A stretch of 64,000 nucleotides of DNA from Pelotomaculum schinkii (lineage in GTDB: Bacteria > Bacillota > Desulfotomaculia > Desulfotomaculales > Pelotomaculaceae). Shown piece after piece: positions 1-64,000 of this stretch; position 1 is the stretch's first letter, and each line of letters begins with the position of its first letter. The DNA is taken from NCBI RefSeq assembly GCF_004369205.1, contig NZ_QFGA01000002.1, positions 434,001 through 498,000 of the forward strand. The letters are read 5' to 3'. The notes under the pieces are model-generated. The model saw only the letters and a list, made by a program, of their open reading frames with translations. It was not told the DNA's origin and searched no databases. The position numbers and the translations under genes are program-made.

Positions 1-300
1 AACGGCGTTCAGGAAATACACATTATCCGTTTCCCGTTGCAGGTCAATCACAAGGTAAAATACATTTTCATCGGGGGTGGTGATGGTATAAAACTGCTTG
101 CCGTCCTCGTCGGTGGCGGTATTGACTACCGTGCCGGTTCCGGCAGGGGTAAAGGGATTGGGTTCACTCGTCGCCTCCGGGACAGGAACTTCTGTCACTT
201 CCGGGGCTTCCTCCCCGCCGCTGGCATAGGCCACGGTGGTAAAGCAGAACATCAGAGCAAAAACGGCGCAGAGCGCCGCCAGCTTACGAAATTTTTTCAT
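1..300 (-). CDS. DUF4366 (CD1107-family) ICE protein, C-terminus outside window
   Basis: Partial gene: the first 100 codons are seen and the rest lies before position 1. It starts MKKFRKLAALCAVFALMFC, a clear signal peptide, followed by a Pro/Glu/Thr-rich stretch and then a small domain (DGKQFYTITTPDENVFYLV) typical of the DUF4366 proteins found with conjugation genes. The start overlaps the stop of the DUF4315 gene by ATGA, so the two are translationally coupled. By analogy with CD1107 proteins it is a secreted or membrane-anchored transfer protein; its function is unknown. Confidence 0.8.
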   Translation of the reverse strand, partial: MKKFRKLAALCAVFALMFCFTTVAYASGGEEAPEVTEVPVPEATSEPNPFTPAGTGTVVNTATDEDGKQFYTITTPDENVFYLVIDLQRETDNVYFLNAV

Positions 301-566
301 GCTTCGGTTTCCTCCTTCTCCGTATTGGTGGACTTCGGGCCAAGTTGGCCCGAAGTAAAAGGCGCTCCGTTCTGCTCACGAAGCGCCTTTAAGATGGCCG
401 GGAGGTCTGTCATCGGAATATCCATACCGCGTACCGCCTCCACAATTTCCGTATTTTCAAGCTCGGTTTTCTGCTTTTCCAGTTCCCGCAGCTTGGCCTG
501 AAACTCACTGATTTTTTCCTTAGTTTTATCAATGTCTTTATTGACGCGCTCAATTTTTGCGTTCAA
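297..566 (-). CDS. DUF4315 family small coiled-coil ICE protein
   Basis: About 89 aa. I chose the TTG start (TTG-AAC-GCA) because GGAAGG lies 8 nt upstream. Residues 1-45 form a charged helix (IERVNKDIDKTKEKISEFQ), likely a coiled coil, followed by the DUF4315 motif DLPAILKALREQ. The family is always found next to VirB4 and NlpC/P60 genes in Tn1549-type ICEs; no biochemical role is known. The C-terminus contains the ICE palindrome read in frame as TSGQLGPKS, followed by an acidic tail. Confidence 0.8.
   Translation of the reverse strand: MNAKIERVNKDIDKTKEKISEFQAKLRELEKQKTELENTEIVEAVRGMDIPMTDLPAILKALREQNGAPFTSGQLGPKSTNTEKEETEA
332..356. repeat. ICE palindrome copy 1 (perfect, in frame in DUF4315)
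   Basis: Perfect 12+1+12 palindrome with half-site ACTTCGGGCCAA and central g. Lies inside the 3' end of the DUF4315 gene and is translated as TSGQLGPKS. Confidence 0.95.
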
Positions 567-601
567 AATAGCACCTTCCTTTCTCATGTTGCGTCCGGGT
601 T

Positions 602-2578
602 TTAACCTGATAATCTGCCGAACGCATAAAAGTGTTCCGTCCAATACTTGGTGTCCATCCGGGCATACTGTACGCCGCCGCTGGCACAGTGGAGCATCAT
701 GTTATCGCCCACATAGATGCCGACGTGGGACACTGCCCCGGAGCTGTCATAGGTTCCGGTAAAAAAGATAATGTCGCCGGGCTTGGCTTCGGCAGGGCGG
801 ATCTTTGCGCATTGGTTGAAAATGCCCTGCGCCGTTGTCCGGCTCATGGGATATACGCCGGATTTGTCCAGCACATAGCAGACGAAGCCCGAACAGTCGA
901 AGGATGTGGAGGGGCTGGAGCCGCCCCAAACGTAGGGGTAGCCCAAATACTTCTCGGCCTCCCCGATCAGCGCGGCAAAATCCGGGTCTGCAAGGGCCTC
1001 CGGCGGTACGTCGTAATCGGTGTATTCTCCGGGGTGGGCGTAAATATTGCCCTCAAAGAGCTTGGGGCGGTTGCCTTGGGTTTTCTGATAGACGGCGTAC
1101 CGCGCCTGTTGCTCCGTATCCAGATTCGCGGCGGCAACCGTGCCTAATGACTTGTTTTTTAGGCTGACGTTCAGAATGTAATAGTTGTAAGGAACCTCTA
1201 CGGTATAGGTATCGTGATGGGTATTGCCGTTCTCGTCCGTCCATGTGTCCGTCCGGGTTTCGGTGCGGTAGCGTACCTCCACAGTTCTTGTGACGGTCAG
1301 GGAATATTGCTGACGGAAAAGTGATTGCAATTCAGCCTGTACCTTTTCCGGGGTGTATTCTCCAAACTTGGCGGTCAGGTAGGAGGCCAGTTCAAAGGGG
1401 TCATGCCCGATTTCATCCACGGAATAACGGTATTCGTCATAACCGGGATAGTCGCTTTCTATGCGTGACAGCTTTTCCCGCAAATCCTTTTCCAGCCCGG
1501 TATAGCTTGCTTCCACCGCTTCAATGTCACTGTCCGATGATACATAGGACGTGCCGCCGATAGCGCCGATCAATCCGTTCCCGATGGTGGCAAGAGAGGC
1601 CACGCAGGATTGCAGGATGATAATCAGCAAAAACAGCACCAGCCCGATTAGCAGGATTTTCGGGTTCCGTTTCACAAAGGCCGTAACCGTCCGGGCTATT
1701 TTCTCCGTAAACTTCACCGCTTGCTTACCGTGCTTTGCCGCCTCCCGTGCCTGCTTGGCATATTGCTTTTTCAGCCTCCGCTTTTGCCAGAAGCGGGAAA
1801 CGGGATTGCTCTTTAGCTCCGGGTGCTCCTGTACCATCGTGCGGTACTGAAAATCTGCCTTTGCCCGGATGTCCCGCCGTTCCCATTTTCGGACTTGCCG
1901 GGCAGGGTGGGTACGGACGCGGTGCTTTATAAAGCGGGTCGTACCACGGACAGCCGTTTCCCCGGCAAGCTCCGTTCGGTGCGCGGCCTCTGTCCCTACA
2001 TTTTCACGTTCTACTTCATGGATTTTTCCATGCACATACCGCCATGCCTGAAAACGCGCCGCCCGGCCTGCGGTTTTCACCGGGCCGGGCTTCTTTGGCG
2101 GCTTTTGTGCCGCTAACTTCTCACGGGAGGCGTTCAGCTTTTCCCCGCTTCGTTCCGCGCGAAACTTGGATTGATTCAGCTTTTCAGCGTCCCGCGCCGC
2201 CTTTTTGCCGGACGAACCGGATGCTTTTTCTTCCGAACCGGAGCCGTCCCTATGGGGCGGCGTATCATCGCTTCGCAGACGGTCGGAGGGCCGGGACTGT
2301 TCACTGTACTGGCGGTATTTGCTGTTTGGGGACTTCGGGTCAACATGGCCCGAAGTAGGAGACGCATCAGGAATGTCGGCAGTATCCGGGCTGACAGCCT
2401 TTTTTGCTTCCTCCTGCGAAAAAGACGGTTCCTTTTGTGAGTGGATTTTCTGCGGTTGCTTTTTCTTCTTGGGCCGGGGGGTGGACTTCGGGCCAACTTG
2501 GCCCGAAGTGCCGGGATTATCCTCAAACCGCAAACGGCTGGATGGGCCATGCTCCGGCCTGCGGTTCCCGTCACGCAT
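602..2578 (-). CDS. CD1108-family NlpC/P60 cell-wall peptidase of the conjugation machine
   Basis: 658 aa. The N-terminal 300 residues are very basic and low-complexity (Lys/Arg/Pro/Ala). A membrane helix lies near residues 308-328 (LIGLVLFLLIIIL). The extracellular C-terminal domain from about residue 541 is an NlpC/P60 (C40) peptidase with Cys in FDCSGF (about 562) and His in SHVG (about 618). It should cut peptidoglycan cross-bridges so the transfer channel can pass the wall, like other VirB1/CD1108 hydrolases. The start overlaps the VirB4 stop by 8 nt. Two palindromes are read in frame in the basic region (TSGQVGPKS and TSGHVDPKS), which suggests that region tolerates insertions. Confidence 0.88.
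   Translation of the reverse strand: MRDGNRRPEHGPSSRLRFEDNPGTSGQVGPKSTPRPKKKKQPQKIHSQKEPSFSQEEAKKAVSPDTADIPDASPTSGHVDPKSPNSKYRQYSEQSRPSDRLRSDDTPPHRDGSGSEEKASGSSGKKAARDAEKLNQSKFRAERSGEKLNASREKLAAQKPPKKPGPVKTAGRAARFQAWRYVHGKIHEVERENVGTEAAHRTELAGETAVRGTTRFIKHRVRTHPARQVRKWERRDIRAKADFQYRTMVQEHPELKSNPVSRFWQKRRLKKQYAKQAREAAKHGKQAVKFTEKIARTVTAFVKRNPKILLIGLVLFLLIIILQSCVASLATIGNGLIGAIGGTSYVSSDSDIEAVEASYTGLEKDLREKLSRIESDYPGYDEYRYSVDEIGHDPFELASYLTAKFGEYTPEKVQAELQSLFRQQYSLTVTRTVEVRYRTETRTDTWTDENGNTHHDTYTVEVPYNYYILNVSLKNKSLGTVAAANLDTEQQARYAVYQKTQGNRPKLFEGNIYAHPGEYTDYDVPPEALADPDFAALIGEAEKYLGYPYVWGGSSPSTSFDCSGFVCYVLDKSGVYPMSRTTAQGIFNQCAKIRPAEAKPGDIIFFTGTYDSSGAVSHVGIYVGDNMMLHCASGGVQYARMDTKYWTEHFYAFGRLSG
2332..2356. 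repeat. ICE palindrome copy 2 (variant, in frame in the NlpC/P60 gene)
   Basis: Imperfect copy, with changes only near the centre; the outer 8 bp of each arm are unchanged. Read in frame as TSGHVDPKS. Confidence 0.9.
2485..2509. repeat. ICE palindrome copy 3 (perfect, in frame in the NlpC/P60 gene)
   Basis: Perfect copy, read in frame as TSGQVGPKS about 150 bp from copy 2 in the same basic low-complexity region. Confidence 0.95.
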
Positions 2579-4943
2579 TGGAAGCCTCCTTCGCTATGTC
2601 CTCCGGGCGGGTGGTGAGCAGCCTGTAAATCTCGGTATTCTTCGGAAAGCGGTCAACAAAGGGAATGGTGGTATTCCCGAAGAATAAAAGTCCCTCACCG
2701 GAATTGCTGTGGGCGATATAGGATAGCTGATGTTCGGAGATACCAAGCTGTTTGGCGAGTATGGCCCGGTCGCCCTGCGCCTGTGAAAGCAGGATCATAA
2801 AATCACTGTTTTCAAGGATATTTTCTATCTCCCGGCTGGCTAAAAGGTCTTTCACATTCTGTGTAAGTGCGCTCGGTACACAGCCTTTCTTACGAAGCAT
2901 CTTCCAGACACGGACGAAATAACCCGCGCTCAATGCGTCTTGCAGGAGGATATGAAATTCATCGAAAAAGCACCAGGTCGCAAGCCCTGCGGCAAAGTTG
3001 GTATTGACCGCCTGTATCACAAGCTCGTTGGTGATGTGCATAGCGATTTTACGCAGATTTTCCCCCATGCCCTTTAGCACGATGCACACCACGCGCTTAT
3101 CAAGGCTTACATTGGTATGATGGTTAAAGAGGTTTAGGGAGCCGGTGCAGTAAAGCTCCAGTGCGGTTGCTACCCGTCTGGCTTCCGGCTCCATCTGTTT
3201 GCAAAGAGTTTCGTACAGGTCTTGCAGAAGCGGTATTTTCCCATCCCCGATGCCAAGGGCAAGCTCCCGGTACACCAGACGCACACAGCGGTCAATGACC
3301 GTTTTTTCAATGGGTTGCAAGCCGTCCTTACCGCCTAAAATCAGTTCGCACAGGGACAACAGAAAATCCGCTTTCATGGAAAGGGGGCTGTCCTCGTCTG
3401 CCATGCTCATTTGAATATCCATCGGATTGATGTAATTTCCAAGAGGGCTGTCAGGGGAAATGTCAATGACCTGTCCCCCAAGCCGCTTCACCAGCGGGGC
3501 ATATTCGCCCATCGGGTCTACAATGATAATCCGGTCTTTGGTGGTGAGGAAAACGTTAATCAGCTCCCGTTTGGCGGCAAAGCTCTTGCCGGAGCCGGTG
3601 GAGCCAAGATACAGGCCGTTGGCGGATTTCAGTTTTTTGCGGTCTGCCATGATAACGTTGTGGGAAAGGGCGTTCATACCGTAATACAGCGCTTGCCCGC
3701 CCATGCGAAGCTCCTGCGTCATAAAGGGAACAAAAATTGCCGTGGAGCTTGTAGTCATGCCGCGCTGTATCTCAATGGCGTTATCGCCAAGAATCAGGCT
3801 CGACAGATACCCTTGCTCCTGCTGAAAATCCAACCTTTTGAGAAAACAGTTGTATTTCTGTGTAATGCCCGATACGGTGAAAATATCATTTTCAAGCTGC
3901 TGCTTTGTCGGGGCCGTATTCACCACAAGGAAGGTAAGCAGAAACATCCGCTCGTTGCGGCTCTGCAAATCCGCTAAAAGCGCCGCCGCGTCCTTACCGT
4001 AGGTGAGAAGGTCGGGCGGCAAAATGTCAATGTCATACCCGGAGCGCGCCGCCTTTTTCTGTTCGTCCACCTTCATGCGCTCAATGTCTGTCAGCTTTGC
4101 CTTGACCGTTTTCACCGCTTTGGTCTGATCAACGGTCTGCACATGCAGGGTGATGGTCATTTCCGCGTCTACCTCCAACAGCTCCGTAAGGAGCTTGTCG
4201 GAAAGCTCGGAGGCCATGATTTGCATGTAGGAAGCCGCGCCCCATGTGGTTCCCACACGAAAGGCGCGGCTTTGCTGAAAGTCAAAGGACGTGGGAGCGA
4301 TAAAATCCTTTGTCCCCATGCCCGTTTTCGGAATCATATCCCATGAGAAGAAAAACGGCTCCCGGCCTCCGGGGTGTAGCTGGCTGTGCAGCACCTCCAA
4401 GCGTTCCCGTCCATTGAGGGAAGCCGACTGTACGCCAAGCCTTTTGTAGTTTCCGGTCACATCGGCCTCCACACGCTCTAACCGGGGTCTTGCCGTCCCG
4501 ATGCTGTCCGCATGGATGCCGAAGGTAATGTATTTGGAGCGCATAATGCCATTGTTGCTCTTGGCAATCTGATTGGTCAGCATGTCGGTAAATTCGCACC
4601 GAATGCTGTTAAAATCATCGTCCTGCGGGGGAATGTTCACGTTATAGCGGTTTTCCGGGCGGGAACGGTGGTTGATGAAGGAAAGCTGGAACGGCAGGGC
4701 ACTGTCAAAATAATTGAGAAATGCACAGTAGCCGTCAAAAATCGTAGCCTGATCGTCGGTGGAAGCTACGGAATAATTGATGTCCTCGTATTCAATGGTT
4801 TTGGTGTAAAAACCCTCCCGCACCTTGCAGATACCGTCACGGAACATTTCTTTATAGGGAATAGTCTGCTGTGCCGTCTGCGGCCCGCGCTTTTTCTTAC
4901 CGCTTTTGGCGGGAACGGGCGGTTTCTTTTTTGCCTGCTTCAA
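2571..4943 (-). CDS. virB4: VirB4-like conjugative ATPase (CD1110 family)
   Basis: 790 aa cytoplasmic ATPase that powers the type IV secretion channel. Walker A GSTGSGKS is at about residues 447-454 and the Walker B-like FFDEF at about 659-663; the arrangement and length fit VirB4/TraE of Tn1549-type ICEs. TTG start with GGAGG 9 nt upstream; the gene overlaps the end of prgI by 47 nt, the usual prgI-virB4 coupling. The NlpC/P60 gene follows with an 8-nt overlap. No defect is seen. Confidence 0.93.
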   Translation of the reverse strand: MKQAKKKPPVPAKSGKKKRGPQTAQQTIPYKEMFRDGICKVREGFYTKTIEYEDINYSVASTDDQATIFDGYCAFLNYFDSALPFQLSFINHRSRPENRYNVNIPPQDDDFNSIRCEFTDMLTNQIAKSNNGIMRSKYITFGIHADSIGTARPRLERVEADVTGNYKRLGVQSASLNGRERLEVLHSQLHPGGREPFFFSWDMIPKTGMGTKDFIAPTSFDFQQSRAFRVGTTWGAASYMQIMASELSDKLLTELLEVDAEMTITLHVQTVDQTKAVKTVKAKLTDIERMKVDEQKKAARSGYDIDILPPDLLTYGKDAAALLADLQSRNERMFLLTFLVVNTAPTKQQLENDIFTVSGITQKYNCFLKRLDFQQEQGYLSSLILGDNAIEIQRGMTTSSTAIFVPFMTQELRMGGQALYYGMNALSHNVIMADRKKLKSANGLYLGSTGSGKSFAAKRELINVFLTTKDRIIIVDPMGEYAPLVKRLGGQVIDISPDSPLGNYINPMDIQMSMADEDSPLSMKADFLLSLCELILGGKDGLQPIEKTVIDRCVRLVYRELALGIGDGKIPLLQDLYETLCKQMEPEARRVATALELYCTGSLNLFNHHTNVSLDKRVVCIVLKGMGENLRKIAMHITNELVIQAVNTNFAAGLATWCFFDEFHILLQDALSAGYFVRVWKMLRKKGCVPSALTQNVKDLLASREIENILENSDFMILLSQAQGDRAILAKQLGISEHQLSYIAHSNSGEGLLFFGNTTIPFVDRFPKNTEIYRLLTTRPEDIAKEASNA

Positions 4944-5286
4944 GCCGTGTTACCTCCTTTCGGGAATCGCTGAAATAGCTGTAAAGGTTATCTGTCTTGT
5001 ACGGCCTCGTCCGGGGCCATAGTAAGGTGGCACGGACGATATTCCGCACAACCTTTTCAAAGGGAAGCCCGTCACGCTCATACATGGCAATCAGGAAGCA
5101 CGGGAGCATGAGGGCAATCATCAGGAGCATAGCCCCTGTGTTGCCGATAGCGGAACGGGTAAAAAGATAGGCCGGGATACCGACTGCCGCCGCGCCGCCA
5201 AAACAGATAAGCTGACGCTTGGTGAGATTAAACGCTACTTTGGTTTTTATTTTCGATAGATCGTTTGGTACATTCACATAGGCCAT
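4897..5286 (-). CDS. prgI: PrgI family membrane protein of the conjugation machine
   Basis: 129 aa from the ATG of MAYVNVPND, which has a good CCTCC-complement ribosome site just upstream. Two membrane segments (about residues 25-45 and 50-70: LICFGGAAAVGIPAYLF, GAMLLMIALMLPCFLIAM) and the PrgI signature MAYVNVPNDLSKI. PrgI/VirB3-like proteins pair with VirB4 at the membrane. An upstream in-frame extension would read through the palindrome (TSGQVGPKS) but lacks its own ribosome site, so I rejected it. Confidence 0.9.
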   Translation of the reverse strand: MAYVNVPNDLSKIKTKVAFNLTKRQLICFGGAAAVGIPAYLFTRSAIGNTGAMLLMIALMLPCFLIAMYERDGLPFEKVVRNIVRATLLWPRTRPYKTDNLYSYFSDSRKEVTRLEAGKKETARSRQKR

Positions 5287-5309
5287 CTGGCTGAAAACCT
5301 CCTTTCGGG

Positions 5310-5334
5310 ACTTCGGGCCAACTTGGCCCGAAGT
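5310..5334. repeat. ICE palindrome copy 4 (perfect, between MT-A70 and prgI)
   Basis: Perfect copy. Its last base is the first base of the MT-A70 stop codon; the prgI ribosome site lies a few bases beyond the other end. Confidence 0.95.
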
Positions 5335-5906
5335 CAAATCGTAATGCTGTTTGTGATCTCATTTCCCCAAACCTGCCAGCCTTCGGTTTCTTGTCTGGCG
5401 AAAAGCTCCACGCGGGGCAGGTCGCCCATGAGCCGCACAATGCGTTCCCGTGCCTCGTCGGGCTTTTTGCTGTGGGCCTCTATGGGGGAAATGATAAACT
5501 GATGGATGCTTTTATCCCGCCGCTTGGGATGGCCCCGTGTCGCCAGCAGGCAGATTTCCGCATTGCTCCGTGTCCAAAACCCCATACCGTAAAACCACGT
5601 TTTTGCCTTGCGGTTCTGCTTGAGCCATACGAACGCTACTGTTTTGAACCGAAAGCCCCACGCGGAAATGACGCGCAGGGCTTCCGGCAGTTGCGGGAAG
5701 GTTGCCCATAGAAAAAGCGCGCTGTCCTTTGTGGCAAGCTCTGCCACAGGAAGCGCGCATATTTCATCACAGCTCATGGTGGGGTAATGATTTTCGGCTA
5801 CGCCCTGACCGCCTTTGTTGGCGTACCGCCACGGCGGATCGGCGTATATGATGTTGAATTGTTCTCTTGGAATCGTGGTGAAGCCCCCTTTCTGACTTCG
5901 GGCCAA
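5334..5906 (-). CDS. MT-A70 family adenine methyltransferase
   Basis: Up to 190 aa. Catalytic DPPW motif in IIYADPPWRYANKG near the N-terminus; later motifs (FLWATFPQLPEAL, GFRFKTVAFVW, EAHSKKPDE, GWQVWGNE) match the bacterial MT-A70 family that methylates adenine N6, in phage and plasmid cases usually DNA. The start is unclear: the longest frame begins at a TTG inside palindrome 5, and no ATG precedes the conserved core; translation may begin at that TTG or at a rarer codon after AGGGGG. It lies between prepilin peptidase and prgI, so it is co-transcribed with the transfer genes and might protect or mark transferred DNA; that is inference. Confidence 0.85.
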   Translation of the reverse strand: MARSQKGGFTTIPREQFNIIYADPPWRYANKGGQGVAENHYPTMSCDEICALPVAELATKDSALFLWATFPQLPEALRVISAWGFRFKTVAFVWLKQNRKAKTWFYGMGFWTRSNAEICLLATRGHPKRRDKSIHQFIISPIEAHSKKPDEARERIVRLMGDLPRVELFARQETEGWQVWGNEITNSITI

Positions 5907-5919
5907 CTTGGCCCGAAGT
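5895..5919. repeat. ICE palindrome copy 5 (perfect, before MT-A70)
   Basis: Perfect copy between the prepilin peptidase stop and MT-A70. Its right half supplies the only TTG near the MT-A70 start. Confidence 0.95.
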
Positions 5920-5942
5920 GGATTATGTTCTGAAACCCACCC

Positions 5943-6356
5943 TCAACGCAGTACGGCGAAGCAAATCCCCATATAGACAAAAGCGCCGGTACACAGAAAC
6001 ACCGCCAGTGGTACGCTCCGTTGCCGTGTTGCGGCCGCATAGATACAGGCGGGTATCAGGGCAAAAAAGAGAATGAGAGCAAGAGCGTTCAGCCCGAAGC
6101 AGAAGCCCGTTGCCGCCGTCAGCTTAATGTCGCCGCCGCCAATCCCGCCATACCGCACGGCAAGCAGTAACAGGCAGATCCCCGGCAGGAGCAATCCCGC
6201 GATTCGCTCATACAAAGCCGGGGCGGGCAGCAAAAAAGCGGATACAAGCCCGATCAGAACAAGGACAATCCATGTCCAGTCAGGGATAATCCGCTTTTGG
6301 TAATCCATAATCGCCGCCCATAGCAGAGGGACGGCGCATAGTAACGCAATCATCAA
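5943..6356 (-). CDS. Prepilin peptidase (A24 family, TadV/CpaA-like)
   Basis: 137 aa, almost entirely hydrophobic, with four or five membrane helices. Contains the two Asp motifs of aspartyl prepilin peptidases: D in AAIMDYQKRIIPD near residue 18 and GGGDIKL near residue 75. It is the short form without the methylase domain, as in Tad systems. It probably processes the four small pilins, the DUF4320 protein and the TadE-like protein encoded upstream, which all carry a Gly just before a hydrophobic helix. Starts within the last bases of the CARDB gene (4-nt overlap). Confidence 0.9.
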   Translation of the reverse strand: MMIALLCAVPLLWAAIMDYQKRIIPDWTWIVLVLIGLVSAFLLPAPALYERIAGLLLPGICLLLLAVRYGGIGGGDIKLTAATGFCFGLNALALILFFALIPACIYAAATRQRSVPLAVFLCTGAFVYMGICFAVLR

Positions 6357-9300
6357 TTTCCCGTGGTGACATCATCGGAATACATGCTGTCCACCACCCG
6401 GATTTGAAGCTCCCCGTCCGTCAGCCACTTGGAAAGTGTGCCGCCCGGCGTATGGACATCGGTGACAAGTAACTGCACGATGTAGTCCTTATCGTCCGGG
6501 AACCAGACGGGAACGTATTGCTTCCGGTACTTGAAGGGAGATGCGGGATTCTCCCGGAAAACAAATTGGCCGCCCTCCTTGGTTAAGGGAATGGCGGTTT
6601 CATAACGGTATTCGGGCAAATAGACCTCTGCCGTCTGCGGGACGGTGATTAGCTCCGCTTTGTCGTAGTTGGTGTTTACGGTTGCATTGACCTTGATGGA
6701 ATAGCCGTAACCGGATTTTAGGTAGCCTTTTACCTTCGTGTCATAATCCAGAACGGCGCTGACCTTTAGCTCGGCGTAAAACTCACACCATATAAATTGA
6801 CCGTTTTCATAACGCTGTTCCCACCATGTTACCCTGGACTGGTCAGAGCGTTCCGGCGGGTCGGGCAGCTCCCGGCTTTCCTCCGGCTCGGTGTAGGCAA
6901 CATTTTCAATGACTGCCTTTTGGGTGTAGGTGTTGTTGTCGGTGCTTCCCTCGTTATCCAAGGACTGGTCGGGGTTAATAACGGCAATCAGCGTAATGTC
7001 CTTGTCGGCTTGAACATTGGGCGTATCCCATCGAAGGGATACCACGTTCCAAGTGTCCTTTGCCATCACAACCGCGTCTATGCGCTTTTCATAGGACAGT
7101 TCGGGAATCTGGAACAGCACCGTTACATTCTGTCCCGGTGTAAAATCAAGGCTTCCCTGATTGCCTACCTTTACGGTGGTTACAACCGACTGGTTTTCCT
7201 TGTAGCGGTCAGGGGTTATCCGCTGTACGTCCAGATCATAGGGCCTTTCCAGTACCATGATTTCCGCTGAAACCCGGTTGTTGCTCTTATTGGTATCTGT
7301 AAAGCCCTCCGGCGGCGAAACCTCTGCCGTTAGCCGTATGGGAGTGCCTTTTTCTCCTGCGGTAGCGGTCACAAGATAGGCTTTCTTCTCATAGGGGCTG
7401 AAATTGGCGGTAGCAGGGACGGCAGATACCGTCTTGCCGTTGATCGTAACATTCAGGCGCACATCCGAAAGTGCTTTATCGGTGGAATTGGCAAAATATA
7501 CGGTAAAGCTGTATTTCTCCTGTTCATAGACCGTAGGCGGGGAGGACAGGTTTACCCAAACGTCACAGGTGGCGCTTGGCGGAGCTTCGGGGTCGCCGGG
7601 ATCATCCGGTGTGTCGGGGTTATCGGGATTGTCAGGTGTATCAGGATTATCCGGTGTGTCGGGATTGTCCGGGTTGTCGGGGTTATCAGGATTGTCCGGG
7701 TTATCCGGCCTTTCTATGACCGTAATGCTGGAAACGGCGGTATTGTCTGTGGGGTTATCGTCCGTGAAGCCCTCCGGCTCCGTGATATTGGCCCACAGGC
7801 GGTAAACCTCCCCGGCATTGCCAGCCGTGCCGGTAACGGTATAAGACTTGGTTTCCCCTGCTGCAAAGTCCGCTGATGCAGGGATTTGCGTTAAGGTGGT
7901 TTCGTTGTTCTTTCCCTGCAAGGTTACGCCTTTTAACGGCAGGGAGGATTGATTGGTAAAGCTCACGATAAAGCTGTATTCCTCCTGCTCATAGACCGTT
8001 GGCGGGGCGAAAATGCTTACCGACAGATCGCAGTGGGTTGGCAATTCGGTCGGTTCGTCCGGGGGATTGCTTGGATTGTCCGGCGTGTCGGGGTTATCCG
8101 GGGTTGCTTCCGGTTCCGGGTCAACCACCTTGATCACCGCCGTAGCGGTATTGTTGGCAAGGTTACTGTCAATAAAGCCCTCCGGCACTCCGATGTTGGC
8201 CCATAGGCTGATTTCGTCTGCGGGGGTATCCGCAGTACGATTGACGGTATAGGTTTTGCTTTCATTAGCCGAAAAGTCCATGACGGCGGGAATTTCCCCA
8301 ATCGGTATGCCGTCCACCGTCCCTTTTAGGGGTACGTCGTAGGCCGGGCTGTTCCCGCTGTTCATAAACACTACCGTAAAAGAATAATCCGCGCCGCGCT
8401 GGACGGTTGCCGGAGCGCGGATAATCACCGACAGATCGTTTCCGTCCTGTGCCTTAAACTTGAAAAAGAAGTCTGCGGCAGGAATTTGATACTGAATTTT
8501 TTGTGTGATTTGCGTCTGCGTTTTGCTCTCTCCATCGGTAAAGGTGTTCGTTTCCGGGGTATAATCCCATTCCAGCTCCATATACACAAAATTTCTGGAA
8601 AGCGGCAGATCGTCCTTCGTAAAGGTCACAGAGGTAGTCTGATAGGGATAAAGAAGCTCCGGCACTCCCTTGTCCTGTGCGGTCAGGGAGCCGTAAACCT
8701 CCTGCTTGCTTTCGTCACACCATGTCGCTTCCACATCTATTTTGACCGGAGCTTGATAGGATAGCTCCGTATCCCGCATGGTTTCAAAGGCAATCAATGT
8801 TTTTTGCGTCCAGCCGAAGCGGGTAGTCAGTTCTTCAAAGTCGGCGGCGGTGTCATAAGTGCCGTAAATTTGGCCTGTGACGATATTATGGATTTCCACC
8901 ACAAGGCTGCCCTTTAGGGTATAGGTCTTACCGTCGTAGCGGTCAATCCATCCGGCAATGCGTTCCCGCTCATAGTCGGCAACGGTATTTGCGTTCACCA
9001 CATCAATGCGCTGTGGCTCGGAAAAGGATTTCAGCAGGGTATCACCGTCGTAAATATCGGTAATCAGCATTCCGACTGTTCGGTATCGGGTATCATAGGT
9101 CGCTTTGACTTGGAATACCACATTGGATGTGACGGTAAGCACCGCGCCCTGATCGGTCTTTGCGGTAATGGTATAGGGGCCGCATTGCTCCTTGCTGTCT
9201 ACCGTCAGCGTATAATCCGGCGGTATCGTCCGGCTCTGACCGCCGTATTCCAGCGTAATATCCGTGAGCGTTCCGGTTTCGGCTGTCACCCGGATGGGGA

Positions 9301-9469
9301 TTTCAGCCGGGAACTGCTCGACGGCTATCATGCCGCTTTCGTTTGTCAGGCTGTCTATGGGCGATGTCACACATATGGTCATGTCGCTGGAAGCGGCATA
9401 GGCCGTCACGGAAAAAAACAGACAGCACAGAAAAGCAAACGGCAGGGTAAACAAATAGTTTCGTTTCAT
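6353..9469 (-). CDS. Large secreted CARDB-domain protein (putative mating adhesin)
   Basis: 1038 aa. A signal peptide (LFTLPFAFLCCLFFSVTAYA) is followed by a beta-rich N-terminal region and at least four Ig-like CARDB modules (starting near residues 350, 480, 645 and 745), recognisable by repeats such as PPTVYEQE-YSF and FTNSGN/FTNQS. The second and third modules are separated by a Pro/Asp/Asn repeat linker (NPDNPDTPDNPD). There is no LPXTG anchor or C-terminal membrane helix, so it is secreted or held by other proteins. It sits between the TadE-like gene and prepilin peptidase with 4-nt overlaps on both sides. I infer a cell-contact or pilus-tip adhesin; no enzyme motif is seen. Confidence 0.75.
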   Translation of the reverse strand: MKRNYLFTLPFAFLCCLFFSVTAYAASSDMTICVTSPIDSLTNESGMIAVEQFPAEIPIRVTAETGTLTDITLEYGGQSRTIPPDYTLTVDSKEQCGPYTITAKTDQGAVLTVTSNVVFQVKATYDTRYRTVGMLITDIYDGDTLLKSFSEPQRIDVVNANTVADYERERIAGWIDRYDGKTYTLKGSLVVEIHNIVTGQIYGTYDTAADFEELTTRFGWTQKTLIAFETMRDTELSYQAPVKIDVEATWCDESKQEVYGSLTAQDKGVPELLYPYQTTSVTFTKDDLPLSRNFVYMELEWDYTPETNTFTDGESKTQTQITQKIQYQIPAADFFFKFKAQDGNDLSVIIRAPATVQRGADYSFTVVFMNSGNSPAYDVPLKGTVDGIPIGEIPAVMDFSANESKTYTVNRTADTPADEISLWANIGVPEGFIDSNLANNTATAVIKVVDPEPEATPDNPDTPDNPSNPPDEPTELPTHCDLSVSIFAPPTVYEQEEYSFIVSFTNQSSLPLKGVTLQGKNNETTLTQIPASADFAAGETKSYTVTGTAGNAGEVYRLWANITEPEGFTDDNPTDNTAVSSITVIERPDNPDNPDNPDNPDNPDTPDNPDTPDNPDNPDTPDDPGDPEAPPSATCDVWVNLSSPPTVYEQEKYSFTVYFANSTDKALSDVRLNVTINGKTVSAVPATANFSPYEKKAYLVTATAGEKGTPIRLTAEVSPPEGFTDTNKSNNRVSAEIMVLERPYDLDVQRITPDRYKENQSVVTTVKVGNQGSLDFTPGQNVTVLFQIPELSYEKRIDAVVMAKDTWNVVSLRWDTPNVQADKDITLIAVINPDQSLDNEGSTDNNTYTQKAVIENVAYTEPEESRELPDPPERSDQSRVTWWEQRYENGQFIWCEFYAELKVSAVLDYDTKVKGYLKSGYGYSIKVNATVNTNYDKAELITVPQTAEVYLPEYRYETAIPLTKEGGQFVFRENPASPFKYRKQYVPVWFPDDKDYIVQLLVTDVHTPGGTLSKWLTDGELQIRVVDSMYSDDVTTGN
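7590..7712 (-). repeat. Tandem NPD/TPD-coding repeat in the CARDB gene
   Basis: A stretch of about 9-bp units (variants of ggattgtcc/ggttatcgg) encoding Asn/Thr-Pro-Asp repeats. It is a coding microsatellite in the linker between two CARDB modules and could change length by slippage without shifting frame. It is not a CRISPR array: the units are too short and there are no spacers. Confidence 0.8.
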
Positions 9470-9951
9470 TGGGAACCTCCTTCCGTAATTTGTGTGTTGA
9501 CGCTGGAAATGGAAAAGGGCAGCTCTATTTCGCCGGGCAGGAAAGCAAAAATACTGTGCGTCTTTATTACCCCGTCCAGCGTCAGCCGGGGCGGGCTTTC
9601 CGTTGCGTGAAGATTTTCAATTTCCAATTCATATACCCACTCGTCCCCGGCATATTTGTTCAGCCCGGAATCCAGTTCCATGCTCTCATGCAGGTAGTCA
9701 TACAGCGTTTCTTTTGCAAGCTCCGTATCCATAAGAGCATAGCCGTCCCTGCGGTATTCGTCCTTCATGGCATATTCCACGGCACTGTTTACGCCGCGCT
9801 GGAGAACATATTCGACTTGTTGATATAAGCTCTCCATGCGGAAATATTCAATCAGGATAACGGCAAGGGTCAGGATAAAAAAGACGAGAATCAGGATAAA
9901 CACAAAGGCATCGCCTCTGCGGTTTTGCAGGGTTCGCTTGATAGCACCCAC
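9466..9951 (-). CDS. TadE-like minor pilin/pseudopilin
   Basis: 161 aa. GTG start with AAAGGAGG 8 nt upstream. The N-terminus RRGDAFVFILILVFFI has a Gly followed by a long hydrophobic helix, like TadE/TadF minor pilins, then an extracellular domain. It likely initiates or anchors the pilus and is cut after the Gly by the prepilin peptidase (inference). It overlaps the CARDB start by ATGA. Confidence 0.75.
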   Translation of the reverse strand: MGAIKRTLQNRRGDAFVFILILVFFILTLAVILIEYFRMESLYQQVEYVLQRGVNSAVEYAMKDEYRRDGYALMDTELAKETLYDYLHESMELDSGLNKYAGDEWVYELEIENLHATESPPRLTLDGVIKTHSIFAFLPGEIELPFSISSVNTQITEGGSQ

Positions 9952-9976
9952 AGCATTTGCCTCCTTTCCGGCGCTC

Positions 9977-10459
9977 TCATTCCGGGAGCTTCCAGTAATG
10001 CTCCGACATGCCGCTGATGCTGACCTTCATCGGAATCTGAATTTCCACCGGGGGCGCAAAAGACGGCGTGAAGATGGTAAATGGGTAGCTATAGGTCATT
10101 GTGATGGTGAAGGTGTCCCGTAGCTGGATTTTCTGTCCGTCACAATACTCCACATCCTCAACGGTCATATCCGGGGAAAGCCCCGTCTGCTGTTTGAGGC
10201 GGTAAAAAACATCGTTGGCCCGGTCGGAAACCTGCCCTTCCAGTTCCACCACCCGCACCACGCGGCGGCAGATATGATTGAGATTTAAGTAAGTGGTAAA
10301 AACGCTAAGAAAAGAAATGACGGTGAGCATAAGCGTAATCACCACAAGGGTTTTCACCATCAGGTCAAAATAACTGCTTCCGTTTTGATTGGAAAGCAGC
10401 TTCTTAAAAGGCAAAGGGGGAGAAAATCTCCCCCTCATGCCCCGGTGCTTCTTGTTCAT
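9977..10459 (-). CDS. DUF4320 family pseudopilin-like protein
   Basis: 160 aa. After a basic leader, NQNGSSYFDLMVKTLVVITLM shows the Gly-plus-hydrophobic-helix layout of a pilin, with FD a few residues after the Gly; the rest is an extracellular beta-rich domain. DUF4320 proteins are known only beside Tad-like genes in conjugative elements. Role in the pilus is inferred from context. Confidence 0.75.
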   Translation of the reverse strand: MNKKHRGMRGRFSPPLPFKKLLSNQNGSSYFDLMVKTLVVITLMLTVISFLSVFTTYLNLNHICRRVVRVVELEGQVSDRANDVFYRLKQQTGLSPDMTVEDVEYCDGQKIQLRDTFTITMTYSYPFTIFTPSFAPPVEIQIPMKVSISGMSEHYWKLPE

Positions 10460-10499
10460 GGGTTTTGCACCTCCCGTATAAGCGGTGTGCCTGCGGCTA

Positions 10500-10709
10500 T
10501 CATTTCAACAGACCGGTAATTTTGCTGACAATGCTGTTCCAGATGGTCGTAATGGAATCCTGATAGAGCGTCATAAACACGGCCCCCACCACCACAACCA
10601 CCAGTACCACAATGAGCCAGCCCGTCATCTGATCACCAGAACGGTTCGTCAATACGCTGTGGGCTTTTACAGCCGCCATCTGCATTTTGGTTTTCAAAGT
10701 TTTCATCAT
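10500..10709 (-). CDS. Small Flp-pilin-like protein 1 (DUF6133)
   Basis: 69 aa from ATG-ATG with GGAGG upstream. Basic leader, then SGDQMTGWL and a 20-residue helix (IVVLVVVVVGAVFMTLY), then SITTIWNSIVSKITGLL. Size and layout fit Flp pilins, but the Glu normally five residues after the cleavage Gly is missing (G-DQMTG). Member of a tandem family of four; the body is nearly identical in all. Confidence 0.8.
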   Translation of the reverse strand: MMKTLKTKMQMAAVKAHSVLTNRSGDQMTGWLIVVLVVVVVGAVFMTLYQDSITTIWNSIVSKITGLLK

Positions 10710-10750
10710 AATCCATACCTCCATAATTTTGATTTTGAGTTTCAAAAGGG

Positions 10751-10775
10751 ACTTCGGGCCAACTTGGCCCGAAGT
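10751..10775. repeat. ICE palindrome copy 6 (perfect, between pilins 2 and 1)
   Basis: Perfect copy. A CCGGGAGG...CCTCCCGG hairpin lies beside it at 10779-10807, between it and the pilin 2 stop. Confidence 0.95.
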
Positions 10776-10827
10776 GAAACCGGGAGGAAGCAGCGCCCCC
10801 TCCCGGTTTACACAGGCCGTCAGGGCC

Positions 10828-11037
10828 TTACTTCAAAAGGTTGGTGATCTTCGCAACAATGCTGTTCCAAATCTGCGTGATGGAACTCTGGTAGAGTGTC
10901 ATAAACACAGCGCCCACCACCACGACGATCAGCACGACAATGAGCCAGCCCGTCATCTGGTCGCCGGACGGATTTGTCAGGACGTTATGGACTTTCACAG
11001 CCGCCATCTGCATTTTGTTTTTCAGGGTTTTCATCAT
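10828..11037 (-). CDS. Small Flp-pilin-like protein 2 (DUF6133)
   Basis: 69 aa, paralogue of pilins 1 and 3 (MKTLKNKMQMAAVKVHNVL, then SGDQMTGWLIVVLIVVVV). Starts at ATG-ATG behind GGAGG. It differs from its neighbours by only a few residues, so the copies arose by tandem duplication. Predicted pilus subunit or assembly component. Confidence 0.8.
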   Translation of the reverse strand: MMKTLKNKMQMAAVKVHNVLTNPSGDQMTGWLIVVLIVVVVGAVFMTLYQSSITQIWNSIVAKITNLLK

Positions 11038-11078
11038 AATCAATACCTCCATAAATTTAATTTTGGGTTTTAAAAGGG

Positions 11079-11103
11079 ACTTCGGGCCAACTTGGCCCGA
11101 AGT
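11079..11103. repeat. ICE palindrome copy 7 (perfect, between pilins 3 and 2)
   Basis: Perfect copy in the same relative position as copies 6 and 8, so it was duplicated together with the pilin unit. Confidence 0.95.
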
Positions 11104-11152
11104 GGGCCGGAAAGGAACTGTGTCCCTCCCGGTTTATACAGGCTGGTAACTC

Positions 11153-11362
11153 TTAACTCAACAGATTGGTAATCTTGGAAACAATACTGTTCCAAATCTG
11201 TGTGATGGAACTCTGGTAGAGCGTCATAAACACAGCGCCCACCACCACGACGATCAGCACAACAATGAGCCAGCCCGTCATTTGGTCGCCGCGCGGATTG
11301 GTGAGGACATTACGGGCCTTCATAGCCGCCATCTGCATTTTGTTTTTCAAAGTTTTCGACAT
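11153..11362 (-). CDS. Small Flp-pilin-like protein 3 (DUF6133)
   Basis: 69 aa (MSKTLKNKMQMAAMKARNV, PRGDQMTGWL). The residue before GDQ is Arg here where pilins 1, 2 and 4 have Ser. Same helix and C-terminal tail as the other three. GGAGG ribosome site upstream. Confidence 0.8.
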   Translation of the reverse strand: MSKTLKNKMQMAAMKARNVLTNPRGDQMTGWLIVVLIVVVVGAVFMTLYQSSITQIWNSIVSKITNLLS

Positions 11363-11405
11363 GATACATACCTCCATAAATTTGTTTTTGGTTTCAGGTT
11401 TTAGG

Positions 11406-11430
11406 ACTTCGGGCCAACTTGGCCCGAAGT
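11406..11430. repeat. ICE palindrome copy 8 (perfect, between pilins 4 and 3)
   Basis: Perfect copy, followed on the pilin 4 side by a CCGGGAG/CTCCCGG hairpin and then an intrinsic terminator. Confidence 0.95.
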
Positions 11431-11478
11431 GAACCGGGAGGGAGCCGCGCCCGCTCCCGGTATGTAAATCCGGGGAAA

Positions 11479-11505
11479 GAAAAAGGAGAAGCCTTTGCTT
11501 CTCCT
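11479..11505 (-). terminator. Intrinsic terminator downstream of pilin 4
   Basis: On the minus strand AGGAGAAGC pairs perfectly with GCTTCTCCT across a 4-nt loop and is followed by TTTTTC. It sits within the operon, just after pilin 4, so it probably reduces read-through and makes pilin 4 the most abundant transcript from upstream. Confidence 0.75.
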
Positions 11506-11522
11506 GTGTGCCTGTGCCTCTG

Positions 11523-11720
11523 TCAGCTCAAAAGGCCCGTGATTTTGTCCACGATGCTGTTCCAGATGCTTGTGATGGAACCCTGATAGAGCGTCATAAA
11601 GACCGCGCCTACCACGACAACCACCAGCACCACAATAAGCCAGCCTGTCATCTGGTCGCCGGACGGATTCGCCAGCGCGGCCTTTGCTCTCAAAAGGGCG
11701 TTCGACATATGTTCTTTCAT
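11523..11720 (-). CDS. Small Flp-pilin-like protein 4 (DUF6133)
   Basis: 65 aa from MKEHMSNALLRAKAAL, chosen because AGGAG lies just upstream. It is the most divergent of the four in its leader, with the same SGDQMTGWL-helix core. First of the family to be transcribed, directly after tadC, and followed by a strong terminator. Confidence 0.8.
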   Translation of the reverse strand: MKEHMSNALLRAKAALANPSGDQMTGWLIVVLVVVVVGAVFMTLYQGSITSIWNSIVDKITGLLS

Positions 11721-11827
11721 GGGATGGATTCTCCTTTCTTTGAAGATGGTAATTGCGGTTTTGTTCTTAAACATGGTCATACCTCCGTAAAGTTTATTTT
11801 GAAAAGGGGCATAGCCCCGTTTTCACA

Positions 11828-12733
11828 TTAAAAAAGCCCACCCATTGAGCGGATCAGGTGGGAGCCGATCACATAAAGCAGACTGGCAATCGTTATCCCG
11901 ACAAGGGGAATGGAGGCGATTTTTACCCTGCGGGGCAGGCTGTCCAGCTTTTTCCGCATGGCCTCCTTCGCCTTAATGTCCATATCCCGTGCAAGATAGG
12001 AAAGGGCTTCGCCCTGATGCTCCCCACGGTGCAGGCCGATCAGCGCGTTTACCAAAAAGGAAACGTCCGTCAGGCCAAGACGCTCGTTGAAGTTCCGCAG
12101 GGCGGTTTCAATGTCCTTTGCTTTCATTTCCACAATTAAAATGGCAACGTCCTCTCTGAACGCTTCGCTTGCCACGCGCAGATAATCCTCAAAAATCTGG
12201 ATTAAATCTACCTGTACGGTGCTTTGGCTTCCGTCATGGCGGTTATCCTCCAGACGGTACAGGATGGAACGGACAAAGCCCGGAAGTTCCATTTCAATGC
12301 GCTTCTTTTTTGCTTTTAACTGGTCTTTTAAGTCAGTTGTGAAATGCCGGTAAATCAAGAGAGCAAAAAGCAGAATGATGGGAGCAAGGTTCGGCGCACC
12401 GATGATGACAAACAAAAGCGCGAGGGGCAGAGTAAACAAAGCGCACAGGATGGCTCTGGCCTGATACTCCTTGGGGGTAAGCGCCGATCCCCCGCGCCGG
12501 AGCATGGAGGCCATTTGCGCCTCCTTCACCGGATCAAGGGGAATCAGCCGGGAAACAGGCTTTGCAAGGGGCATAATAACGCGGTTCAACAACCGTCTGC
12601 CCGGCGTTTCCCTTTCCTTTTGAAGATGCTTAATGTTCTTTTTTATACTCCGCTTCGGGATTTTCAAAAGCTGTCTGCACAGTAAAAAACCTGCCGCAGT
12701 CAGCAGGATAAAAATAATCACTTGGTAAAACAA
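11828..12733 (-). CDS. tadC: TadC-like pilus assembly membrane protein
   Basis: About 301 aa. I start at TTG 12733 (LFYQVIIFILL) with AGGA just upstream; the longer open frame overlaps tadB in another frame and looks non-coding. Several membrane helices (near residues 3-20, two central, one C-terminal) and a cytoplasmic T2SF-like domain. With TadB it forms the inner-membrane platform for pilus assembly. A small GGGGCTATGCCCC hairpin follows the stop. Confidence 0.85.
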   Translation of the reverse strand: MFYQVIIFILLTAAGFLLCRQLLKIPKRSIKKNIKHLQKERETPGRRLLNRVIMPLAKPVSRLIPLDPVKEAQMASMLRRGGSALTPKEYQARAILCALFTLPLALLFVIIGAPNLAPIILLFALLIYRHFTTDLKDQLKAKKKRIEMELPGFVRSILYRLEDNRHDGSQSTVQVDLIQIFEDYLRVASEAFREDVAILIVEMKAKDIETALRNFNERLGLTDVSFLVNALIGLHRGEHQGEALSYLARDMDIKAKEAMRKKLDSLPRRVKIASIPLVGITIASLLYVIGSHLIRSMGGLF

Positions 12734-12744
12734 GGGCGTTCCTC

Positions 12745-13659
12745 CTATCGGTTGGACGGCTTGGTTGCCTTCATCACATAAAAAGCTGTGGCAAGAGCCG
12801 TCACCATCATAAGAATAATCAGCAGCTTCCCGACGGTGGTATGGGTCAGGAGAAAAAACCATTCCTTGTTTGCAAAACGCATCATGGGAATAACGGAGAA
12901 CATAAGGCCCGCCGTCAGCAGATAGTCCCGCCATACCCGAACCATCATGCCGTCGCTTTCCACCTGCATTGACTTGGCATCGTTCATGGCTTTGACAATA
13001 GGAAACAAGGCAAATTTGAGCCGCCTGTCCTGATGGCAGAGAATAAGGGCCTTTACCCATTCGCTAAAGTAATGGTTTTTGATTTTCGCGGAGAGGCGGT
13101 AAAGCCCATGCTCCACATTGGGATTGATGAGCCGGATTTCCGATACAAACTCGTCAAAGGGTGTGGGTGTTCTCAAATGCGCCGGGACATAGCGGTTCTT
13201 TTCCTTTACATAAAGCTCCACCGCCTTGATAATGTCATCGTTTCCGGCGTAGGCGTTGGTAATGATGGACATGGTGTTTTCCAGCCCTTCGATTTCCTCC
13301 CTTGCCGCCGCAGAGCTTTTCACTGTCAGGTAAAAGTACGGAGCCGGAAGGACACAGACTGCCATCACCGCCGCCAGCCCCGCATTGGAAAAGAGCAAAA
13401 GCCCGGCAATAAACCCACCGGATGCCGATAAAATCAGCAGAATGAAAAATTTCCTCCTACTGCACCGGGTTTGACGGAACAGAGTGGCAAAGTGCAGGGC
13501 AATCCGTTCCGTTATTTTCAGCTTTGTTCCCGCCAAAATCAGGCGGCGCTTTTTCAAAGGGTTTTCCGCTATGGAAAAGGGGTTCAGACGGAAAAGAAAA
13601 AGCAGGGCAAGGCTTATCAGGAGGAACACGGCGGCAAGGGTACAGGTAATCGGGTTCAT
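12745..13659 (-). CDS. tadB: TadB-like pilus assembly membrane protein
   Basis: 304 aa with an N-terminal membrane helix, a helix pair near residues 75-110, a cytoplasmic T2SF domain and two C-terminal helices (TAGLMFSVIPMM, KLLIILMMVTALATAF). Partner of TadC. Its start overlaps the tadA stop by 4 nt. Confidence 0.85.
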   Translation of the reverse strand: MNPITCTLAAVFLLISLALLFLFRLNPFSIAENPLKKRRLILAGTKLKITERIALHFATLFRQTRCSRRKFFILLILSASGGFIAGLLLFSNAGLAAVMAVCVLPAPYFYLTVKSSAAAREEIEGLENTMSIITNAYAGNDDIIKAVELYVKEKNRYVPAHLRTPTPFDEFVSEIRLINPNVEHGLYRLSAKIKNHYFSEWVKALILCHQDRRLKFALFPIVKAMNDAKSMQVESDGMMVRVWRDYLLTAGLMFSVIPMMRFANKEWFFLLTHTTVGKLLIILMMVTALATAFYVMKATKPSNR

Positions 13660-15044
13660 GCCGCGCCTCCTTCCATGAAGCGGCGGATCTCCCTTTCGGG
13701 AACGCCGCCGATTAACAACCGTTCGGCAAGAGCCGGAGAAATATTCCCCATGTGGCGGTGACTGCCGACAACCCTTGTAATCCGGCCCTCCTTGTCTCTT
13801 TCATAATGGTCAACCACATACTGATACAGGGTGCTTCCGGTGACTTCGCCGTTTTGTACCCCCGTGGCCTCAAACACTTCCATGTATTTGCGGGACTTAT
13901 CCGGTAACTGCCGTTTGAACACCATCACCGGAAAGGCTTCCACAATGTTTTTTAATAGCCGTTCCTCGGAAAGTGAGGTTCCGGCCTCTAAACACATGGT
14001 TAAAATACGGTCATAGGCTGTCCGGGCGCTGTTGGCGTGTAAGGTGCTGACAACGGTATGCCCGGTACGTCCGGCTTCCTGAACCGTCAACGCTTCTTTT
14101 CCTCTCATTTCCGCAGGCACAAGGATTTCCGGGTGGAGCCGCAGGGAGAGTTTCAATAAATCCAGCATGGTAACGGGATTGGGTTCTTCCTTTGTGAGAA
14201 GATGAACCACGTCATTTATCATCACGCCGTTTTCGTCATACCGCGCCAGCGACAATTCGCGGGTATCCTCAATGGTGACGATACGCTTTGCTTCGGGGAC
14301 ACAGCTTAGAATATAGCCCATGTCGGCGGTTTTTCCGCTTCCAGTAGCTCCGGCAATTCCGATGGATACACCATGATTCACGCACATGGTTAGAAAATCC
14401 AGTTCATCGGGGGTTGCGGTTTCCCATTCAATCAGGTTTTCCCTTGTAATCAGCAGGGGCTTTTGCTTTCTGATGGAAGCGATAGCCCCTGCATCTGGGT
14501 CAACGCAAGGGGTAATGGCTCCCGACATACGGATGCCTTTGGCAATGAAGCTGTCCCCAAGGGGTTTGGAGCCGTCCAGAATGACATTTCCGAAGCGGCT
14601 CATTTTCCGCACGATATTCGCACAGGCTTCCGCATTGCTGAAGGTTTCCTTCAGGCGTATTTTTTTGTCCCGGTAGAGTACCCAAACACCCCCGGAGCCG
14701 TCAATGTTGATTTCCTCCGTGTCCGCATCCTGCAAATAAGGGGATAACAGGCCCATTCCGGCCATGTCGTAATAAACGGCGTCCACCAGCTCGGAAATGT
14801 TGCGCAGGTCTTTGGCAACCAACTGTTCCTGATTTAAGTACCGCATGATAAGGTCTTTGAGCTTTCCTTCGGCCTCTTTGGAATACAGCACTTCGGCAAG
14901 CTCTGCGGAATGGTGCTTGGCGATCAGCCGTTGGAGCTTATCGAGAATTTCCCCGTAATCCTGTGCCTTACTGCTTTCCCCGCTGTCGGAACGCCGTTTG
15001 TTGGCGCGGTATATCAGGTCGTTTACAGAAAATTTGCTGTTCAT
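13656..15044 (-). CDS. tadA: TadA/CpaF-type secretion ATPase
   Basis: 462 aa hexameric type II/IV secretion ATPase. Walker A GATGSGKT at about residues 232-239, Asp box VTIEDTREL, and HANSARTAYDRI typical of CpaF/TadA. It powers pilus assembly, or acts as a VirB11-like motor in the transfer channel. A 4-nt overlap with tadZ upstream and with tadB downstream shows tight coupling. Confidence 0.93.
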   Translation of the reverse strand: MNSKFSVNDLIYRANKRRSDSGESSKAQDYGEILDKLQRLIAKHHSAELAEVLYSKEAEGKLKDLIMRYLNQEQLVAKDLRNISELVDAVYYDMAGMGLLSPYLQDADTEEINIDGSGGVWVLYRDKKIRLKETFSNAEACANIVRKMSRFGNVILDGSKPLGDSFIAKGIRMSGAITPCVDPDAGAIASIRKQKPLLITRENLIEWETATPDELDFLTMCVNHGVSIGIAGATGSGKTADMGYILSCVPEAKRIVTIEDTRELSLARYDENGVMINDVVHLLTKEEPNPVTMLDLLKLSLRLHPEILVPAEMRGKEALTVQEAGRTGHTVVSTLHANSARTAYDRILTMCLEAGTSLSEERLLKNIVEAFPVMVFKRQLPDKSRKYMEVFEATGVQNGEVTGSTLYQYVVDHYERDKEGRITRVVGSHRHMGNISPALAERLLIGGVPEREIRRFMEGGAA

Positions 15045-15778
15045 GTCTTACCACCTCCGCAGATTTTCCCGGCGATCTGTTCCGTCACTCTGCCGTAGCG
15101 TCTGCATGGGCGGTCACTGGCAAAATACAAAGGGGTTCCCGCATTTTCCAACTCACCCGCGCTTTTGATATAGGGAAGCTCATAGGGGAACGGCAACTGC
15201 ATCATATCCTGATAGGTTTTGGTATCAAATTCACCATTGGGAGCCAGCAGAATATGTTTTTGCTTTTCCGTGATATGAAGCTCCCGCATAAAGTCTGAAA
15301 CGCACCTGTACCACATCTGCGCCGCGATAGACGGCCTGTGCAGGGTGAAAATGGCGTTGGAGAGCCACAGGCCAACGCCGGAAACAGGATTGTTAATCTC
15401 GGCGGCTCCGTCGATAATCAGAATGTCAAACACAAGGGAGGCGGCATTGATCAGTTGTTCCGTTTCTTCAAGGGTCACATTTTCGGAAAGCATCCCGGTA
15501 TATGAGGTAGGAACGGAAAGGAAAAACAGGTTTTTGCTTTCCGTATACTCCGAAAACCGTTCCCCGATATTGGGGCTTTTTTCGCTCAATGCTTCAAAGA
15601 TGCCTTTTTCTTCGGGAACGCTCTGGCCAAAAAAGGTCTGCAATTCCCCATAGGTGAGATTGGAGGAAATCAGGCCCACCAGCTTATCACTTTTAGAGAG
15701 GGCGCAGGCAAGGCTGACCACGAAGGTGGTTTTGCCGCTGTGTTTCCCGCCCCAAACCGTATAAATTTTACTGCTCAT
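15041..15778 (-). CDS. tadZ: TadZ/CpaE-like ParA-fold ATPase
   Basis: 245 aa. A deviant Walker A (GGKHSGKT, residues 10-17) sits at the N-terminus; a conserved Asp strand DILIIDGAAEI follows. TadZ/CpaE proteins place the pilus machine at its site in the cell. No receiver domain is present. Overlaps cpaB by 11 nt. Confidence 0.75.
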   Translation of the reverse strand: MSSKIYTVWGGKHSGKTTFVVSLACALSKSDKLVGLISSNLTYGELQTFFGQSVPEEKGIFEALSEKSPNIGERFSEYTESKNLFFLSVPTSYTGMLSENVTLEETEQLINAASLVFDILIIDGAAEINNPVSGVGLWLSNAIFTLHRPSIAAQMWYRCVSDFMRELHITEKQKHILLAPNGEFDTKTYQDMMQLPFPYELPYIKSAGELENAGTPLYFASDRPCRRYGRVTEQIAGKICGGGKT

Positions 15779-16481
15779 GGATACTCACCCCCCGTTTCTC
15801 GAAAATCAGATGCAATTTACCTGTATACTCGGCTTCAATGAGCTTTTTGGCCTGTGCCTCCGTTACAATGAGCGTGACCGCCTTTACTACCGGGTCGCTG
15901 GAGCCGGACTGGCTTTCCTTTAGCTGTTCCCGCATTTCAGCGGTGTCCTGCGTCTTGGCATTTTCTACGCTGTATACCTCCAAGCTCTTTAGCTCTGGAT
16001 AAAGAATGACCTGCGGGGACGAATCCTGCCCGTCTGCGGTGCTTTCCAAAAAGACGGCTACGGTGACAATATCCCCTGCCAGCAGATGGGAGGAAAGTCC
16101 TGCGGCGATACTCGGAACGCTGACGGTAACAAGCCGCTGATTGTTTTTCACAATACGGTCAAGCAATGCATCGGCAAGGTAGTCGCCCACCTTTTGGGGA
16201 AAAAGATAATCCCCCTTGGCAATGGCGGTCTGCGCCACCTTGCCGATCAGTTGTGCCTTGTCGTTTATCACGCCCTCCGGCAAGCCGTAGCTGCCAACCT
16301 CTACACTGACAAGCTGGTTTTCCGTAAGCTCCGTACCTGCGGGAATGTCCTGTGCAGCCCGCAAAACTGTGACCGTTGCGCTCTTATCCGCATAGAAGCG
16401 CGGCAAAAGCAAAAAGGACACAGCCGACGCCAGAATGAGGCAAAGGGCGCTTAAAAAGATACGATTTTTGAGTAGCTTCAA
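15768..16481 (-). CDS. cpaB: CpaB/RcpC-like SAF-domain pilus protein
   Basis: 237 aa. N-terminal membrane anchor (IFLSALCLILASAVSFLLL), then a SAF domain (AAQDIPAGTELTENQLVSVEV) and the extracellular RcpC-like region. It stabilises the pilus channel at the envelope in Tad systems. TTG start behind AGGAGG. First gene of the Tad block; palindrome 9 lies just upstream. Confidence 0.82.
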   Translation of the reverse strand: MKLLKNRIFLSALCLILASAVSFLLLPRFYADKSATVTVLRAAQDIPAGTELTENQLVSVEVGSYGLPEGVINDKAQLIGKVAQTAIAKGDYLFPQKVGDYLADALLDRIVKNNQRLVTVSVPSIAAGLSSHLLAGDIVTVAVFLESTADGQDSSPQVILYPELKSLEVYSVENAKTQDTAEMREQLKESQSGSSDPVVKAVTLIVTEAQAKKLIEAEYTGKLHLIFEKRGVSIHEQ

Positions 16482-16513
16482 ATGGTTTAGTTCCTCCTTT
16501 CGGATAAAATGGC

Positions 16514-16538
16514 ACTTCGGGCCAAGTTGGCCCGAAGT
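16514..16538. repeat. ICE palindrome copy 9 (perfect, between DUF7007 and cpaB)
   Basis: Perfect copy with central g, 3 nt after the DUF7007 stop and about 15 nt before the cpaB ribosome site. Confidence 0.95.
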
Positions 16539-16541
16539 GGT

Positions 16542-16937
16542 TTAACGTTCGGCGCTGTGAGCCGGAACACTCTGCCGGGCCGGGGCTTTTTCAAGCCCTG
16601 CCTGACGCGCCCGCCAGTATTCCGGGTTGTACTCCCGGATGGACTTGTTGATGTTTTCCTCAAAGGCCGCTTTGTCCTTGATACGGTCGGGAACGCTCCA
16701 CAGCTTTTTATCCAAAAGCTCCCGCAGAACAACATTTTCCTGACAATCTTCCTCAAAGCAGAGATAGCCGCCCTGCTTAAAGCCGCATTTTTGAGCCGCA
16801 TGGGAAAGCAGAGCCGAAACCTCCTTGGAAACCATCGTACCGCCGTGGCTGGCGGTGCTGACAAGGAACACGCCGGGACAAAGCACATCACAGGTTTGCA
16901 CCTTTCCCCACGGCGAGTTTTCGGGGTTATTGAACAT
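16542..16937 (-). CDS. DUF7007-like ICE protein
   Basis: 131 aa, soluble, no membrane segment. The N-terminus SPWGKVQTCDVLCPGVFLVSTASHGG is the hallmark of DUF7007 proteins carried by ICEs. A Cys pair (FEEDC) and a basic C-terminus follow. Function unknown. It is bracketed by palindromes 9 and 10. Confidence 0.65.
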   Translation of the reverse strand: MFNNPENSPWGKVQTCDVLCPGVFLVSTASHGGTMVSKEVSALLSHAAQKCGFKQGGYLCFEEDCQENVVLRELLDKKLWSVPDRIKDKAAFEENINKSIREYNPEYWRARQAGLEKAPARQSVPAHSAER

Positions 16938-16965
16938 TCATTTCCTCCTTCCCGGTAAAAACAGG

Positions 16966-16990
16966 ACTTCGGGCCAAGTTGGCCCGAAGT
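16966..16990. repeat. ICE palindrome copy 10 (perfect, between spoVG-like and DUF7007)
   Basis: Perfect copy with central g; its last base overlaps the first base of the spoVG-like stop codon, as copies 4 and 12 do with theirs. Confidence 0.95.
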
Positions 16991-17460
16991 CACCGTTCCG
17001 CATTTTTCGTTTTACTGGTCTTTGCGGGGGCAGGACGGGCGGCGTTCTCCTTTGCCGCCTGTTTCGCACCCTCGGCAAGTTGCTTCGGGATAGACTGCTT
17101 TTCCGGGGTAGTAACAGCGGCGGCGCGGGCCTGCAATTTTTCAACCTCCGCACGGTAAGCCGCTGTCACCGCCTCGGTCAGCTCCGCGCGAAATTCCTTG
17201 GTAATGGGCCGGGCGGTGTCCCGATAGCCGGTCTTGCTGTTCTTATCCGGTTTGCTCGGCATCCCCACAAAAATGCCTTTGTCACTCTGCAACACCTTAA
17301 AATCGTCAATCACAAAGCTGTCATTGATTTTAAGGCTTGCAAAGCCTACAAGATTTCCCTTCGGTTCAATGGGCCGGACAGAAACATCCAGCTTGATCGG
17401 AAGGATGGGGGCGGCCTCCTGTTCCGGGGCCTGCCCGGCTGTCGTTTTTTCGTTACTCAT
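16990..17460 (-). CDS. SpoVG-like protein
   Basis: 156 aa from the ATG of MSNEKTT, preceded by AAAGGAG; a longer frame starting in palindrome 11 is rejected. The core KLDVSVRPIEPKGNLVGFASLKINDSFVIDDFKVLQ is the SpoVG fold, a nucleic-acid-binding regulator, with GIFVGMPSKP. A basic, alanine-rich tail follows. SpoVG-like genes are common passengers of Firmicutes ICEs; the target here is unknown. Confidence 0.85.
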   Translation of the reverse strand: MSNEKTTAGQAPEQEAAPILPIKLDVSVRPIEPKGNLVGFASLKINDSFVIDDFKVLQSDKGIFVGMPSKPDKNSKTGYRDTARPITKEFRAELTEAVTAAYRAEVEKLQARAAAVTTPEKQSIPKQLAEGAKQAAKENAARPAPAKTSKTKNAER

Positions 17461-17481
17461 ATTGAAAAATTCTCCTTTCTC

Positions 17482-17506
17482 ACTTCGGGCCAACATGTCC
17501 CGAAGT
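17482..17506. repeat. ICE palindrome copy 11 (variant, between virB6-like and spoVG-like)
   Basis: Variant with changes near the centre (caacatgtc); outer arms ACTTCGGG/CCCGAAGT are intact. Confidence 0.9.
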
Positions 17507-17508
17507 TC

Positions 17509-18375
17509 CTAATGCGCTCCCAGAATAGATTTGGCAAGACTTCCGGTCTTAAAGAGCGTGAAGCACAACAGCACCGTGTAGCCAACTACCGTCCATACCG
17601 CGCCGATGGGATCGCCGCTTACGGCAATGCTCTGGATCAGCACAGCGTAAATGCCGACGCATACCAGAATGAGAAGCCCTTGAAAGCCGACCGCCATTAA
17701 AGATTTGAAATAGTTCTGGCCTGTGCTTCCAAGCTCACGGTTTACCACCGTGGCAAAGGGGATGGGCGCTAAACTGGTCAGCATGTATATTTCTATCATC
17801 CGGCCATATACGATTACGAAAATCACAATATTCAGCGCGTTCATGGTGACACCGATAATACCGGTCTGGAGCCATAAGCCAAGCAGCGGGCCTATGTCCA
17901 TTGTTGTTAATTGGGCTTCCAACGTATTTAACATATCCGGGCTGACCGCCGTACTGCCGCCAATCAGTCCTCCGGCGCGGTTTACGACGCTTTGCGCCAC
18001 ATCAAATACTGCCATGACGATATTAAAGGTATTGGACAGGATCAGCACGGCGGCAAAGGTTTTGAATACCCATTTGAAGAACATCCATGTATCAATGTCA
18101 TGCAGGTTGTTCCGGTCAATAATCATCTGGATCAGCTCGTAGCACATGACAAAAGTAAGAACCAATCCGGCAATCGGTAAGACAACCGTTTCGGAAAGCT
18201 GCCGTATGAGGGAGAACACGCCGGGGTTCCAATTCCCCGGCGTAGTTCCCACTTGGTTTGCAATCTCTCCGACCTGGTTGTTTACGTTGTCAAAAAGGCC
18301 GTTCAGGTTCCCCATAATGCCGTCAATAAGTACGCCTTTCAGCCAATTGGTAATCCAGTCGGTGAGAAAATCCAT
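17509..18375 (-). CDS. VirB6/TrbL-like conjugation membrane protein (CD1112 family)
   Basis: 288 aa polytopic protein with about six membrane helices (VVLPIAGLVLTFVMCYELI, TFAAVLILSNTFNIVMAVF, ALNIVIFVIVYGRMIEIYML and others). The N-terminal amphipathic part WITNWLKGVLIDGIMGN is typical of the CD1112/CD0415 family. It is the central inner-membrane subunit of the transfer channel. It follows Maff2 after 11 nt. Confidence 0.85.
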   Translation of the reverse strand: MDFLTDWITNWLKGVLIDGIMGNLNGLFDNVNNQVGEIANQVGTTPGNWNPGVFSLIRQLSETVVLPIAGLVLTFVMCYELIQMIIDRNNLHDIDTWMFFKWVFKTFAAVLILSNTFNIVMAVFDVAQSVVNRAGGLIGGSTAVSPDMLNTLEAQLTTMDIGPLLGLWLQTGIIGVTMNALNIVIFVIVYGRMIEIYMLTSLAPIPFATVVNRELGSTGQNYFKSLMAVGFQGLLILVCVGIYAVLIQSIAVSGDPIGAVWTVVGYTVLLCFTLFKTGSLAKSILGAH

Positions 18376-18386
18376 ACTGTTTTACC

Positions 18387-18599
18387 TTAAAACAGGCCGG
18401 ACAGCAGCGGCACAAGGGTAGTACCCAAAAGGATAACGCCGCCTCCTGCCATGAGCTGCTTGATCCCTTGAGATTTTGCGGCAGGGTTATCTGACCCGTA
18501 CCCTTCCAGAAGGTTAATAACGCCCCATACGGCAAGGCCCGCGCCAAGGGCTACGACAAGGGTTTGCAGGGTATTTACTGCACTTGTAAAGAATTGCAT
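18387..18599 (-). CDS. Maff2 family small membrane protein (VirB2-like)
   Basis: 70 aa from MQFFTSAVNTLQ, with GGAGG upstream. Two helices: LVVALGAGLAVWGVINLL and GVILLGTTLVPLLSG, separated by a glycine-rich loop. Maff2 proteins always lie between TraG and the VirB6-like gene in Tn1549-type ICEs. Size and two-helix layout suggest a VirB2-like channel or pilus subunit; not proven. Confidence 0.85.
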   Translation of the reverse strand: MQFFTSAVNTLQTLVVALGAGLAVWGVINLLEGYGSDNPAAKSQGIKQLMAGGGVILLGTTLVPLLSGLF

Positions 18600-18636
18600 A
18601 GCATGTACCTCCATTTTCTATTTTGATTTTGGATAT

Positions 18637-18660
18637 GAAAAAACCGCCATTTCTGGCGGT
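18637..18660 (-). terminator. Intrinsic terminator after traG
   Basis: On the minus strand ACCGCC and GGCGGT pair across a 6-nt loop followed by TTTTTTC. It lies between the traG stop (with palindrome 12) and Maff2, so it should separate or attenuate expression of the channel genes relative to the coupling protein. Confidence 0.75.
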
Positions 18661-18665
18661 GTAGG

Positions 18666-18690
18666 ACTTCGGGCCAACTTGGCCCGAAGT
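18666..18690. repeat. ICE palindrome copy 12 (perfect, after traG)
   Basis: Perfect copy that overlaps the first base of the traG stop and directly precedes the intrinsic terminator. Confidence 0.95.
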
Positions 18691-20522
18691 TATGCAAACG
18701 CATTCGGATCGTCCACATCGTCATAGTTGAGAATGTCCTCGTCTGCGTCAATGGCGGTGTCCTTTCCGGGCGCGTCTACCTCATATACGGTGTATTGCTC
18801 GTCCGGCATTACCTCCATGCGCCGGTTTATCAGGGTAGAAATATCGAAGCTGTTGCGTTTGTCGGCTTCGGAAGTATATTTATAGCAAGGGTGCTTTTTC
18901 AGGTCATACTTCGGGGAAAGGAAGGGACGGAGGCCGCGAAGCTGTAGAATGCACTTGCTTCCGTCCATTGTGGTCAGTTCGTCCACCGTCATAAGCTCTT
19001 TTCCAAGCCGTTGCAGATTTTGACCGTGGCTTTGCTGCATTCCCCGCGTGATGCTCTCGGTATACATGGAGATCGTTTCTTTCCCCAAAGCCTCCGAAAG
19101 CTCCTTAACGGTGGTATGCTCCCGGCCTCCCAAGAAGATAACTGAATCCATATTCCCCATGATGGTTTCGGCGTGGTCTTTGTACAGAGCCTTCAACTGG
19201 CTCTGCGCCTGTAAAAACAGGCACAGGGATATTTCACGGGAGCGGATGACCGCCACCAGTTTTTCGAGCTGTGGCACCTGTCCCGTGTTCGCAGCCTCGT
19301 CCCACAGTACCCGTACATGATGGGGCAAGCGGCCTGAATATTTGTTGTCGGCCCGTTCGCATAACAGGTTGAACATCTGCGAAAAGGCAAGGGCTACGAT
19401 AAAGTTGTAGGTCGTGTCGGTGTCGGAGATTATAAAGAAAGTCGCCGTTTTCCGGTCGCCCATGCGGTCAAGCTCCAACTCGTCGTAGCTCATAACCTCC
19501 CGAAGCTGCGGAATGTCAAAAGGGGCTAATCTGGCTCCGCAGGAAATCAGGATTGATTTTGCTGTCTTACCGCTGGCGAGCTTATATTTCTTATACTGCC
19601 TGACAGCGAAGTGATTTGGATTGCGTTTTTCCAGCCCCATGAACATGTAATCCACAGCATTTTTGAAGTTGTCATCATCTTCTTTCACTTCCATGCTGTT
19701 AATCATATCCACAAGGGTATTCATGGTGCGTTCTTCCTCCGGCCCCTCAAAGACGATGTACGCCACAAGAGCGCAGTACAAAAGGGTTTCGGCTTTTGTC
19801 CAGAACTCGTCACCCTCTTTGCCGTCCCCCTTGGTGTTGGTAATCAGGGCGTTGACGAATTTCAGAATGTCGCTTTCCGTCTTGATGTAGGAAAGCGGGT
19901 TATAGTGCATGGACTTGGAAAAGTCGATGCTGTTGAATACCTTGATTTTGTAGCCTTTCCTCTTTAGGAAGAAACCGACCTGCCCTAAAATACCGCCTTT
20001 CGGGTCAACCACCACATAAGAAGAATGAGCCTGCAAAAGCTGTGGGGTCAGCCAAAAGCGGGTTTTGCCGGAGCCGGAGGAACCAATGACACAACAGTTA
20101 AGGTTTCGGGCGTTGGCGGGATTTGCCGGGCGGGTATTCATCGTAAGGAACTCCGTCCCGGTAAGAATGACGTTGTTTTTGAAAACGGGGTCTACAAACG
20201 GCTTGATGTCCTTTGCCGTTCCCCACCGGGCCGAACCGTATTCCACATCCTTTCTGAATTTCTTTGCGTTTTTTACCTTGTTCCACACCACCAGCCGGAT
20301 GATCACGGCCCCGGCAAGGCCAATCAGCCAATCGGATACGACAAGACCCGGCGCTATTGTTCCAAACGCTGGGCCTGTGGTGTTCATCATGCCGATCAGC
20401 TTTTCCCCGAAACCGGCCCCTGCCGCGAGGCGGTAGGCTGTACCGAGCTTCAAACAGCACCAAAAAATAAACAGGTAGGGAATGTTCGGAAGCACATACA
20501 TCCTGATTTTATCTGTCCTCAT
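18690..20522 (-). CDS. traG: VirD4/TraG-like coupling protein (CD1115 family)
   Basis: 610 aa from MRTDKIRMYVLPNIP, with GGGAGG upstream. Two N-terminal membrane helices, then the ATPase domain with Walker A GSSGSGKT (about 147-154) and Walker B VLWDEAANTG. It recruits the relaxase-DNA complex to the channel. The C-terminal part has the typical TraG SGK..ISCGARLAPFD and QLRGLRPFLSPKYDL motifs. Overlaps the end of pcfB by 14 nt, the usual pcfB-pcfC pairing. Confidence 0.93.
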   Translation of the reverse strand: MRTDKIRMYVLPNIPYLFIFWCCLKLGTAYRLAAGAGFGEKLIGMMNTTGPAFGTIAPGLVVSDWLIGLAGAVIIRLVVWNKVKNAKKFRKDVEYGSARWGTAKDIKPFVDPVFKNNVILTGTEFLTMNTRPANPANARNLNCCVIGSSGSGKTRFWLTPQLLQAHSSYVVVDPKGGILGQVGFFLKRKGYKIKVFNSIDFSKSMHYNPLSYIKTESDILKFVNALITNTKGDGKEGDEFWTKAETLLYCALVAYIVFEGPEEERTMNTLVDMINSMEVKEDDDNFKNAVDYMFMGLEKRNPNHFAVRQYKKYKLASGKTAKSILISCGARLAPFDIPQLREVMSYDELELDRMGDRKTATFFIISDTDTTYNFIVALAFSQMFNLLCERADNKYSGRLPHHVRVLWDEAANTGQVPQLEKLVAVIRSREISLCLFLQAQSQLKALYKDHAETIMGNMDSVIFLGGREHTTVKELSEALGKETISMYTESITRGMQQSHGQNLQRLGKELMTVDELTTMDGSKCILQLRGLRPFLSPKYDLKKHPCYKYTSEADKRNSFDISTLINRRMEVMPDEQYTVYEVDAPGKDTAIDADEDILNYDDVDDPNAFA

Positions 20523-20982
20523 GGGCCACCTCCCGTTTCCGTTGCTGTTCGCGGGGGCGTGAGTGTATTTTGTCCCCAAACTGCCTTAACTGTTGCAGGA
20601 TAGAGGGGCGTTTGCTTTTACCCCGGCCCATAACGAGCTTGGTATATTCGGAAAACGCCGCCGTGATTGCGTCGGCTTGCCCGGCCTTGAAGAACAGCAG
20701 GTATTTTTTCGGCCCGGTTTTGTGAAAGGCATAGTCAACATTGTATTTCCGGGCCACGCGGTCAAACAGTTTGGTTTCGCCGTCCAGCGGAAGGGCGCTT
20801 GTGGAAACACGGTGGTTCATCAGCTTTTTGACGCTCTGTCTGCCCTGGGGGGTCTGCGCCTTGTGATAATCCCTTTGGATCTTCCGCAACGCCGCCGCCA
20901 ATGCTTTTGCCAGCGTTTTAGCGGAGAGCTTCGCCGCGTTTACCGAAACGGCAACCGCCCGGCGTTCAATATCTTCCTGCAT
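20509..20982 (-). CDS. pcfB: PcfB family (DUF3801) relaxosome accessory protein
   Basis: 157 aa from MQEDIERRAVAVS behind AGGAGG. Conserved motifs VSTSALPLDGETKLFDRVARKYNVDYAFHK and KYLLFFKAGQADAIT match PcfB of pCF10 and DUF3801 proteins, which help dock the relaxosome on the coupling protein. Upstream of and overlapping traG. Confidence 0.88.
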   Translation of the reverse strand: MQEDIERRAVAVSVNAAKLSAKTLAKALAAALRKIQRDYHKAQTPQGRQSVKKLMNHRVSTSALPLDGETKLFDRVARKYNVDYAFHKTGPKKYLLFFKAGQADAITAAFSEYTKLVMGRGKSKRPSILQQLRQFGDKIHSRPREQQRKREVAHEDR

Positions 20983-21029
20983 GAAAAACCTCCTTTCCTG
21001 CCATACAGTGCAATCCATACAAGCGGGGG

Positions 21030-21054
21030 ACTTCGGGCCAACTTGGCCCGAAGT
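21030..21054. repeat. ICE palindrome copy 13 (perfect, before pcfB)
   Basis: Perfect copy, 3 nt after the DUF6674 stop. Confidence 0.95.
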
Positions 21055-21057
21055 GGG

Positions 21058-21846
21058 TTACCTTTCCGCATTGGCAGGGCGGGGACGCTCAATGGCCGGA
21101 GCATCTTTTTTCGCCTGTGCAATCTGTTCATTGTGGGTCTGGATGGCCTTTTGGATAGACGGCTTTGCCCGTTCTTCCAGCCGGGCCAGATTGCCGATAA
21201 CAGCCTCCACAGTCTTTTTCATGGAAACAAGGCAGGAGCGTTCCACTTTGAAGGGAGCTTCCAGCGCCTTAGCCAGTTTTCCCACCGATTTAGCGTCCTG
21301 TATGGCTTCCTTTCCCGCCATAGCACGAACCATATTTTTAATGTGCAGCCCGGCCTCATGATACTCGGTACTCACAAGTTCAATATTTGAAATTGTCGCT
21401 TCGCTAAACCGGATGCTTTTGCCCAGATCGTCACGCATGGCTTCCAGCATGGGCCGCATTTTGAAAAAACGGACGATGTTATCCAGTGCGGAAATCCCTT
21501 TTTCCCGGAAAGCGCCCACGGCGGTTTTGCAGCCCTCAATTACAGTCTGCTTTACAGCATCCAGCCGTTCCCGCAGTACAGACACGTTTTTATCCAGCGT
21601 CTTGACCGCGATTTGCAGGGCGGTTTTAACGGGATGGGCCTGTTCCCGCGCCTCGTTCAGTTCCCGGTGCATGGCGGCAAGCTCCTTTACCGCCGCGTCA
21701 AGCTGGCGTTCCATTGCCCCTACCTGATTCAGAACCGCAAGAAAATCCTGCGTAGAGGGAGCGTTGTTTTCCCGCAGAATTGCCAAAAGCTCTTTCACAT
21801 GCTCGTTTTCCATAATAGGGGCAGTAACCGTTTTACCTTTTGCCAT
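21058..21846 (-). CDS. DUF6674 family coiled-coil protein
   Basis: 262 aa, soluble and helical. The N-terminus MENEHVKELLAILRENNAPSTQDFLAVLNQVGAMERQL is the DUF6674 signature; the middle is a long helix suited to coiled coils; the C-terminus is Pro/Ala/Arg-rich and ends NAER, as several neighbours do. Known only from mobile elements. Function unknown; its position before pcfB suggests a DNA-processing role. Confidence 0.7.
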   Translation of the reverse strand: MAKGKTVTAPIMENEHVKELLAILRENNAPSTQDFLAVLNQVGAMERQLDAAVKELAAMHRELNEAREQAHPVKTALQIAVKTLDKNVSVLRERLDAVKQTVIEGCKTAVGAFREKGISALDNIVRFFKMRPMLEAMRDDLGKSIRFSEATISNIELVSTEYHEAGLHIKNMVRAMAGKEAIQDAKSVGKLAKALEAPFKVERSCLVSMKKTVEAVIGNLARLEERAKPSIQKAIQTHNEQIAQAKKDAPAIERPRPANAER

Positions 21847-21867
21847 AAGGTGTTATCCTCCTTTCTC

Positions 21868-21892
21868 ACTTCGGGACAACTTGGCCCGAAGT
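21868..21892. repeat. ICE palindrome copy 14 (one mismatch, after ardA)
   Basis: One change (gggacaa for gggccaa) in the left arm; otherwise identical to the consensus. Lies between the ardA stop and the DUF6674 ribosome site. Confidence 0.92.
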
Positions 21893-21896
21893 GGAT

Positions 21897-22604
21897 TTAC
21901 CGTTCCTCAAAGGCCGGGGCGGGGCGGTCTTTTGCGGGATGCGGTGCGTTGTCAATCATCTGCTGATATTGTTTGAGCGTATTGCGGATAGACTTTTCCG
22001 GCGCGGGATAGGCGAAAATTTTGTATTCCTCCGGCAGATCATCCCTGCCGTTGTAATGCTCAATGAAGTTGTCACCGTTATTTACGATGTAACCGCCGTC
22101 CACAAAAAGCCCGTTATCGTCCATGCTCATATCACGCCCGTATGCCTCATAGTCGATGTAGTTTTCCAAATGCTCCGGGATTTCCAGCGTACACATTTCC
22201 TCAATGTAGTAGCGGCCCAAATCATCCTCGTCCTCGATACCCGGATAAAGCTCAAAGCAATCCAGATTCTGCGTGAGGTTGATTAAGTCCCTGACGCTCC
22301 CGGTATGTTCTCCAAACTCCATAGCTGCGGCGAACTTTTCGGCTTCCCATTCCTCCATATCATCCAGCAGGGAAGCCAGATAGTTCAGTTCGTCAATGCT
22401 TTCGTATTCGCCCAAACAGTCATGCAGGCCCGGAATGTCCGTTTCATAATCGGTAATGAAGATTTCCTCATACCGTACTCCATCCACATGAATCCGTTTT
22501 AGAAGGGCCTGCACTTCTTCGGTGGTAGCGGGGAGCTTTAAAAACTCCCCGTCCAAATGCCCCTCGTTATATCTCCCAAGGTTGGTAACATAGGCTTCAA
22601 GCAT
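21897..22604 (-). CDS. ardA: ArdA-family antirestriction protein
   Basis: 235 aa, strongly acidic, as expected for ArdA, a DNA mimic that blocks type I restriction enzymes as the ICE enters a new host. Motifs VTNLGRYNEGHLDGEFLKLP and INLTQNLDCFELYPG match the family; the C-terminal extension ends FEER. It overlaps the upstream gene by 8 nt. It may also counter McrBC-like systems, but that is not shown. Confidence 0.92.
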   Translation of the reverse strand: MLEAYVTNLGRYNEGHLDGEFLKLPATTEEVQALLKRIHVDGVRYEEIFITDYETDIPGLHDCLGEYESIDELNYLASLLDDMEEWEAEKFAAAMEFGEHTGSVRDLINLTQNLDCFELYPGIEDEDDLGRYYIEEMCTLEIPEHLENYIDYEAYGRDMSMDDNGLFVDGGYIVNNGDNFIEHYNGRDDLPEEYKIFAYPAPEKSIRNTLKQYQQMIDNAPHPAKDRPAPAFEER

Positions 22605-22950
22605 GGTCTTTCGCCCGGCCCTGTCCCTTGACTGTCAAGATACCATCCAGAGTGGTAGCCGTAATGTTCAGCCGTCCGGCTATGGCAATGTCGTTTTTCA
22701 TATCCTCGTTCATGCCGTTGCCGCAGACAACCACCACATGGGAACGGCGTAAAAGGTCGCGGCTCATATCAATACCGCTTTTGTGTTCCTCCGGGATCGC
22801 GTCATTGAGAAATAACGGGAGATACAGGAGAGGGCAAACAGGGGAAAAGCCCGCTTCGTATACCGCCCGGCAATACCGCGCCGCTTTTTTGGTATCGGCG
22901 GTATGGTCGCCGCTCCATGCGGCTGTGATGTATGCTAAAGGTCGTTTCAT
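22597..22950 (-). CDS. DUF7768/DUF4406-like nucleotide-binding protein
   Basis: 117 aa. LAYITAAWSGDHTADTKKAARYC and DMSRDLLRRSHVVVVCGNGMNEDMKND resemble the DUF4406/DUF7768 nucleoside-deoxyribosyltransferase-like fold. GGAGG precedes the ATG. Co-occurs with ArdA in ICEs; substrate unknown. Confidence 0.72.
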   Translation of the reverse strand: MKRPLAYITAAWSGDHTADTKKAARYCRAVYEAGFSPVCPLLYLPLFLNDAIPEEHKSGIDMSRDLLRRSHVVVVCGNGMNEDMKNDIAIAGRLNITATTLDGILTVKGQGRAKDHA

Positions 22951-23003
22951 TATTTTAAGTACCTCCGTTCTTGTTGCGCTGAATTTGTCAACCTATCCCC
23001 CCG

Positions 23004-23213
23004 CCCTTTCCACGCTTGGAAAGGGAGCGGCTCAAAGGAATATATCCCCGTCGCTTGACCGACTAAAAGCACAACCGGGAGAAGCCTGTCAAGAGTGCGA
23101 AGCACCGCCTACGGCGGCAAGCTCTTGACAGACTTTCCCGGTTATGCTATCCCGTATATGGCGACGGGGAATATATTATATCCTTTGAGCTTCGGGGCGC
23201 GGGGCAGCGCCCC
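23004..23213. repeat. Nested inverted-repeat region between parB and DUF7768 (oriT/ssi or structured RNA candidate)
   Basis: This is the longest non-coding stretch inside the ICE. Nested arms: GCTCAAAGGA (23030) with TCCTTTGAGC (23181); CCCCGTCGC (23046) with GCGACGGGG (23161); AACCGGGA (23073) with TCCCGGTT (23136); CTGTCAAGAG (23086) with CTCTTGACAG (23122). It is flanked by two simple hairpins, CCCTTTCC/GGAAAGGG (23004-23025) and GGGGCGC/GCGCCCC (23194-23213). The whole could form a 160-nt cruciform or RNA fold. Candidate origin of transfer, single-strand initiation site or regulatory RNA; no nick motif is identified. Confidence 0.75.
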
Positions 23214-23223
23214 GCAAAACCCT

Positions 23224-23245
23224 ATCGGGTCAACTTGGCCCGATG
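23224..23245. repeat. ICE palindrome copy 15 (degenerate, pairing preserved)
   Basis: Core tcgggtcaacttggcccga. The T:A pair of the arm three bases from the outer end is changed to A:T on both sides, keeping the pairing. Sits directly after the parB stop. Confidence 0.75.
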
Positions 23246-24859
23246 TTACTTTTCCTGTTCGGCCTGTTTTTCCGGCTTGGCAATATCCTTCTGCTGGCCT
23301 TTCCATTCGTCCAACAGCTTGATAATGGTGTCCTTCATTTCGCGGGGTGTTTTGTCCTTGCCAAAATACTGGCTCAATTCCTGACTGGAAATAATCACTT
23401 TGTCTGCCTCCTTTTTTTCTTCCAACATAATACCGTCAATCACATCGGCATTTAAAATGCCTTTTCCGTCAAGCTCCCGCATCCGCTGTGCCTGTGACAG
23501 CGACGGGGCTGACTGCTGGCCTTCAATGGCAACGGCGATATACCGCTGATTTTTGGGCTTGATATATGCCATTTCCACGGCGGGAGTGAACGCGATTTTT
23601 TTCTCGTCCACCATTTTCATCAGGTCAGGTACGAGGTCGTTGAGCTTGATATACCGCTGCACCTGCTTGACCGTCATTTTGTTGCGCTCGGCCACAACCT
23701 GATTGGAGCGTTGCCCGTTTTCCAACTTCGGGGCATCTTGGCCCGAAGTGGACAGATCGGCGCGCGCACCCTGACGCTTGATAGCCTCCAACTGCATTTT
23801 CAAGGCTTTGGCCCGTTCACTTGGCAGGATATTTTCACGCTGGTTGGTGTTGTCCTCCACCATCTGCGTGATGGCTTCCTCGTCGGTAAGATTGCGGACG
23901 ATACAGGGCATTTCAAAATATCCGGCAAGCTCACTGGCTTTCTGGCGGCGGTGGCCGGACACGATTTCATACCCGCCATCCTCACGGGGCCGGACAATAG
24001 CTGGCTGCGTAACGCCCTTGTCTTTGACGCTTTCCACCATAGCCCGCATTTCTTCATCGTCCCGGACTGCGAACGGGTGATTTTTGAAGGCGTGTAGCTC
24101 GGACAGGTTAATATATACAATCTGTTCCGGTTCACCCTTGCGCGGGGCCTCCTTCGGTTCCGGCGGCTTCTCCGGCTCCGGGGTAGTGGCTTCCTCTTTA
24201 ACCGGGGCCTTTTTCTTTGCATCTGAAATAGGCTTGCCGTCCGGCAGTGGGGAAGTACGTTTTCCTTCCATGAAGTCAAGAACTTCTGCTTTTCGGGCCT
24301 TTCGTGTCTTTCCACCTTTTTGGGCAGGGGTAAGCTCCGGCTCTTTTCCCGGAGCTTTTTTCTCAGCGACGGGTTTCTGCTTTTCGGCGCGGGGCTTGCG
24401 TTCCTTTTTTGCTTCAATTTCGGAAAGCGGTTTTTCCCACTCCTGCCGGGTATCCTCTTTTTCGCTGTCCTTTGCTTCCTGCGGGGTTGCTTTGTCTTGT
24501 TGCCCTACCTGTTTTTCCGGGGCGGCGGTCTGTTTGGCTTCACGCGCCGCCTTCTGCTTTTCTGATACAAGCTCATTGATTTTGTCAAACGGCACAACAA
24601 CGTCGCCGGGGTCGGGGATATGTTCGCCGCCAATATCTAACGGTGTGGACGGCTCAATTTCTGATTCGCCCATTTCCTGCAATGCCGCTTCGCCCTCATG
24701 GGCCGGTGTTGCCGCTTCCTCGGCGGTCAGTTCAGGAGCCGGATTGTCACCGGCAATCTCTGGCGGTGTGGTGGCAGGAGCGATTTGTTCTTCTGCCGGA
24801 GCTTCATTTACGGGCGTGGTTTTTACATCGTCCGGCCTATTGGGTTCATTTTTTGCCAT
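23246..24859 (-). CDS. ParB-like partition/transcription factor protein
   Basis: 537 aa. Residues 1-240 are low-complexity, rich in Glu, Pro, Ala and Lys. The ParB N-terminal nuclease-like domain follows (YINLSELHAFKNHPFAVRDDEEM, IVSGHRRQKASELAG with the GHRR box) and then a KorB/HTH part (ERNKMTVKQVQRYIKLN). ATG start behind AAGGAGG. It carries palindrome 16 in frame (TSGQDAPKL) between the two domains. As first gene of the module it may control it or stabilise the circular ICE; it is also a candidate reader of the palindromes (speculative). Confidence 0.9.
   Translation of the reverse strand: MAKNEPNRPDDVKTTPVNEAPAEEQIAPATTPPEIAGDNPAPELTAEEAATPAHEGEAALQEMGESEIEPSTPLDIGGEHIPDPGDVVVPFDKINELVSEKQKAAREAKQTAAPEKQVGQQDKATPQEAKDSEKEDTRQEWEKPLSEIEAKKERKPRAEKQKPVAEKKAPGKEPELTPAQKGGKTRKARKAEVLDFMEGKRTSPLPDGKPISDAKKKAPVKEEATTPEPEKPPEPKEAPRKGEPEQIVYINLSELHAFKNHPFAVRDDEEMRAMVESVKDKGVTQPAIVRPREDGGYEIVSGHRRQKASELAGYFEMPCIVRNLTDEEAITQMVEDNTNQRENILPSERAKALKMQLEAIKRQGARADLSTSGQDAPKLENGQRSNQVVAERNKMTVKQVQRYIKLNDLVPDLMKMVDEKKIAFTPAVEMAYIKPKNQRYIAVAIEGQQSAPSLSQAQRMRELDGKGILNADVIDGIMLEEKKEADKVIISSQELSQYFGKDKTPREMKDTIIKLLDEWKGQQKDIAKPEKQAEQEK
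23725..23749. repeat. ICE palindrome copy 16 (variant, in frame in parB)
   Basis: Variant (gggcatctt centre) translated as TSGQDAPKL between the ParB nuclease-like domain and the HTH region. Confidence 0.88.
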
Positions 24860-24948
24860 GCGCTATACCTCCTTCATCTTTGAATGGCATAAAAAAAGGC
24901 CTGATTTTTCAATCAAGCCCGGTGGGGATATTGCAATCCCTCCTTTCC

Positions 24949-24973
24949 ACTTCGGGACATATTGGCCCGAAGT
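24949..24973. repeat. ICE palindrome copy 17 (variant, parB leader)
   Basis: Variant with changed centre (gggacatattggccc). Outermost copy, about 90 bp upstream of parB and near the ICE end. Confidence 0.88.
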
Positions 24974-24980
24974 GACCGCT

Positions 24981-25021
24981 ACCATACAAAAACACCGCCC
25001 ATAGTCTCACTAAGGCGGTGT
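24981..25021 (-). terminator. Intrinsic terminator near the ICE end, facing away from cas1
   Basis: On the minus strand ACACCGCC pairs with GGCGGTGT and is followed by TTTTTG. It would stop transcripts coming out of the cas operon before they enter parB and so insulates the ICE. The palindrome 17/parB leader follows. Confidence 0.75.
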
Positions 25022-25104
25022 CTTGTGTAATGTGATAGCTTCAAATTTGATTTTATTTTTGCCCTTGTTCCGGGCTATTTTGCAGTTTTCCTAATACGTT
25101 TGGC

Positions 25105-25132
25105 TCATATGTGATAAGCACTAAAATCTCAT
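25105..25132 (-). pseudogene. cas2: cas2 remnant cut by the ICE junction
   Basis: Directly after the cas1 stop the minus strand encodes L-V-L-I-T-Y-(D/E), the start of type I-C Cas2 (usually MLVLITYDV). The start is broken: the codon before Leu is ATT rather than ATG, or alternatively one T is missing from ATG-AGA-TTT-TAG. After TAT-GA the sequence no longer resembles Cas2 and the frame soon stops. The body of cas2 was lost where the ICE-side sequence begins. Confidence 0.72.
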
Positions 25133-25137
25133 CTCAC

Positions 25138-26169
25138 CTACTTCCACATAAAGGCCGGGTACCCATCCAAATCCCCCCGGATGAACCGGGCCAACAGCAT
25201 AGCCTGAGCATAGGGCACAAGTCCCCATTCCATTTTTTCCTGCAGAAAGGGATGCCTTATCTCATCCTGTTTCCTGCTTTGCCAAGCCTTAAGAATAGCT
25301 TTTCTCGTATCATCATCCATAATGACCGCTCCGTTTTCCATCCGGGTAAAACCGCCGTCATTGACTTCTCTTTTATTAATTAAAGAAATAACAAACCGGT
25401 CCGCATACACGGCCCTCAGCTCTTCCATTAAATCCAGGGCCAGGGAAATCCTCCCCGGCCTGTCCCGGTGCAGAAATCCCACATAGGGGTCCAGCCCAAC
25501 CGTTTCCAACGCCGCCGCAGTATCATGGGCTAAAAGGGTATAGACAAAGGACAACATGGCATTGACATTGTCCAAGGGAGGACGTTTATTCCGGGAATTA
25601 AAATAAAAGTCATCTTTTTGCTGAAGAATCAAATCGTCCAATACTCGAAAGTACTGGGCCGCAGCTTCCCCTTCAAATCCCCGCAGCTGCTCTAAATCCT
25701 GACTTTTTTCAACCAGTTTCAAAGCGTTAGCCAGGGTTTGGCAGACTCCTTTCAATTTATCTACATCCAGCCTGGCCCCATGATCCCTTGTTGCCCGCTC
25801 AACCACCCAGCGGGCATTATATATTTTTCCCAAGATAAAGGATTTGGCAATTTTATGACTTTCCCCCTCATCCTCCGAAAGCCTGTATTGAGTCTTTCGC
25901 AAGGTAACATTGCCCTTAACTTCGCCAACCACCCTGCCCAGGAATTTTCCGCTGGTCTTCATAAAACTCAAGGCAATATTGCGCATTGCGCAGGCACCCA
26001 TCAGGGCTGGACTGGCACCGGTGTAGCCAAAGGCAATAATACCCTCCAGATTATGCAGGGGAACTCTCAGAGCCTCTGCCTCATCCTTTAAAATCACAAT
26101 ATTTTCTCCATCAAGGGATAAATAAGTATTGGGCGAAGTCACATAGAGGGTATTTAATAATTTTCTCAT
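25138..26169 (-). CDS. cas1: Cas1 integrase, type I-C
   Basis: 343 aa, complete: starts MRKLLNTLYVTSPNTYLSLDGENIV and ends GLVPYAQAMLLARFIRGDLDGYPAFMWK-like, the standard I-C C-terminus. Conserved active-site context: E in VYTLLAHDTAAALETVGLDPYVGFLHRDRPGRISLALDLMEE, with the H and D/E residues of Cas1. It should insert spacers together with Cas2, but cas2 is destroyed here. Overlaps the cas4 stop by 4 nt. Confidence 0.95.
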   Translation of the reverse strand: MRKLLNTLYVTSPNTYLSLDGENIVILKDEAEALRVPLHNLEGIIAFGYTGASPALMGACAMRNIALSFMKTSGKFLGRVVGEVKGNVTLRKTQYRLSEDEGESHKIAKSFILGKIYNARWVVERATRDHGARLDVDKLKGVCQTLANALKLVEKSQDLEQLRGFEGEAAAQYFRVLDDLILQQKDDFYFNSRNKRPPLDNVNAMLSFVYTLLAHDTAAALETVGLDPYVGFLHRDRPGRISLALDLMEELRAVYADRFVISLINKREVNDGGFTRMENGAVIMDDDTRKAILKAWQSRKQDEIRHPFLQEKMEWGLVPYAQAMLLARFIRGDLDGYPAFMWK

Positions 26170-26837
26170 TTATCAACCTCAATTTCCGAAATAGTCTTCT
26201 TCATATAGGCCAGAGCCGATGGATTTTTACACAGCTTAGGCAGACAAAGCTCACTGAGGGAACAAGCTTTGCAGCTCTTTGTCGGCTTTACTTTGGGCGT
26301 ATACCTTCTGTCGTACAGTTCATGCATCTCTTGGCAAATCGCCTTTACCTGTTCCCGGATCTCCTCGTCAAGCAGCACTTTAAGCCTGTGTTTGGGGTCC
26401 CCATAATACAGATACCCTTCGGTAGTGTCACACAAGAGCATTTCTTCCAAGCACATAGCCTGAGCGCATAATTGCAGAACATCCGCATTGCCCTGCTTGG
26501 GCTTGCCTCGTTTATACTCCACAGGAACCGGTTTGTACCTTCCCTCCCGGCCATAGAGGGTGACTCCGTCCCGGGACTTGTGGAATTCCACCACATCACA
26601 AGTTCCGGTAATCCCTAACGTACGGGAAAAAATTCTCATACTCCGGGATATGATCAAATCTCCCCGCTTTTCCTTGATGGTATTATCGTGGGTTTTCTCG
26701 TGCAGGATTCCGCCCTCAACAGTGCGCAAATTTTCCTGCCACTGCTGTTCGATATGGATTAAGGCCCACTGGCGCTTACAAAAGACGAAGTGCTGGATCC
26801 CGGACAAGAGCAAAAAATCCTCCTCTTGATATTCCAT
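26166..26837 (-). CDS. cas4: Cas4 nuclease, type I-C
   Basis: 223 aa from MEYQEEDFLLL; I prefer this ATG (GAGG 7 nt upstream) over an upstream TTG inside the cas7 end. RecB-like nuclease motif PVEYKRGKPK, first Cys in FVFCKRQWALIH, and C-terminal CKACSLSELCLPKLC for the 4Fe-4S cluster. It trims prespacers and selects the PAM. All key residues are present. Confidence 0.93.
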   Translation of the reverse strand: MEYQEEDFLLLSGIQHFVFCKRQWALIHIEQQWQENLRTVEGGILHEKTHDNTIKEKRGDLIISRSMRIFSRTLGITGTCDVVEFHKSRDGVTLYGREGRYKPVPVEYKRGKPKQGNADVLQLCAQAMCLEEMLLCDTTEGYLYYGDPKHRLKVLLDEEIREQVKAICQEMHELYDRRYTPKVKPTKSCKACSLSELCLPKLCKNPSALAYMKKTISEIEVDK

Positions 26838-26869
26838 CGTTAATACCTCATCGCAAATCTTCAGTTCTT

Positions 26870-27724
26870 TCAAACCAAATTGATGATTTCAAGAACGCAT
26901 TCCGTTCTGTCCAGAACAATCTCATAAGCGCCAAAGGATTCCGGAACATCTTTTTTGGGGGTGATATGCAAAGCGCGCTGGATCATCGCCGATGTTTCTT
27001 TCGGTGTTTTTTCAGCGTGTTCCCACCAGTAAACCCTGCATACTTCGCAGGAGCCGTCCGGTCGCGCCGAGGAGGCATCATTCTCAAATAACGTGCACAA
27101 AGCCTCTTTGAGCTTTTTCGCATCCTCGTCAGTGAAACCAGTCTTCTCAGCCAATTGACAATTAATACTGCCGCGGATCACATACAACCCAAAATTAACA
27201 TAATGCTTCATCCCCATCGTGTCCGATGATTTGCCGCTCTTTCCTGCCTCACTGTTCACGCTTTTAGTAATTTGCATATCCACAATGTCAATGGGGGAAA
27301 CACTGACGGCTTGCTGAATCGATACCGGGCCGCGCACACCAAGGGATACTTCATCCCCTTTAAAAGCAAACACCTGGCCGAATGCACGTACATCAAACCA
27401 TTTACGGCAAGCAATTTGCATGCATTTATCTTTATCAGCTTTTTTCCCCTTGCTCATTTCAGCTTTAAATTCCGCATAACCATCCGCTCGATCTTTCAAG
27501 CTCTTATGTCCGTCATCCGAACGGTCATCCGACTGGATGAAAATGCATTCGCCCAAATCCTGAAGCCGGTTGCGAAGTTTGCGCTTGATAGCCACGTCCG
27601 AAAAGATCCCATATCCCTCATAATCTTCCCGGGGACGGTTTCCATTGAGGGGATCTCCATTGATATTTGCCCGCGTAACCGAGACAATGGCCGCAAAATC
27701 AATCTTATTTTGCAGAATGCTCAT
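26870..27724 (-). CDS. cas7: Cas7 (Csd2) Cascade backbone, type I-C
   Basis: 284 aa. ANINGDPLNGNRPRED and GYGIFSDVAIKRKLRNRLQD are typical Csd2 motifs; KSVNSEAGKSGKSSDTMGMKHYVNFGLYV follows. It forms the repeated subunit that coats the crRNA. 4-nt overlap with cas8c; intact. Confidence 0.94.
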   Translation of the reverse strand: MSILQNKIDFAAIVSVTRANINGDPLNGNRPREDYEGYGIFSDVAIKRKLRNRLQDLGECIFIQSDDRSDDGHKSLKDRADGYAEFKAEMSKGKKADKDKCMQIACRKWFDVRAFGQVFAFKGDEVSLGVRGPVSIQQAVSVSPIDIVDMQITKSVNSEAGKSGKSSDTMGMKHYVNFGLYVIRGSINCQLAEKTGFTDEDAKKLKEALCTLFENDASSARPDGSCEVCRVYWWEHAEKTPKETSAMIQRALHITPKKDVPESFGAYEIVLDRTECVLEIINLV

Positions 27725-29826
27725 TTTCGTTCCTCTCCTTCATTATTTTCTTCTTTGTTTTCTTCCTCCGAAGAAGACTGCCCATTAGGCTTGCGTTTCA
27801 GTTCTGACCTTTGACAATCATATCCAATCAAATATTTCCCATCGAGGGGATCGACGGAAATACGCTCCTCATATTTAAATAGCTCTGTGATCTCACCGAC
27901 CAAGTTCTTGTAGAATTCTCTTCCGGAAGGTTTCAGCTGCCTCATATACGGCTGCAAATTATTCCAAATCATTGTCCATGTGCGGAAAGGAGCATGCGAA
28001 AAGGCCTTCATATACCGTTCCGCATTTGTAACGCGTGTTTCCCCTTTTTCATAGGTAGATCTCTCCACTCGTTCCGCTACAGCAAGCAGGCGCCCGTAAA
28101 GATAACTCCTATTCCGGTTACTTCTATCGAGCTCCATTTTGAAAATCACTCCTTCTCGTTCATTTCTTTGCTTCTTCTCCCAATAGAGTCGTTTTACCAT
28201 TGAACAGGCGATATGAAGGACTTTATTATAATTAAATTTCGCCTCGTAAGCCAAAGGATTGGAGGCCTTCAGAACTGCAGTACGCACCATGTCCCGAGGA
28301 ATTGCAGCGCCCTCAATAATACACGGGCGCAATCGTTCAAAAGCGGATACCAGCATGGGAGATTTATTATCACTGTTTTTGGAAAGCTTAAGTTGCGGAT
28401 TGCTTTTATCCTCCCCCTGTTCCGTACCATAGATCGCCAAAGCAATCTCCTGAATAGAAGCCATTCCTTCGTAAACCTTCAATTTCTTGTCCTGGATATA
28501 TTCGTGTTTCCAGCAGCAGCTTTCATGCCATGTGCGGAGATTCTTAAGATAACGGGAAGAATCCAGTTCTTTATAATAAGTTATAGCCAATCTCCCGGGA
28601 GTCGCGCTGTCAAGGGCAAGAACCACCATATTTGAAATATCGCTCAATTTTGAAGCGTATCCATTCAGAGCCGCATTAAACTTCGCCGCACTGACATAAT
28701 TCGTCACTGGAACGTCGGCTTCATCCTCCTCAAACAGTGCCACTTCCTCGAATTCCGCCTCATCGTCTTCACCTTCGTCGGATACTTTGGCTAGAATACC
28801 GGCCGCACTGTCATAGAAGTTGGGCAAATCCCTCAATGCGTTTTCCCAGGCCACCATACAGACACCGTCTCTGCTGAATCCTTGCCGGCGGATAATCCAT
28901 TTTAGTGCATTATGCGCTTTCTGGGATGTGATGTAACCTATGGACAGAGCTTCGTTGTAGCCAGTCTCTTTCTCTTTCGTATTAAAACGTCCCCGATACG
29001 AAAAATTGCTGTCATCGTTAGCAGAAATCAATTTGGCCTTGGTATCCCATTTGCCCCGTATTTTTACCGGATTTGTTTTAGCAATAGGCATATGTTCCCC
29101 AATCATATAGCAAAGGTCCTTTTTTTGAAAAGTAGATGAATAATAGTCTATAAAACTGTGCTGCACCGTTTTGTCAAACCATACGGCACTGTCATGTGCA
29201 TTGTCTGGATCGCTAAGGATACTATCCGGAGAATTATTGTCATTCATAAAAATCCGAAAGCGTACAAAGGCCTTTTCAACCGACGCATTTTGAATTTTAA
29301 TCCTGTCAGAAATGATGCCATTTTCATCAGCCAATAGTACCTGACTGTTGATTAAATCCTCTGCGACCGCTTGTTTCGCAACATAGTGATAGATTGCCAT
29401 CACCTTCGGATGGGAAAAAGGCGATTCACACCATGCTTTGAGGGCCGCAATGTAAAGTGGAAAGGATTCTCTCAGCCTTTCCCTCTTGTTCTGTTTGTCT
29501 TTTTCATTTTTTGCGCCGGGAAAATAAAATGTTACCGTTTCCAGCAAATCACCGGCTATATAAGGCAAGCAGTCAAAAAGAGGCAATGCCTTGATTCCGC
29601 TGGTTCTGCTTTCGGGATAAGGGACAAGGGTTTCCGCCTCATCTTTTTCCAGCGTTCGCGCGCCTATGAAGTTACCGTTTTGATCAATATGGATTTCAAT
29701 TTGTGCCTCCATGGTATCGTATCCAATGGGAAGCAGCACTAAATCTCTTCCCTTCCACCTTTCTACTGCCCCGGCTCGATAGGCGTTGGCATCATACAAG
29801 GCACAAAGCGACGATACCCAGTTCAT
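27721..29826 (-). CDS. cas8c: Cas8c (Csd1) large subunit, type I-C
   Basis: 701 aa, slightly longer than the usual 570-650. Csd1 motifs: LLPIGYDTMEAQIEIHIDQNG near the N-terminus, SGIKALPLFDCLPYIAGD, and GYDCQRSELK at the C-terminus. Recognises the PAM in target DNA and contains the internal start for Cas11c in other systems. An acidic insert (EGEDDEAEFEEVALFEEDEADV) lies in the middle. 4-nt overlaps on both sides. Confidence 0.93.
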   Translation of the reverse strand: MNWVSSLCALYDANAYRAGAVERWKGRDLVLLPIGYDTMEAQIEIHIDQNGNFIGARTLEKDEAETLVPYPESRTSGIKALPLFDCLPYIAGDLLETVTFYFPGAKNEKDKQNKRERLRESFPLYIAALKAWCESPFSHPKVMAIYHYVAKQAVAEDLINSQVLLADENGIISDRIKIQNASVEKAFVRFRIFMNDNNSPDSILSDPDNAHDSAVWFDKTVQHSFIDYYSSTFQKKDLCYMIGEHMPIAKTNPVKIRGKWDTKAKLISANDDSNFSYRGRFNTKEKETGYNEALSIGYITSQKAHNALKWIIRRQGFSRDGVCMVAWENALRDLPNFYDSAAGILAKVSDEGEDDEAEFEEVALFEEDEADVPVTNYVSAAKFNAALNGYASKLSDISNMVVLALDSATPGRLAITYYKELDSSRYLKNLRTWHESCCWKHEYIQDKKLKVYEGMASIQEIALAIYGTEQGEDKSNPQLKLSKNSDNKSPMLVSAFERLRPCIIEGAAIPRDMVRTAVLKASNPLAYEAKFNYNKVLHIACSMVKRLYWEKKQRNEREGVIFKMELDRSNRNRSYLYGRLLAVAERVERSTYEKGETRVTNAERYMKAFSHAPFRTWTMIWNNLQPYMRQLKPSGREFYKNLVGEITELFKYEERISVDPLDGKYLIGYDCQRSELKRKPNGQSSSEEENKEENNEGEERK

Positions 29827-30566
29827 TGACTTACCTCCTCAGCAGCAAATTCACCCAGTCCAGAAAAATTGCCCATTGCTTCTCCGAAAGGTTTGACCGG
29901 CATTTTATGGAGGATACGTCTGTCCTTGTCCGGAATCTCTTCCGGGTTTGGAAATTCAATTACGCCTTTTTTCATAACAACATGATGGAAGCGCACGCTC
30001 ATATGCCCCTTTTCAGCATCTCTCACCGCTTCATCCGCATAGGTAAAACCGTGGAGCATATAGCCAAGATTAAGCTCATCCACAAGGTCATATGTTCCAG
30101 AGCCTTCTCCGAACACACAAGGTTCAACCGTTCCCTGGCATTCTCTCGTTCCCAGAAAAATGTCCCGCCGTCCACCCCGTTCAATCATGCGCCGGGCAAT
30201 ATTATGGTGTTTGTTCTCATTGCGGTCTGCCGCTAGTTCAGGACGGTTCTCGTTCCATATGAAATGGGCGCGGACTTGATACCGGACGTCTTTAAGATAG
30301 GTATAGATCGACAAATCATTTCCGCCATAGTAATTCTTTGTGCGGATCCCCTCTGACAGCGTTTGAATCATGTTCATGACACGAACTGCATCTATAATCC
30401 AAATGATCGTAGGCTTCCAGTAGACTGAAGCCAGTATGCCTTTTAATGCTTCATAAGTCGGCACGTAATAGCTTGTTTTTTCCCCTCCCACACGCGTGAC
30501 CGGATCGGAAAACAGGGCTCTGTCACCGCTTACCAGAAATTCAACGGTATTTCTCTTTACTTCCAT
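29823..30566 (-). CDS. cas5: Cas5c pre-crRNA endonuclease, type I-C
   Basis: 247 aa from MEVKRNTVEF, with GGGAGG 8 nt upstream. In type I-C, which lacks Cas6, Cas5c cuts the CRISPR transcript. Motifs DPVTRVGGEKTSYYVPTYEALKGIL and FLGTRECQG are conserved; Tyr, Lys and His residues of the catalytic region are present. Intact. Confidence 0.93.
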   Translation of the reverse strand: MEVKRNTVEFLVSGDRALFSDPVTRVGGEKTSYYVPTYEALKGILASVYWKPTIIWIIDAVRVMNMIQTLSEGIRTKNYYGGNDLSIYTYLKDVRYQVRAHFIWNENRPELAADRNENKHHNIARRMIERGGRRDIFLGTRECQGTVEPCVFGEGSGTYDLVDELNLGYMLHGFTYADEAVRDAEKGHMSVRFHHVVMKKGVIEFPNPEEIPDKDRRILHKMPVKPFGEAMGNFSGLGEFAAEEVSQ

Positions 30567-30585
30567 AACCATCACCTCCCTTGAT

Positions 30586-33030
30586 TTAAATGATTAACGT
30601 TTCCATCTTAATATCCAGGGTTTCATCCACTCCATATTCGCTGTCATAATAGCCCTGCGGGAGTACAAGGATGCCCGCATCTTCCGGTGCAAGAGCAGAT
30701 CGCTGCTTCCTGATCCAGTCATTTTCTCTTAACTGCACTGTGTATGGCTGCAAATACCGCAGGGCCAGACGTTTTTCTTGAAAAGTAGCCGCCGATCTCA
30801 GCTTTTGCAGCCATTTCCCGGCATCACCATCGTATTCAATGCAAACATCCACTTTTCCGTCATCATCAATGACTGAAAACTCTTCACCGGCTTCCCTGAA
30901 AGCCTGTTTCATCTGAGGGGGTTGCTGTTGAGGGTATTTTGTTTTAAATCCCTTTTTGCCGGAAGGATTGCTCGTCAGCAAATCGAGCATGGTGTGCTCT
31001 GGATCAAACTTGAGGGGATATGCCATTTCCGTCAGCAAAGGTTTGAAATATCTCGCGTAATACTCCCCCATCGCGGCTTTGGACAAAGCCCCTCCCGGAT
31101 AACGCTCCGGAGATAGCTTCATGCTGTACAGCAATTCCCGTGTAGCCTCTTGAGCTTTTTTGAGATATCCCAGCCTGCCTGCATGTTCATCCCGAATATT
31201 GATGATTGAGACTATTCCATAGGACGTTTCATAATTGCGATTACAGCGTCCCGCTGCTTGTACAATGCTGTCCAGGCCGGTCAATGAACGGACGACCCTT
31301 TCAAAAGAAACATCCACTCCCGCTTCTATTAAAGAAGTACTGATGCAAATGATTTTTTCGTTGGAATCTTTCTGCGCAAGCAGTTTGCACATTTCCTGCA
31401 ATACGTTGCTGCGATGAGCAGGGCACATGTTGGTGGATAAATGGAAAATCCGGTATTGAGTTTTTTCTCTAACCATGTCCCGAATATGCTTAAAAATTTT
31501 ACGAGCACACGCTTTGGTGTTTACAATAGCCAGTACCGAGTTTGCGCTATCCAGTTGTCTGACAATAAAACCGGCTGCTTCTTCCATTGAAAATCCCTGC
31601 TCAGTCATGCAGTCTGTGATTTGTACACGCCGGAAGGCCTCACCGTATTTTTCTTCATTTTCAATAATGCTTTGCGGCTGCAGAATGCGGTAATTATCAA
31701 GTCTGTCCAAAAGGGGTTGGGTGGCTGAGCAAAGTACTACCGAGGTTTTACAAAAAGACGCCAAGAAATTCATTGCTGCGTTAAAGAGCTTTAACACTTT
31801 TATCGGCAGAGCTTGAATTTCATCCAGAATAATCACTGAATTTCCCAGTGCCTGCATACGGCGCAGGTAGGATGTTTTTCCCGCGAACAACGTATTCAGA
31901 AACTGAACGGCTGTGGTAGCCACAACAGGTGACTGTGCCCAGTTTTCAATCAATGATTGATACCTCTTCTCGTCTTCACTCTCATCAGAATCAAAGATAA
32001 TGTTTGAATGATGCTCAAGCACAGCATTGGCGTTCCCAATAAATTTAGAAATTTCCGATGCGTTTTGTTCCAGAATGGAATTAAAGGGCGCAATATATAA
32101 AATGCGCTGTTTCTCATAACGCCGGGCAGTATGTAAAGCATACCGGAGAGCGGCTAAGGTTTTTCCTGCGCCGCAGGGTACTACCAACCGAAGAATTCCG
32201 GCCTCACCCGCATCAAATTCTGCACAGGACCTTGATATTTCCGCTCGGTGTGGATCCAAACTGGATGGTTTTTTCCCCTTTTGCAGTTCTTCAAGTCTTG
32301 CTTCATAATATTTGAGATAATTCTCCCACATTTCCTTGCGCTCGGCCGGCGTTTTGATCTGCGGCAATGAGGTCTTATCTTCAAAGCAAGCGGTATCTGT
32401 GCGATCGGCATCAATGACAATAGAGGTAAGTAAGCGGGTGAACATCGACAAATAAAAATGCTGCGAACCTAAAAACTCGCTTTTGCCCTGTAACAATCGA
32501 ATTTTCTCTACAATAGACCGGGCGTCGCGGCAGGCACCTACAAATTCATTGTTGATAAAATCCTCACCATAATGCTGATATATCACCTTTTTTACACCTT
32601 CATAGGAATCGGAAACCTTTTCTGCCCCCTCCGCAAAAACAGCATCGCCGTCTAAAGAAAGGCAGTTTCTCAGTCCATGATGACTCATAATGACTGTTCG
32701 GATTATTTCCCCAGTTAGTTTAGAATACACATCCTTTGGGGAAGCCAATTCATTAACAAGTATCGCGCCATGGGTCGAATGGATGACTGAACCGCGGACA
32801 ACCCGCTTTCCCTCAGCTGCAGCCTGAATATATGCAGCAAATCCCGGTGTGTTTTTGCCATCATCATGATGCCGTCCTGCAAGCTTCGCCATCTTTGCAA
32901 CGCCGTATTGCAGTGCCACGGCAGCAGCGAGATCCGCTACATGGTCATTGTGCTCATCCACATATTGTTCTCTCTTATCGGCTTTACGAATATGAGCAAT
33001 AAAACGCTTAGAATGCATGCAATTTTTCAT
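30586..33030 (-). CDS. cas3: Cas3 helicase-nuclease, type I-C
   Basis: 814 aa from MKNCMHSKRFIAHIRKAD (AGGAAG just upstream). N-terminal HD nuclease with H near DEHNDHV and GRHHDDGK; helicase Walker A PCGAGKT, DEIQ box (VIILDEIQALP), motif III SATQPL, motif VI QAAGRCNRN. Degrades the DNA strand opened by Cascade. Intact, so interference would be possible if crRNAs come from an array elsewhere. Confidence 0.95.
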   Translation of the reverse strand: MKNCMHSKRFIAHIRKADKREQYVDEHNDHVADLAAAVALQYGVAKMAKLAGRHHDDGKNTPGFAAYIQAAAEGKRVVRGSVIHSTHGAILVNELASPKDVYSKLTGEIIRTVIMSHHGLRNCLSLDGDAVFAEGAEKVSDSYEGVKKVIYQHYGEDFINNEFVGACRDARSIVEKIRLLQGKSEFLGSQHFYLSMFTRLLTSIVIDADRTDTACFEDKTSLPQIKTPAERKEMWENYLKYYEARLEELQKGKKPSSLDPHRAEISRSCAEFDAGEAGILRLVVPCGAGKTLAALRYALHTARRYEKQRILYIAPFNSILEQNASEISKFIGNANAVLEHHSNIIFDSDESEDEKRYQSLIENWAQSPVVATTAVQFLNTLFAGKTSYLRRMQALGNSVIILDEIQALPIKVLKLFNAAMNFLASFCKTSVVLCSATQPLLDRLDNYRILQPQSIIENEEKYGEAFRRVQITDCMTEQGFSMEEAAGFIVRQLDSANSVLAIVNTKACARKIFKHIRDMVREKTQYRIFHLSTNMCPAHRSNVLQEMCKLLAQKDSNEKIICISTSLIEAGVDVSFERVVRSLTGLDSIVQAAGRCNRNYETSYGIVSIINIRDEHAGRLGYLKKAQEATRELLYSMKLSPERYPGGALSKAAMGEYYARYFKPLLTEMAYPLKFDPEHTMLDLLTSNPSGKKGFKTKYPQQQPPQMKQAFREAGEEFSVIDDDGKVDVCIEYDGDAGKWLQKLRSAATFQEKRLALRYLQPYTVQLRENDWIRKQRSALAPEDAGILVLPQGYYDSEYGVDETLDIKMETLII

Positions 33031-33114
33031 CTCTTCCTGCCTTACCAATAACTCTTTACTTCCAGCTTAGATTATTACTTGTCTTATAAAAAGATTTTTG
33101 AGCTAAATTTTTGG

Positions 33115-33255
33115 CTAATTCAGCCACACGGTACAGGTGCTCTCTAGCACTTTGTACTTCAGCGGTTGACTGGTTGATGTTTGGGTTATAGTCTGAGTTG
33201 AATCGGTTATTACACTAATAGAATATATTACCAAGACAATTACCACAAATAACAT
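33115..33255 (-). CDS. Possible small membrane peptide
   Basis: 46 aa from MLFVVIVLVIYSISVITDS, with GGAAG upstream. One membrane helix then a polar Thr/Ser/Gln-rich tail. It overlaps another short open frame and sits in an AT-rich stretch of little coding signal between cas3 and the terminator at 33.94 kb. No family recognised; could be a decayed gene. Confidence 0.28.
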   Translation of the reverse strand: MLFVVIVLVIYSISVITDSTQTITQTSTSQPLKYKVLESTCTVWLN

Positions 33256-33464
33256 AATCCGCTTCCACAGTCCCAAGGCCCCCTTGACACTGTGACACAT
33301 TATTGGGCGTTTTTTGGCCTGTCTTACTTATCAACATGTTCCCTGGGACGTAGGTAGAAAACATTGCACCTCTTTTTAATTCAATTCCTAAAATTCTCAA
33401 ACCATACAACCCGCACCACTGGCTGGTTTTCATCATGTGACTGTTTTCAAAGAAATGATATTTT

Positions 33465-33614
33465 TCACCTTATTTTTGATGGTTGATTAGGTAGAGTTTT
33501 GTGAAACCTAAAAGTGTAATTACCGTTAATGTCTATATTAACCTGCAGGTCTTTAACCTTGAAGAGACCATCCTTGTCAGCAAAATTATTCAAATCCATA
33601 TTCTTTTTATCCAT
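33465..33614 (-). CDS. Small hypothetical protein, 49 aa
   Basis: ATG preceded by AGAAGGAGAG at good spacing; product starts MDKKNMDLNNFADKDGLF and is charged and soluble. The strong ribosome site is the main support. No known family. Upstream (33650-33830) lies a non-coding stretch with short complementary segments (CCGG...CCGG), possibly a leader RNA. Confidence 0.45.
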   Translation of the reverse strand: MDKKNMDLNNFADKDGLFKVKDLQVNIDINGNYTFRFHKTLPNQPSKIR

Positions 33615-33940
33615 AAATAGTTCTCTCCTTCTCTTGCCCCAATCATCTGTATGGAAGGTTGCCGATTAACTCTTGGATTAAATTTTCGTAATCTCACTTA
33701 CTATGTTGGTGTAACCGGCTTAAACCGGGAACCTCACTAAGCAGTCACAAGATTAACAGTCACGCCGCCTTAAATGATATGCATTGATGTCAACCTATTT
33801 CTTGAAATATTCGACAATTCATCCTTAAATGAGGAATTATCTTTGAATAGGACCGAGATAGATATTATTGGAAATTTGCTGACAAGGGTAGCCAATTTTA
33901 AAGTGTAGTGTGCGGGGATAGGTGGCAGCCAAAAAAATAG

Positions 33941-33988
33941 GCCCACTCACCTGGCATGTGCGGCTTGCACACGCCCAGGTGAGCGGGC
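33941..33988. terminator. Strong hairpin terminator in the 33.6-34.06 kb gap
   Basis: GCCC-CTCACCTGG pairs with CCAGGTGAG-GGGC around a 20-nt loop that has its own short pairing. On the plus strand TTTT follows; on the minus strand TATTTTTTT follows, so it can work both ways. It separates the phage-like module from the cas side. Nothing else is seen in the 450-bp gap apart from the possible leader RNA. Confidence 0.7.
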
Positions 33989-34059
33989 TTTTGGGGAAAG
34001 GCATATATACTCTGAAATTCATTCGTACAAAATTACATTAGAGCTGCGCAAGTACGGCG

Positions 34060-34170
34060 CTATCGCGCCCCCACACCGACTGGTATTTTCATGCTGCGTG
34101 GTACCGCGTATGGCGACATGCTTTGTTTTTTCGTAGAATAGGCAGGTATTTTAGCGCGTTTAACCTGCAT
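34060..34170 (-). CDS. Small basic hypothetical protein, 36 aa
   Basis: Start ATG overlaps the end of the 123-aa gene (GATGCAGGTTAA) with AGGAG 10 nt upstream, indicating translational coupling. Product starts MQVKRAKIPAYSTKKQSM, highly basic. No family recognised. Confidence 0.38.
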   Translation of the reverse strand: MQVKRAKIPAYSTKKQSMSPYAVPRSMKIPVGVGAR

Positions 34171-34531
34171 CAAACTTCCACTCCTTTTCCACCTTCTCAT
34201 GCACCCCCAGGGGCTCGTCACCTTCCGTGAGGTCCATGAATTCCTTTTCCTCAACACACAAGCTATCACTGCCAAGCAGCTCCTGGCTTTTTTGCTCCGT
34301 GTTTGCTGCGGCTTGTTTTTTGGCGTCGAAGTCGAGCAGGCTGACCTGGACCCGGCTCAGCTCAACCAGCACCTGCTCGTTGGGCTTGAATTGCTTTAGC
34401 TCTAAAAGGTTCTCGCCGGTTAGCTCAATGTCCTCCAGAATCACCCGGATGGACTGCGCCCAGCCGTCTGACAGCACCCGGTTGACGATTTCGATCTTCT
34501 TCACTCTCGCTGTAAAGTCTGCTTTCCTCAT
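34160..34531 (-). CDS. Hypothetical protein of the phage-like module
   Basis: 123 aa. N-terminus KADFTARVKKIEIVNRVLSDGWAQSIRVILEDIEL, then a Gln/Ala/Lys-rich helix and an acidic tail (EEKEFMDLTEGDEP). Not recognised. Lies downstream of rusA and the DnaD-like gene, so possibly a phage recombination or regulatory factor; that is inference from position only. Confidence 0.6.
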   Translation of the reverse strand: MRKADFTARVKKIEIVNRVLSDGWAQSIRVILEDIELTGENLLELKQFKPNEQVLVELSRVQVSLLDFDAKKQAAANTEQKSQELLGSDSLCVEEKEFMDLTEGDEPLGVHEKVEKEWKFDAG

Positions 34532-34632
34532 CGCTTACTCCTTATTTTACCTTTATTTAGACACACCTGCCGCTAGCACCGTGACAGCAGAGGATGGAAA
34601 TCTAACGATGTGGGTGTATATATACTGCATTT

Positions 34633-35082
34633 CTATGGGGTCTGTGCGAATGAATTCGCACCTACATTTTTTGGAGATGTGCCCTTAAGCTCTTCCCTTA
34701 CCACCACTTCGGCCCGCTCCACCTGGTCGATCCTGCGCTCGGCCAGGATGCGCGTGACTTGCCGTTCATCCACATACGCCACTTTGTTTAACCCGTCCAC
34801 AATAGACTTGACGCAATTGTCCAGATCCGGCAGAGTTCCGGGCCGCCGCCGGCCGCCCTTGGTGTAACCTTTGGCCTGCGGGTTGAAATACACGGCGATT
34901 TCCATTTCCACCGTCCCGGTCGCCGGGCTTGTACACGCCTCTTTTCCAGCCCTAGCCACGCCTTTTTCGTAGTTTTCAGTTTCCGGTGGCGTGTATAAGA
35001 TCACGCTGCGCCCGCGATAGCCGATGCGGGGGCGGCCTTTGGGCACCGGCCGGCCTGGTATGGTTATTTTTACTTCGTTCAT
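34633..35082 (-). CDS. rusA: RusA-family Holliday junction resolvase
   Basis: 149 aa. ITIPGRPVPKGRPRIG at the N-terminus and PDLDNCVKSIVDGLNKVAYVDERQV, the RusA core with the metal-binding Asp residues (D-D-D). Cuts four-way junctions during phage replication or recombination. Typical lambdoid/Firmicutes phage replication gene. Confidence 0.92.
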   Translation of the reverse strand: MNEVKITIPGRPVPKGRPRIGYRGRSVILYTPPETENYEKGVARAGKEACTSPATGTVEMEIAVYFNPQAKGYTKGGRRRPGTLPDLDNCVKSIVDGLNKVAYVDERQVTRILAERRIDQVERAEVVVREELKGTSPKNVGANSFAQTP

Positions 35083-35093
35083 AGAAACCTCCC

Positions 35094-36008
35094 TTAAAGG
35101 TATAAGGACCTGATAAATTTTCTCTTTTTACTTTCATACGCATCTTGCTGACCGGCTTGTCCACTTTCCCGCGGGCTTCTCACCGGTTTCTCCTGGGGGA
35201 TTTCAGCGACGGTGCGAACACCCGCTTTCTGCCAGTTGACCAGGATACCGCCGGTGTAGGCCAGGGTCCGCTTGTCCTGGAGGGCTGCTCTGGCCAGGGC
35301 GGCCAGGAGCAATTCCTCTGGAAATTCACGCTGCCATTTGGTTAACTGGCTAGCTTCTAACGGTGAAAGCGGCCTGCCGAATTCTTTGGCAAAGCGCTCT
35401 GTCAAATCAACGACTACTACTACCTTCTTAAGATCTTTATTCTTTAAATTCTTAGGCGCTTGGGAAGGCTTGCCGCTGTAGTGCCCAGACTTCCTCACGG
35501 GTACAGTCCCGGGTACAGGTACGGGTACAGTTTCCGTACCCATAGGTGTACTCGAGGCACTCTCCAAGGGTACCGTTGCTGTACCCGGTAACGCATCAAC
35601 CAGTGTCATGGCTGTGTTTTTACCGGATATAGTTTCCGTACTGGCAGATGTACGCGATGCGCTCTCCACGGGTACAGCAACTGTACCCGACTGGTAATCC
35701 TGCCAGTTGGCCACACAGACCTTGACCCCATAGAACGGCTTGGCCTGCAGCTTGAGATAGCCGTTTTGCTCCAAGTATTTCAGGGCGTTTGAAACAGTGC
35801 TTTTGCTCATCTGCCGGCGGGCTTCACCGAGGACTTGCCGGATATGCTCGTAATTGAGCCACAGCTCTCCGACTTCCAGCTCCCGCGCCCGGTCGGGACG
35901 AGGGGCAGCCTCCAGAAGGCAATAGATCCACAGCTTGAAAGCCGTGCCCGGCATCTTTAAATGCCCGTTGTCTTTTAGTTTTCGCCACAGCTTGATCCAG
36001 CCCGCCAA
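35094..36008 (-). CDS. Phage replication organiser, winged helix plus DnaD-like domain
   Basis: 304 aa. N-terminal winged helix (GWIKLWRKLKDNGHLK, TAFKLWIYCLLEA, MSKSTVSNALKYLEQNGYLKL) that likely binds the phage origin. A linker of about 70 residues has repeated Gly-Thr-Val-x-Val-Pro units encoded by recurring ggtacag/gtacccg DNA. A C-terminal DnaD-like domain (LTERFAKEFGRPLSPLEASQLTKW) loads helicase factors. The linker repeats are unusual. Confidence 0.8.
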   Translation of the reverse strand: MAGWIKLWRKLKDNGHLKMPGTAFKLWIYCLLEAAPRPDRARELEVGELWLNYEHIRQVLGEARRQMSKSTVSNALKYLEQNGYLKLQAKPFYGVKVCVANWQDYQSGTVAVPVESASRTSASTETISGKNTAMTLVDALPGTATVPLESASSTPMGTETVPVPVPGTVPVRKSGHYSGKPSQAPKNLKNKDLKKVVVVVDLTERFAKEFGRPLSPLEASQLTKWQREFPEELLLAALARAALQDKRTLAYTGGILVNWQKAGVRTVAEIPQEKPVRSPRESGQAGQQDAYESKKRKFIRSLYL

Positions 36009-36030
36009 TGCTTTAAGCCTCCCCGCTGTT

Positions 36031-36393
36031 TCATTCGGACGCCACCAGCTTTAACTGGCAGCCAAACTTTGTCCGGGCGATGTTCTCCAGCGCCCTCGCC
36101 CGCCGGAAGATGGCCCTTGCCCTGGGCTTTAGGTGCCGGATGGCCACCTCCAGGTCCTCTAAGTCTTCAATCAGAAAGTAGCCGCCGCCCTCCGGCCCGG
36201 TGCTGCTGCCGATGGGCAGGCCCCGTTCCACCACCAGGCGGTAGATGATCTCACGAATTAACCTGTCATCAAGGCAGGCTATCCTGGTCAACCACCGGCG
36301 GCTGATGGCGTTCTTGTGGCCGGCCGGGATGCAGTCGAGGACTGCCTGCTCCCGCGGGCTTAAACCCTGGCAAATAAGCTTGTCCATTTTCAC
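36031..36393 (-). CDS. Hypothetical winged-helix-like phage protein
   Basis: 120 aa. LSPREQAVLDCIPAGHKNAISRRWLTRI and DRLIREIIYRLVVERGLPIGSS resemble a winged helix in which a recognition helix is followed by a glycine-rich wing (GPEGGGYFLIED). Probably DNA-binding; a helper of the replication organiser gene that follows. No exact family recognised. Confidence 0.6.
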   Translation of the reverse strand: MKMDKLICQGLSPREQAVLDCIPAGHKNAISRRWLTRIACLDDRLIREIIYRLVVERGLPIGSSTGPEGGGYFLIEDLEDLEVAIRHLKPRARAIFRRARALENIARTKFGCQLKLVASE

Positions 36394-36515
36394 TTCCCCC
36401 CTTGCTTATCCTGAAAATAACATTCTCCCGCTGCCTTATAAAAATGTAGAAATGTGTCGCCTCAGCATATATCGTGAATTGCCCCGCCCCCTGGTTGGAC
36501 CGGTATGGAGCGAGG

Positions 36516-36767
36516 CTATTCAGTTGTCAAATAGTTTGCTGGCGGTCCTACCAATTTGGTAGTATTTTGCTCATACAATTCCTCTGTAGTAACCCCTAAC
36601 ACTGAGGCTATTACATCAAGTTGTTCCGCTGTGATTTTACACCTGCCCGTCTCCAGGTAGTGATAGCCGATTCCGGTCTTATAACCAATTTTTTGGGCTA
36701 TTTGCCGCTGTGTTAAATTCTTTTGCTTGCGCAAACCTCTGATTTTTTCTAAATTAACCCGGCGCAT
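36516..36767 (-). CDS. XRE-family Cro-like regulator
   Basis: 83 aa from MRRVNLEKIRGLRKQK, with AGGTGAGG upstream. Helix-turn-helix LTQRQIAQKIGYKTGIGYHYLETGR. Divergent from the second XRE gene, across a 150-bp region with three operator-like palindromes. A fourth palindrome lies inside its own 3' end (36548-36562). Likely the lytic or early-phase regulator of the phage-like module. Confidence 0.85.
   Translation of the reverse strand: MRRVNLEKIRGLRKQKNLTQRQIAQKIGYKTGIGYHYLETGRCKITAEQLDVIASVLGVTTEELYEQNTTKLVGPPANYLTTE
36548..36562. promoter_or_regulatory. Operator-like palindrome O1, inside the cro-like gene
   Basis: CTACCAATTTGGTAG, a perfect 7+1+7 palindrome within codons for LVGPPANY. 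Same arms as O2. It may be a silencer or looping site. Confidence 0.6.
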
Positions 36768-36811
36768 GTTCCTCACCTGCCATTTCAGTAATAAGTTAAG
36801 CATATCATAAC

Positions 36812-36826
36812 CTACCATTATGGTAG
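36812..36826. promoter_or_regulatory. Operator palindrome O2
   Basis: CTACCATTATGGTAG, a perfect 7+1+7 palindrome in the region between the divergent regulators, upstream of the cro-like gene. Confidence 0.75.
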
Positions 36827-36841
36827 ATGTCAATATATCAT

Positions 36842-36856
36842 TTTCCATTATGGTAG
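36842..36856. promoter_or_regulatory. Operator half-degenerate copy O3
   Basis: Core CCATTATGGTAG as in O2, with the left three bases changed. Centre lies 30 bp from O2, close to three helical turns, so bound dimers could interact. Confidence 0.6.
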
Positions 36857-36859
36857 GTC

Positions 36860-36888
36860 TTGTTTTATTTTTTTTCCTGTGCTAAGAT
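36860..36888 (+). promoter_or_regulatory. Promoter of the plus-strand repressor
   Basis: TTGTTT, 17-nt spacer, TAAGAT. Transcription would begin about 36895, inside operator O4, so binding there would repress it. Confidence 0.6.
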
Positions 36889-36892
36889 AAAA

Positions 36893-36908
36893 CTACCAAA
36901 TTGGCAAG
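36893..36908. promoter_or_regulatory. Operator-like site O4 at the repressor start point
   Basis: CTACCAAATTGGCAAG: left arm identical to O1 (CTACCAA), right arm partly matched. Overlaps the predicted transcription start. Confidence 0.55.
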
Positions 36909-36917
36909 CTAGATGGG

Positions 36918-37283
36918 ATGATGGAGATGACACTTGGCAGGCGACTGAAAAAAGCGAGAGAAAGCAGGGAACTTACCCAAGTAGAGCTGGGCAGGCTTAT
37001 TGGCGTTACCGATGCGACAATCAACCGCTACGAAAAGGACTTAAGGAGCCCCGACCCGTCCACGCTAAAAAAACTGGCAAGTGTACTTGAAACCTCCGTT
37101 GATTACCTCCTTGAAACTACAAAGGGACCAGACCATGACTTTGAGCAGCTATGGCCGGAAGGGATCAAGGTTCTTCGCCGGGCGCATAATAAGCTCAGCG
37201 ACACTGAACGAGAAAGAATGTTAAGGCTAATAAATGCTTTTATCAAAGAGGCGGAAGATGAGGCCGAGAAGGGTAAGAAGTAG
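36918..37283 (+). CDS. XRE-family CI/ImmR-like repressor
   Basis: 121 aa. HTH GRRLKKARESRELTQVELGRLIGVTDATINRYE, then a helical dimerisation part. Several ATGs lie close together (36918, 36921, 36927) and no strong ribosome site favours one. The next gene, an ImmA-like protease, starts 26 nt before its end, so this is an ImmR/ImmA-type pair in which the protease cleaves the repressor after DNA damage or a signal. Confidence 0.85.
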   Translation: MMEMTLGRRLKKARESRELTQVELGRLIGVTDATINRYEKDLRSPDPSTLKKLASVLETSVDYLLETTKGPDHDFEQLWPEGIKVLRRAHNKLSDTERERMLRLINAFIKEAEDEAEKGKK

Positions 37284-38262
37284 TTTTGCCAGGTCAAGGG
37301 CCCGGATTTATTTGAGAGAGAGCGGCATTACAAGCCCACCCGTCAATGTTATCCGGTTAATTGAAAAACACGGCAAAATAGTGTGGGACCCAAACGCGGG
37401 CAATGGCTTTACAATCTATTACGAAAAACTGGATACTTACTGTGTATTTATTAATCCGGAGACTATGCCGGGCAGACTTAGCTGGACTTTGTGCCATGAA
37501 TTGGGACACATCGTCCTTGACCACTTTAATAAATATGACATGGCTAACCTGACCCCCTGGGAGGAAAAAATTCTCAACCGGGAAGCGGATATATTCGTCC
37601 GTGAGCTGCTTATGCCGGAGGATTGGGTTATAAAGTATTATTATCCACCTGTTACAGTGCCTCAAATGGGGGTATTGAAAGAGAAATTTGATGTATCGTG
37701 GGAAGCAATCAGTTACAGATTCAATGAATTAGGCATATGTAAAAAATTAGATATAGACGAAATGTTTTATGATTGGGACAGCAAGGGAGATAGCATAACG
37801 TATCTCCCTTATAATTTTATTGAGGACAAAAAACCGGTTAATCAGTATGTTATCGAGGTAAATTATTGCACTTCTATGAAGCCGGGGAGGGCCATCGCGA
37901 TGACAGTTCCATTTAAAATCCCTCGCAATGACGCGAAAATGAGATTTTTGGAGTGCCCTGTGTGCGGCAATAATCGCTTTTCTTATGACGCAAGCTTTTG
38001 TAAAATATGCGGCCTTTATCTTTTCAACGACTGCCTCCGCTCTCCATACGACCCCAGGAGGGATTACGAAGATGAATGCGGGCGGGCCAATGTTGCTAAT
38101 GCTCTTTACTGTGAGCACTGCGGCGCCAAAACGATGCTTTGCGAACAAATGGAAAGCCTGGGCTATGAAGTTGAGAAGATTAGAGAAATTGCCTTAGCCG
38201 GCGAAAACGAGACCACAGTCCGGACAGAGCCGCCGCTAAACGAGGATAAAATTCACAGCTAG
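37258..38262 (+). CDS. ImmA/IrrE-like metallopeptidase with C-terminal zinc ribbons
   Basis: 334 aa from MRPRRVRSSFARS (GAGGCGG upstream). HELGH zinc-protease motif in SWTLCHELGHIVLDHFN near residue 75, second metal ligand region NREADIFVRELLMP. Unlike standard ImmA it has about 160 extra residues with zinc ribbon motifs CPVCGNN...CKICG and, further on, CG...CEHCG. Partner repressor upstream. The last 65 codons are duplicated at 41.6-41.8 kb. Confidence 0.88.
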   Translation: MRPRRVRSSFARSRARIYLRESGITSPPVNVIRLIEKHGKIVWDPNAGNGFTIYYEKLDTYCVFINPETMPGRLSWTLCHELGHIVLDHFNKYDMANLTPWEEKILNREADIFVRELLMPEDWVIKYYYPPVTVPQMGVLKEKFDVSWEAISYRFNELGICKKLDIDEMFYDWDSKGDSITYLPYNFIEDKKPVNQYVIEVNYCTSMKPGRAIAMTVPFKIPRNDAKMRFLECPVCGNNRFSYDASFCKICGLYLFNDCLRSPYDPRRDYEDECGRANVANALYCEHCGAKTMLCEQMESLGYEVEKIREIALAGENETTVRTEPPLNEDKIHS

Positions 38263-38494
38263 CGGGCATTTGCGCTCACAAAAGACTCACCCGCTGATAA
38301 TTTTGCCGATTTCTTCCGCATCAAGCCCGCTTTGCCTGGCCACAACAATCGTCAGGGAGTTAATGCTTTTTTGCAAATCCTTAATCACAGGCTCTATCTT
38401 GATCAGCAGGTACCCGGCCACCACCATCGGGAAGCCGTAATTGGCTGCAAGTTTGAAGATTTCCTCCACAGGTTTTCACCACCTTACACTTTCA
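38064..38494. repeat. Direct repeat copy A flanking the ABC cassette
   Basis: Covers the 3' end of the protease gene, its trailer and the YvrJ gene. Nearly identical to 41619-42088 except that about 50 bp holding the left half of a terminator are missing here, and a few point changes. Confidence 0.9.
38287..38469 (-). CDS. YvrJ family small protein, copy A
   Basis: 60 aa: MEEIFKLAANYGFPMVVAGYLLIKIEP, one membrane helix, then a short helix ending IGKIISG. Differs from copy B in two residues (VIKDL/VMKDL and SGLD/SGID). YvrJ proteins usually sit with DUF2922 and DUF1659 genes; function unknown. This copy is separated from those partners by the cassette. Confidence 0.85.
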   Translation of the reverse strand: MEEIFKLAANYGFPMVVAGYLLIKIEPVIKDLQKSINSLTIVVARQSGLDAEEIGKIISG

Positions 38495-38532
38495 TCTATC
38501 GGTGACTTATACTACCACCTTAACGGAATGTA

Positions 38533-38560
38533 TAAGGTAGGGGGTTAATCCCCTACCTTA
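38533..38560. terminator. Terminator between YvrJ copy A and the ABC cassette
   Basis: TAAGGTAGGGG pairs perfectly with CCCCTACCTTA across a 6-nt loop, followed on the plus strand by TTTTT. It can end the minus-strand ABC operon and plus-strand transcription from the protease gene. Confidence 0.75.
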
Positions 38561-38629
38561 TTTTTGGCTTAATTGTACCAACCGTTTATGTATTTCACAA
38601 GCAAACAGTATGGTGTTCCGAAATCCGGA

Positions 38630-39337
38630 CTACTCGTTTAAAAAATGAATATCGTTTTCCGTGCTTTCGTCCGTATCAATCAGGAGGTCTTCCGGTATTC
38701 GCAGATAGAGAACCGTATCACCAAAGAAGTAGTCCGTTCTTTTCATAGAAAAACCCGTGCCGCTGAACTGAGCCATAGTGAAGTCATGATAAAACCGGAT
38801 CGCTTCCAGATGAATCCTTTCCGGCTGAAGTATTTCTAACTGATTATCTTTCAGCCGGATATCCGGCGGATTAGCCAGCGTTAAACGGTTTGATGATTTT
38901 GGGGCGTAGCTTAATACCTCCAGCTTGCCGTCGCGGACATCTTTTCTCTCCAGGACAATGCGAGTAGAATACCGTTCATAATCAGGGGCTGTTATTTTCA
39001 GGCGTTCTTCCTGATAATCAAAACTCCACCGGGCAATGATCTCCGCGCCTTCGTAATTGTCCAACCGGCCTTCATTGAACGCATCGTAAAACGCATTGAT
39101 CTGGGAATCATGATAAGAATACTGTCCCGGCCCGATCTCAATAACTTCGAACGGCTCCGGCGTACTAGATTTCGCAATCGCGTAAAACACAGGGACGGAG
39201 ACAAATAAAAGGGCCATATAGAAGCCGACCACCAGGCGGGTCTTACCCAGCGAAATGCGGACTTTGCTGAAGGCAACAAACGCAATGATAATCAGCAGAA
39301 GGAGCAGCAGGGTTATCAACGAAGCAATCAATGCCAT
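38630..39337 (-). CDS. Membrane-anchored hypothetical protein of the ABC cassette
   Basis: 235 aa. Two N-terminal helices (ALIASLITLLLLLLIIIAFVAF, LVVGFYMALLFVSVPVFYAI), then an extracytoplasmic beta-rich domain. Last gene of the GntR-ABC operon, overlapping the permease gene by 10 nt. Not recognised; probably an accessory or sensing subunit. Confidence 0.6.
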   Translation of the reverse strand: MALIASLITLLLLLLIIIAFVAFSKVRISLGKTRLVVGFYMALLFVSVPVFYAIAKSSTPEPFEVIEIGPGQYSYHDSQINAFYDAFNEGRLDNYEGAEIIARWSFDYQEERLKITAPDYERYSTRIVLERKDVRDGKLEVLSYAPKSSNRLTLANPPDIRLKDNQLEILQPERIHLEAIRFYHDFTMAQFSGTGFSMKRTDYFFGDTVLYLRIPEDLLIDTDESTENDIHFLNE

Positions 39338-40083
39338 TTCCTGACCTCCATTCTATTGAAAAACAGAATTACACATCCAAAAACGATGGACGATACAAGA
39401 ACAACCTTCAGGGCGAGGAGCGCGTGGGAACCTTCTGTGGAAAAAAACTCAATAGCGCTGATTAGTGTCCGGGCCTGGCCGGTACTTCGGGCCTCCATAA
39501 ACAATGTGCCAAAAAACAGGCCCGGTAGCAGCACGACAAAAGCAGGGTGCTGTTGCGTCAGCATGCCGATGAGATACCCGATGATGCTGAGAAGCGCCGC
39601 ATAAAGGGTGGCGGCGAAGATGCCGCTTAGTAAAGCCGGCGGCGCAATCCAAAAGGCGGGACCGGCATCTACCCCGCCATGGGAAAGGAACATGACCACA
39701 CGCAACAGTAGGCCGCATAATGTGGCGGTAACCCCGGCGATGACGGCGGCGGTGAGCAGAAAGGCCAGGCTGGAAAGGTGGCTGCTCAGACGATTTGAAA
39801 CAAAGGTAAAATCCGTTTTGAACCCGTTGTTGGCCATACTGATTCCGATACTGAAAGCCCAGATTAAAGTAAAGATGATGATCATATCGCCGGTAACATA
39901 TTTTATGGTGTAAGATATGCCCTGATTGCTGCCCCCCGAGGAGCCCACGCCATTAAGGGAGAAGAGAAACGCCAGCAACTGCACTGCAATCAAGGTGTAG
40001 AACAGGCCCGCGTGGGCTTTTGTCTTATAGTGATACTGCGTTTTTGCCACGGCAAGTATGCTAGTTTCGGTCAAAGACATCAT
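39328..40083 (-). CDS. ABC transporter permease
   Basis: 251 aa with six membrane helices typical of ABC-2 type permeases. Overlaps the ATPase gene by 23 nt. In YtrA-controlled operons such permeases export antibiotics or lipids; substrate here unknown. Confidence 0.8.
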   Translation of the reverse strand: MMSLTETSILAVAKTQYHYKTKAHAGLFYTLIAVQLLAFLFSLNGVGSSGGSNQGISYTIKYVTGDMIIIFTLIWAFSIGISMANNGFKTDFTFVSNRLSSHLSSLAFLLTAAVIAGVTATLCGLLLRVVMFLSHGGVDAGPAFWIAPPALLSGIFAATLYAALLSIIGYLIGMLTQQHPAFVVLLPGLFFGTLFMEARSTGQARTLISAIEFFSTEGSHALLALKVVLVSSIVFGCVILFFNRMEVRKWH

Positions 40084-40963
40084 CGATCCCTCCTTTGTTC
40101 CGCGCTGTCAGGTACATACAAAGATCGTCGGTGGCTACTGGTGAAATCGCCACGCCTTCGAGGCGGGCCTTTTGCATTTCCTCTTCTGCAAATTGGTTGC
40201 GGACGGCCATATACACGCTGTCCTTCCCCAGCTTTTTCCGGTATAAGACCTCGGCTTTTTCGGCCATCTCCGCAATAGTTTCCTCTTTGCCCTGCAGCCC
40301 GACGGCGTATTCTTTCAACTCATCGATAGGTATATGCAGGCATTTTTCGCCGTCCTTGATCAGTAAAAGATCATCTAAAATGTCGTTGATTTCATTCAAT
40401 AAGTGACTGGATAGAATGACGGTACGCGGATGCTGCATAAAGTCTTTTAACAGTGCACGGTAAAAATCTTTCCGCACCGCCGCGTCCATGCCGGTAGTGG
40501 GCTCATCAAAGATGGTCAGCGGACAGCGGGCGGCGAGGCCGAGAATCGCATTAAAGGCGCTGCGCATACCTTTGGAAAGCTTGCTGTGATATTGCCCGGG
40601 ATGCAGATTGAAGTATGTGAACAGCCCCACGGCTAATTTATGATCCCAATTTGCATAGAAGCGGCCCGCGGATTCCAGAATTTCACCGAGATTCATTGAT
40701 GCAGGCAAGACCATGTTTTCATCCACAAAAATCATGTTGGCGGAAACCTTGATATTGTTGAATGGGTTTTCTGAGAAAACCTGTATACTGCCTGCATTAG
40801 GGAGCAGGTATCCGGCAATCATCTTCAAAAGTGTGGTTTTTCCGGCGCCGTTTCGTCCGATTAGTCCGGTGATTTTATTGGGTGCCAGTGTGAAAGACAG
40901 GTTGTTGATCGCCGTGGTTCGCCCGAATGTTTTTGTCAGCCCGCTGCAATCAACGACATTCAT
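40061..40963 (-). CDS. ABC transporter ATP-binding protein
   Basis: 300 aa. Walker A GRNGAGKTT, signature SKGMRSA (weakly matching LSGGQ), Walker B LTIFDEP, switch H in VILSSHLL. YtrB-like. Overlaps the GntR gene by 4 nt. Confidence 0.92.
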   Translation of the reverse strand: MNVVDCSGLTKTFGRTTAINNLSFTLAPNKITGLIGRNGAGKTTLLKMIAGYLLPNAGSIQVFSENPFNNIKVSANMIFVDENMVLPASMNLGEILESAGRFYANWDHKLAVGLFTYFNLHPGQYHSKLSKGMRSAFNAILGLAARCPLTIFDEPTTGMDAAVRKDFYRALLKDFMQHPRTVILSSHLLNEINDILDDLLLIKDGEKCLHIPIDELKEYAVGLQGKEETIAEMAEKAEVLYRKKLGKDSVYMAVRNQFAEEEMQKARLEGVAISPVATDDLCMYLTARNKGGIDDVFDRN

Positions 40964-41349
40964 TGTGCTCCCTCCTCCTTTGCCTGAAGTTCTGCCGCTA
41001 CTAGCATTTTAATCAGGTCGTCCTTACTAACGTTCAGGCGCTTTGCTTCGGCGACCAACTCCAACACCAGTTGTTTTAAATTGCGTTTTATTCGTTTGCT
41101 GCGAATGGCCTCTCTGGCGTGGGAGGATACAAACATGCCAAGCCCTCTTTTCTTATACAAGAGTTTTTCGTCGGCCAAAATATTCAACCCTTTGGCAGCG
41201 GTGGCCGGGTTGACGTTAAACATGTCCGCCAATTGGTACTGGGAATACATTTTTTCATCGCTGGCGATGTTGCCGTTTAGAATCTCCATTTCAAGCCATT
41301 CTGCAATCTGGACATAAATCGGCTTTAGACTGTCTGTATCCAGCAGCAA
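40960..41349 (-). CDS. GntR-family regulator, YtrA subfamily
   Basis: 129 aa. Winged helix PIYVQIAEWLEMEILNG, SQYQLADMFNVNPATAAKGLNIL, short C-terminal dimerisation part as in YtrA. The first gene of its operon; it likely represses the operon through the palindrome just upstream until an inducing compound is sensed. Confidence 0.9.
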   Translation of the reverse strand: MLLDTDSLKPIYVQIAEWLEMEILNGNIASDEKMYSQYQLADMFNVNPATAAKGLNILADEKLLYKKRGLGMFVSSHAREAIRSKRIKRNLKQLVLELVAEAKRLNVSKDDLIKMLVAAELQAKEEGAQ

Positions 41350-41374
41350 ACGCTCACCTCCCCATCACCTGCTG

Positions 41375-41412
41375 GTAGTATAGTGAATTACTAATGTAAT
41401 GCACTATACTAC
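41375..41412. promoter_or_regulatory. GntR/YtrA operator
   Basis: Perfect 11-bp inverted arms GTAGTATAGTG and CACTATACTAC separated by 16 bp. The distal arm overlaps the -10 box of the operon promoter. Autoregulation by the adjacent GntR protein is expected. Confidence 0.8.
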
Positions 41413-41432
41413 GATCTCTGCTTTGATGTCAA
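41403..41432 (-). promoter_or_regulatory. Promoter of the GntR-ABC operon
   Basis: Minus strand TTGACA (41432-41427), 18-nt spacer, TATAGT (41408-41403), with the operator covering the -10 box. Confidence 0.7.
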
Positions 41433-41618
41433 TAGAAAACTGCTGATAAATCATCCTATCTCCCCCTGGAAGACCGCCGGTTTGACCGAGGGATTAAGGT
41501 TGCAGGATGAGCATTTCGTCCTGCGCCATAAACAATAAATGTTGCTGCACAGTTCAAAGATTACTCGGCACAAGAAAGGTACTCTTTTTAAATAGCACAA
41601 AAAAACCCTCGATATTCC

Positions 41619-41817
41619 TTACGAAGTTGAATGCGGGCGGGCCAATGTTGCTAATGCTCTTTACTGTGAGCACTGCGGCGCCAAAACGATGCTTTGCGAA
41701 CAAATGGAAAGCCTGGGCTATGAAGTTGAGAAGATTAGAGAAATTGCCTCAGCCGGCGAAAACGAGACCACAGTCCCGACAGAGCCGCCGCTAAACGAGG
41801 ATAAAATTCAGCTGTAA
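41619..41817 (+). pseudogene. Duplicated 3' fragment of the ImmA-like protease gene
   Basis: In frame from EVECGRANVANALYCEHCG through DKIQL-stop: the last 65 codons of the protease gene at 38068-38262 with few changes. It has no start and no promoter, and is joined on its left to unrelated sequence. It is a relic of duplication or of cassette insertion. Confidence 0.88.
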
Positions 41818-41827
41818 AACTTAAAGG

Positions 41828-41860
41828 AAATGTCCGCCTCTATATCTTCATAGATAGCGG
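41828..41860 (+). terminator. Hairpin after the protease gene fragment
   Basis: AATGTCCGC pairs with GCGGACATT. This is the terminator expected after the intact protease gene; copy A has lost its left arm, so the intact gene lacks it. Confidence 0.65.
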
Positions 41861-41881
41861 ACATTTGCGCTCACAAAAGAC

Positions 41882-42064
41882 TCACCCACTGATAATTTTG
41901 CCGATTTCTTCCGCATCAATCCCGCTTTGCCTGGCCACAACAATCGTCAGGGAGTTAATGCTTTTTTGCAAATCCTTCATCACAGGCTCTATCTTGATCA
42001 GCAGGTACCCGGCCACCACCATCGGGAAGCCGTAATTGGCTGCAAGTTTGAAGATTTCTTCCAT
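41882..42064 (-). CDS. YvrJ family small protein, copy B
   Basis: 60 aa, two residues different from copy A. GGGGGG precedes the ATG. It keeps the usual arrangement DUF1659-DUF2922-YvrJ on the same strand, so this is probably the original neighbour of those genes. Confidence 0.87.
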   Translation of the reverse strand: MEEIFKLAANYGFPMVVAGYLLIKIEPVMKDLQKSINSLTIVVARQSGIDAEEIGKIISG

Positions 42065-42197
42065 CGTTTTCCCCCCTTACACTTTCATGGCTTGCATCGG
42101 GTTTGCCCTTGTATACCGCGTCGGCAGCATGGGCATCTATCTTGTGCATATTTGCAATCATCCTATTTATTGACCGCCATGTCCGGCTTCCTTGCAG

Positions 42198-42223
42198 AAA
42201 AAGGGAGGAATTATCCTCCCTTT
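42198..42223 (-). terminator. Terminator after DUF2922
   Basis: Minus strand AAAGGGAGGA pairs with TCCTCCCTTT and is followed by TTC/T residues. Reduces read-through from DUF1659-DUF2922 into YvrJ copy B. Confidence 0.7.
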
Positions 42224-42263
42224 CCGGCCGGTTGCACATCCATATTAAGCTCCGGCAGTGCTT

Positions 42264-42494
42264 TTAAACAGGCGGCGTATAAAGATCAGTCGTTTCTGTA
42301 GAAATGATCTTAGCGTCATATTTGCTGACCAAATCGCCACCGGAAGTGGTGAAAATGTTCTTCGCGATAACCAGGTCCATAGCCGTTTCAACCGCAGCAG
42401 CTGTAAGATCTGGTTTGGGATTGTCCAGGCTGATATTGACGGTATTGCCTGTCTGGTTCTTAAAACTCATCCGCAGGGTTGTAGTTGTCGCCAA
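42264..42494 (-). CDS. DUF2922 family protein
   Basis: 76 aa from a TTG start (LATTTTLRMSFKN) preceded by GAGGAGG. SFKNQTGNTVNISLDNPKPDLTAAAVETAMDLVIAKNIF is the family signature. Small beta-rich protein of unknown role, usually next to DUF1659 and YvrJ. Confidence 0.88.
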   Translation of the reverse strand: MATTTTLRMSFKNQTGNTVNISLDNPKPDLTAAAVETAMDLVIAKNIFTTSGGDLVSKYDAKIISTETTDLYTPPV

Positions 42495-42535
42495 TGAATT
42501 TCCCTCCTCTCTCAAGTGTTACGAGGTATTTTTAC

Positions 42536-42760
42536 TTAAGCTTGGATCAATGCAGCATTATCCACTCTGGTAATACCGTTTAGTTCATAATCCTGCAAAG
42601 CAGCAAGGGCGCCTGCCACATCAAAAATGTCTTGATCTAGCGCAGCTGATTTGACATTGTTCAAACTCTTGCTCCGCAGGATCGGGCTGCCGCTCTCGCT
42701 ATCGCCAACATGCAGTACCAGCCTGAGAACAGAGTTTCCGGGCACTTTAGTGACTGCCAT
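42536..42760 (-). CDS. DUF1659 family protein
   Basis: 74 aa: MAVTKVPGNSVLRLVLHVGD, SLNNVKSAALDQDIFDVAGALAALQ. Ribosome site AAGGGGGG. First gene of the DUF1659-DUF2922-YvrJ set. Function unknown. Confidence 0.88.
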   Translation of the reverse strand: MAVTKVPGNSVLRLVLHVGDSESGSPILRSKSLNNVKSAALDQDIFDVAGALAALQDYELNGITRVDNAALIQA

Positions 42761-42978
42761 TTCATTATCCCCCCCTTGCGGCTTTATTTGTGGGCAGGTC
42801 CCAACCGGTAAGCAAGGACCCGCCAAAACAAAAAGACCGGCAGAATTTACCGGTCAGTTATAGTATACCAATCGTACGTATGTTCGTCAAGTGTTAATTC
42901 TTGTTTTTTTACCCTACGGGCAAAGTCTTTTAGCTCGATTTTCCCCTTCTGTTTGGGGAGTTGTTTGGTGACAATGCC

Positions 42979-43092
42979 TTAACCGTGGCTTTACTGGATC
43001 GGATAACGCACCATGCTCATGTTATCATCCCCTTCATCGGTGAGTCCTACCGGTTTAAGGAAAGCAGAGAAAAACTGGAGCTAACAAACTAA
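42979..43092 (+). pseudogene. IstB (IS21 family) C-terminal remnant
   Basis: Reading frame LTVALLDRITHHAHV...GESYRFKES is the conserved C-terminus of the IS21 helper ATPase IstB; the N-terminal part is absent. Right after it, two similar segments (gtggtcaattttttggctgtcac and gtggtaaacttttcgcttgac near 43118-43165) look like IS21 end repeats. The rest of the 42.85-43.24 kb gap shows nothing. Confidence 0.7.
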
Positions 43093-43244
43093 AGTACGCA
43101 AAGTAACTGCCTTAGGGTGGTCAATTTTTTGGCTGTCACGGTGGTAAACTTTTCGCTTGACACTACGACCCGCTGGCTATGCAACTGATTGTATGCCCAC
43201 CGGTATACTTTCCAGTTGTGGTACACCACAAGCTGGGCACACTC

Positions 43245-43565
43245 CTAATCCTCAATGACTTCCTTTAATAACAGCCTTTTTTCAAAAGCGCCCCGCTCTG
43301 CAGCCTTTTTCTCCCGCAGGCTATGAAAATCGTTGATTTCAACACCCTTATACTTTAAAATGGAGTAGATTACCTCAACCAGGTCAGCCAGTTCATCAAC
43401 ACTATCGCTAGCCAGATAGTCCTGCAGCTCTTCACCGAGTTTCTGATCAAGAAATTCCTTGTAGGCTTTATCAGTAAGACTCTCAACCACGGCCCTCTTG
43501 CCGCTTTTTTTAATAATCTCCGGAATCCTATCCCGCACAAGCTTGTTATATGTAATGGTTTTCAT
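43245..43565 (-). CDS. MazG-like NTP pyrophosphohydrolase
   Basis: 106 aa, all helical. YNKLVRDRIPEIIKKSGKRAVVE, KLGEELQDYL and DELADLVEVIYSILKYKG carry the E-E..E/D..D metal motif of the all-alpha NTP-PPases. Hydrolyses NTPs; related proteins have housekeeping or phage-defence roles. Nothing odd. Confidence 0.88.
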   Translation of the reverse strand: MKTITYNKLVRDRIPEIIKKSGKRAVVESLTDKAYKEFLDQKLGEELQDYLASDSVDELADLVEVIYSILKYKGVEINDFHSLREKKAAERGAFEKRLLLKEVIED

Positions 43566-43617
43566 TTATGCACGCCCTAGCTATTCATAATATAAGTTGA
43601 GATGTTACGGATACCCG

Positions 43618-43710
43618 TTGCAGCAAATCCGCCCGGTGGCGCTCACGTAATTCCTCATCGAGTCTGCCCCACCGCTCATGGTTCAAATCCTCCCAATGCC
43701 CTTTATACTC
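43618..43710 (-). pseudogene. 93-bp mcrC fragment
   Basis: Close match to 45580-45672 inside the mcrC gene (segment around LLQVLAYS/RERHRADLL), with a few base changes. No flanking coding sequence remains. Evidence for a second, lost mcrC copy or a local duplication. Confidence 0.85.
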
Positions 43711-43736
43711 AGGTGGTCAAAGATTGACATAAATAT

Positions 43737-43780
43737 AGCAGGGCTCCGGAATTTAACTAAATCCATGCCCTGCTTTTTTT
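43737..43780. terminator. Hairpin terminator beside the ASCH gene
   Basis: AGCAGGGC pairs with GCCCTGCT around a 22-nt loop, with TTTTTTT on the plus strand side and an AT-rich tail on the other. Ends the minus-strand ASCH/GNAT transcript. Confidence 0.65.
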
Positions 43781-43782
43781 AT

Positions 43783-44151
43783 TTATACATAAACAAATGA
43801 CTGGGGTGCAAAATTCAATCCAAAGTCAGAAAGACTACGTGGCTTACTGTATTTTTTGACATTGCCCAAACGGTAGGCAACCGCTCTTTCCTTATTATGG
43901 AAATATTGATCATAAAAAACCTTTGTTATACCCGCATATTCTGATGTAATTTGCCATACTTGCTCGGGTTCATCTACAATGATCTCCATTACTTGAGCCT
44001 CACCAACCACTTGCATGACAGGAGAAGTTGCATAAATAATAATCTTGTCAACATCCTCACGACAGCGCACTTTTCTAAAATCAAACAATTTGTTCCCATT
44101 CATTATATTTTCCACATGTTCTGGATTAATCGATAATAACATTTTGCACAT
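43783..44151 (-). CDS. ASCH/PUA-like domain protein
   Basis: 122 aa. MLLSINPEHVENIMNGNKLFDFRKVRC resembles the start of ASCH domains (S-I-x-P-x-x-x-x-x-I-x-x-G-x-K-x-x-E-x-R). Probably binds RNA or a modified nucleotide. It overlaps the GNAT gene by 26 nt, so the two form one unit. Confidence 0.7.
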   Translation of the reverse strand: MCKMLLSINPEHVENIMNGNKLFDFRKVRCREDVDKIIIYATSPVMQVVGEAQVMEIIVDEPEQVWQITSEYAGITKVFYDQYFHNKERAVAYRLGNVKKYSKPRSLSDFGLNFAPQSFVYV

Positions 44152-45200
44152 CTATATCACCCATTTCTAGTATACTAAAAAATTCCTTTGGAGTGTACCT
44201 TATATTATATGGGTATTCTTCAAAAAGCCCGGCTTGTTTTAAACTATTAAAATTAACATTGTGCCCCTTACCAAAGTAACCATTATATAGCAGTTCTAAT
44301 AGTACCAGGTTCTTTTTCTTAGCGTAAATACTATTTAAGGACTTTTCGTCAAATATTGTTTTATTACCAGCCAGACTGACAAAATCGTCAACGCTCATTA
44401 ATGATGTATTTGATCTTTTCACTACAGTTAAACTAGCAATCGTGCAGAAGGATGTTGCAACAGATTTAAAAGCAGCTCTTCCTTTTGTACCGGTATATTT
44501 TCTATAAATTATCACTGGTTCGCCTACTTGATGATGCATTGGTGAAGAAGGCGCCCCTATATATACCTTTAACACACCGTTACCTGCTGTTTCTTCTTCA
44601 ATCTCATTTTTATTTCCTTTTAGTTCGGAGTAAGGGAATAAAATATCATGATATCTGTCCTCGATAGGAATCATGCCGGCTTTTTTAAAATTTGGTTCTA
44701 TAAATGGAAACGATTTAAAGGGATCTGTATAATCAATATGTTTTCTACTCTTAAGAAATACGCACTCACCTCGTGGATTCATACCAACACATACAAATCC
44801 AAATCTTTCAAATAAATTTATCAATTCTTTATGCTTCTTAAATACTGTAAGATAGATTTCATCATATCTTAGTTCCTGCCATTTCCAAAGCGAAACACCA
44901 AGTGCACCTTCTCCTAATCTCTGTACTTCTAAACCTCTCTGCTAAACGAAAAGTGCCGATCTTTATTCGCGGTATTGCTGGTAAGATTTTATCTATTAGT
45001 AAAATTTGCTCATTCTCTTCTTTGAGATAAACAAATGAACCGACCCCACGATCATCATTGAAAACTAGTGCACGCTCACCTCCTTCTCCTTTTTTCTTGA
45101 ACCATGTTGTAAATTCCTCATAGTCTGATTTAAGCGAATCGAAGAATACGTCTCGCAAATCAACTTCTGAAAACTTGCGCCACTCAAACTTACCAGCCAT
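44126..45200 (-). pseudogene. Frameshifted GNAT acetyltransferase with C-terminal extension
   Basis: N-terminal frame 45200-44862 encodes MAGKFEWRKFSEVDLRDV...RIKIGTFRLAER; it then runs out of register. Another frame reads GLEVQRLGEGALGVSLWKW from about 44927 and continues into the ORF ending at 44126. Joined, the two give a GNAT domain plus a further 200 residues. The break is at about 44934-44941 (one base lost in GAGAGGTTT). The C-terminal part could still be made from an internal start. Confidence 0.8.
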
Positions 45201-45357
45201 TGTAATACCCCCTTATTTATTTTCAATGTGGACTATTAATTGCTGAAATTTCAAGTGGTCAAGTCCCATATCATCAAAATAACCCTAATAAAACCGCTTC
45301 ATTTAAGTTTTTAACATATTTATATAATATGTTTAAATCATTCATTACCATCCTTCC

Positions 45358-46833
45358 TCAACTTACTGCCACTGCTAGCGTTTGGACCATTTCCTCCACA
45401 TCAGCTTCCATGGGAATGGCCATCAGTACCAGGTTGACGCTTCTTCTGCCGGCGTTGAGAGCAGCACGGTGGTAAAGCATGCCACGTTTTTTCAAGGACT
45501 CCCAGGTATGCTTTTGGCAGGGATACACCAGGCAACTGGTTATTCTACTGGCTTCGGACAGTGTGGAATAGGCAAGCACTTGCAGCAAATCCGCTCGGTG
45601 GCGCTCACGTAATTCCTCATCGAGCCTGCCCCACCGTTCTTGGTTCAAATCCTCCCAGTGCCCTTTATACTTGGCATCAAAGATGATCGTCTCCTTTTCA
45701 CCCCGTGCAGATAAACGCTCCAGAGTTAAATCCGGCAATAAGTATTTTTGGGATCCGATATAAGGCGGGTCCCAAACCAACGGGGCAACAGTCTCCCTTT
45801 TGCGGCCCACGTGCAGGACACCCCCAATGCGCCTGGTAAGCGCCGCTGCAACGGTTTCCATCCAGGCTTCAAAAAACTCCTCCATTGGCATTACCCAGGG
45901 CAACCCCTGCATATCACCGAGCCCGGCCAACCCCCTGTCTTCAATAGCCCATTCCATTGCCTGCAAGCCATCATGGAAAACCCTGGTACGGACCGAACCC
46001 CGGTACCAGGCGCCCAATGTTACAGCGGTAGGCTGTTTCGGGATAACACTTCGCACTCGCTCCAGCAAGGATTGGCAGATACCGATTAACTGCAATACAA
46101 TAGCCCCGGCATTTCTCTGGCCTTCTAAACTAGCCAGCTGTTTGCGCAGGGTAAAATGGACCGCCGCCTTTAATTCTCTGTCATCTCGCAGATCGGGATA
46201 ACGGCAGGGCACATCCAGAAACCGGGCTGCAGAGATATTGGATGTAATATAACGGGACCACCGTATGTTGCCGCGTGGTGCCTGAAGGTTTGACTCGGCT
46301 AACTCAAACCTTCTTTCCAAGCAATCCAGCAGTTCCTTGATACGCAAAAGGATAGTTGTCGACAACACCCATTGAGGAATTTTACGGTCAGAACGCGGCA
46401 ACAAGGGCAGTTGCAGTAAAGACGGGACTACCCGCCACCCCATCTTGCCAAGCATTGAGCCGATGCCCGGCCAATCAAAACGAGGCTTAATAATGAGCCC
46501 GTAATCCGGTTTACCTGAGGTAGGTGATAACAGTGGAATGGCACCTACCCTCGTGCCGGTTTGAAGAACTACATCTACCGAGCTACCATCATAATCTAAC
46601 CCAGCCGAAATACCGAAATTCTTAAGGATGCCCTCATTTTGCCGGATGAATTGCTTTGCCAGGCGAGCCGCCATGGATTGTGGTTCTCGGGGCAGATTAC
46701 CTTTTAGAAAGGAAACGGCCGGAAGGCAGGCCATAGAGGAGTCAACAACTTCAAAACAAGGGGATTCACCCGGTTTTATCGGTACAATGGGGTTTCTATT
46801 AACACTTCTGCGTCGTTTCATTGCAGCCTTCAT
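45358..46833 (-). CDS. mcrC: McrC-like restriction nuclease subunit
   Basis: 491 aa from MKAAMKRRRSVNRN, coupled to mcrB by ATGA. The C-terminal PD-(D/E)XK nuclease shows YLLPDLTLER then ETIIFDAKYKGHW (D...DAK); the N-terminal half is the McrC-type adapter that contacts McrB. The pair should cut DNA carrying modified cytosine or other modifications. It is intact; a fragment duplicate lies at 43.6 kb. Confidence 0.85.
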   Translation of the reverse strand: MKAAMKRRRSVNRNPIVPIKPGESPCFEVVDSSMACLPAVSFLKGNLPREPQSMAARLAKQFIRQNEGILKNFGISAGLDYDGSSVDVVLQTGTRVGAIPLLSPTSGKPDYGLIIKPRFDWPGIGSMLGKMGWRVVPSLLQLPLLPRSDRKIPQWVLSTTILLRIKELLDCLERRFELAESNLQAPRGNIRWSRYITSNISAARFLDVPCRYPDLRDDRELKAAVHFTLRKQLASLEGQRNAGAIVLQLIGICQSLLERVRSVIPKQPTAVTLGAWYRGSVRTRVFHDGLQAMEWAIEDRGLAGLGDMQGLPWVMPMEEFFEAWMETVAAALTRRIGGVLHVGRKRETVAPLVWDPPYIGSQKYLLPDLTLERLSARGEKETIIFDAKYKGHWEDLNQERWGRLDEELRERHRADLLQVLAYSTLSEASRITSCLVYPCQKHTWESLKKRGMLYHRAALNAGRRSVNLVLMAIPMEADVEEMVQTLAVAVS

Positions 46834-48302
46834 CCCTGCAAGCTCTCTATCCATTGCAGATAGGCATTGATCGGGTCGGCAAAGCCTGCCACATAACCCT
46901 GGATGAGGTATTCTTCTAAGAGCGGCGCCAAATTTACTTTAAGATATCTGGCAGCTTTCGCATCGTCTTTTTCCAAGAAATATGAATGTCCAGGTACCAG
47001 GGCTAAAGCGTCATCGCTGGCATATTCAATAAAAATGGTCACCAGTTCCATAAACGCCTTATTCATTAGCTCTCCGGCATTCTCTTGCACCACTTTCAAT
47101 TGCGGCCAGAGTTTAACAAAGGCAAACCTGCGCCGGACAGCAACATCTACAATGGCAATACTACGGTCAGCACTGTTCATGGTACCCAATATGTAAAGGT
47201 TATCTGGCAATTGGAGTTTGTTTTGAAAAGGCTCTCCAAAATCATAAGGCAGCTCTAATTCTCTTTGTTCATCAGAGCGTGATTCCAGTAGAAATATAGC
47301 TTCCCCAAGGACCTTCGCTAAATCGGCCCGGTTAATCTCGTCGATATGAAGCAAATACGGCTTGCCTGGGTATTGGAAAGCCATATTGGCTGCCTTCATT
47401 AAAAACCCTTGTTGTGGGGCAAAGCGGAAACCCATGACGTCAGATGTTTGCACGGGTGCCAAACCGCCCACAAAATTCTCATAGGTGGTGTTGGGGTGAA
47501 ACTGAATGGAGAAACCATTACCTTTATAGGCCTTATGTAAAAGTTGCAAAGCCATACGAGTTTTCCCAGTACCCGGAGGTCCCTGTAAAGCAACAAAGCG
47601 GCGTTCCTGGAGAAGCCCATATACCTCCTCTTCAGTGACGTCCGGCATTAAGTGGGTAAAATATTCGGAGCGAATCCGCTCACCATCTTCTGCAGCGGAT
47701 TTTAACGGATAGATGCCACGTTCTTCAAACATCAAATCCAGAAAAGCCTTTAGAGCATCTGCAGTAGCATCTAAATTGGCGTTAGGTACAAAAAAACCAT
47801 AGATCACCTTGCCATAGCGTTCAAAGACGGAATTGTACCCTGGAAAAAACCGTTTGATGTTACCCGGCACATCCAGGTCTATTCTCACCGGCTCCTGTTT
47901 AGCCCAAGCAACTAGATTCCCCTGGCCATATTTTTTATTGAGCCAATTACAAATGGCTGAGACTTTCCGACCGTGGCCGGGTCGCGCCAGAACCTCTTCA
48001 TCGGGGCTTAATCCCTGCGTCCCAATACTCATTGCCAACACACTTGGGCCATCGGTGATGGGAAATATACCAAAGCTCATTCCTCCATAGGAACCAGAGT
48101 CAGGGTTGGAGGGATGAATCAATGAGACAAATGGAACCCCGGTCCCTCCTTTAAATTCAGGGGCACGAAGGGTTACTACCTTATTGGCCTTATCGGGATA
48201 ACGCCCCCCGCTGGCACCAAATATTTCTGCAAAGGCGCTTTTAGCTTTATCTGACCAGCTTTCAGTTCCATTGTCGTGAACAAGATTAATTAGTTGATTC
48301 AT
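46830..48302 (-). CDS. mcrB: McrB-like AAA+ GTPase restriction subunit
   Basis: About 490 aa from MNQLINLVHDNG; an upstream in-frame start at 48344 is possible. N-terminal DNA-binding region, then AAA+ domain with Walker A GPPGTGKT, Walker B LLHIDEINRADLAKVLGE and the McrB sensor MNSADRSIAIVDVAVRRRFAF. McrB binds modified DNA and moves along it; McrC cuts. Confidence 0.88.
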   Translation of the reverse strand: MNQLINLVHDNGTESWSDKAKSAFAEIFGASGGRYPDKANKVVTLRAPEFKGGTGVPFVSLIHPSNPDSGSYGGMSFGIFPITDGPSVLAMSIGTQGLSPDEEVLARPGHGRKVSAICNWLNKKYGQGNLVAWAKQEPVRIDLDVPGNIKRFFPGYNSVFERYGKVIYGFFVPNANLDATADALKAFLDLMFEERGIYPLKSAAEDGERIRSEYFTHLMPDVTEEEVYGLLQERRFVALQGPPGTGKTRMALQLLHKAYKGNGFSIQFHPNTTYENFVGGLAPVQTSDVMGFRFAPQQGFLMKAANMAFQYPGKPYLLHIDEINRADLAKVLGEAIFLLESRSDEQRELELPYDFGEPFQNKLQLPDNLYILGTMNSADRSIAIVDVAVRRRFAFVKLWPQLKVVQENAGELMNKAFMELVTIFIEYASDDALALVPGHSYFLEKDDAKAARYLKVNLAPLLEEYLIQGYVAGFADPINAYLQWIESLQG

Positions 48303-48387
48303 ATGTATCCATTCAATCTCCTTACTCTGAAATATGGCCAGCATATATACACGGTTATTAATGTTAAAATCCCTTCATCTATTTCCT

Positions 48388-50820
48388 CTATAACTTCTTA
48401 AGCAGACCAATCACAATACCATTAATTTGAACCTGGTCAGGGTTTAAATTTATTGGTTCATACCTTGAGTTTTCAGGTATCAGCAGTACACTGTCACCCA
48501 TCTGCATGTATCGCTTCAATGTCGCTTCATCATCTAGCAGGGCAATCACAATCTGTCCGTTATCCGCCGTAGACTGTTTGTTGACAATAACATAATCACC
48601 CACATCAATGCCTGCATCCTTCATGCTATCACCAACCACCTCCAGCATAAATGTATTTTTGGGCTGACTCATCCAGGTTAGCGGTAGCGTGAAGCGATCC
48701 TTGATTTCCTCATTCACTTTTAAAGGGCTGCCAGCTATCACATCACCCAAAACAGGAATGTCCATAACTTCAACATCTGGGATAGCCAGTTCTGAATCCC
48801 AGCGTTTTAATGATATAACTCCAGGCTCTTCACTGTCGCGTTCGTAAATCATATCCGGCTGGTTACGGTAGCTTTTATAACAGTACCTTTGCAATGTATC
48901 CGGCAACATTAAATTATTAAAACGTGGCAGATCCTCTATCTCGTCTAAATCCCTGTCCATAATTTTCAAGCTGTGGCCATCCGTAATTAAGCAGTACCGC
49001 ACCGTATCTAACAACCGCATATAGGAGGCGGCCTGTTTTTCTGCATCAACAATACCCGCCCGGTATTTTTTAGTTTCTACCAGTATGTAGGGAACCCACT
49101 TTCCCTGGAAATAAATTTTAACAATAATATCGGCAAATCCTTTCCGGGAAAAATCCATTACCGGATATTCCACTTCCAGCATTTCTTCTTTATAACCGTA
49201 TGAATCTATCAACTCTCTCAGAATCCACTGCCGGATCGTCTCTTCTTTTGCATAAACATCCAGGATCTTATCCTTTTTTAGATAGTCAGTTATACTAATC
49301 GGGTATAGAGGTTTGAGGCATGTATTTCTCCGGAAACGCAGATAAGCAGTGTCGATCTCCTGGATAAAGCGAGATGGTTTTTGGTGGCTGCTCAGGTAGA
49401 GCAAATCATTAGCCCGAGTCATACCGACATAGAGCAACTTCCTTTCATCAGACTCAAGCACTTTATCATCATCTTCACTCATTCCTCCAGTAAACGGGAT
49501 TACTCCTTCATTGATGCAGATAATCAGTACTACTTTAAATTCCAATCCCTTAATTGAATGCATGGTGCACACCTTCACCATATCGCTTTCAAAATTCGGG
49601 TTGTCGCGGTCTAAAATCTCGCATGGCAACTTCTGTTGTGCTAGATAATGCTGAGCTTCCTGAGCTATCCGCCTCTCTTTGGCAATTATGCATATTTCCG
49701 AAAGCTTATATTCACTTGATAGTTCATGGATGGTCACTTTTATATGATCCAATTCTTCTTTTAAAGTGGCGAAATTCCGGTAAATTGGATAATGGCCTTT
49801 ACGGTCCACTAGCAAAGGCTTGACGAAATCGGTGTCGTTCTTCAGAGTTTCATCTTTTTCCTGCAGCGAATAAGCCGCCTCAGAAATCTGGGTGGTTGTC
49901 CGATAATTTTTGGAAAGAGTCCTGCTTTTACCGCTCATATCGTAACCCAGAGTAGTATAGCTCCTGCCCTTACCCAACCAGGAGTGCGTATAAATGCTCT
50001 GCGCATTATCGGCAATAAATGTAATGCTAGAATAAGGCTTAGGCTTATAGATGCGTTTAACCATTTCCAGCTGTGCCTTCGTCAGATCCTGGCTCTCGTC
50101 AATAATAATGTGGGTATAGGTTTCCGCGTCTTTCACCGGGGATGTCAAGGCAATTTTATTTAACATCCGGAATTCCGTAAGTTTGTCCTTTGTCATTAAT
50201 TCTTGATAAATCTCTTTAAGTTCGAAAATCGAGGATCGGATCTCAGAGTTTTTCAAAAGCTTCTGAGGCGTTTTCTGCATCACATTGGTAGCCCTGCCGG
50301 TCCGGTCCACTTGCTGGTACTCTTCCAGCGTTTCAATTAAACAGGCGTCAATCCATTCTATTTCATCAATGAGAAAGTTTGCATTTTTATGGTTGATTAT
50401 CTTAGTTGCCGGTCCTTTTTCTGCTAAAAGATAAATCGCTTTCGACATCAGGCTGAATTTATCGTTATTAGAGGCAAATTTGATATTAGTATCTGAGCAA
50501 CATTTCCGATAATATGAATAAACGATGCTATCGATAGTTTTAATATCTACCTTCCCTTCAGTGCTTAGCAGCTCTCCTATGCTGATCTGGTCTTCAGGGT
50601 TCTCAACCTTGTTATAAAGGTACTTGATATAGTTCCGCAAAGTTTTATTAAAGGTGACCAGTAGAACCTTGTCGTCCTTCTCAAGACAATACCTCTTCAT
50701 AAGATGAGAAATCCGATGCACAGCCACCGTGGTCTTTCCACTACCGGCAACACCTTTAATTAAAATATGTCCGGAAGGTTCCATCAAGATCAGCTTTTTC
50801 TGTTCGAGGTTTAACTGCAT
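48388..50820 (-). CDS. SF1 helicase fused to PD-(D/E)XK nuclease and LexA-type autopeptidase
   Basis: 810 aa from MQLNLEQKKLILM, with GGAGG upstream. Residues 1 to about 510: UvrD/PcrA-like SF1 helicase (Walker A GVAGSGKTT, IIDESQDLTKAQ, SKNYRTT, TMHSIKGLEFKVV, LLYVGMTRA). About 550-640: type I restriction N-terminal-like nuclease (GFADIIVKI, ILVETKK). About 685-810: S24 LexA peptidase with cleavage site IAG (Ala696-Gly697), Ser732 in VGDSMKD and Lys769 in ATLKRY, with spacing 36 and 37, matching LexA (35, 37). There is no LexA HTH. Possibly a damage- or RecA-controlled defence enzyme (inference). Confidence 0.9.
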   Translation of the reverse strand: MQLNLEQKKLILMEPSGHILIKGVAGSGKTTVAVHRISHLMKRYCLEKDDKVLLVTFNKTLRNYIKYLYNKVENPEDQISIGELLSTEGKVDIKTIDSIVYSYYRKCCSDTNIKFASNNDKFSLMSKAIYLLAEKGPATKIINHKNANFLIDEIEWIDACLIETLEEYQQVDRTGRATNVMQKTPQKLLKNSEIRSSIFELKEIYQELMTKDKLTEFRMLNKIALTSPVKDAETYTHIIIDESQDLTKAQLEMVKRIYKPKPYSSITFIADNAQSIYTHSWLGKGRSYTTLGYDMSGKSRTLSKNYRTTTQISEAAYSLQEKDETLKNDTDFVKPLLVDRKGHYPIYRNFATLKEELDHIKVTIHELSSEYKLSEICIIAKERRIAQEAQHYLAQQKLPCEILDRDNPNFESDMVKVCTMHSIKGLEFKVVLIICINEGVIPFTGGMSEDDDKVLESDERKLLYVGMTRANDLLYLSSHQKPSRFIQEIDTAYLRFRRNTCLKPLYPISITDYLKKDKILDVYAKEETIRQWILRELIDSYGYKEEMLEVEYPVMDFSRKGFADIIVKIYFQGKWVPYILVETKKYRAGIVDAEKQAASYMRLLDTVRYCLITDGHSLKIMDRDLDEIEDLPRFNNLMLPDTLQRYCYKSYRNQPDMIYERDSEEPGVISLKRWDSELAIPDVEVMDIPVLGDVIAGSPLKVNEEIKDRFTLPLTWMSQPKNTFMLEVVGDSMKDAGIDVGDYVIVNKQSTADNGQIVIALLDDEATLKRYMQMGDSVLLIPENSRYEPINLNPDQVQINGIVIGLLKKL

Positions 50821-50995
50821 AATACTACCTCCAGGTTTCATGCTTCCAAGGGCTCAGGGGGAACAGGATGTTGACATAAAAATTTAAATATTTCTATCTG
50901 TATACCCTACCAGGGGAATTTAATATATCTCACTATATTATCAACTTGACACAATATGAATATTGGGAAATAGATAAGTATGCTTTTAAATCTTC
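50821..50995. promoter_or_regulatory. Intergenic region before the helicase fusion
   Basis: AT-rich gap holding a perfect 6+2+6 palindrome CAATATGAATATTG near 50951-50964 and a possible minus-strand TTGATA box. No typical SOS box (GAAC-N4-GTTC) was seen. Confidence 0.35.
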
Positions 50996-51526
50996 TTATG
51001 ATATTTCTATTCCTTCCTTAAAATATCTGACGTCCGGGGATTTATATTTTTCTCTTAAAGTATAAAATCCAATGAAAACACCATATTTATAATTTAAATT
51101 ATTATCTGGAGCTGTATAGCATTTAAGCTTTTCTATATCATATTCTTCGCTGATTGAACTAGATGATTTTTTAACCTCTACGATGAGCAAATTACTTCTA
51201 TGCTTTCCTCTCTTATGAACAATAATATCTGGGAAAACAGTTTTTTCAACCAGTATTCCGCTAGATATTTCATCTTCGTATTTTACTGACGTATTGATTA
51301 ACTCATGCCACTTAGATTTAAGCAGGTTGATCTTCTTTATATTATTAATATTACGATTATATTCGCAATCGATATCATAGGTTTTCCCAAAAGTTTGCGC
51401 CATATATGTGGCAAGTTTGTGGATTATACTTCTTTCATTAACATTGTTTTTTAATAGATAATTATCATTGACTCGTAAAGTATCAATGGCTAGATTTAGT
51501 CTCCTTTTTACCTGGTATAGTTCCAT
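50996..51526 (-). CDS. Small PD-(D/E)XK nuclease-like protein
   Basis: 176 aa, ATG with AAGGAG upstream. VFPDIIVHKRGK...LLIVEVKKSSSSIS is a clear D...E-x-K nuclease motif with basic N-terminal helices. No domain beyond this. It precedes the helicase fusion on the same strand; probably a partner or independent DNA-cutting unit. Confidence 0.7.
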   Translation of the reverse strand: MELYQVKRRLNLAIDTLRVNDNYLLKNNVNERSIIHKLATYMAQTFGKTYDIDCEYNRNINNIKKINLLKSKWHELINTSVKYEDEISSGILVEKTVFPDIIVHKRGKHRSNLLIVEVKKSSSSISEEYDIEKLKCYTAPDNNLNYKYGVFIGFYTLREKYKSPDVRYFKEGIEIS

Positions 51527-51604
51527 TGCAACTCCTTAGTTATCTATTTTAAATATTATATGGATAATAGGACGTTTCAGTCCCTTAAAATCTATATTCG
51601 TATT

Positions 51605-53386
51605 TCATCTTGTTACATTCATAGATATAAAACCATACCCCTTTGCCGAAAGGCGCTTTTCTGCTTCTATAGTGAGATATTTCGCATAAGTGGCCGTAGT
51701 CTTTTTTCGAAATCCAGACAAATACCCAGCTATATAACAAATGTTTTTGTTTGTCATAACATAAGTAAATTCCTCTGCACTTATCTTGTGGACTATTATT
51801 GGACGTTTAGCTACTATCCCTTTGTAATATTTTTTGAGCCACTCATCCTTAGAAATTCCTTGAAGAATTTTCTGCATATACTCTGCTGATGTTAGAATTT
51901 GATTAATTACATCTCTGACACCTTCGCCATCAAACTTTCCTTTATTATGCATAAGATATACTGTACTGTCATCCCAAAAAATAGCATCTGCAATTTCGAC
52001 ATTATTCATAAGTACCGTATGTGCAACTAAAATATTTTTTTGAGACTCGAGAATTTTGTTATATTCGGTTTCAGTTGCGGCTTTATGTAATAAAGAAAAT
52101 TTATTTGAAATAATTCCAAAATTATTAAGATGGTTTTCAAATATGCTCCCATATTCGTTGTTCAAAGCCGTCGTATATTGGGTGTCAAAAACATACCATT
52201 CTCCATTAAACAAATAAACAGGATCTTTAGTATCCCTAACTTCAACAAATCCTTGTATAGCGTCAAATATGTGTGTTGCTGGAAGTGCCAGAATTCCCGA
52301 TTCATCTTCTGTACTAATCGTCCACTTTTTCAAAAATTCATAGATGAACGCCATCGATAATCTTATTCCATTGGTTTCAAATTTATCGTATATGTCGTTT
52401 ATTTTTATAGGCTGTGTACTTTCAATAAATACATTTCCTTTAGCATCCTTAACAATATACTTACTTGCATTCAGAATGTAATCTTCAAATTCATCTCCCA
52501 CAAGTACAAACGCCCCATAGTTTTTCTCTTTAAATATCTTTTTTAGGATTTCCAGTAACTCAGAATTTTTGTAGTTCTTTTTCTTCGCAAGGACCAAATA
52601 ATTCAATGCAAAATTATCTTCTGCTTTTGTTAACTTATCGATTTTTTTTAGTACTATAATCAGTTGAGATAATGTAAAACATCTTCGTATAACTAAAGAA
52701 TCCTTGTTAACTATATTGATTTTTTTCCTTTCTGACTCGTCTTCATCAAATTTGATGCCAAATTCTTGAGCAATTTTTCTATCAACCTCGATATTTAACT
52801 GTCGATATATGCTACTCATGTCCTGCTCCACAAGAAAATTTGTTGTTTGTCTATTTGCCCTTTGTATTGATAATTGATTACCCGTAAGATTATTCTGAAT
52901 TATTTGTTTGAGAACAGGATTATCTTGTTCAATGATTTTAGGAATTAAATATAATCCAAAATTTCTATTGACAAATTTTGATATATACTTGCTTCCATAT
53001 CCACCTGTCATTCCATATAGTATTTTCCCGTTTTGATAAAGGAGTATATATGAAACATTCACATTCAACAGAAATTTCCTTGATTCGTCCTTCTCATTTT
53101 CTGAAAGCTCATTATTACTTAGTATTTGCACTACAACATCTTGCCACGCTGGGTTATGTATTGTTTTGAAAATGACTCCTTCAAAACCAAGATATTTTAC
53201 TTTTTTATATTCAGCATTACGCTTTTCTTGCAAAATTTTTAATGTTGAGTTAATTATTGCAGCTTTAATTTCTTCATAGTACCCTTTTTTGCCTTGTTTT
53301 CTAACAATAGGCATGATTTCGCTGACTCGTTCGTAGTCAATTTGATAAATACTAAATTGGGCCTCTGGTGTATTAGTACTGCTCAT
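51605..53386 (-). CDS. DUF6119 / TIGR04141 sporadically distributed protein
   Basis: 593 aa from MSSTNTPEAQFSIYQID, with GGGGG at 6 nt. Signatures GGYGSKYIS..FGLYLIPKI, IADAIFWDDSTVYLMHNKGKFDGEGVRDVINQI match DUF6119. Members appear irregularly in bacteria and often in defence islands. No nuclease motif is evident by eye. AT-rich, unlike the ICE. Confidence 0.8.
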   Translation of the reverse strand: MSSTNTPEAQFSIYQIDYERVSEIMPIVRKQGKKGYYEEIKAAIINSTLKILQEKRNAEYKKVKYLGFEGVIFKTIHNPAWQDVVVQILSNNELSENEKDESRKFLLNVNVSYILLYQNGKILYGMTGGYGSKYISKFVNRNFGLYLIPKIIEQDNPVLKQIIQNNLTGNQLSIQRANRQTTNFLVEQDMSSIYRQLNIEVDRKIAQEFGIKFDEDESERKKINIVNKDSLVIRRCFTLSQLIIVLKKIDKLTKAEDNFALNYLVLAKKKNYKNSELLEILKKIFKEKNYGAFVLVGDEFEDYILNASKYIVKDAKGNVFIESTQPIKINDIYDKFETNGIRLSMAFIYEFLKKWTISTEDESGILALPATHIFDAIQGFVEVRDTKDPVYLFNGEWYVFDTQYTTALNNEYGSIFENHLNNFGIISNKFSLLHKAATETEYNKILESQKNILVAHTVLMNNVEIADAIFWDDSTVYLMHNKGKFDGEGVRDVINQILTSAEYMQKILQGISKDEWLKKYYKGIVAKRPIIVHKISAEEFTYVMTNKNICYIAGYLSGFRKKTTATYAKYLTIEAEKRLSAKGYGFISMNVTR

Positions 53387-53672
53387 TAATGTACCCCCAA
53401 CTACACATAGTTTCTGCATGAAAAAGCAACGCAATTTTATCTCATCTAAATTTCCAATTATTAGCCTTATCGTCTGTTATCTCCTGCAAATTTTGTCAAC
53501 ACTCTCTACAATATTCGGGTAATTCCTTTGTGATTTTAATATCAGCAAACCTAAACCGTCTTATGACTAAAAAATCATGCCCGTGTTATATAAGAAATAT
53601 TTCTTGATGTAATTACTTGTAAACATTCTAAGTAAAAAGCCTATCCCCCATACTTCTCAGGCGATTTTCCTA

Positions 53673-54569
53673 TTAATTAAAAAATTTTTGCTGTATAGAT
53701 GGTAAATTGGGAATTACATCTAATACTTCCGTTATAATGTAACGTTCAGCAACCATGCTATTATCAGAATCTAGCCATAATTCAATTTCAACTTTTGCCT
53801 TCAAAGAGTCACCCGGTCTTAAATCTATTTCTCTAGAATGAAATTTTCGAAGCCATACCCAATCTAAAATTTTGACCTGAATAGTCCTCCCCTCATAATG
53901 TAAGTCCCACATTGATTGGCCGAGATAATCTGGTTTTTTAACCCTAAGAATTAACTCCACTTCAGACCTTACAATCTTATTGGTTAGTAACTCTTGTATT
54001 GACTCAGGTGAGATATTGAATTCTTTATTTATAGTTACCTGACCCTCAGGACTAATGTAAAAAATTTCATCACCAGGTAATAAGCTTTTTGTTGCATTAC
54101 TTAGTCGAGAAATATTTACAAGAAATCTTTGAGTAGAGCCGGGGGAATAATTAGGTAACCTTTGTACATCCGTTTCCTGTGCAATTTCAAGTATTTCTCC
54201 TTCAATCTGCTGGACTTCATCAATTGAAATGATTTCCTTTTTATCTTCTAACATTTTGAGTATTCTGTGTTTGGCTTTAACAAGAAAACTACCAACAAAC
54301 TTTTTCCAATCAAGTTCTTTCAAAGCTTCATCATCAACAGAACTAACAATAGTCCTGACTATAGTTCTCAAAGAGCCTGATAGAATATCTTCTAATAAAA
54401 ACTCTGGCTCAATTTTAACTGAAAAATAATCTAATAAACCTTTATCAATTTCATATAATGAATCAATAATCTCAGACATTGTTTTGAATATTCTTGAGGG
54501 ATTCTTACTATTAACAACATAACTTAATTTAACTTCAAATATTTGATAGTGATCGGTACTCAATAACAT
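53673..54569 (-). CDS. Hypothetical protein of the defence island
   Basis: 298 aa from MLLSTDHYQIFEVKLSYV behind AGGAGG. Helical N-terminal half, beta-rich C-terminal half (VELILRVKKPDYLGQSMWDLHYEGRTIQV). No domain recognised; no membrane segment. First gene of the AT-rich set that includes the DUF6119 protein, the nuclease and the helicase fusion; could be a sensor or partner (inference). Confidence 0.65.
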   Translation of the reverse strand: MLLSTDHYQIFEVKLSYVVNSKNPSRIFKTMSEIIDSLYEIDKGLLDYFSVKIEPEFLLEDILSGSLRTIVRTIVSSVDDEALKELDWKKFVGSFLVKAKHRILKMLEDKKEIISIDEVQQIEGEILEIAQETDVQRLPNYSPGSTQRFLVNISRLSNATKSLLPGDEIFYISPEGQVTINKEFNISPESIQELLTNKIVRSEVELILRVKKPDYLGQSMWDLHYEGRTIQVKILDWVWLRKFHSREIDLRPGDSLKAKVEIELWLDSDNSMVAERYIITEVLDVIPNLPSIQQKFFN

Positions 54570-55268
54570 ACAAATCCTCCTAAAATAGGTTCTCAAGTTT
54601 CCTCTTAAGTACCCTCTCTGATGCTATAAATTTGGCCATTAGTTAATTTGATAAAACCTCATTTTCTCCAACAAGGTTGGCTATATTTAAAAACTAATTA
54701 ATTGAATGAATTTTGCTATTATTATACTTTAGGAGCATAATGACTAAGGGATACTACTTATGGTCTGATTGGCGGAATATTGAATAACTTTGTACCCGTT
54801 ATCAAATTGGTTAATGTTTACTTGCTTACATACTTCTACCTCCTGAATAAAATCTCCTATGTATCCTTGTCATTTTTCCCAAGAATTTAGCGAAAAGGGA
54901 ATCTCGGCAAATCAACATAGAGAAAAAACTAGGTAAACAATTCAAAAATGGATAGCGTTACTATTTACCAATACCAGAACGTTCTAATATTGCGTATAAT
55001 ACCCCTACGATTTATCTTAAAAAAGACAACGCCCCTTTTAACCCGCGGTACGCATCGGTGGGTTTCAGGGGCGTTTGTTTATAAATACTTGACCGGGACA
55101 TTAATTTTTTCCTTTTCCTAATAAAGGCTAGTCCCGTTCCTTTCTTCATAGAAAAATATTTCTACTCCGAAATTCCTGCATCATCGAACCGTGACTAGAT
55201 GGTTTCCCATCCCCGCCAGAGGGATCTCTACAGGCGTAAATTCCCGGAGAACTTCCGGTACTCAAATT
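54570..55268. other. Non-coding gap before IS607, with terminator and possible TnpB guide RNA
   Basis: About 700 bp without a gene. Contains the terminator hairpin at 55028-55075. The last 130 bp next to the TnpB 3' end (55140-55268) are GC-richer and hold short pairing segments; in IS607/IS605 elements this is where the omega RNA lies, so it is the candidate guide RNA and element end. No exact IS end could be fixed. Confidence 0.4.
55028..55075. terminator. Terminator hairpin AACGCCCCT/AGGGGCGTT
   Basis: Nine paired bases at the outer arms, with inner AACCC/GGGTT pairing, followed by TTGTTTATA on the plus strand and TTTTTTAAG on the minus. Separates the IS607 element from the 53.7-54.6 kb gene. 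Confidence 0.7.
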
Positions 55269-56337
55269 TTAAGCAACGCTTATTGCATATTTCTTCAGGT
55301 TGACAGCTGCATTAACATCACGGTCATGATGCGCTCCGCAGCAAGGACAGTCCCATTCACGAATAGACAGGGGCATGCTATCCATCACATAACCGCAAGA
55401 TGAGCATGTCTTGCTGCTGGGATAAAATCGGGGAGCGACTATCAGTGTTGACCCGTACCACACAGTCTTATATGCTAATTGCCGCCGGAATTCTCCCCAG
55501 CCCACGTCTGCGATATGCCTGGACAACCGGTCATTTTGCAACATCCCGCGGACATTCAAATCTTCGATCACGATCCCCGACTTGGTTTTCGCCAGAACTG
55601 TCGTGAGCTTGTGCATGAAGTCCCGCCGGCTGTTGCGGATGCGCCGGTGCAGCCGGGCTAATCCAAGAGCGCTTTTCTTCCGGTTGTTGGAGCCTTTTTG
55701 CATCCTGCTGTGTTTCTTGGATAATCTCTTGAGTCTTTTCAGATACTTGCCCAGAGGTTTAGGGGCTTCGATCTTTGTCCCGTCAGAAATGCTCACAAAA
55801 TGATTAAGTCCAACATCAATACCGATAACTTCGCCGCTGACTTGTTCCGGTTCTGGAATCTCCACCTCGCAGGTTAAACTGACAAACCAGCGATCCGCTT
55901 CCCGGCTGACAGTGGCCGACAGAATCCGGCCGCCTATCCCTGGTTCTTCTTTGAGGCGGAGCACCCCCAGACGGGGAAGCTGGACGGCCTTGTCTTCAAC
56001 TCTGATCGATCCCGTCAATCGAAAAGAGTCATGCACGCCCTCTCCAGCTTTCAGGCCGGCGAAGAAGTTCTTGAAAGCCCGGTCCAGATCCCGAAGGGCT
56101 TCTTGGGGAGCGCACTTGGATACCTCGTACATCCAGGGAAAATTCGTTTGCTTGAGTTTATTCAATTCCCGGTGTTGCGCCATGGCATTGGTAGACTTTT
56201 TCCGTTTGATATAACGCTATCCGGCGGGCTAAACCCCAGTTGTAGGCGAAGCGGGCGCATCCGGCATGTTTGGCCATGAGGATTCGCTCTCGCACATTTG
56301 GCTTTAGCTCATACCTATAGGCACGGTTAATGATCAT
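55269..56337 (-). pseudogene. tnpB: IS607-type TnpB, frameshifted
   Basis: N-terminal frame MIINRAYRYELKPNVRERILMAKHAGCARFAYNWGLARR...TEK overlaps the tnpA stop; after GGAAAAAG it loses register and the main frame STNAMAQHRELNKLK...KKYAISVA continues. One extra A (five instead of four) explains it, at about 56198. The RuvC residues are present: D in GIDVGLN, E in VIEDLNV, D in HHDRDVNAAVN, with zinc ribbon CSSCG..CPCCG. TnpB is an RNA-guided nuclease; the frameshift may inactivate it or be bridged by slippage. Confidence 0.85.
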
Positions 56338-56893
56338 GCTCTATAGCCTCCATTGCTTTTTTGGCCTTGTTTTTAGCTGCTCTGCGGCCATACAGCCTGG
56401 CACAGAAAGATGTCAGGACTTCAATCATGTCCTGAACTAAGTCATCTTTCATTTCAGACTGCTCCATCACGATCACACGTCTACCCTGGGCAGCAAGACA
56501 GCTTTCCACGTATTCAAAGCCAAATCGCATGAGACGCTCACGATGTTCCACCACGATCACTCGAACCTTTGGATCTGACAGCAATTTCATTAATTTCGGG
56601 CGGCGCCCATTCAGGCCGGAACCGATCTCTGTTACGGCTTTACCGATTTCCCAACCTTGTTCGTTTGCATAGGTTAGCAGGCGGGAAATTTGACCGTCCA
56701 GATCGCTTTTCTGGTCTGCGCTGGATACTCTCGCATACAAAGCGACTGTTCCTGATGATTCTCCGCTTTCTTTGATCAGGATTGTTCCTGTTGGGGTTTG
56801 TTCTGCGGGAACAGGTAATTTTCCTGACTTGAACCATTTCCAGGCAGTCCTGTAGGTAATTCCGTTTTTCTTTGCCCATTCACTTAGCTTCAT
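56327..56893 (-). CDS. tnpA: IS607 family serine recombinase TnpA
   Basis: 188 aa. MerR-like HTH at the N-terminus (MKLSEWAKKNGITYRTAWKWFKSGKLPV), then catalytic domain ALYARVSSADQKSDLDGQ with Ser in RVSS, and VVEHRERLMRFG. Moves the element. Its stop overlaps the tnpB start. Complete. Confidence 0.92.
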   Translation of the reverse strand: MKLSEWAKKNGITYRTAWKWFKSGKLPVPAEQTPTGTILIKESGESSGTVALYARVSSADQKSDLDGQISRLLTYANEQGWEIGKAVTEIGSGLNGRRPKLMKLLSDPKVRVIVVEHRERLMRFGFEYVESCLAAQGRRVIVMEQSEMKDDLVQDMIEVLTSFCARLYGRRAAKNKAKKAMEAIEHDH

Positions 56894-57048
56894 GGAAGCA
56901 TTGTACCATGAAAGGCAATATATTTCTATATCTTAATTAACAGCTTGGAACCCCTACCCGGGGGAGGGCCAGATCCTTTTACATCACCCAGTAAAAAGGT
57001 TTTCTTTTCCCCGGAGGGCAGGTAAGATGTACAGAATCAGATTGCATA

Positions 57049-57948
57049 TCATTGTTTTAAAGTTGCTATAAACTCTTCTATAGTGCCTGAACTTACTGCT
57101 TTACGCACAACTTCTTTGATAGCATCAGGTTCTTTCAAAGCAATCAGTTGCTCCCGTAAACTATCTGGGACTGCACCAAATTTTGTTTCAATAAGATCAA
57201 AAAGCAAATCCAACCGTCCCCTGAGTTCACCTCTTATTTCGCCTCTTCTTTCCCCCTCAATACGGCCTTTTTCAATGCCCCTGGCTTCCCATTCTTCCCG
57301 GATACCGTCAAACAGCGGGGAGTTTTCCATTCTGCTCACCTCCAGCACTCTAAGAATCAAATTTTTCGGAAACTTAAGCGATGCCATAACACCCAAGGCC
57401 AGGTACATCGTGGACCTTTCTTCCTCATCCGGGACTTCACTTTCCAATCGCTGCGCACATTTTTCCAGTACTTTTTCAGGCAATTCCCTATGTTTCATCA
57501 GGGGCACAAAAGGGATTAACCCGATCAATCCCCTGTACAGGTACTCTGTACCGCTTAATTCTCTTAGATTGACTTGGTGGTATTTGAAAGACATGACAGT
57601 GAGGTCCAGACAGTCGAAACTATACCTCTCCTTAATACCTCTGCCGGTCAGATTTACCACCACGGGATATACTGGTTTCCCGTACCGCCGGTGGTGTATG
57701 GCTGTGTATTCCATCATTCTCATGGACATTTCCCGGTCAGGTCTGGTCTGGAATTCAACCAGCATCAGGTATTCGTAACCATCCTCATTAACTTTGAAGA
57801 GAGCATCCGACATACGCTGTATAGATACTGCCTCTTTGTCTAGCTCTATAACATGCTCTACCATAACTTCCATGCCACGGACCAGAGCAGCTATGTGTTG
57901 GGTATACCGCTGGGTAATGGCCTTGATTAAATGATCATATTCGGCCAC
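57049..57948 (-). CDS. Rpn family nuclease (RpnA/YhgA-like, PD-(D/E)XK)
   Basis: 299 aa. N-terminal PD-(D/E)XK core: YEYLMLVEFQTRPDREMSMRMMEY with E-F-Q and earlier acidic residues; C-terminal helical repeat region with a Gly/Arg/Glu-rich stretch GRIEGERRGEIRGELRGR that could vary in length. Rpn proteins promote recombination and act in phage defence. A 25-bp remnant of a related gene lies at 60.58 kb. Confidence 0.82.
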   Translation of the reverse strand: MAEYDHLIKAITQRYTQHIAALVRGMEVMVEHVIELDKEAVSIQRMSDALFKVNEDGYEYLMLVEFQTRPDREMSMRMMEYTAIHHRRYGKPVYPVVVNLTGRGIKERYSFDCLDLTVMSFKYHQVNLRELSGTEYLYRGLIGLIPFVPLMKHRELPEKVLEKCAQRLESEVPDEEERSTMYLALGVMASLKFPKNLILRVLEVSRMENSPLFDGIREEWEARGIEKGRIEGERRGEIRGELRGRLDLLFDLIETKFGAVPDSLREQLIALKEPDAIKEVVRKAVSSGTIEEFIATLKQ

Positions 57949-58024
57949 CGGTAGTCCTCCCTTGTGTTCATATTATAACAGAAATCCCTTTTATAGTCAT
58001 AGAGCGACGTTGTTTAAGCCTATT

Positions 58025-58997
58025 TCATATCAACACCTGCAAAGTGTTTCCCCACACCGCGGAGTCCTCCCGGACAAGCCCTCTCTCCCGGCGTTGTACG
58101 TAAGCAATGAGTTCCTTCCTCAGAGCGCGGATATCGAGTTTGGCATAGTGGCTGGTGGTCTGGATGTCCTGGTGCCCCAGGAGCTGGCGGATGATTTCAA
58201 TATCCACCCCATCGTTCAGCAAACTTGTGGCGCAACTGTGGCGAATTTGGTGGACGTGATAGCGCGTGCCGGTTTGCTTTTGCAGTTGGCGCCACAAAGC
58301 ACTGGCATCATTATACGAAAGAGGTTGACTGATATCACCAGGTTGGGGGAAAAGGTAGATCTGATCCGCTCCATATTTGTTCACTTCTTCTCTGAGCAGC
58401 TCCAGGGATAAAAGCCCCGGCACTAAAGGAATTGCCCGCAGCCGGTCACCTTTGCCGCGCACGATTATTTTCTCTTCACCGTGCGACAGGTCGATGTCAC
58501 AAAATCTGATAGATAGGGTCTCCCTGATACGCATGCCTGTTTCCAATAGCAGGGTAAAAAGGAGACGCGTACGTTGGTCTGTCTTTTGAATGGCCTCTGC
58601 AATAAGCTCCAGATGTGTCGTGGGGATAGGCCGGGGCGGATATGCGTAGCTCCGGGAGTCTCCAGCTTGTGGATAGGATTAACGGGGATGTATTCGAACC
58701 GGTAGCACCAGTTCAGGAAAATTTTCAGGTTGGAGAAATGCCGGGCACGGTTGTTGGGACTTCCGCCCACTTTGGCCAGATAACGGCGAAGTGTGCCGGC
58801 ATTGATTTCCGTGACAGAACCGTTAAAAAAGCGGGTGAAATTGCGCAGTGTACCACGGTAGGCGGTAACAGTACTTTAGCCCGACCACAGTTTTGCAAAT
58901 CGGCCAAAAACTCCTGGATCAGAGGATACAAGGGATGAAACACGTTCAGCACTCCCGGAACTCTTGTTCGCAGAATATATGTTCGATATGATAACAA
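58025..58997 (-). pseudogene. Tyrosine recombinase (XerC/D-like), multiply frameshifted
   Basis: C-terminal frame 58025-58546 carries METGMRIRETLSIRF, HQIRHSCATSLLNDG, LLGHQDIQTTSHYAK (R, H-x-x-R, H and Tyr catalytic residues). The middle frame (GGSPNNRARHFSNLKIFLNWCYRF) and the N-terminal frame (FHPLYPLIQEFLADLQNCGR) are in other registers, so at least two frameshifts break the gene. Confidence 0.85.
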
Positions 58998-59135
58998 AAA
59001 TATCCTGCAAGGTGTGCCGGGAATTTTTATTTAAATGGAACACCACTAGGCATTGATTTAGCTTGAGAATTGGAGGGTTTGAGTGGGACTGCTGCTAAGT
59101 CCATCACAATTAGTTAGTTTAGAGCTCAAACGGGT

Positions 59136-59852
59136 TTAGGCAACAAAATACCTTCCCACATCTGCTGCTGTTACATAAACCATTAAACCAAGAATCATTA
59201 CCCATCCTGCAAGAGCCAGCGGATAATGGAAACGTAAAGACTTTGGATAGACTAATTCTAACAAGTATAGTAGCATTTTGCCTCCATCCAATGCGGGGAT
59301 CGGAATTAAATTTAAAACGGCCAGATTGAGGCTCATTAAGGCTGTAAATTGCATAGCTTTTAAATTGTTGATACCAATGAAATCACCACCCGTAACAACG
59401 ATACCAATAACACCCGAGAGATTTTCGGTATGCGAAAAGGCAGATGGAATAGCCAAAATCATTTGATAAAGAACAGAAATGGTCTGGTATATCGGCTGAA
59501 TCACAATATTATTAAATGAAAATGGCAAAACAATTATATTGATAATAATAAAACAAAATATTGGAAGGATAATGCTGGCCAGAGGGCCACCGGCAGACAT
59601 TGTAATCCGCTTTGCAACAGGGTAATTAAAAAACTCCGTTTCATCCAATACTTCGGGAAGGACATAGCCGCCAAGTGGAATTAATGAAATTCTATATTCT
59701 GTAGCCCCTCTCTTCATAGCCCACACTTTCGGACCAAATCCGATTGAGAAAATCTGAATAGGGATGCCGGCTAATTTAGCAGCTAAAAAGTGACCGAATT
59801 CATGGAAAAAGATGATCAAGCCAATCAACAAGAGTGCAACGATATAACTCAT
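59136..59852 (-). CDS. Site-2 protease family (M50) membrane metalloprotease
   Basis: 238 aa. HEFGH zinc motif near residue 18 in IIFFHEFGHFLAAKLAG, and PALDGGKML near residue 188, the paired Asp site. Six membrane helices; no PDZ domain. Cleaves membrane proteins, often anti-sigma factors. AAGGAG upstream of the ATG. Confidence 0.9.
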   Translation of the reverse strand: MSYIVALLLIGLIIFFHEFGHFLAAKLAGIPIQIFSIGFGPKVWAMKRGATEYRISLIPLGGYVLPEVLDETEFFNYPVAKRITMSAGGPLASIILPIFCFIIINIIVLPFSFNNIVIQPIYQTISVLYQMILAIPSAFSHTENLSGVIGIVVTGGDFIGINNLKAMQFTALMSLNLAVLNLIPIPALDGGKMLLYLLELVYPKSLRFHYPLALAGWVMILGLMVYVTAADVGRYFVA

Positions 59853-59948
59853 TTTTCAAACTCCTTCTTAATATAAATTTCGCTTTACTATTTAATTATC
59901 TCCCAGGTTTAATCAAATTGAAATACCTGCTTGGAATCTGATTACTGT

Positions 59949-59977
59949 TTGCGGCGTCCCCCATTGCGTGTTATAGT
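59949..59977 (+). promoter_or_regulatory. Promoter of the flavodoxin gene
   Basis: TTGCGG, 17-nt spacer, TATAGT upstream of the flavodoxin gene, whose ribosome site is GAAGGAG. Confidence 0.55.
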
Positions 59978-60019
59978 GAAAAGGAAGACTACAGGATAAA
60001 AAAAGAAGGAGCGCAAAAA

Positions 60020-60556
60020 ATGAAAAAAGCTGTTATTCTGTTTTGGTCTAATACCGGTAATACAGAAAAAGTAGCCTTGCACATGCAAAAAGGGATGGAA
60101 GAAGGCGGTTTCCAAACCTCGCTACTGAAAGTGCAGGAAGCGGGAGATATCGATTTTTATAATTTCGACCTGGTGTGTATCGGTGCTCCGTCTTATAACT
60201 GGCATCCCCCCAAACCGGTTGTTGATTACTTGAAGGGGAAATTTAACAGTTATAAAAAAGAAGGGCGGGTGAAGGTAAACGCTCCGAAAATACCCGGGAA
60301 AAATGCCCTGATATTCTGTACTTATTCCGGCCCGCATACGGGGATCAGAGAGGCGGTACCGGCAGGAAAATATATGGGCCAATTTTTTGAGCATCTCGGT
60401 TTTACTGTGGTGGATGAATGGTATATACTCAGTGAATTTCATGGTTCTGAAGAAAACAGCACCCTGGGAAGAATGGGCAACATCAAGGGGCTGCCCAGTA
60501 AGGAAGACTTGGAGAGAATTAAGGAAAGCGCCAAGAATCTGGTTCTCCGTCTCTAA
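60020..60556 (+). CDS. Flavodoxin family protein
   Basis: 178 aa. FMN phosphate loop SNTGNTEKVA at the N-terminus, then IGAPSYNWHPPKPV and FCTYSGPHTGIREA flavin-contact loops. Electron carrier or NADPH:FMN reductase-like. Monocistronic, ended by the 14-bp stem at 60.6 kb. No defect. Confidence 0.9.
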   Translation: MKKAVILFWSNTGNTEKVALHMQKGMEEGGFQTSLLKVQEAGDIDFYNFDLVCIGAPSYNWHPPKPVVDYLKGKFNSYKKEGRVKVNAPKIPGKNALIFCTYSGPHTGIREAVPAGKYMGQFFEHLGFTVVDEWYILSEFHGSEENSTLGRMGNIKGLPSKEDLERIKESAKNLVLRL

Positions 60557-60572
60557 TTATATTAAATGGTTA

Positions 60573-60597
60573 CAACCAGCATCAAGTATTCGCAACC
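60573..60597 (-). pseudogene. 25-bp remnant of an Rpn-family gene
   Basis: Two mismatches to 57756-57780, the segment encoding EYLMLV in the Rpn nuclease core. Adjoins the terminator. Confidence 0.5.
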
Positions 60598-60629
60598 ACC
60601 CTGAGCAGTTTTATATGCTCAGGGTGGTT
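60594..60629. terminator. Bidirectional hairpin between flavodoxin and HepT
   Basis: A 14-bp perfect stem AACCACCCTGAGCA / TGCTCAGGGTGGTT with an 8-nt loop; weak U-tracts. Separates converging transcripts. Confidence 0.65.
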
Positions 60630-60653
60630 GGCGTACTCAGCGTCGAGTGTCTG

Positions 60654-61082
60654 TTATATATTCATCTTTAATTGCGCTCCCAATTCCTTAAGAAAACGCT
60701 CAATATCACTCAGGTTTGTCGTCAATATTTTGTAAAGCAGCTCATCATCTACTTCCCAGTATATATGTACAAGCCTGTTCCTGAACTTGGCCATACTGAC
60801 CAGGTCCTTTACGAAAGCCCCGTTAAAAATTTCTGCTTCTCCCATGACCCGGAAAGTATCCGCATAGTCTTCCGGGGGCCGGTAGTTATTTTTTGTTATG
60901 ATGTGATTGCACAAGTCAATGGCAGCCTCGATGGCAACCAGAAAGTGATATTTGGCGCTTCCAATTTTATCAGGGTCACTTACAAATTCTTCTTTTGGGA
61001 GGGACGATAAAGCTTTTAACCTGGTTAATGCTTTCTTTAATTCATGGGATAATTTTCTTACCTTGTCTTCATTTATCCCCAA
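60654..61082 (-). CDS. hepT: HepT-like HEPN toxin
   Basis: About 142 aa; I prefer the TTG 61082 start (GAGGTG 7 nt upstream). HEPN fold with the RNase motif RNRLVHIYW (R-x4-H-x-Y). Toxin of the HEPN/MNT toxin-antitoxin pair, where MntA modifies the Tyr. Overlaps mntA. Confidence 0.85.
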   Translation of the reverse strand: MGINEDKVRKLSHELKKALTRLKALSSLPKEEFVSDPDKIGSAKYHFLVAIEAAIDLCNHIITKNNYRPPEDYADTFRVMGEAEIFNGAFVKDLVSMAKFRNRLVHIYWEVDDELLYKILTTNLSDIERFLKELGAQLKMNI

Positions 61083-61503
61083 AACCAAGCACCTCTTTTA
61101 AATATTGTTTCCGGAAAGGGGCAAAATCGAAGTAGAAATCCAGTGTTTTTGTTTGAAATTCAACACGCCTGTCTTCGTCTTTCTCAAACAACAAGACCCC
61201 ACTCTTAATAGTATGATATTGAAATGAAAGAGGGGCAAAGTTTAATACCCTGACATCTACAGGATAGTTTAATTTCTCTTCCAGTTTAATCTCCAGTTCT
61301 ATTTCGTAGTTTATGACCAATTCGTTCAAGTTTTCTTCTTTTAAATAAACAGCTACGTCGATATCTCTAAAGCTTTGCTGTTCCACAAAAGAGCCATGGA
61401 CATAGGCAAAAATGATTTCCGGTATACTGGTTAAAACATATTTGATGGCTTCAAGAATTTTTTCTTTTTCATAGTTATTAATATTATACTTTTTAATTTT
61501 CAT
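61069..61503 (-). CDS. mntA: MntA-like nucleotidyltransferase antitoxin
   Basis: 144 aa from MKIKKYNINNYEKEK. GSF...DIDVAVY is the nucleotidyltransferase active site (GS-x8-D-x-D, here GSFVEQQSFRDID). It would add AMP to HepT and so block it. Overlaps hepT by 14 nt, the usual antitoxin-first order. Both proteins look intact. Confidence 0.87.
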   Translation of the reverse strand: MKIKKYNINNYEKEKILEAIKYVLTSIPEIIFAYVHGSFVEQQSFRDIDVAVYLKEENLNELVINYEIELEIKLEEKLNYPVDVRVLNFAPLSFQYHTIKSGVLLFEKDEDRRVEFQTKTLDFYFDFAPFRKQYLKEVLGFGDK

Positions 61504-61653
61504 TAATTTACCACCATATAAGATATACAAATACCATTCTGCCTCTTTGTGGAAATTCCTTCCTGAAACAAAAAGAAATGCTGTACTACTTCGCAGGTAG
61601 TTCGCTTTTATTAATAAACAAATCATAAGTCAATAACAAAGCCCTAAAACTGC

Positions 61654-62367
61654 TCAAACCTCCCCTTTCAAAAACTGTTGTCTTAAGCCCTCATCAAACT
61701 TTTCTATAGCATATCTCAGCATTGTCCGGGGCATTTCCCGGTAATGTTCTTTCAGAAAACTTAATTCTGCTGCAAGATCCCGGTTGCCGGTTTCTCTAAG
61801 CATCCAGCCGACGGCTTTATGGATCAGGTCGTGCTTATGTTGCAGCAAAATCCTGGCGATATTGAAAGTGTCATTATACTGTCCATTGCGGATAAAGTAA
61901 AAGGTGGTGATGATGGCGATTCTTTGTTTCCAGAGGTGATCCGAGCGGGCAAATGCGTACAGGAGGTCTTTTTCCCGCTCCAAAAAATACGGGCCCAGTA
62001 TTTTATCGGCGGAAGAATCCACCAGATCCCAGTTGTTTATGTACGGTATGTTGTTCAAGTACAAATCCACAATGGCCCTTTGTTCTTCTTCGTCTTTTGC
62101 CTTCTCATATTTAAGGACCAGAAGAAAAAGCGCGGTTAAACGGTATTCATGTACGGACTCTTTTAACAATATTTCTATATCATCCAGGCTGACTTCCCGG
62201 TAATATTTCCGGGCAACCTTCCTCTGCAGGGGGACCGTTACACCAATAAACTGATCTCCCTCACCATACCCACCCGGGGCAGCTTTAAAATACCTCGGTA
62301 AAAATTCAGCCTTCTCAGCATTTTTGTATTTTCCCAACTCGTCTTTGACGGCCTGAATGGATTTCAT
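61654..62367 (-). CDS. DNA alkylation repair glycosylase, AlkD-like
   Basis: 237 aa from MKSIQAVKDELGKYKN (GGAGTG upstream). HEAT-like helical repeats; motifs NNWDLVDSSADKILGPYF and HKAVGWMLRETGNRD typical of AlkD. Removes alkylated bases such as 7-methylguanine. Intact. Confidence 0.9.
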   Translation of the reverse strand: MKSIQAVKDELGKYKNAEKAEFLPRYFKAAPGGYGEGDQFIGVTVPLQRKVARKYYREVSLDDIEILLKESVHEYRLTALFLLVLKYEKAKDEEEQRAIVDLYLNNIPYINNWDLVDSSADKILGPYFLEREKDLLYAFARSDHLWKQRIAIITTFYFIRNGQYNDTFNIARILLQHKHDLIHKAVGWMLRETGNRDLAAELSFLKEHYREMPRTMLRYAIEKFDEGLRQQFLKGEV

Positions 62368-62485
62368 TGTTTTCACTCCAAATCTGGTTGTTGAATTGAA
62401 CCTTTTCACTCAATAAGGTTATTGGTATAATATAATTTTATAAAGCAAATATATTTCTTCAATACGATATTGTTGAGGGATTTTC

Positions 62486-63361
62486 ATGTCGATATTCGAC
62501 GGCAAACCCATTGCAATGAACCCAAAGATAGTGCTGAGCGCTTCGCGCATGACCGACATGCCCAAATTCTACCCGGACAAATTGATGGAAGAGGTAGATA
62601 ATAGACTTGCACGTGGTTTGGAAATACACACCCTGGTTTTATGGACAAAGCATCCGGCAAGTTTATTAATTGACCCTTTGCGTTCATATCTCGAAGAACT
62701 AAAAAATAAAAATATACAACTCTATGTTCAGCTTACTATAACCGGGTTGGGAGGTTTAAGTATAGGGATAAAAGCAAACGGAAAGCCTTTGGTGTTGGAG
62801 CCAAAAGCTCCTTCCCTGCAAGACTCCTTACCGGCATTGCCTGATATTATTTACCTTGCCGGCAGCCCTGATAGAATAAGATTGAGAGTCGATCCAATAG
62901 TCAGAATTAAAGATAGTAAAGGAAATACTTTTTCCAGCCTCAAATTCCTGCCGGTTATTATCAAGTCAGCCGCTCAATATGGTATAAAATATTTTAGTTT
63001 TAGTTTTCTTGAAAAGAATATGCATCAGAAGGTAGATAAAAGATTTCGAGAGATGGGATGCCAAATTGTTCCCCCTGATGAGGAGGAACGGCACAGGACT
63101 TTTCATTGGTTAAAGCAAGTGGAATCAGCATACGGAGTTTTTATCAGTGCCTGCTGTGTGCCTGGATTTCCTGACAGCAAATGTATTGACGGTGAATTAT
63201 TACAGCAGCTTCATGACCGTCAGGAACCGGCTGATTCAAGACAACCGAGGAAAAGGCCGCAATGCGGGTGCACGTATTCCATAGATATCGGCGGGTGGCC
63301 TCCCAAATTATGTTATACCGGGTGCGACTACTGCTATGCTCATGCCAATTATATAGACTAA
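62486..63361 (+). CDS. DUF1848 family protein
   Basis: 291 aa. VLSASRMTDMPKFYPDKL near the N-terminus and the C-terminal Cys cluster CGCTYSIDIGGWPPKLCYTGCDYCYA fit DUF1848, predicted iron-sulfur proteins with similarity to radical SAM DNA lyases. Exact reaction unknown. Divergent from alkD, so possibly also in DNA repair. Confidence 0.85.
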   Translation: MSIFDGKPIAMNPKIVLSASRMTDMPKFYPDKLMEEVDNRLARGLEIHTLVLWTKHPASLLIDPLRSYLEELKNKNIQLYVQLTITGLGGLSIGIKANGKPLVLEPKAPSLQDSLPALPDIIYLAGSPDRIRLRVDPIVRIKDSKGNTFSSLKFLPVIIKSAAQYGIKYFSFSFLEKNMHQKVDKRFREMGCQIVPPDEEERHRTFHWLKQVESAYGVFISACCVPGFPDSKCIDGELLQQLHDRQEPADSRQPRKRPQCGCTYSIDIGGWPPKLCYTGCDYCYAHANYID

Positions 63362-63405
63362 ATCAAAGATCGGCCAAGAAAACTATCTGTATTCAAAGAC
63401 GGAAT

Positions 63406-64000
63406 TCAGTTATCCTCACTCACCATCAGAGGGAAAGTAACCTGCCATCTACCCTCGGTATGAAGACCGCTTGTGTAGAAGGAGCCATACAGGGTGTAGT
63501 CTCCGATTTCATCCTTCGGAATGTCGAACACAAACTCCTGATAGTCCATTCTGTCGTTGCTGTCCATGCCTTCAATGAAAGATACGCTGTAGTCGTATTG
63601 AGTCTGATTGCCGTCTTTATCAACGAGGTAGAAATACCCGTGATTGTCCAAAGTTCGTTTTTCGGAGGTTGCCAACTGAATATGGAGCATTCCATCAATA
63701 TATCCAATTGCGGTCACATCAAGGCCGCTTATTGGAGCACAAATAGACATCCCCGGATTCAGCACAACAAAGTCATTTGTCGCGCTTGTATATTTGGAAA
63801 GATTTATGCCGCTTTTACCTACAGCGTATATGGTTTGCGTTGCCGAGGACTCTTCCACTCTAGCAAGGTTTATATCAACCGGAACATCCTCCAATGAAGT
63901 TTTATGGCTGATAAACTCCCGCACCGAGAAGGTGAGCTTGCTTCCCGAGATATCATGGTCACCCCACTCGGTAATTAGAATCAGAAATGTGGCCGTTTTG
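63406..64000 (-). CDS. Hypothetical extracytoplasmic protein, N-terminus outside window
   Basis: At least 198 aa, open to the window edge (reads FLILITEWGDHDISGSKLTFSVREFISHKT). Beta-rich, no membrane segment in view. Resembles the C-terminal part of DUF4179/DUF5643-type anti-sigma or surface proteins; weak call. Confidence 0.5.
   Translation of the reverse strand, partial: KTATFLILITEWGDHDISGSKLTFSVREFISHKTSLEDVPVDINLARVEESSATQTIYAVGKSGINLSKYTSATNDFVVLNPGMSICAPISGLDVTAIGYIDGMLHIQLATSEKRTLDNHGYFYLVDKDGNQTQYDYSVSFIEGMDSNDRMDYQEFVFDIPKDEIGDYTLYGSFYTSGLHTEGRWQVTFPLMVSEDN

Follow-up and report, generated by a model that had tools for sequence, protein, structure and literature searches.

LexA-type self-cleavage is known from repressors and from UmuD. 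In LexA, the phage repressors and UmuD, RecA assembled on single-stranded DNA stabilises the cleavable form, and a Ser/Lys pair then breaks an Ala-Gly (or Cys-Gly) bond within the same protein. UmuD and HumD place a LexA-like self-cleaving domain outside transcription, and in UmuD, a small polymerase subunit, cleavage is activating. Among defence proteins, GajB of Gabija and several others carry UvrD-like SF1 motors, the PADLOC entry C3a187 unites a nuclease-related NERD domain and a UvrD helicase in one protein, and the HsdR subunit of type I restriction enzymes holds an HSDR_N-type nuclease. Helicase and nuclease activities also meet in Nhi, Hna and AbpAB, compared here by their described activities. 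All three have been reported to respond to phage SSB and AbpAB also to DNA damage, and AbpAB requires neither RecA nor LexA (PMC10732053); the excerpted text of that report notes no S24 switch for any of them.

The gene analysed here brings together elements of these systems. It lies in a stretch of 64,000 nucleotides from Pelotomaculum schinkii (contig NZ_QFGA01000002.1, positions 434,001 to 498,000; hereafter the window), with the features listed below. Residues are numbered on an 810-aa protein, and counts refer to the 25 S24 domains of the family.

48388..50820, minus strand: helicase-nuclease-S24 fusion gene (single ORF; GGAGG and conserved ATG; Pfam and NCBIfam domains)
49321..50820, minus strand: SF1 (UvrD/PcrA-like) helicase, residues 1-500 (Pfam UvrD-helicase and UvrD_C, motifs, fold)
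48949..49248, minus strand: HSDR_N_2 PD-(D/E)XK nuclease, residues 525-624 (Pfam, alignments, fold)
48391..48756, minus strand: S24 / LexA C-terminal self-cleavage domain, residues 689-810 (Pfam, TIGR00498, LexA folds)
48730..48735, minus strand: predicted scissile bond Ala696-Gly697 (Ala and Gly each in 24 of 25)
48625..48627, minus strand: predicted nucleophile Ser732 (25 of 25)
48514..48516, minus strand: predicted general base Lys769 (25 of 25)
50821..50966, minus strand: upstream region travelling with the gene, about 146 bp (identity to the relatives L083 and L084 ends at 50960-50966)
46830..48344, minus strand: McrB-like AAA protein (AAA_5; PRK11331 McrB at 1.1e-32, below its cut-off)
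45358..46854, minus strand: McrC-like nuclease, partner of the neighbouring McrB (PF10117 at 4.7e-10, above cut-off)

The fusion gene is one uninterrupted ORF, whose longest reading (48388-50841) spans 817 aa. A GGAGG precedes the ATG at 50820 at normal spacing and this start is kept in the closest relatives, so that the protein made from 48388-50820 is likely the 810-aa form. The Pfam domains, with positions computed in 817-aa numbering (subtract 7 for the 810-aa form), follow in the order UvrD-helicase (7e-21), UvrD_C (3e-25), HSDR_N_2 (1.9e-19) and Peptidase_S24 (3.2e-32). An earlier reading of the sequence alone (the sequence-only reading) had proposed an SF1 helicase, a PD-(D/E)XK nuclease and an S24 peptidase in one polypeptide, and Pfam and fold matches agree; a chance or assembly join is ruled out, as more than 20 independent genomes show this architecture. 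The helicase motifs are all present (Walker A GVAGSGKT, DESQD, TMHSIKGLEF and VGMTRA) and its structure model resembles PcrA, UvrD and AddA in a fold search, giving the window protein the Walker A, Walker B, SF1 motifs and fold of a UvrD/PcrA-like enzyme. Its nuclease shows the D...ExK and QxxxY signatures and the fold of the HSDR_N-type PD-(D/E)XK group: D564, E582-x-K584 and Q596-xxx-Y600 are invariant in aligned full-length homologues, and the model matches BsaXI and EcoR124I HsdR (Z 9.4 and 6.9). Helicase motifs and nuclease residues alike are intact throughout the aligned family.

These parts are arranged differently from those of the described systems. C3a187 is the best PADLOC match (4.4e-36), whereas the nuclease of the window protein is of the HSDR_N_2 type, lies C-terminal to the helicase and is followed by S24. 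Similarity to GajB and other defence helicases reaches 2.8e-31, but the window protein carries its own nuclease and S24 domain. GajA, an OLD-type nuclease, is not adjacent in the window, and among relatives an OLD-type neighbour occurs at L083 only; Gabija is rejected for want of a conserved GajA. In contrast to type I HsdR, the motor belongs to SF1 rather than SF2 and the nuclease comes after it, and neither HsdM nor HsdS was found among the scanned neighbours in the window.

The C-terminus scores above the NCBI curated cut-off for LexA (TIGR00498, 129.6 bits against 110.95), and the UmuD/HumD model scores lower. The TIGR00498 match is confined to model positions 78-201, and a Pfam scan found no HTH family; the LexA DNA-binding domain is therefore absent, as had been claimed. 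The bond and catalytic pair named by the sequence-only reading, Ala696-Gly697 with Ser732 and Lys769, proved exact in 810-aa numbering, and their spacing (36 residues from Ala to Ser, 37 from Ser to Lys) is within one residue of that in E. coli LexA (35 and 37; A84, S119, K156). In fold searches the S24 model retrieves LexA structures at Z 16-17, headed by the RecA-bound or cleavable-form entries 8s7g, 1jhe and 8gms; since matches differing by less than 1 in Z count as ties, the lead of the cleavable form is no more than suggestive. Unlike LexA, the window protein couples the domain to an enzyme and has fusion-specific positions, M774, G775, L779, Y787 and E788, conserved in the family but not in LexA, which may contact the rest of the protein. 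The full-length structure model places the three parts against each other with low confidence (pTM 0.54) and shows no inhibitory contact.

The sole exception at the scissile bond is the protein of Ilyobacter polytropus (Fusobacteriota), which reads VSGD there and keeps Ser and Lys; with this one natural homologue devoid of Ala-Gly, cleavage may not be universal in the family. When the window gene is compared with its 93% relative, the S24 domain and the helicase give nearly equal dN/dS values, 0.077 and 0.080 respectively.

A search for other helicase-S24 fusions, which the sequence-only reading had proposed, recovered more than 20 homologues that share the three-domain order at 42-93% identity, including that of I. 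polytropus (43% identity over 99% of the length by tblastn). A scan of 85,000 genomes yielded full-length copies in Anoxynatronum, Tissierella, a Bacilli MAG, two Clostridium species, Caloramator, Desulfotomaculaceae and Pelotomaculum, and of 398 genomes drawn evenly from Bacillota, 17 besides the window's own held long homologues, in ten families; the fusion is present in about 4% of the sampled genomes of this phylum. No homologue with a complete C-terminus was found to lack S24, the apparent exceptions being contig ends, frameshifts or stops, and in 61 genomes all other strong S24 matches sit in open frames of at most 360 aa, longer frames belonging to the fusion family only. On the S24 tree the fusion requires one or two changes, and a single origin is not rejected. 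A prophage or phage origin is rejected by the lack of any full-length match among phage records and viral contigs. Two further weak matches from the 398-genome draw (L088 and L089) are helicase-only and belong to a different cluster of consecutive UvrD-like helicase genes, which includes a distant relative of 480-500 aa with neither nuclease nor S24 and looks like a separate multi-helicase system.

Among 13 genomes of one bacterial family, five have the gene intact, two have a broken or truncated copy and the rest have none, as expected of an accessory gene. Five of six decayed copies are broken in the helicase-nuclease part, a pattern considered as a sign of toxicity but one that the length of that part predicts. 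One locus (L086:7891-8922) retains nuclease and S24 only, in an intact 343-aa frame from which the helicase is gone, and may have decayed or may be a minimal version of the protein. In the closest relative but one, from a Pelotomaculum MAG (L084/L039), a stop removes the last 24 S24 residues and the catalytic pair is kept.

The window shares DNA identity with its two nearest relatives (L083 and L084) to no more than 30 bp past the 3' end of the gene and to 140-146 bp upstream of its start, and the neighbours differ; the mobile unit thus consists of this one gene and the region upstream of it, in which a scan finds promoter-like hexamers. A LexA box resembling CGAAC-N4-GTTCG is absent upstream of all homologues, the best site agreeing at 8 of 10 positions in one of them and at 5-7 elsewhere. 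Transcriptional control through such a box is accordingly rejected, and control at the level of the protein fits.

Most copies of the gene lie in defence islands, where McrBC or a different type IV restriction enzyme is frequently the neighbour. In the window, the McrB-like gene lies 43 bp downstream on the same strand, as part of a separate neighbouring type IV restriction system. McrBC is also adjacent at L033, L036 and L037, and probably at L078, and absent at most other loci, so that the fusion is not an obligate McrBC accessory, which would always be adjacent. A helicase-nuclease resembling mREase_IV/DUF3427 is found near the gene at L034, L037, L038, L066, L067, L073 and L077; 20 host genomes contain ten mREase_IV-like copies in all, and four of these lie within about 3 kb of the fusion gene, where far fewer than one would be expected by chance. 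Other neighbours in relatives include OLD, AAA_13, GmrSD, reverse transcriptase, JetA, DpdF and NERD proteins. Recurrent defence islands and a patchy, mobile distribution are the marks by which guilt by association assigns genes to defence, and both are seen here. The Ilyobacter copy has housekeeping neighbours and lies outside any obvious island, and in one genus the copy is found next to a peroxiredoxin gene, at a similar place close to where the chromosome records begin.

Several other genes were observed around these loci. Just upstream of the unit in the window (50996-51526, minus strand) is a 176-aa nuclease-like protein matching PADLOC PD-Lambda-3_A at 1.5e-25, followed in the same island by a 609-aa DUF6119/TIGR04141 protein (51605-53434, minus strand) and by a protein (53673-54596, minus strand) that matches NCBIfam LAPAL_fam, described as a putative structural protein of phages, and, weakly, PDC-S42, yet is situated in a defence island. 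Farther out (55269-56893, minus strand), a serine recombinase and TnpB-like pair resembles an IS607-type element by its ORF translations. On the other side, adjacent ORFs at 44862-45200 and 44126-44824 (minus strand) correspond to the beginning and the end of PADLOC PDC-M11A, a candidate defence protein whose gene therefore looks split by a frameshift, and PDC-M11B (6e-43) follows intact at 43783-44151 (minus strand). A small MazG-like pyrophosphohydrolase recurs near the fusion gene in three loci (window 43245-43565, minus strand; L036:20784-21095; L077:5650-5961).

With all parts of the LexA switch conserved, it is simplest to suppose that the window protein would cleave itself likewise, parting residues 1-696 from the C-terminal domain. 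The explanation tentatively favoured here, at somewhat less than an even chance, is a stand-alone defence effector, latent until RecA-filament-stimulated self-cleavage turns it on; we infer the cleavage, RecA as its trigger, activation as its outcome and phage as the target. A UvrD-like motor and an HsdR-type nuclease would be held latent by the C-terminal LexA-type domain; phage replication, or a neighbouring restriction enzyme cutting DNA, would yield single-stranded DNA on which RecA loads; the filament would stimulate self-cleavage at Ala696-Gly697 and so remove the C-terminal domain; and the freed helicase-nuclease (1-696) would degrade DNA. The constant domain order, the nearly invariant cleavage machinery under purifying selection, the resemblance to RecA-bound LexA, the mobility of the gene across unrelated contexts and its defence neighbours are all consistent with such an effector. 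The direction of the switch is not readable from sequence, and we lean only weakly towards arming, on the grounds that the released part is catalytically complete, that signs of transcriptional control are missing and that forms without S24 are unseen. Against this explanation as a whole stand the Ilyobacter homologue, the uncertain packing of the domains with no visible inhibitory contact, and the risk that an enzyme armed by RecA filaments would pose to cells with ordinary DNA damage. The sequence-only reading had suggested a defence enzyme with an S24 switch that could turn it on or off; the intact, conserved and selectively maintained S24 domain and the mostly defensive neighbourhoods uphold this in part and make it the best reading, though it may not extend to the Ilyobacter copy.

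The opposite polarity, doubtful in its own right, is nearly as likely as the arming of the effector. As a built-in form of restriction alleviation, the uncut protein would be active, perhaps as a dimer through S24, and RecA-stimulated cleavage upon host DNA damage would disarm or destabilise the enzyme and spare the chromosome. Such a switch would follow the logic of LexA and the phage repressors and would suit HsdR-type enzymes, which need RecA-linked restriction alleviation. Cleaved LexA exposes a latent ClpX signal, and the ends that cleavage would generate in many members, [V/I]AA, resemble it, with Ala preceding the scissile Ala in 17 of 25. The window protein would however end in -VIA, and others in -VVA, -VSA or -LTA, so that the degron is not conserved, and the fragment left after cleavage retains all catalytic motifs.

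Improbable, by comparison with the cleavage-gated effectors, is a housekeeping DNA-repair enzyme under SOS control. A UvrD/AddA-like motor joined to a LexA-type switch, the surroundings of the Ilyobacter copy and the recurring site beside the peroxiredoxin gene would agree with repair, but the patchy presence within a single family, the single-gene mobility, the strong restriction-gene neighbourhood and the missing LexA box do not. Improbable too, and if anything a shade more so, is a tether, in which S24 would bind RecA filaments in the manner of LexA and UmuD and so bring the helicase-nuclease to invader DNA that is recombining or replicating, with proteolysis incidental. The fit of the S24 model to RecA-bound LexA and the Ser/Lys pair that Ilyobacter retains beside a lost Ala-Gly would accord with docking, but a bond so widely kept, together with an invariant Ser and Lys, is hard to explain if cleavage is unused. 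That the S24 domain is a neutral remnant, as the truncated close relative might suggest, is very unlikely, since it is under purifying selection equal to that on the helicase, its catalytic residues are invariant over deep divergence and no intact S24-less homologue was found.

No description of the fusion was found in the open literature, a search that most subscription papers fall outside; PADLOC 2023 contains no model specific to it, and the NCBI name of the Ilyobacter protein is just 'S24 family peptidase'. The parts are thus known, and their combination appears new. The fusion probably represents a genuine mode of gating a DNA-attacking enzyme, undescribed so far, and more than 20 relatives across Bacillota and Fusobacteriota retain the switch nearly unaltered. 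A bolder proposal, offered cautiously and with less than even expectation, is that these proteins form a widespread one-protein defence family in which a LexA-type switch gates the effector directly and irreversibly upon RecA filaments, bypassing transcription. Type IV restriction enzymes would be its frequent partners, and their cuts could serve either to arm or to disarm the effector. The only predicted cofactor protein would be host RecA. If true, the SOS signal, RecA on single-stranded DNA, would be linked to immunity at the protein level, which opens the question of whether the state of the RecA filament licenses or vetoes a DNA-degrading defence.
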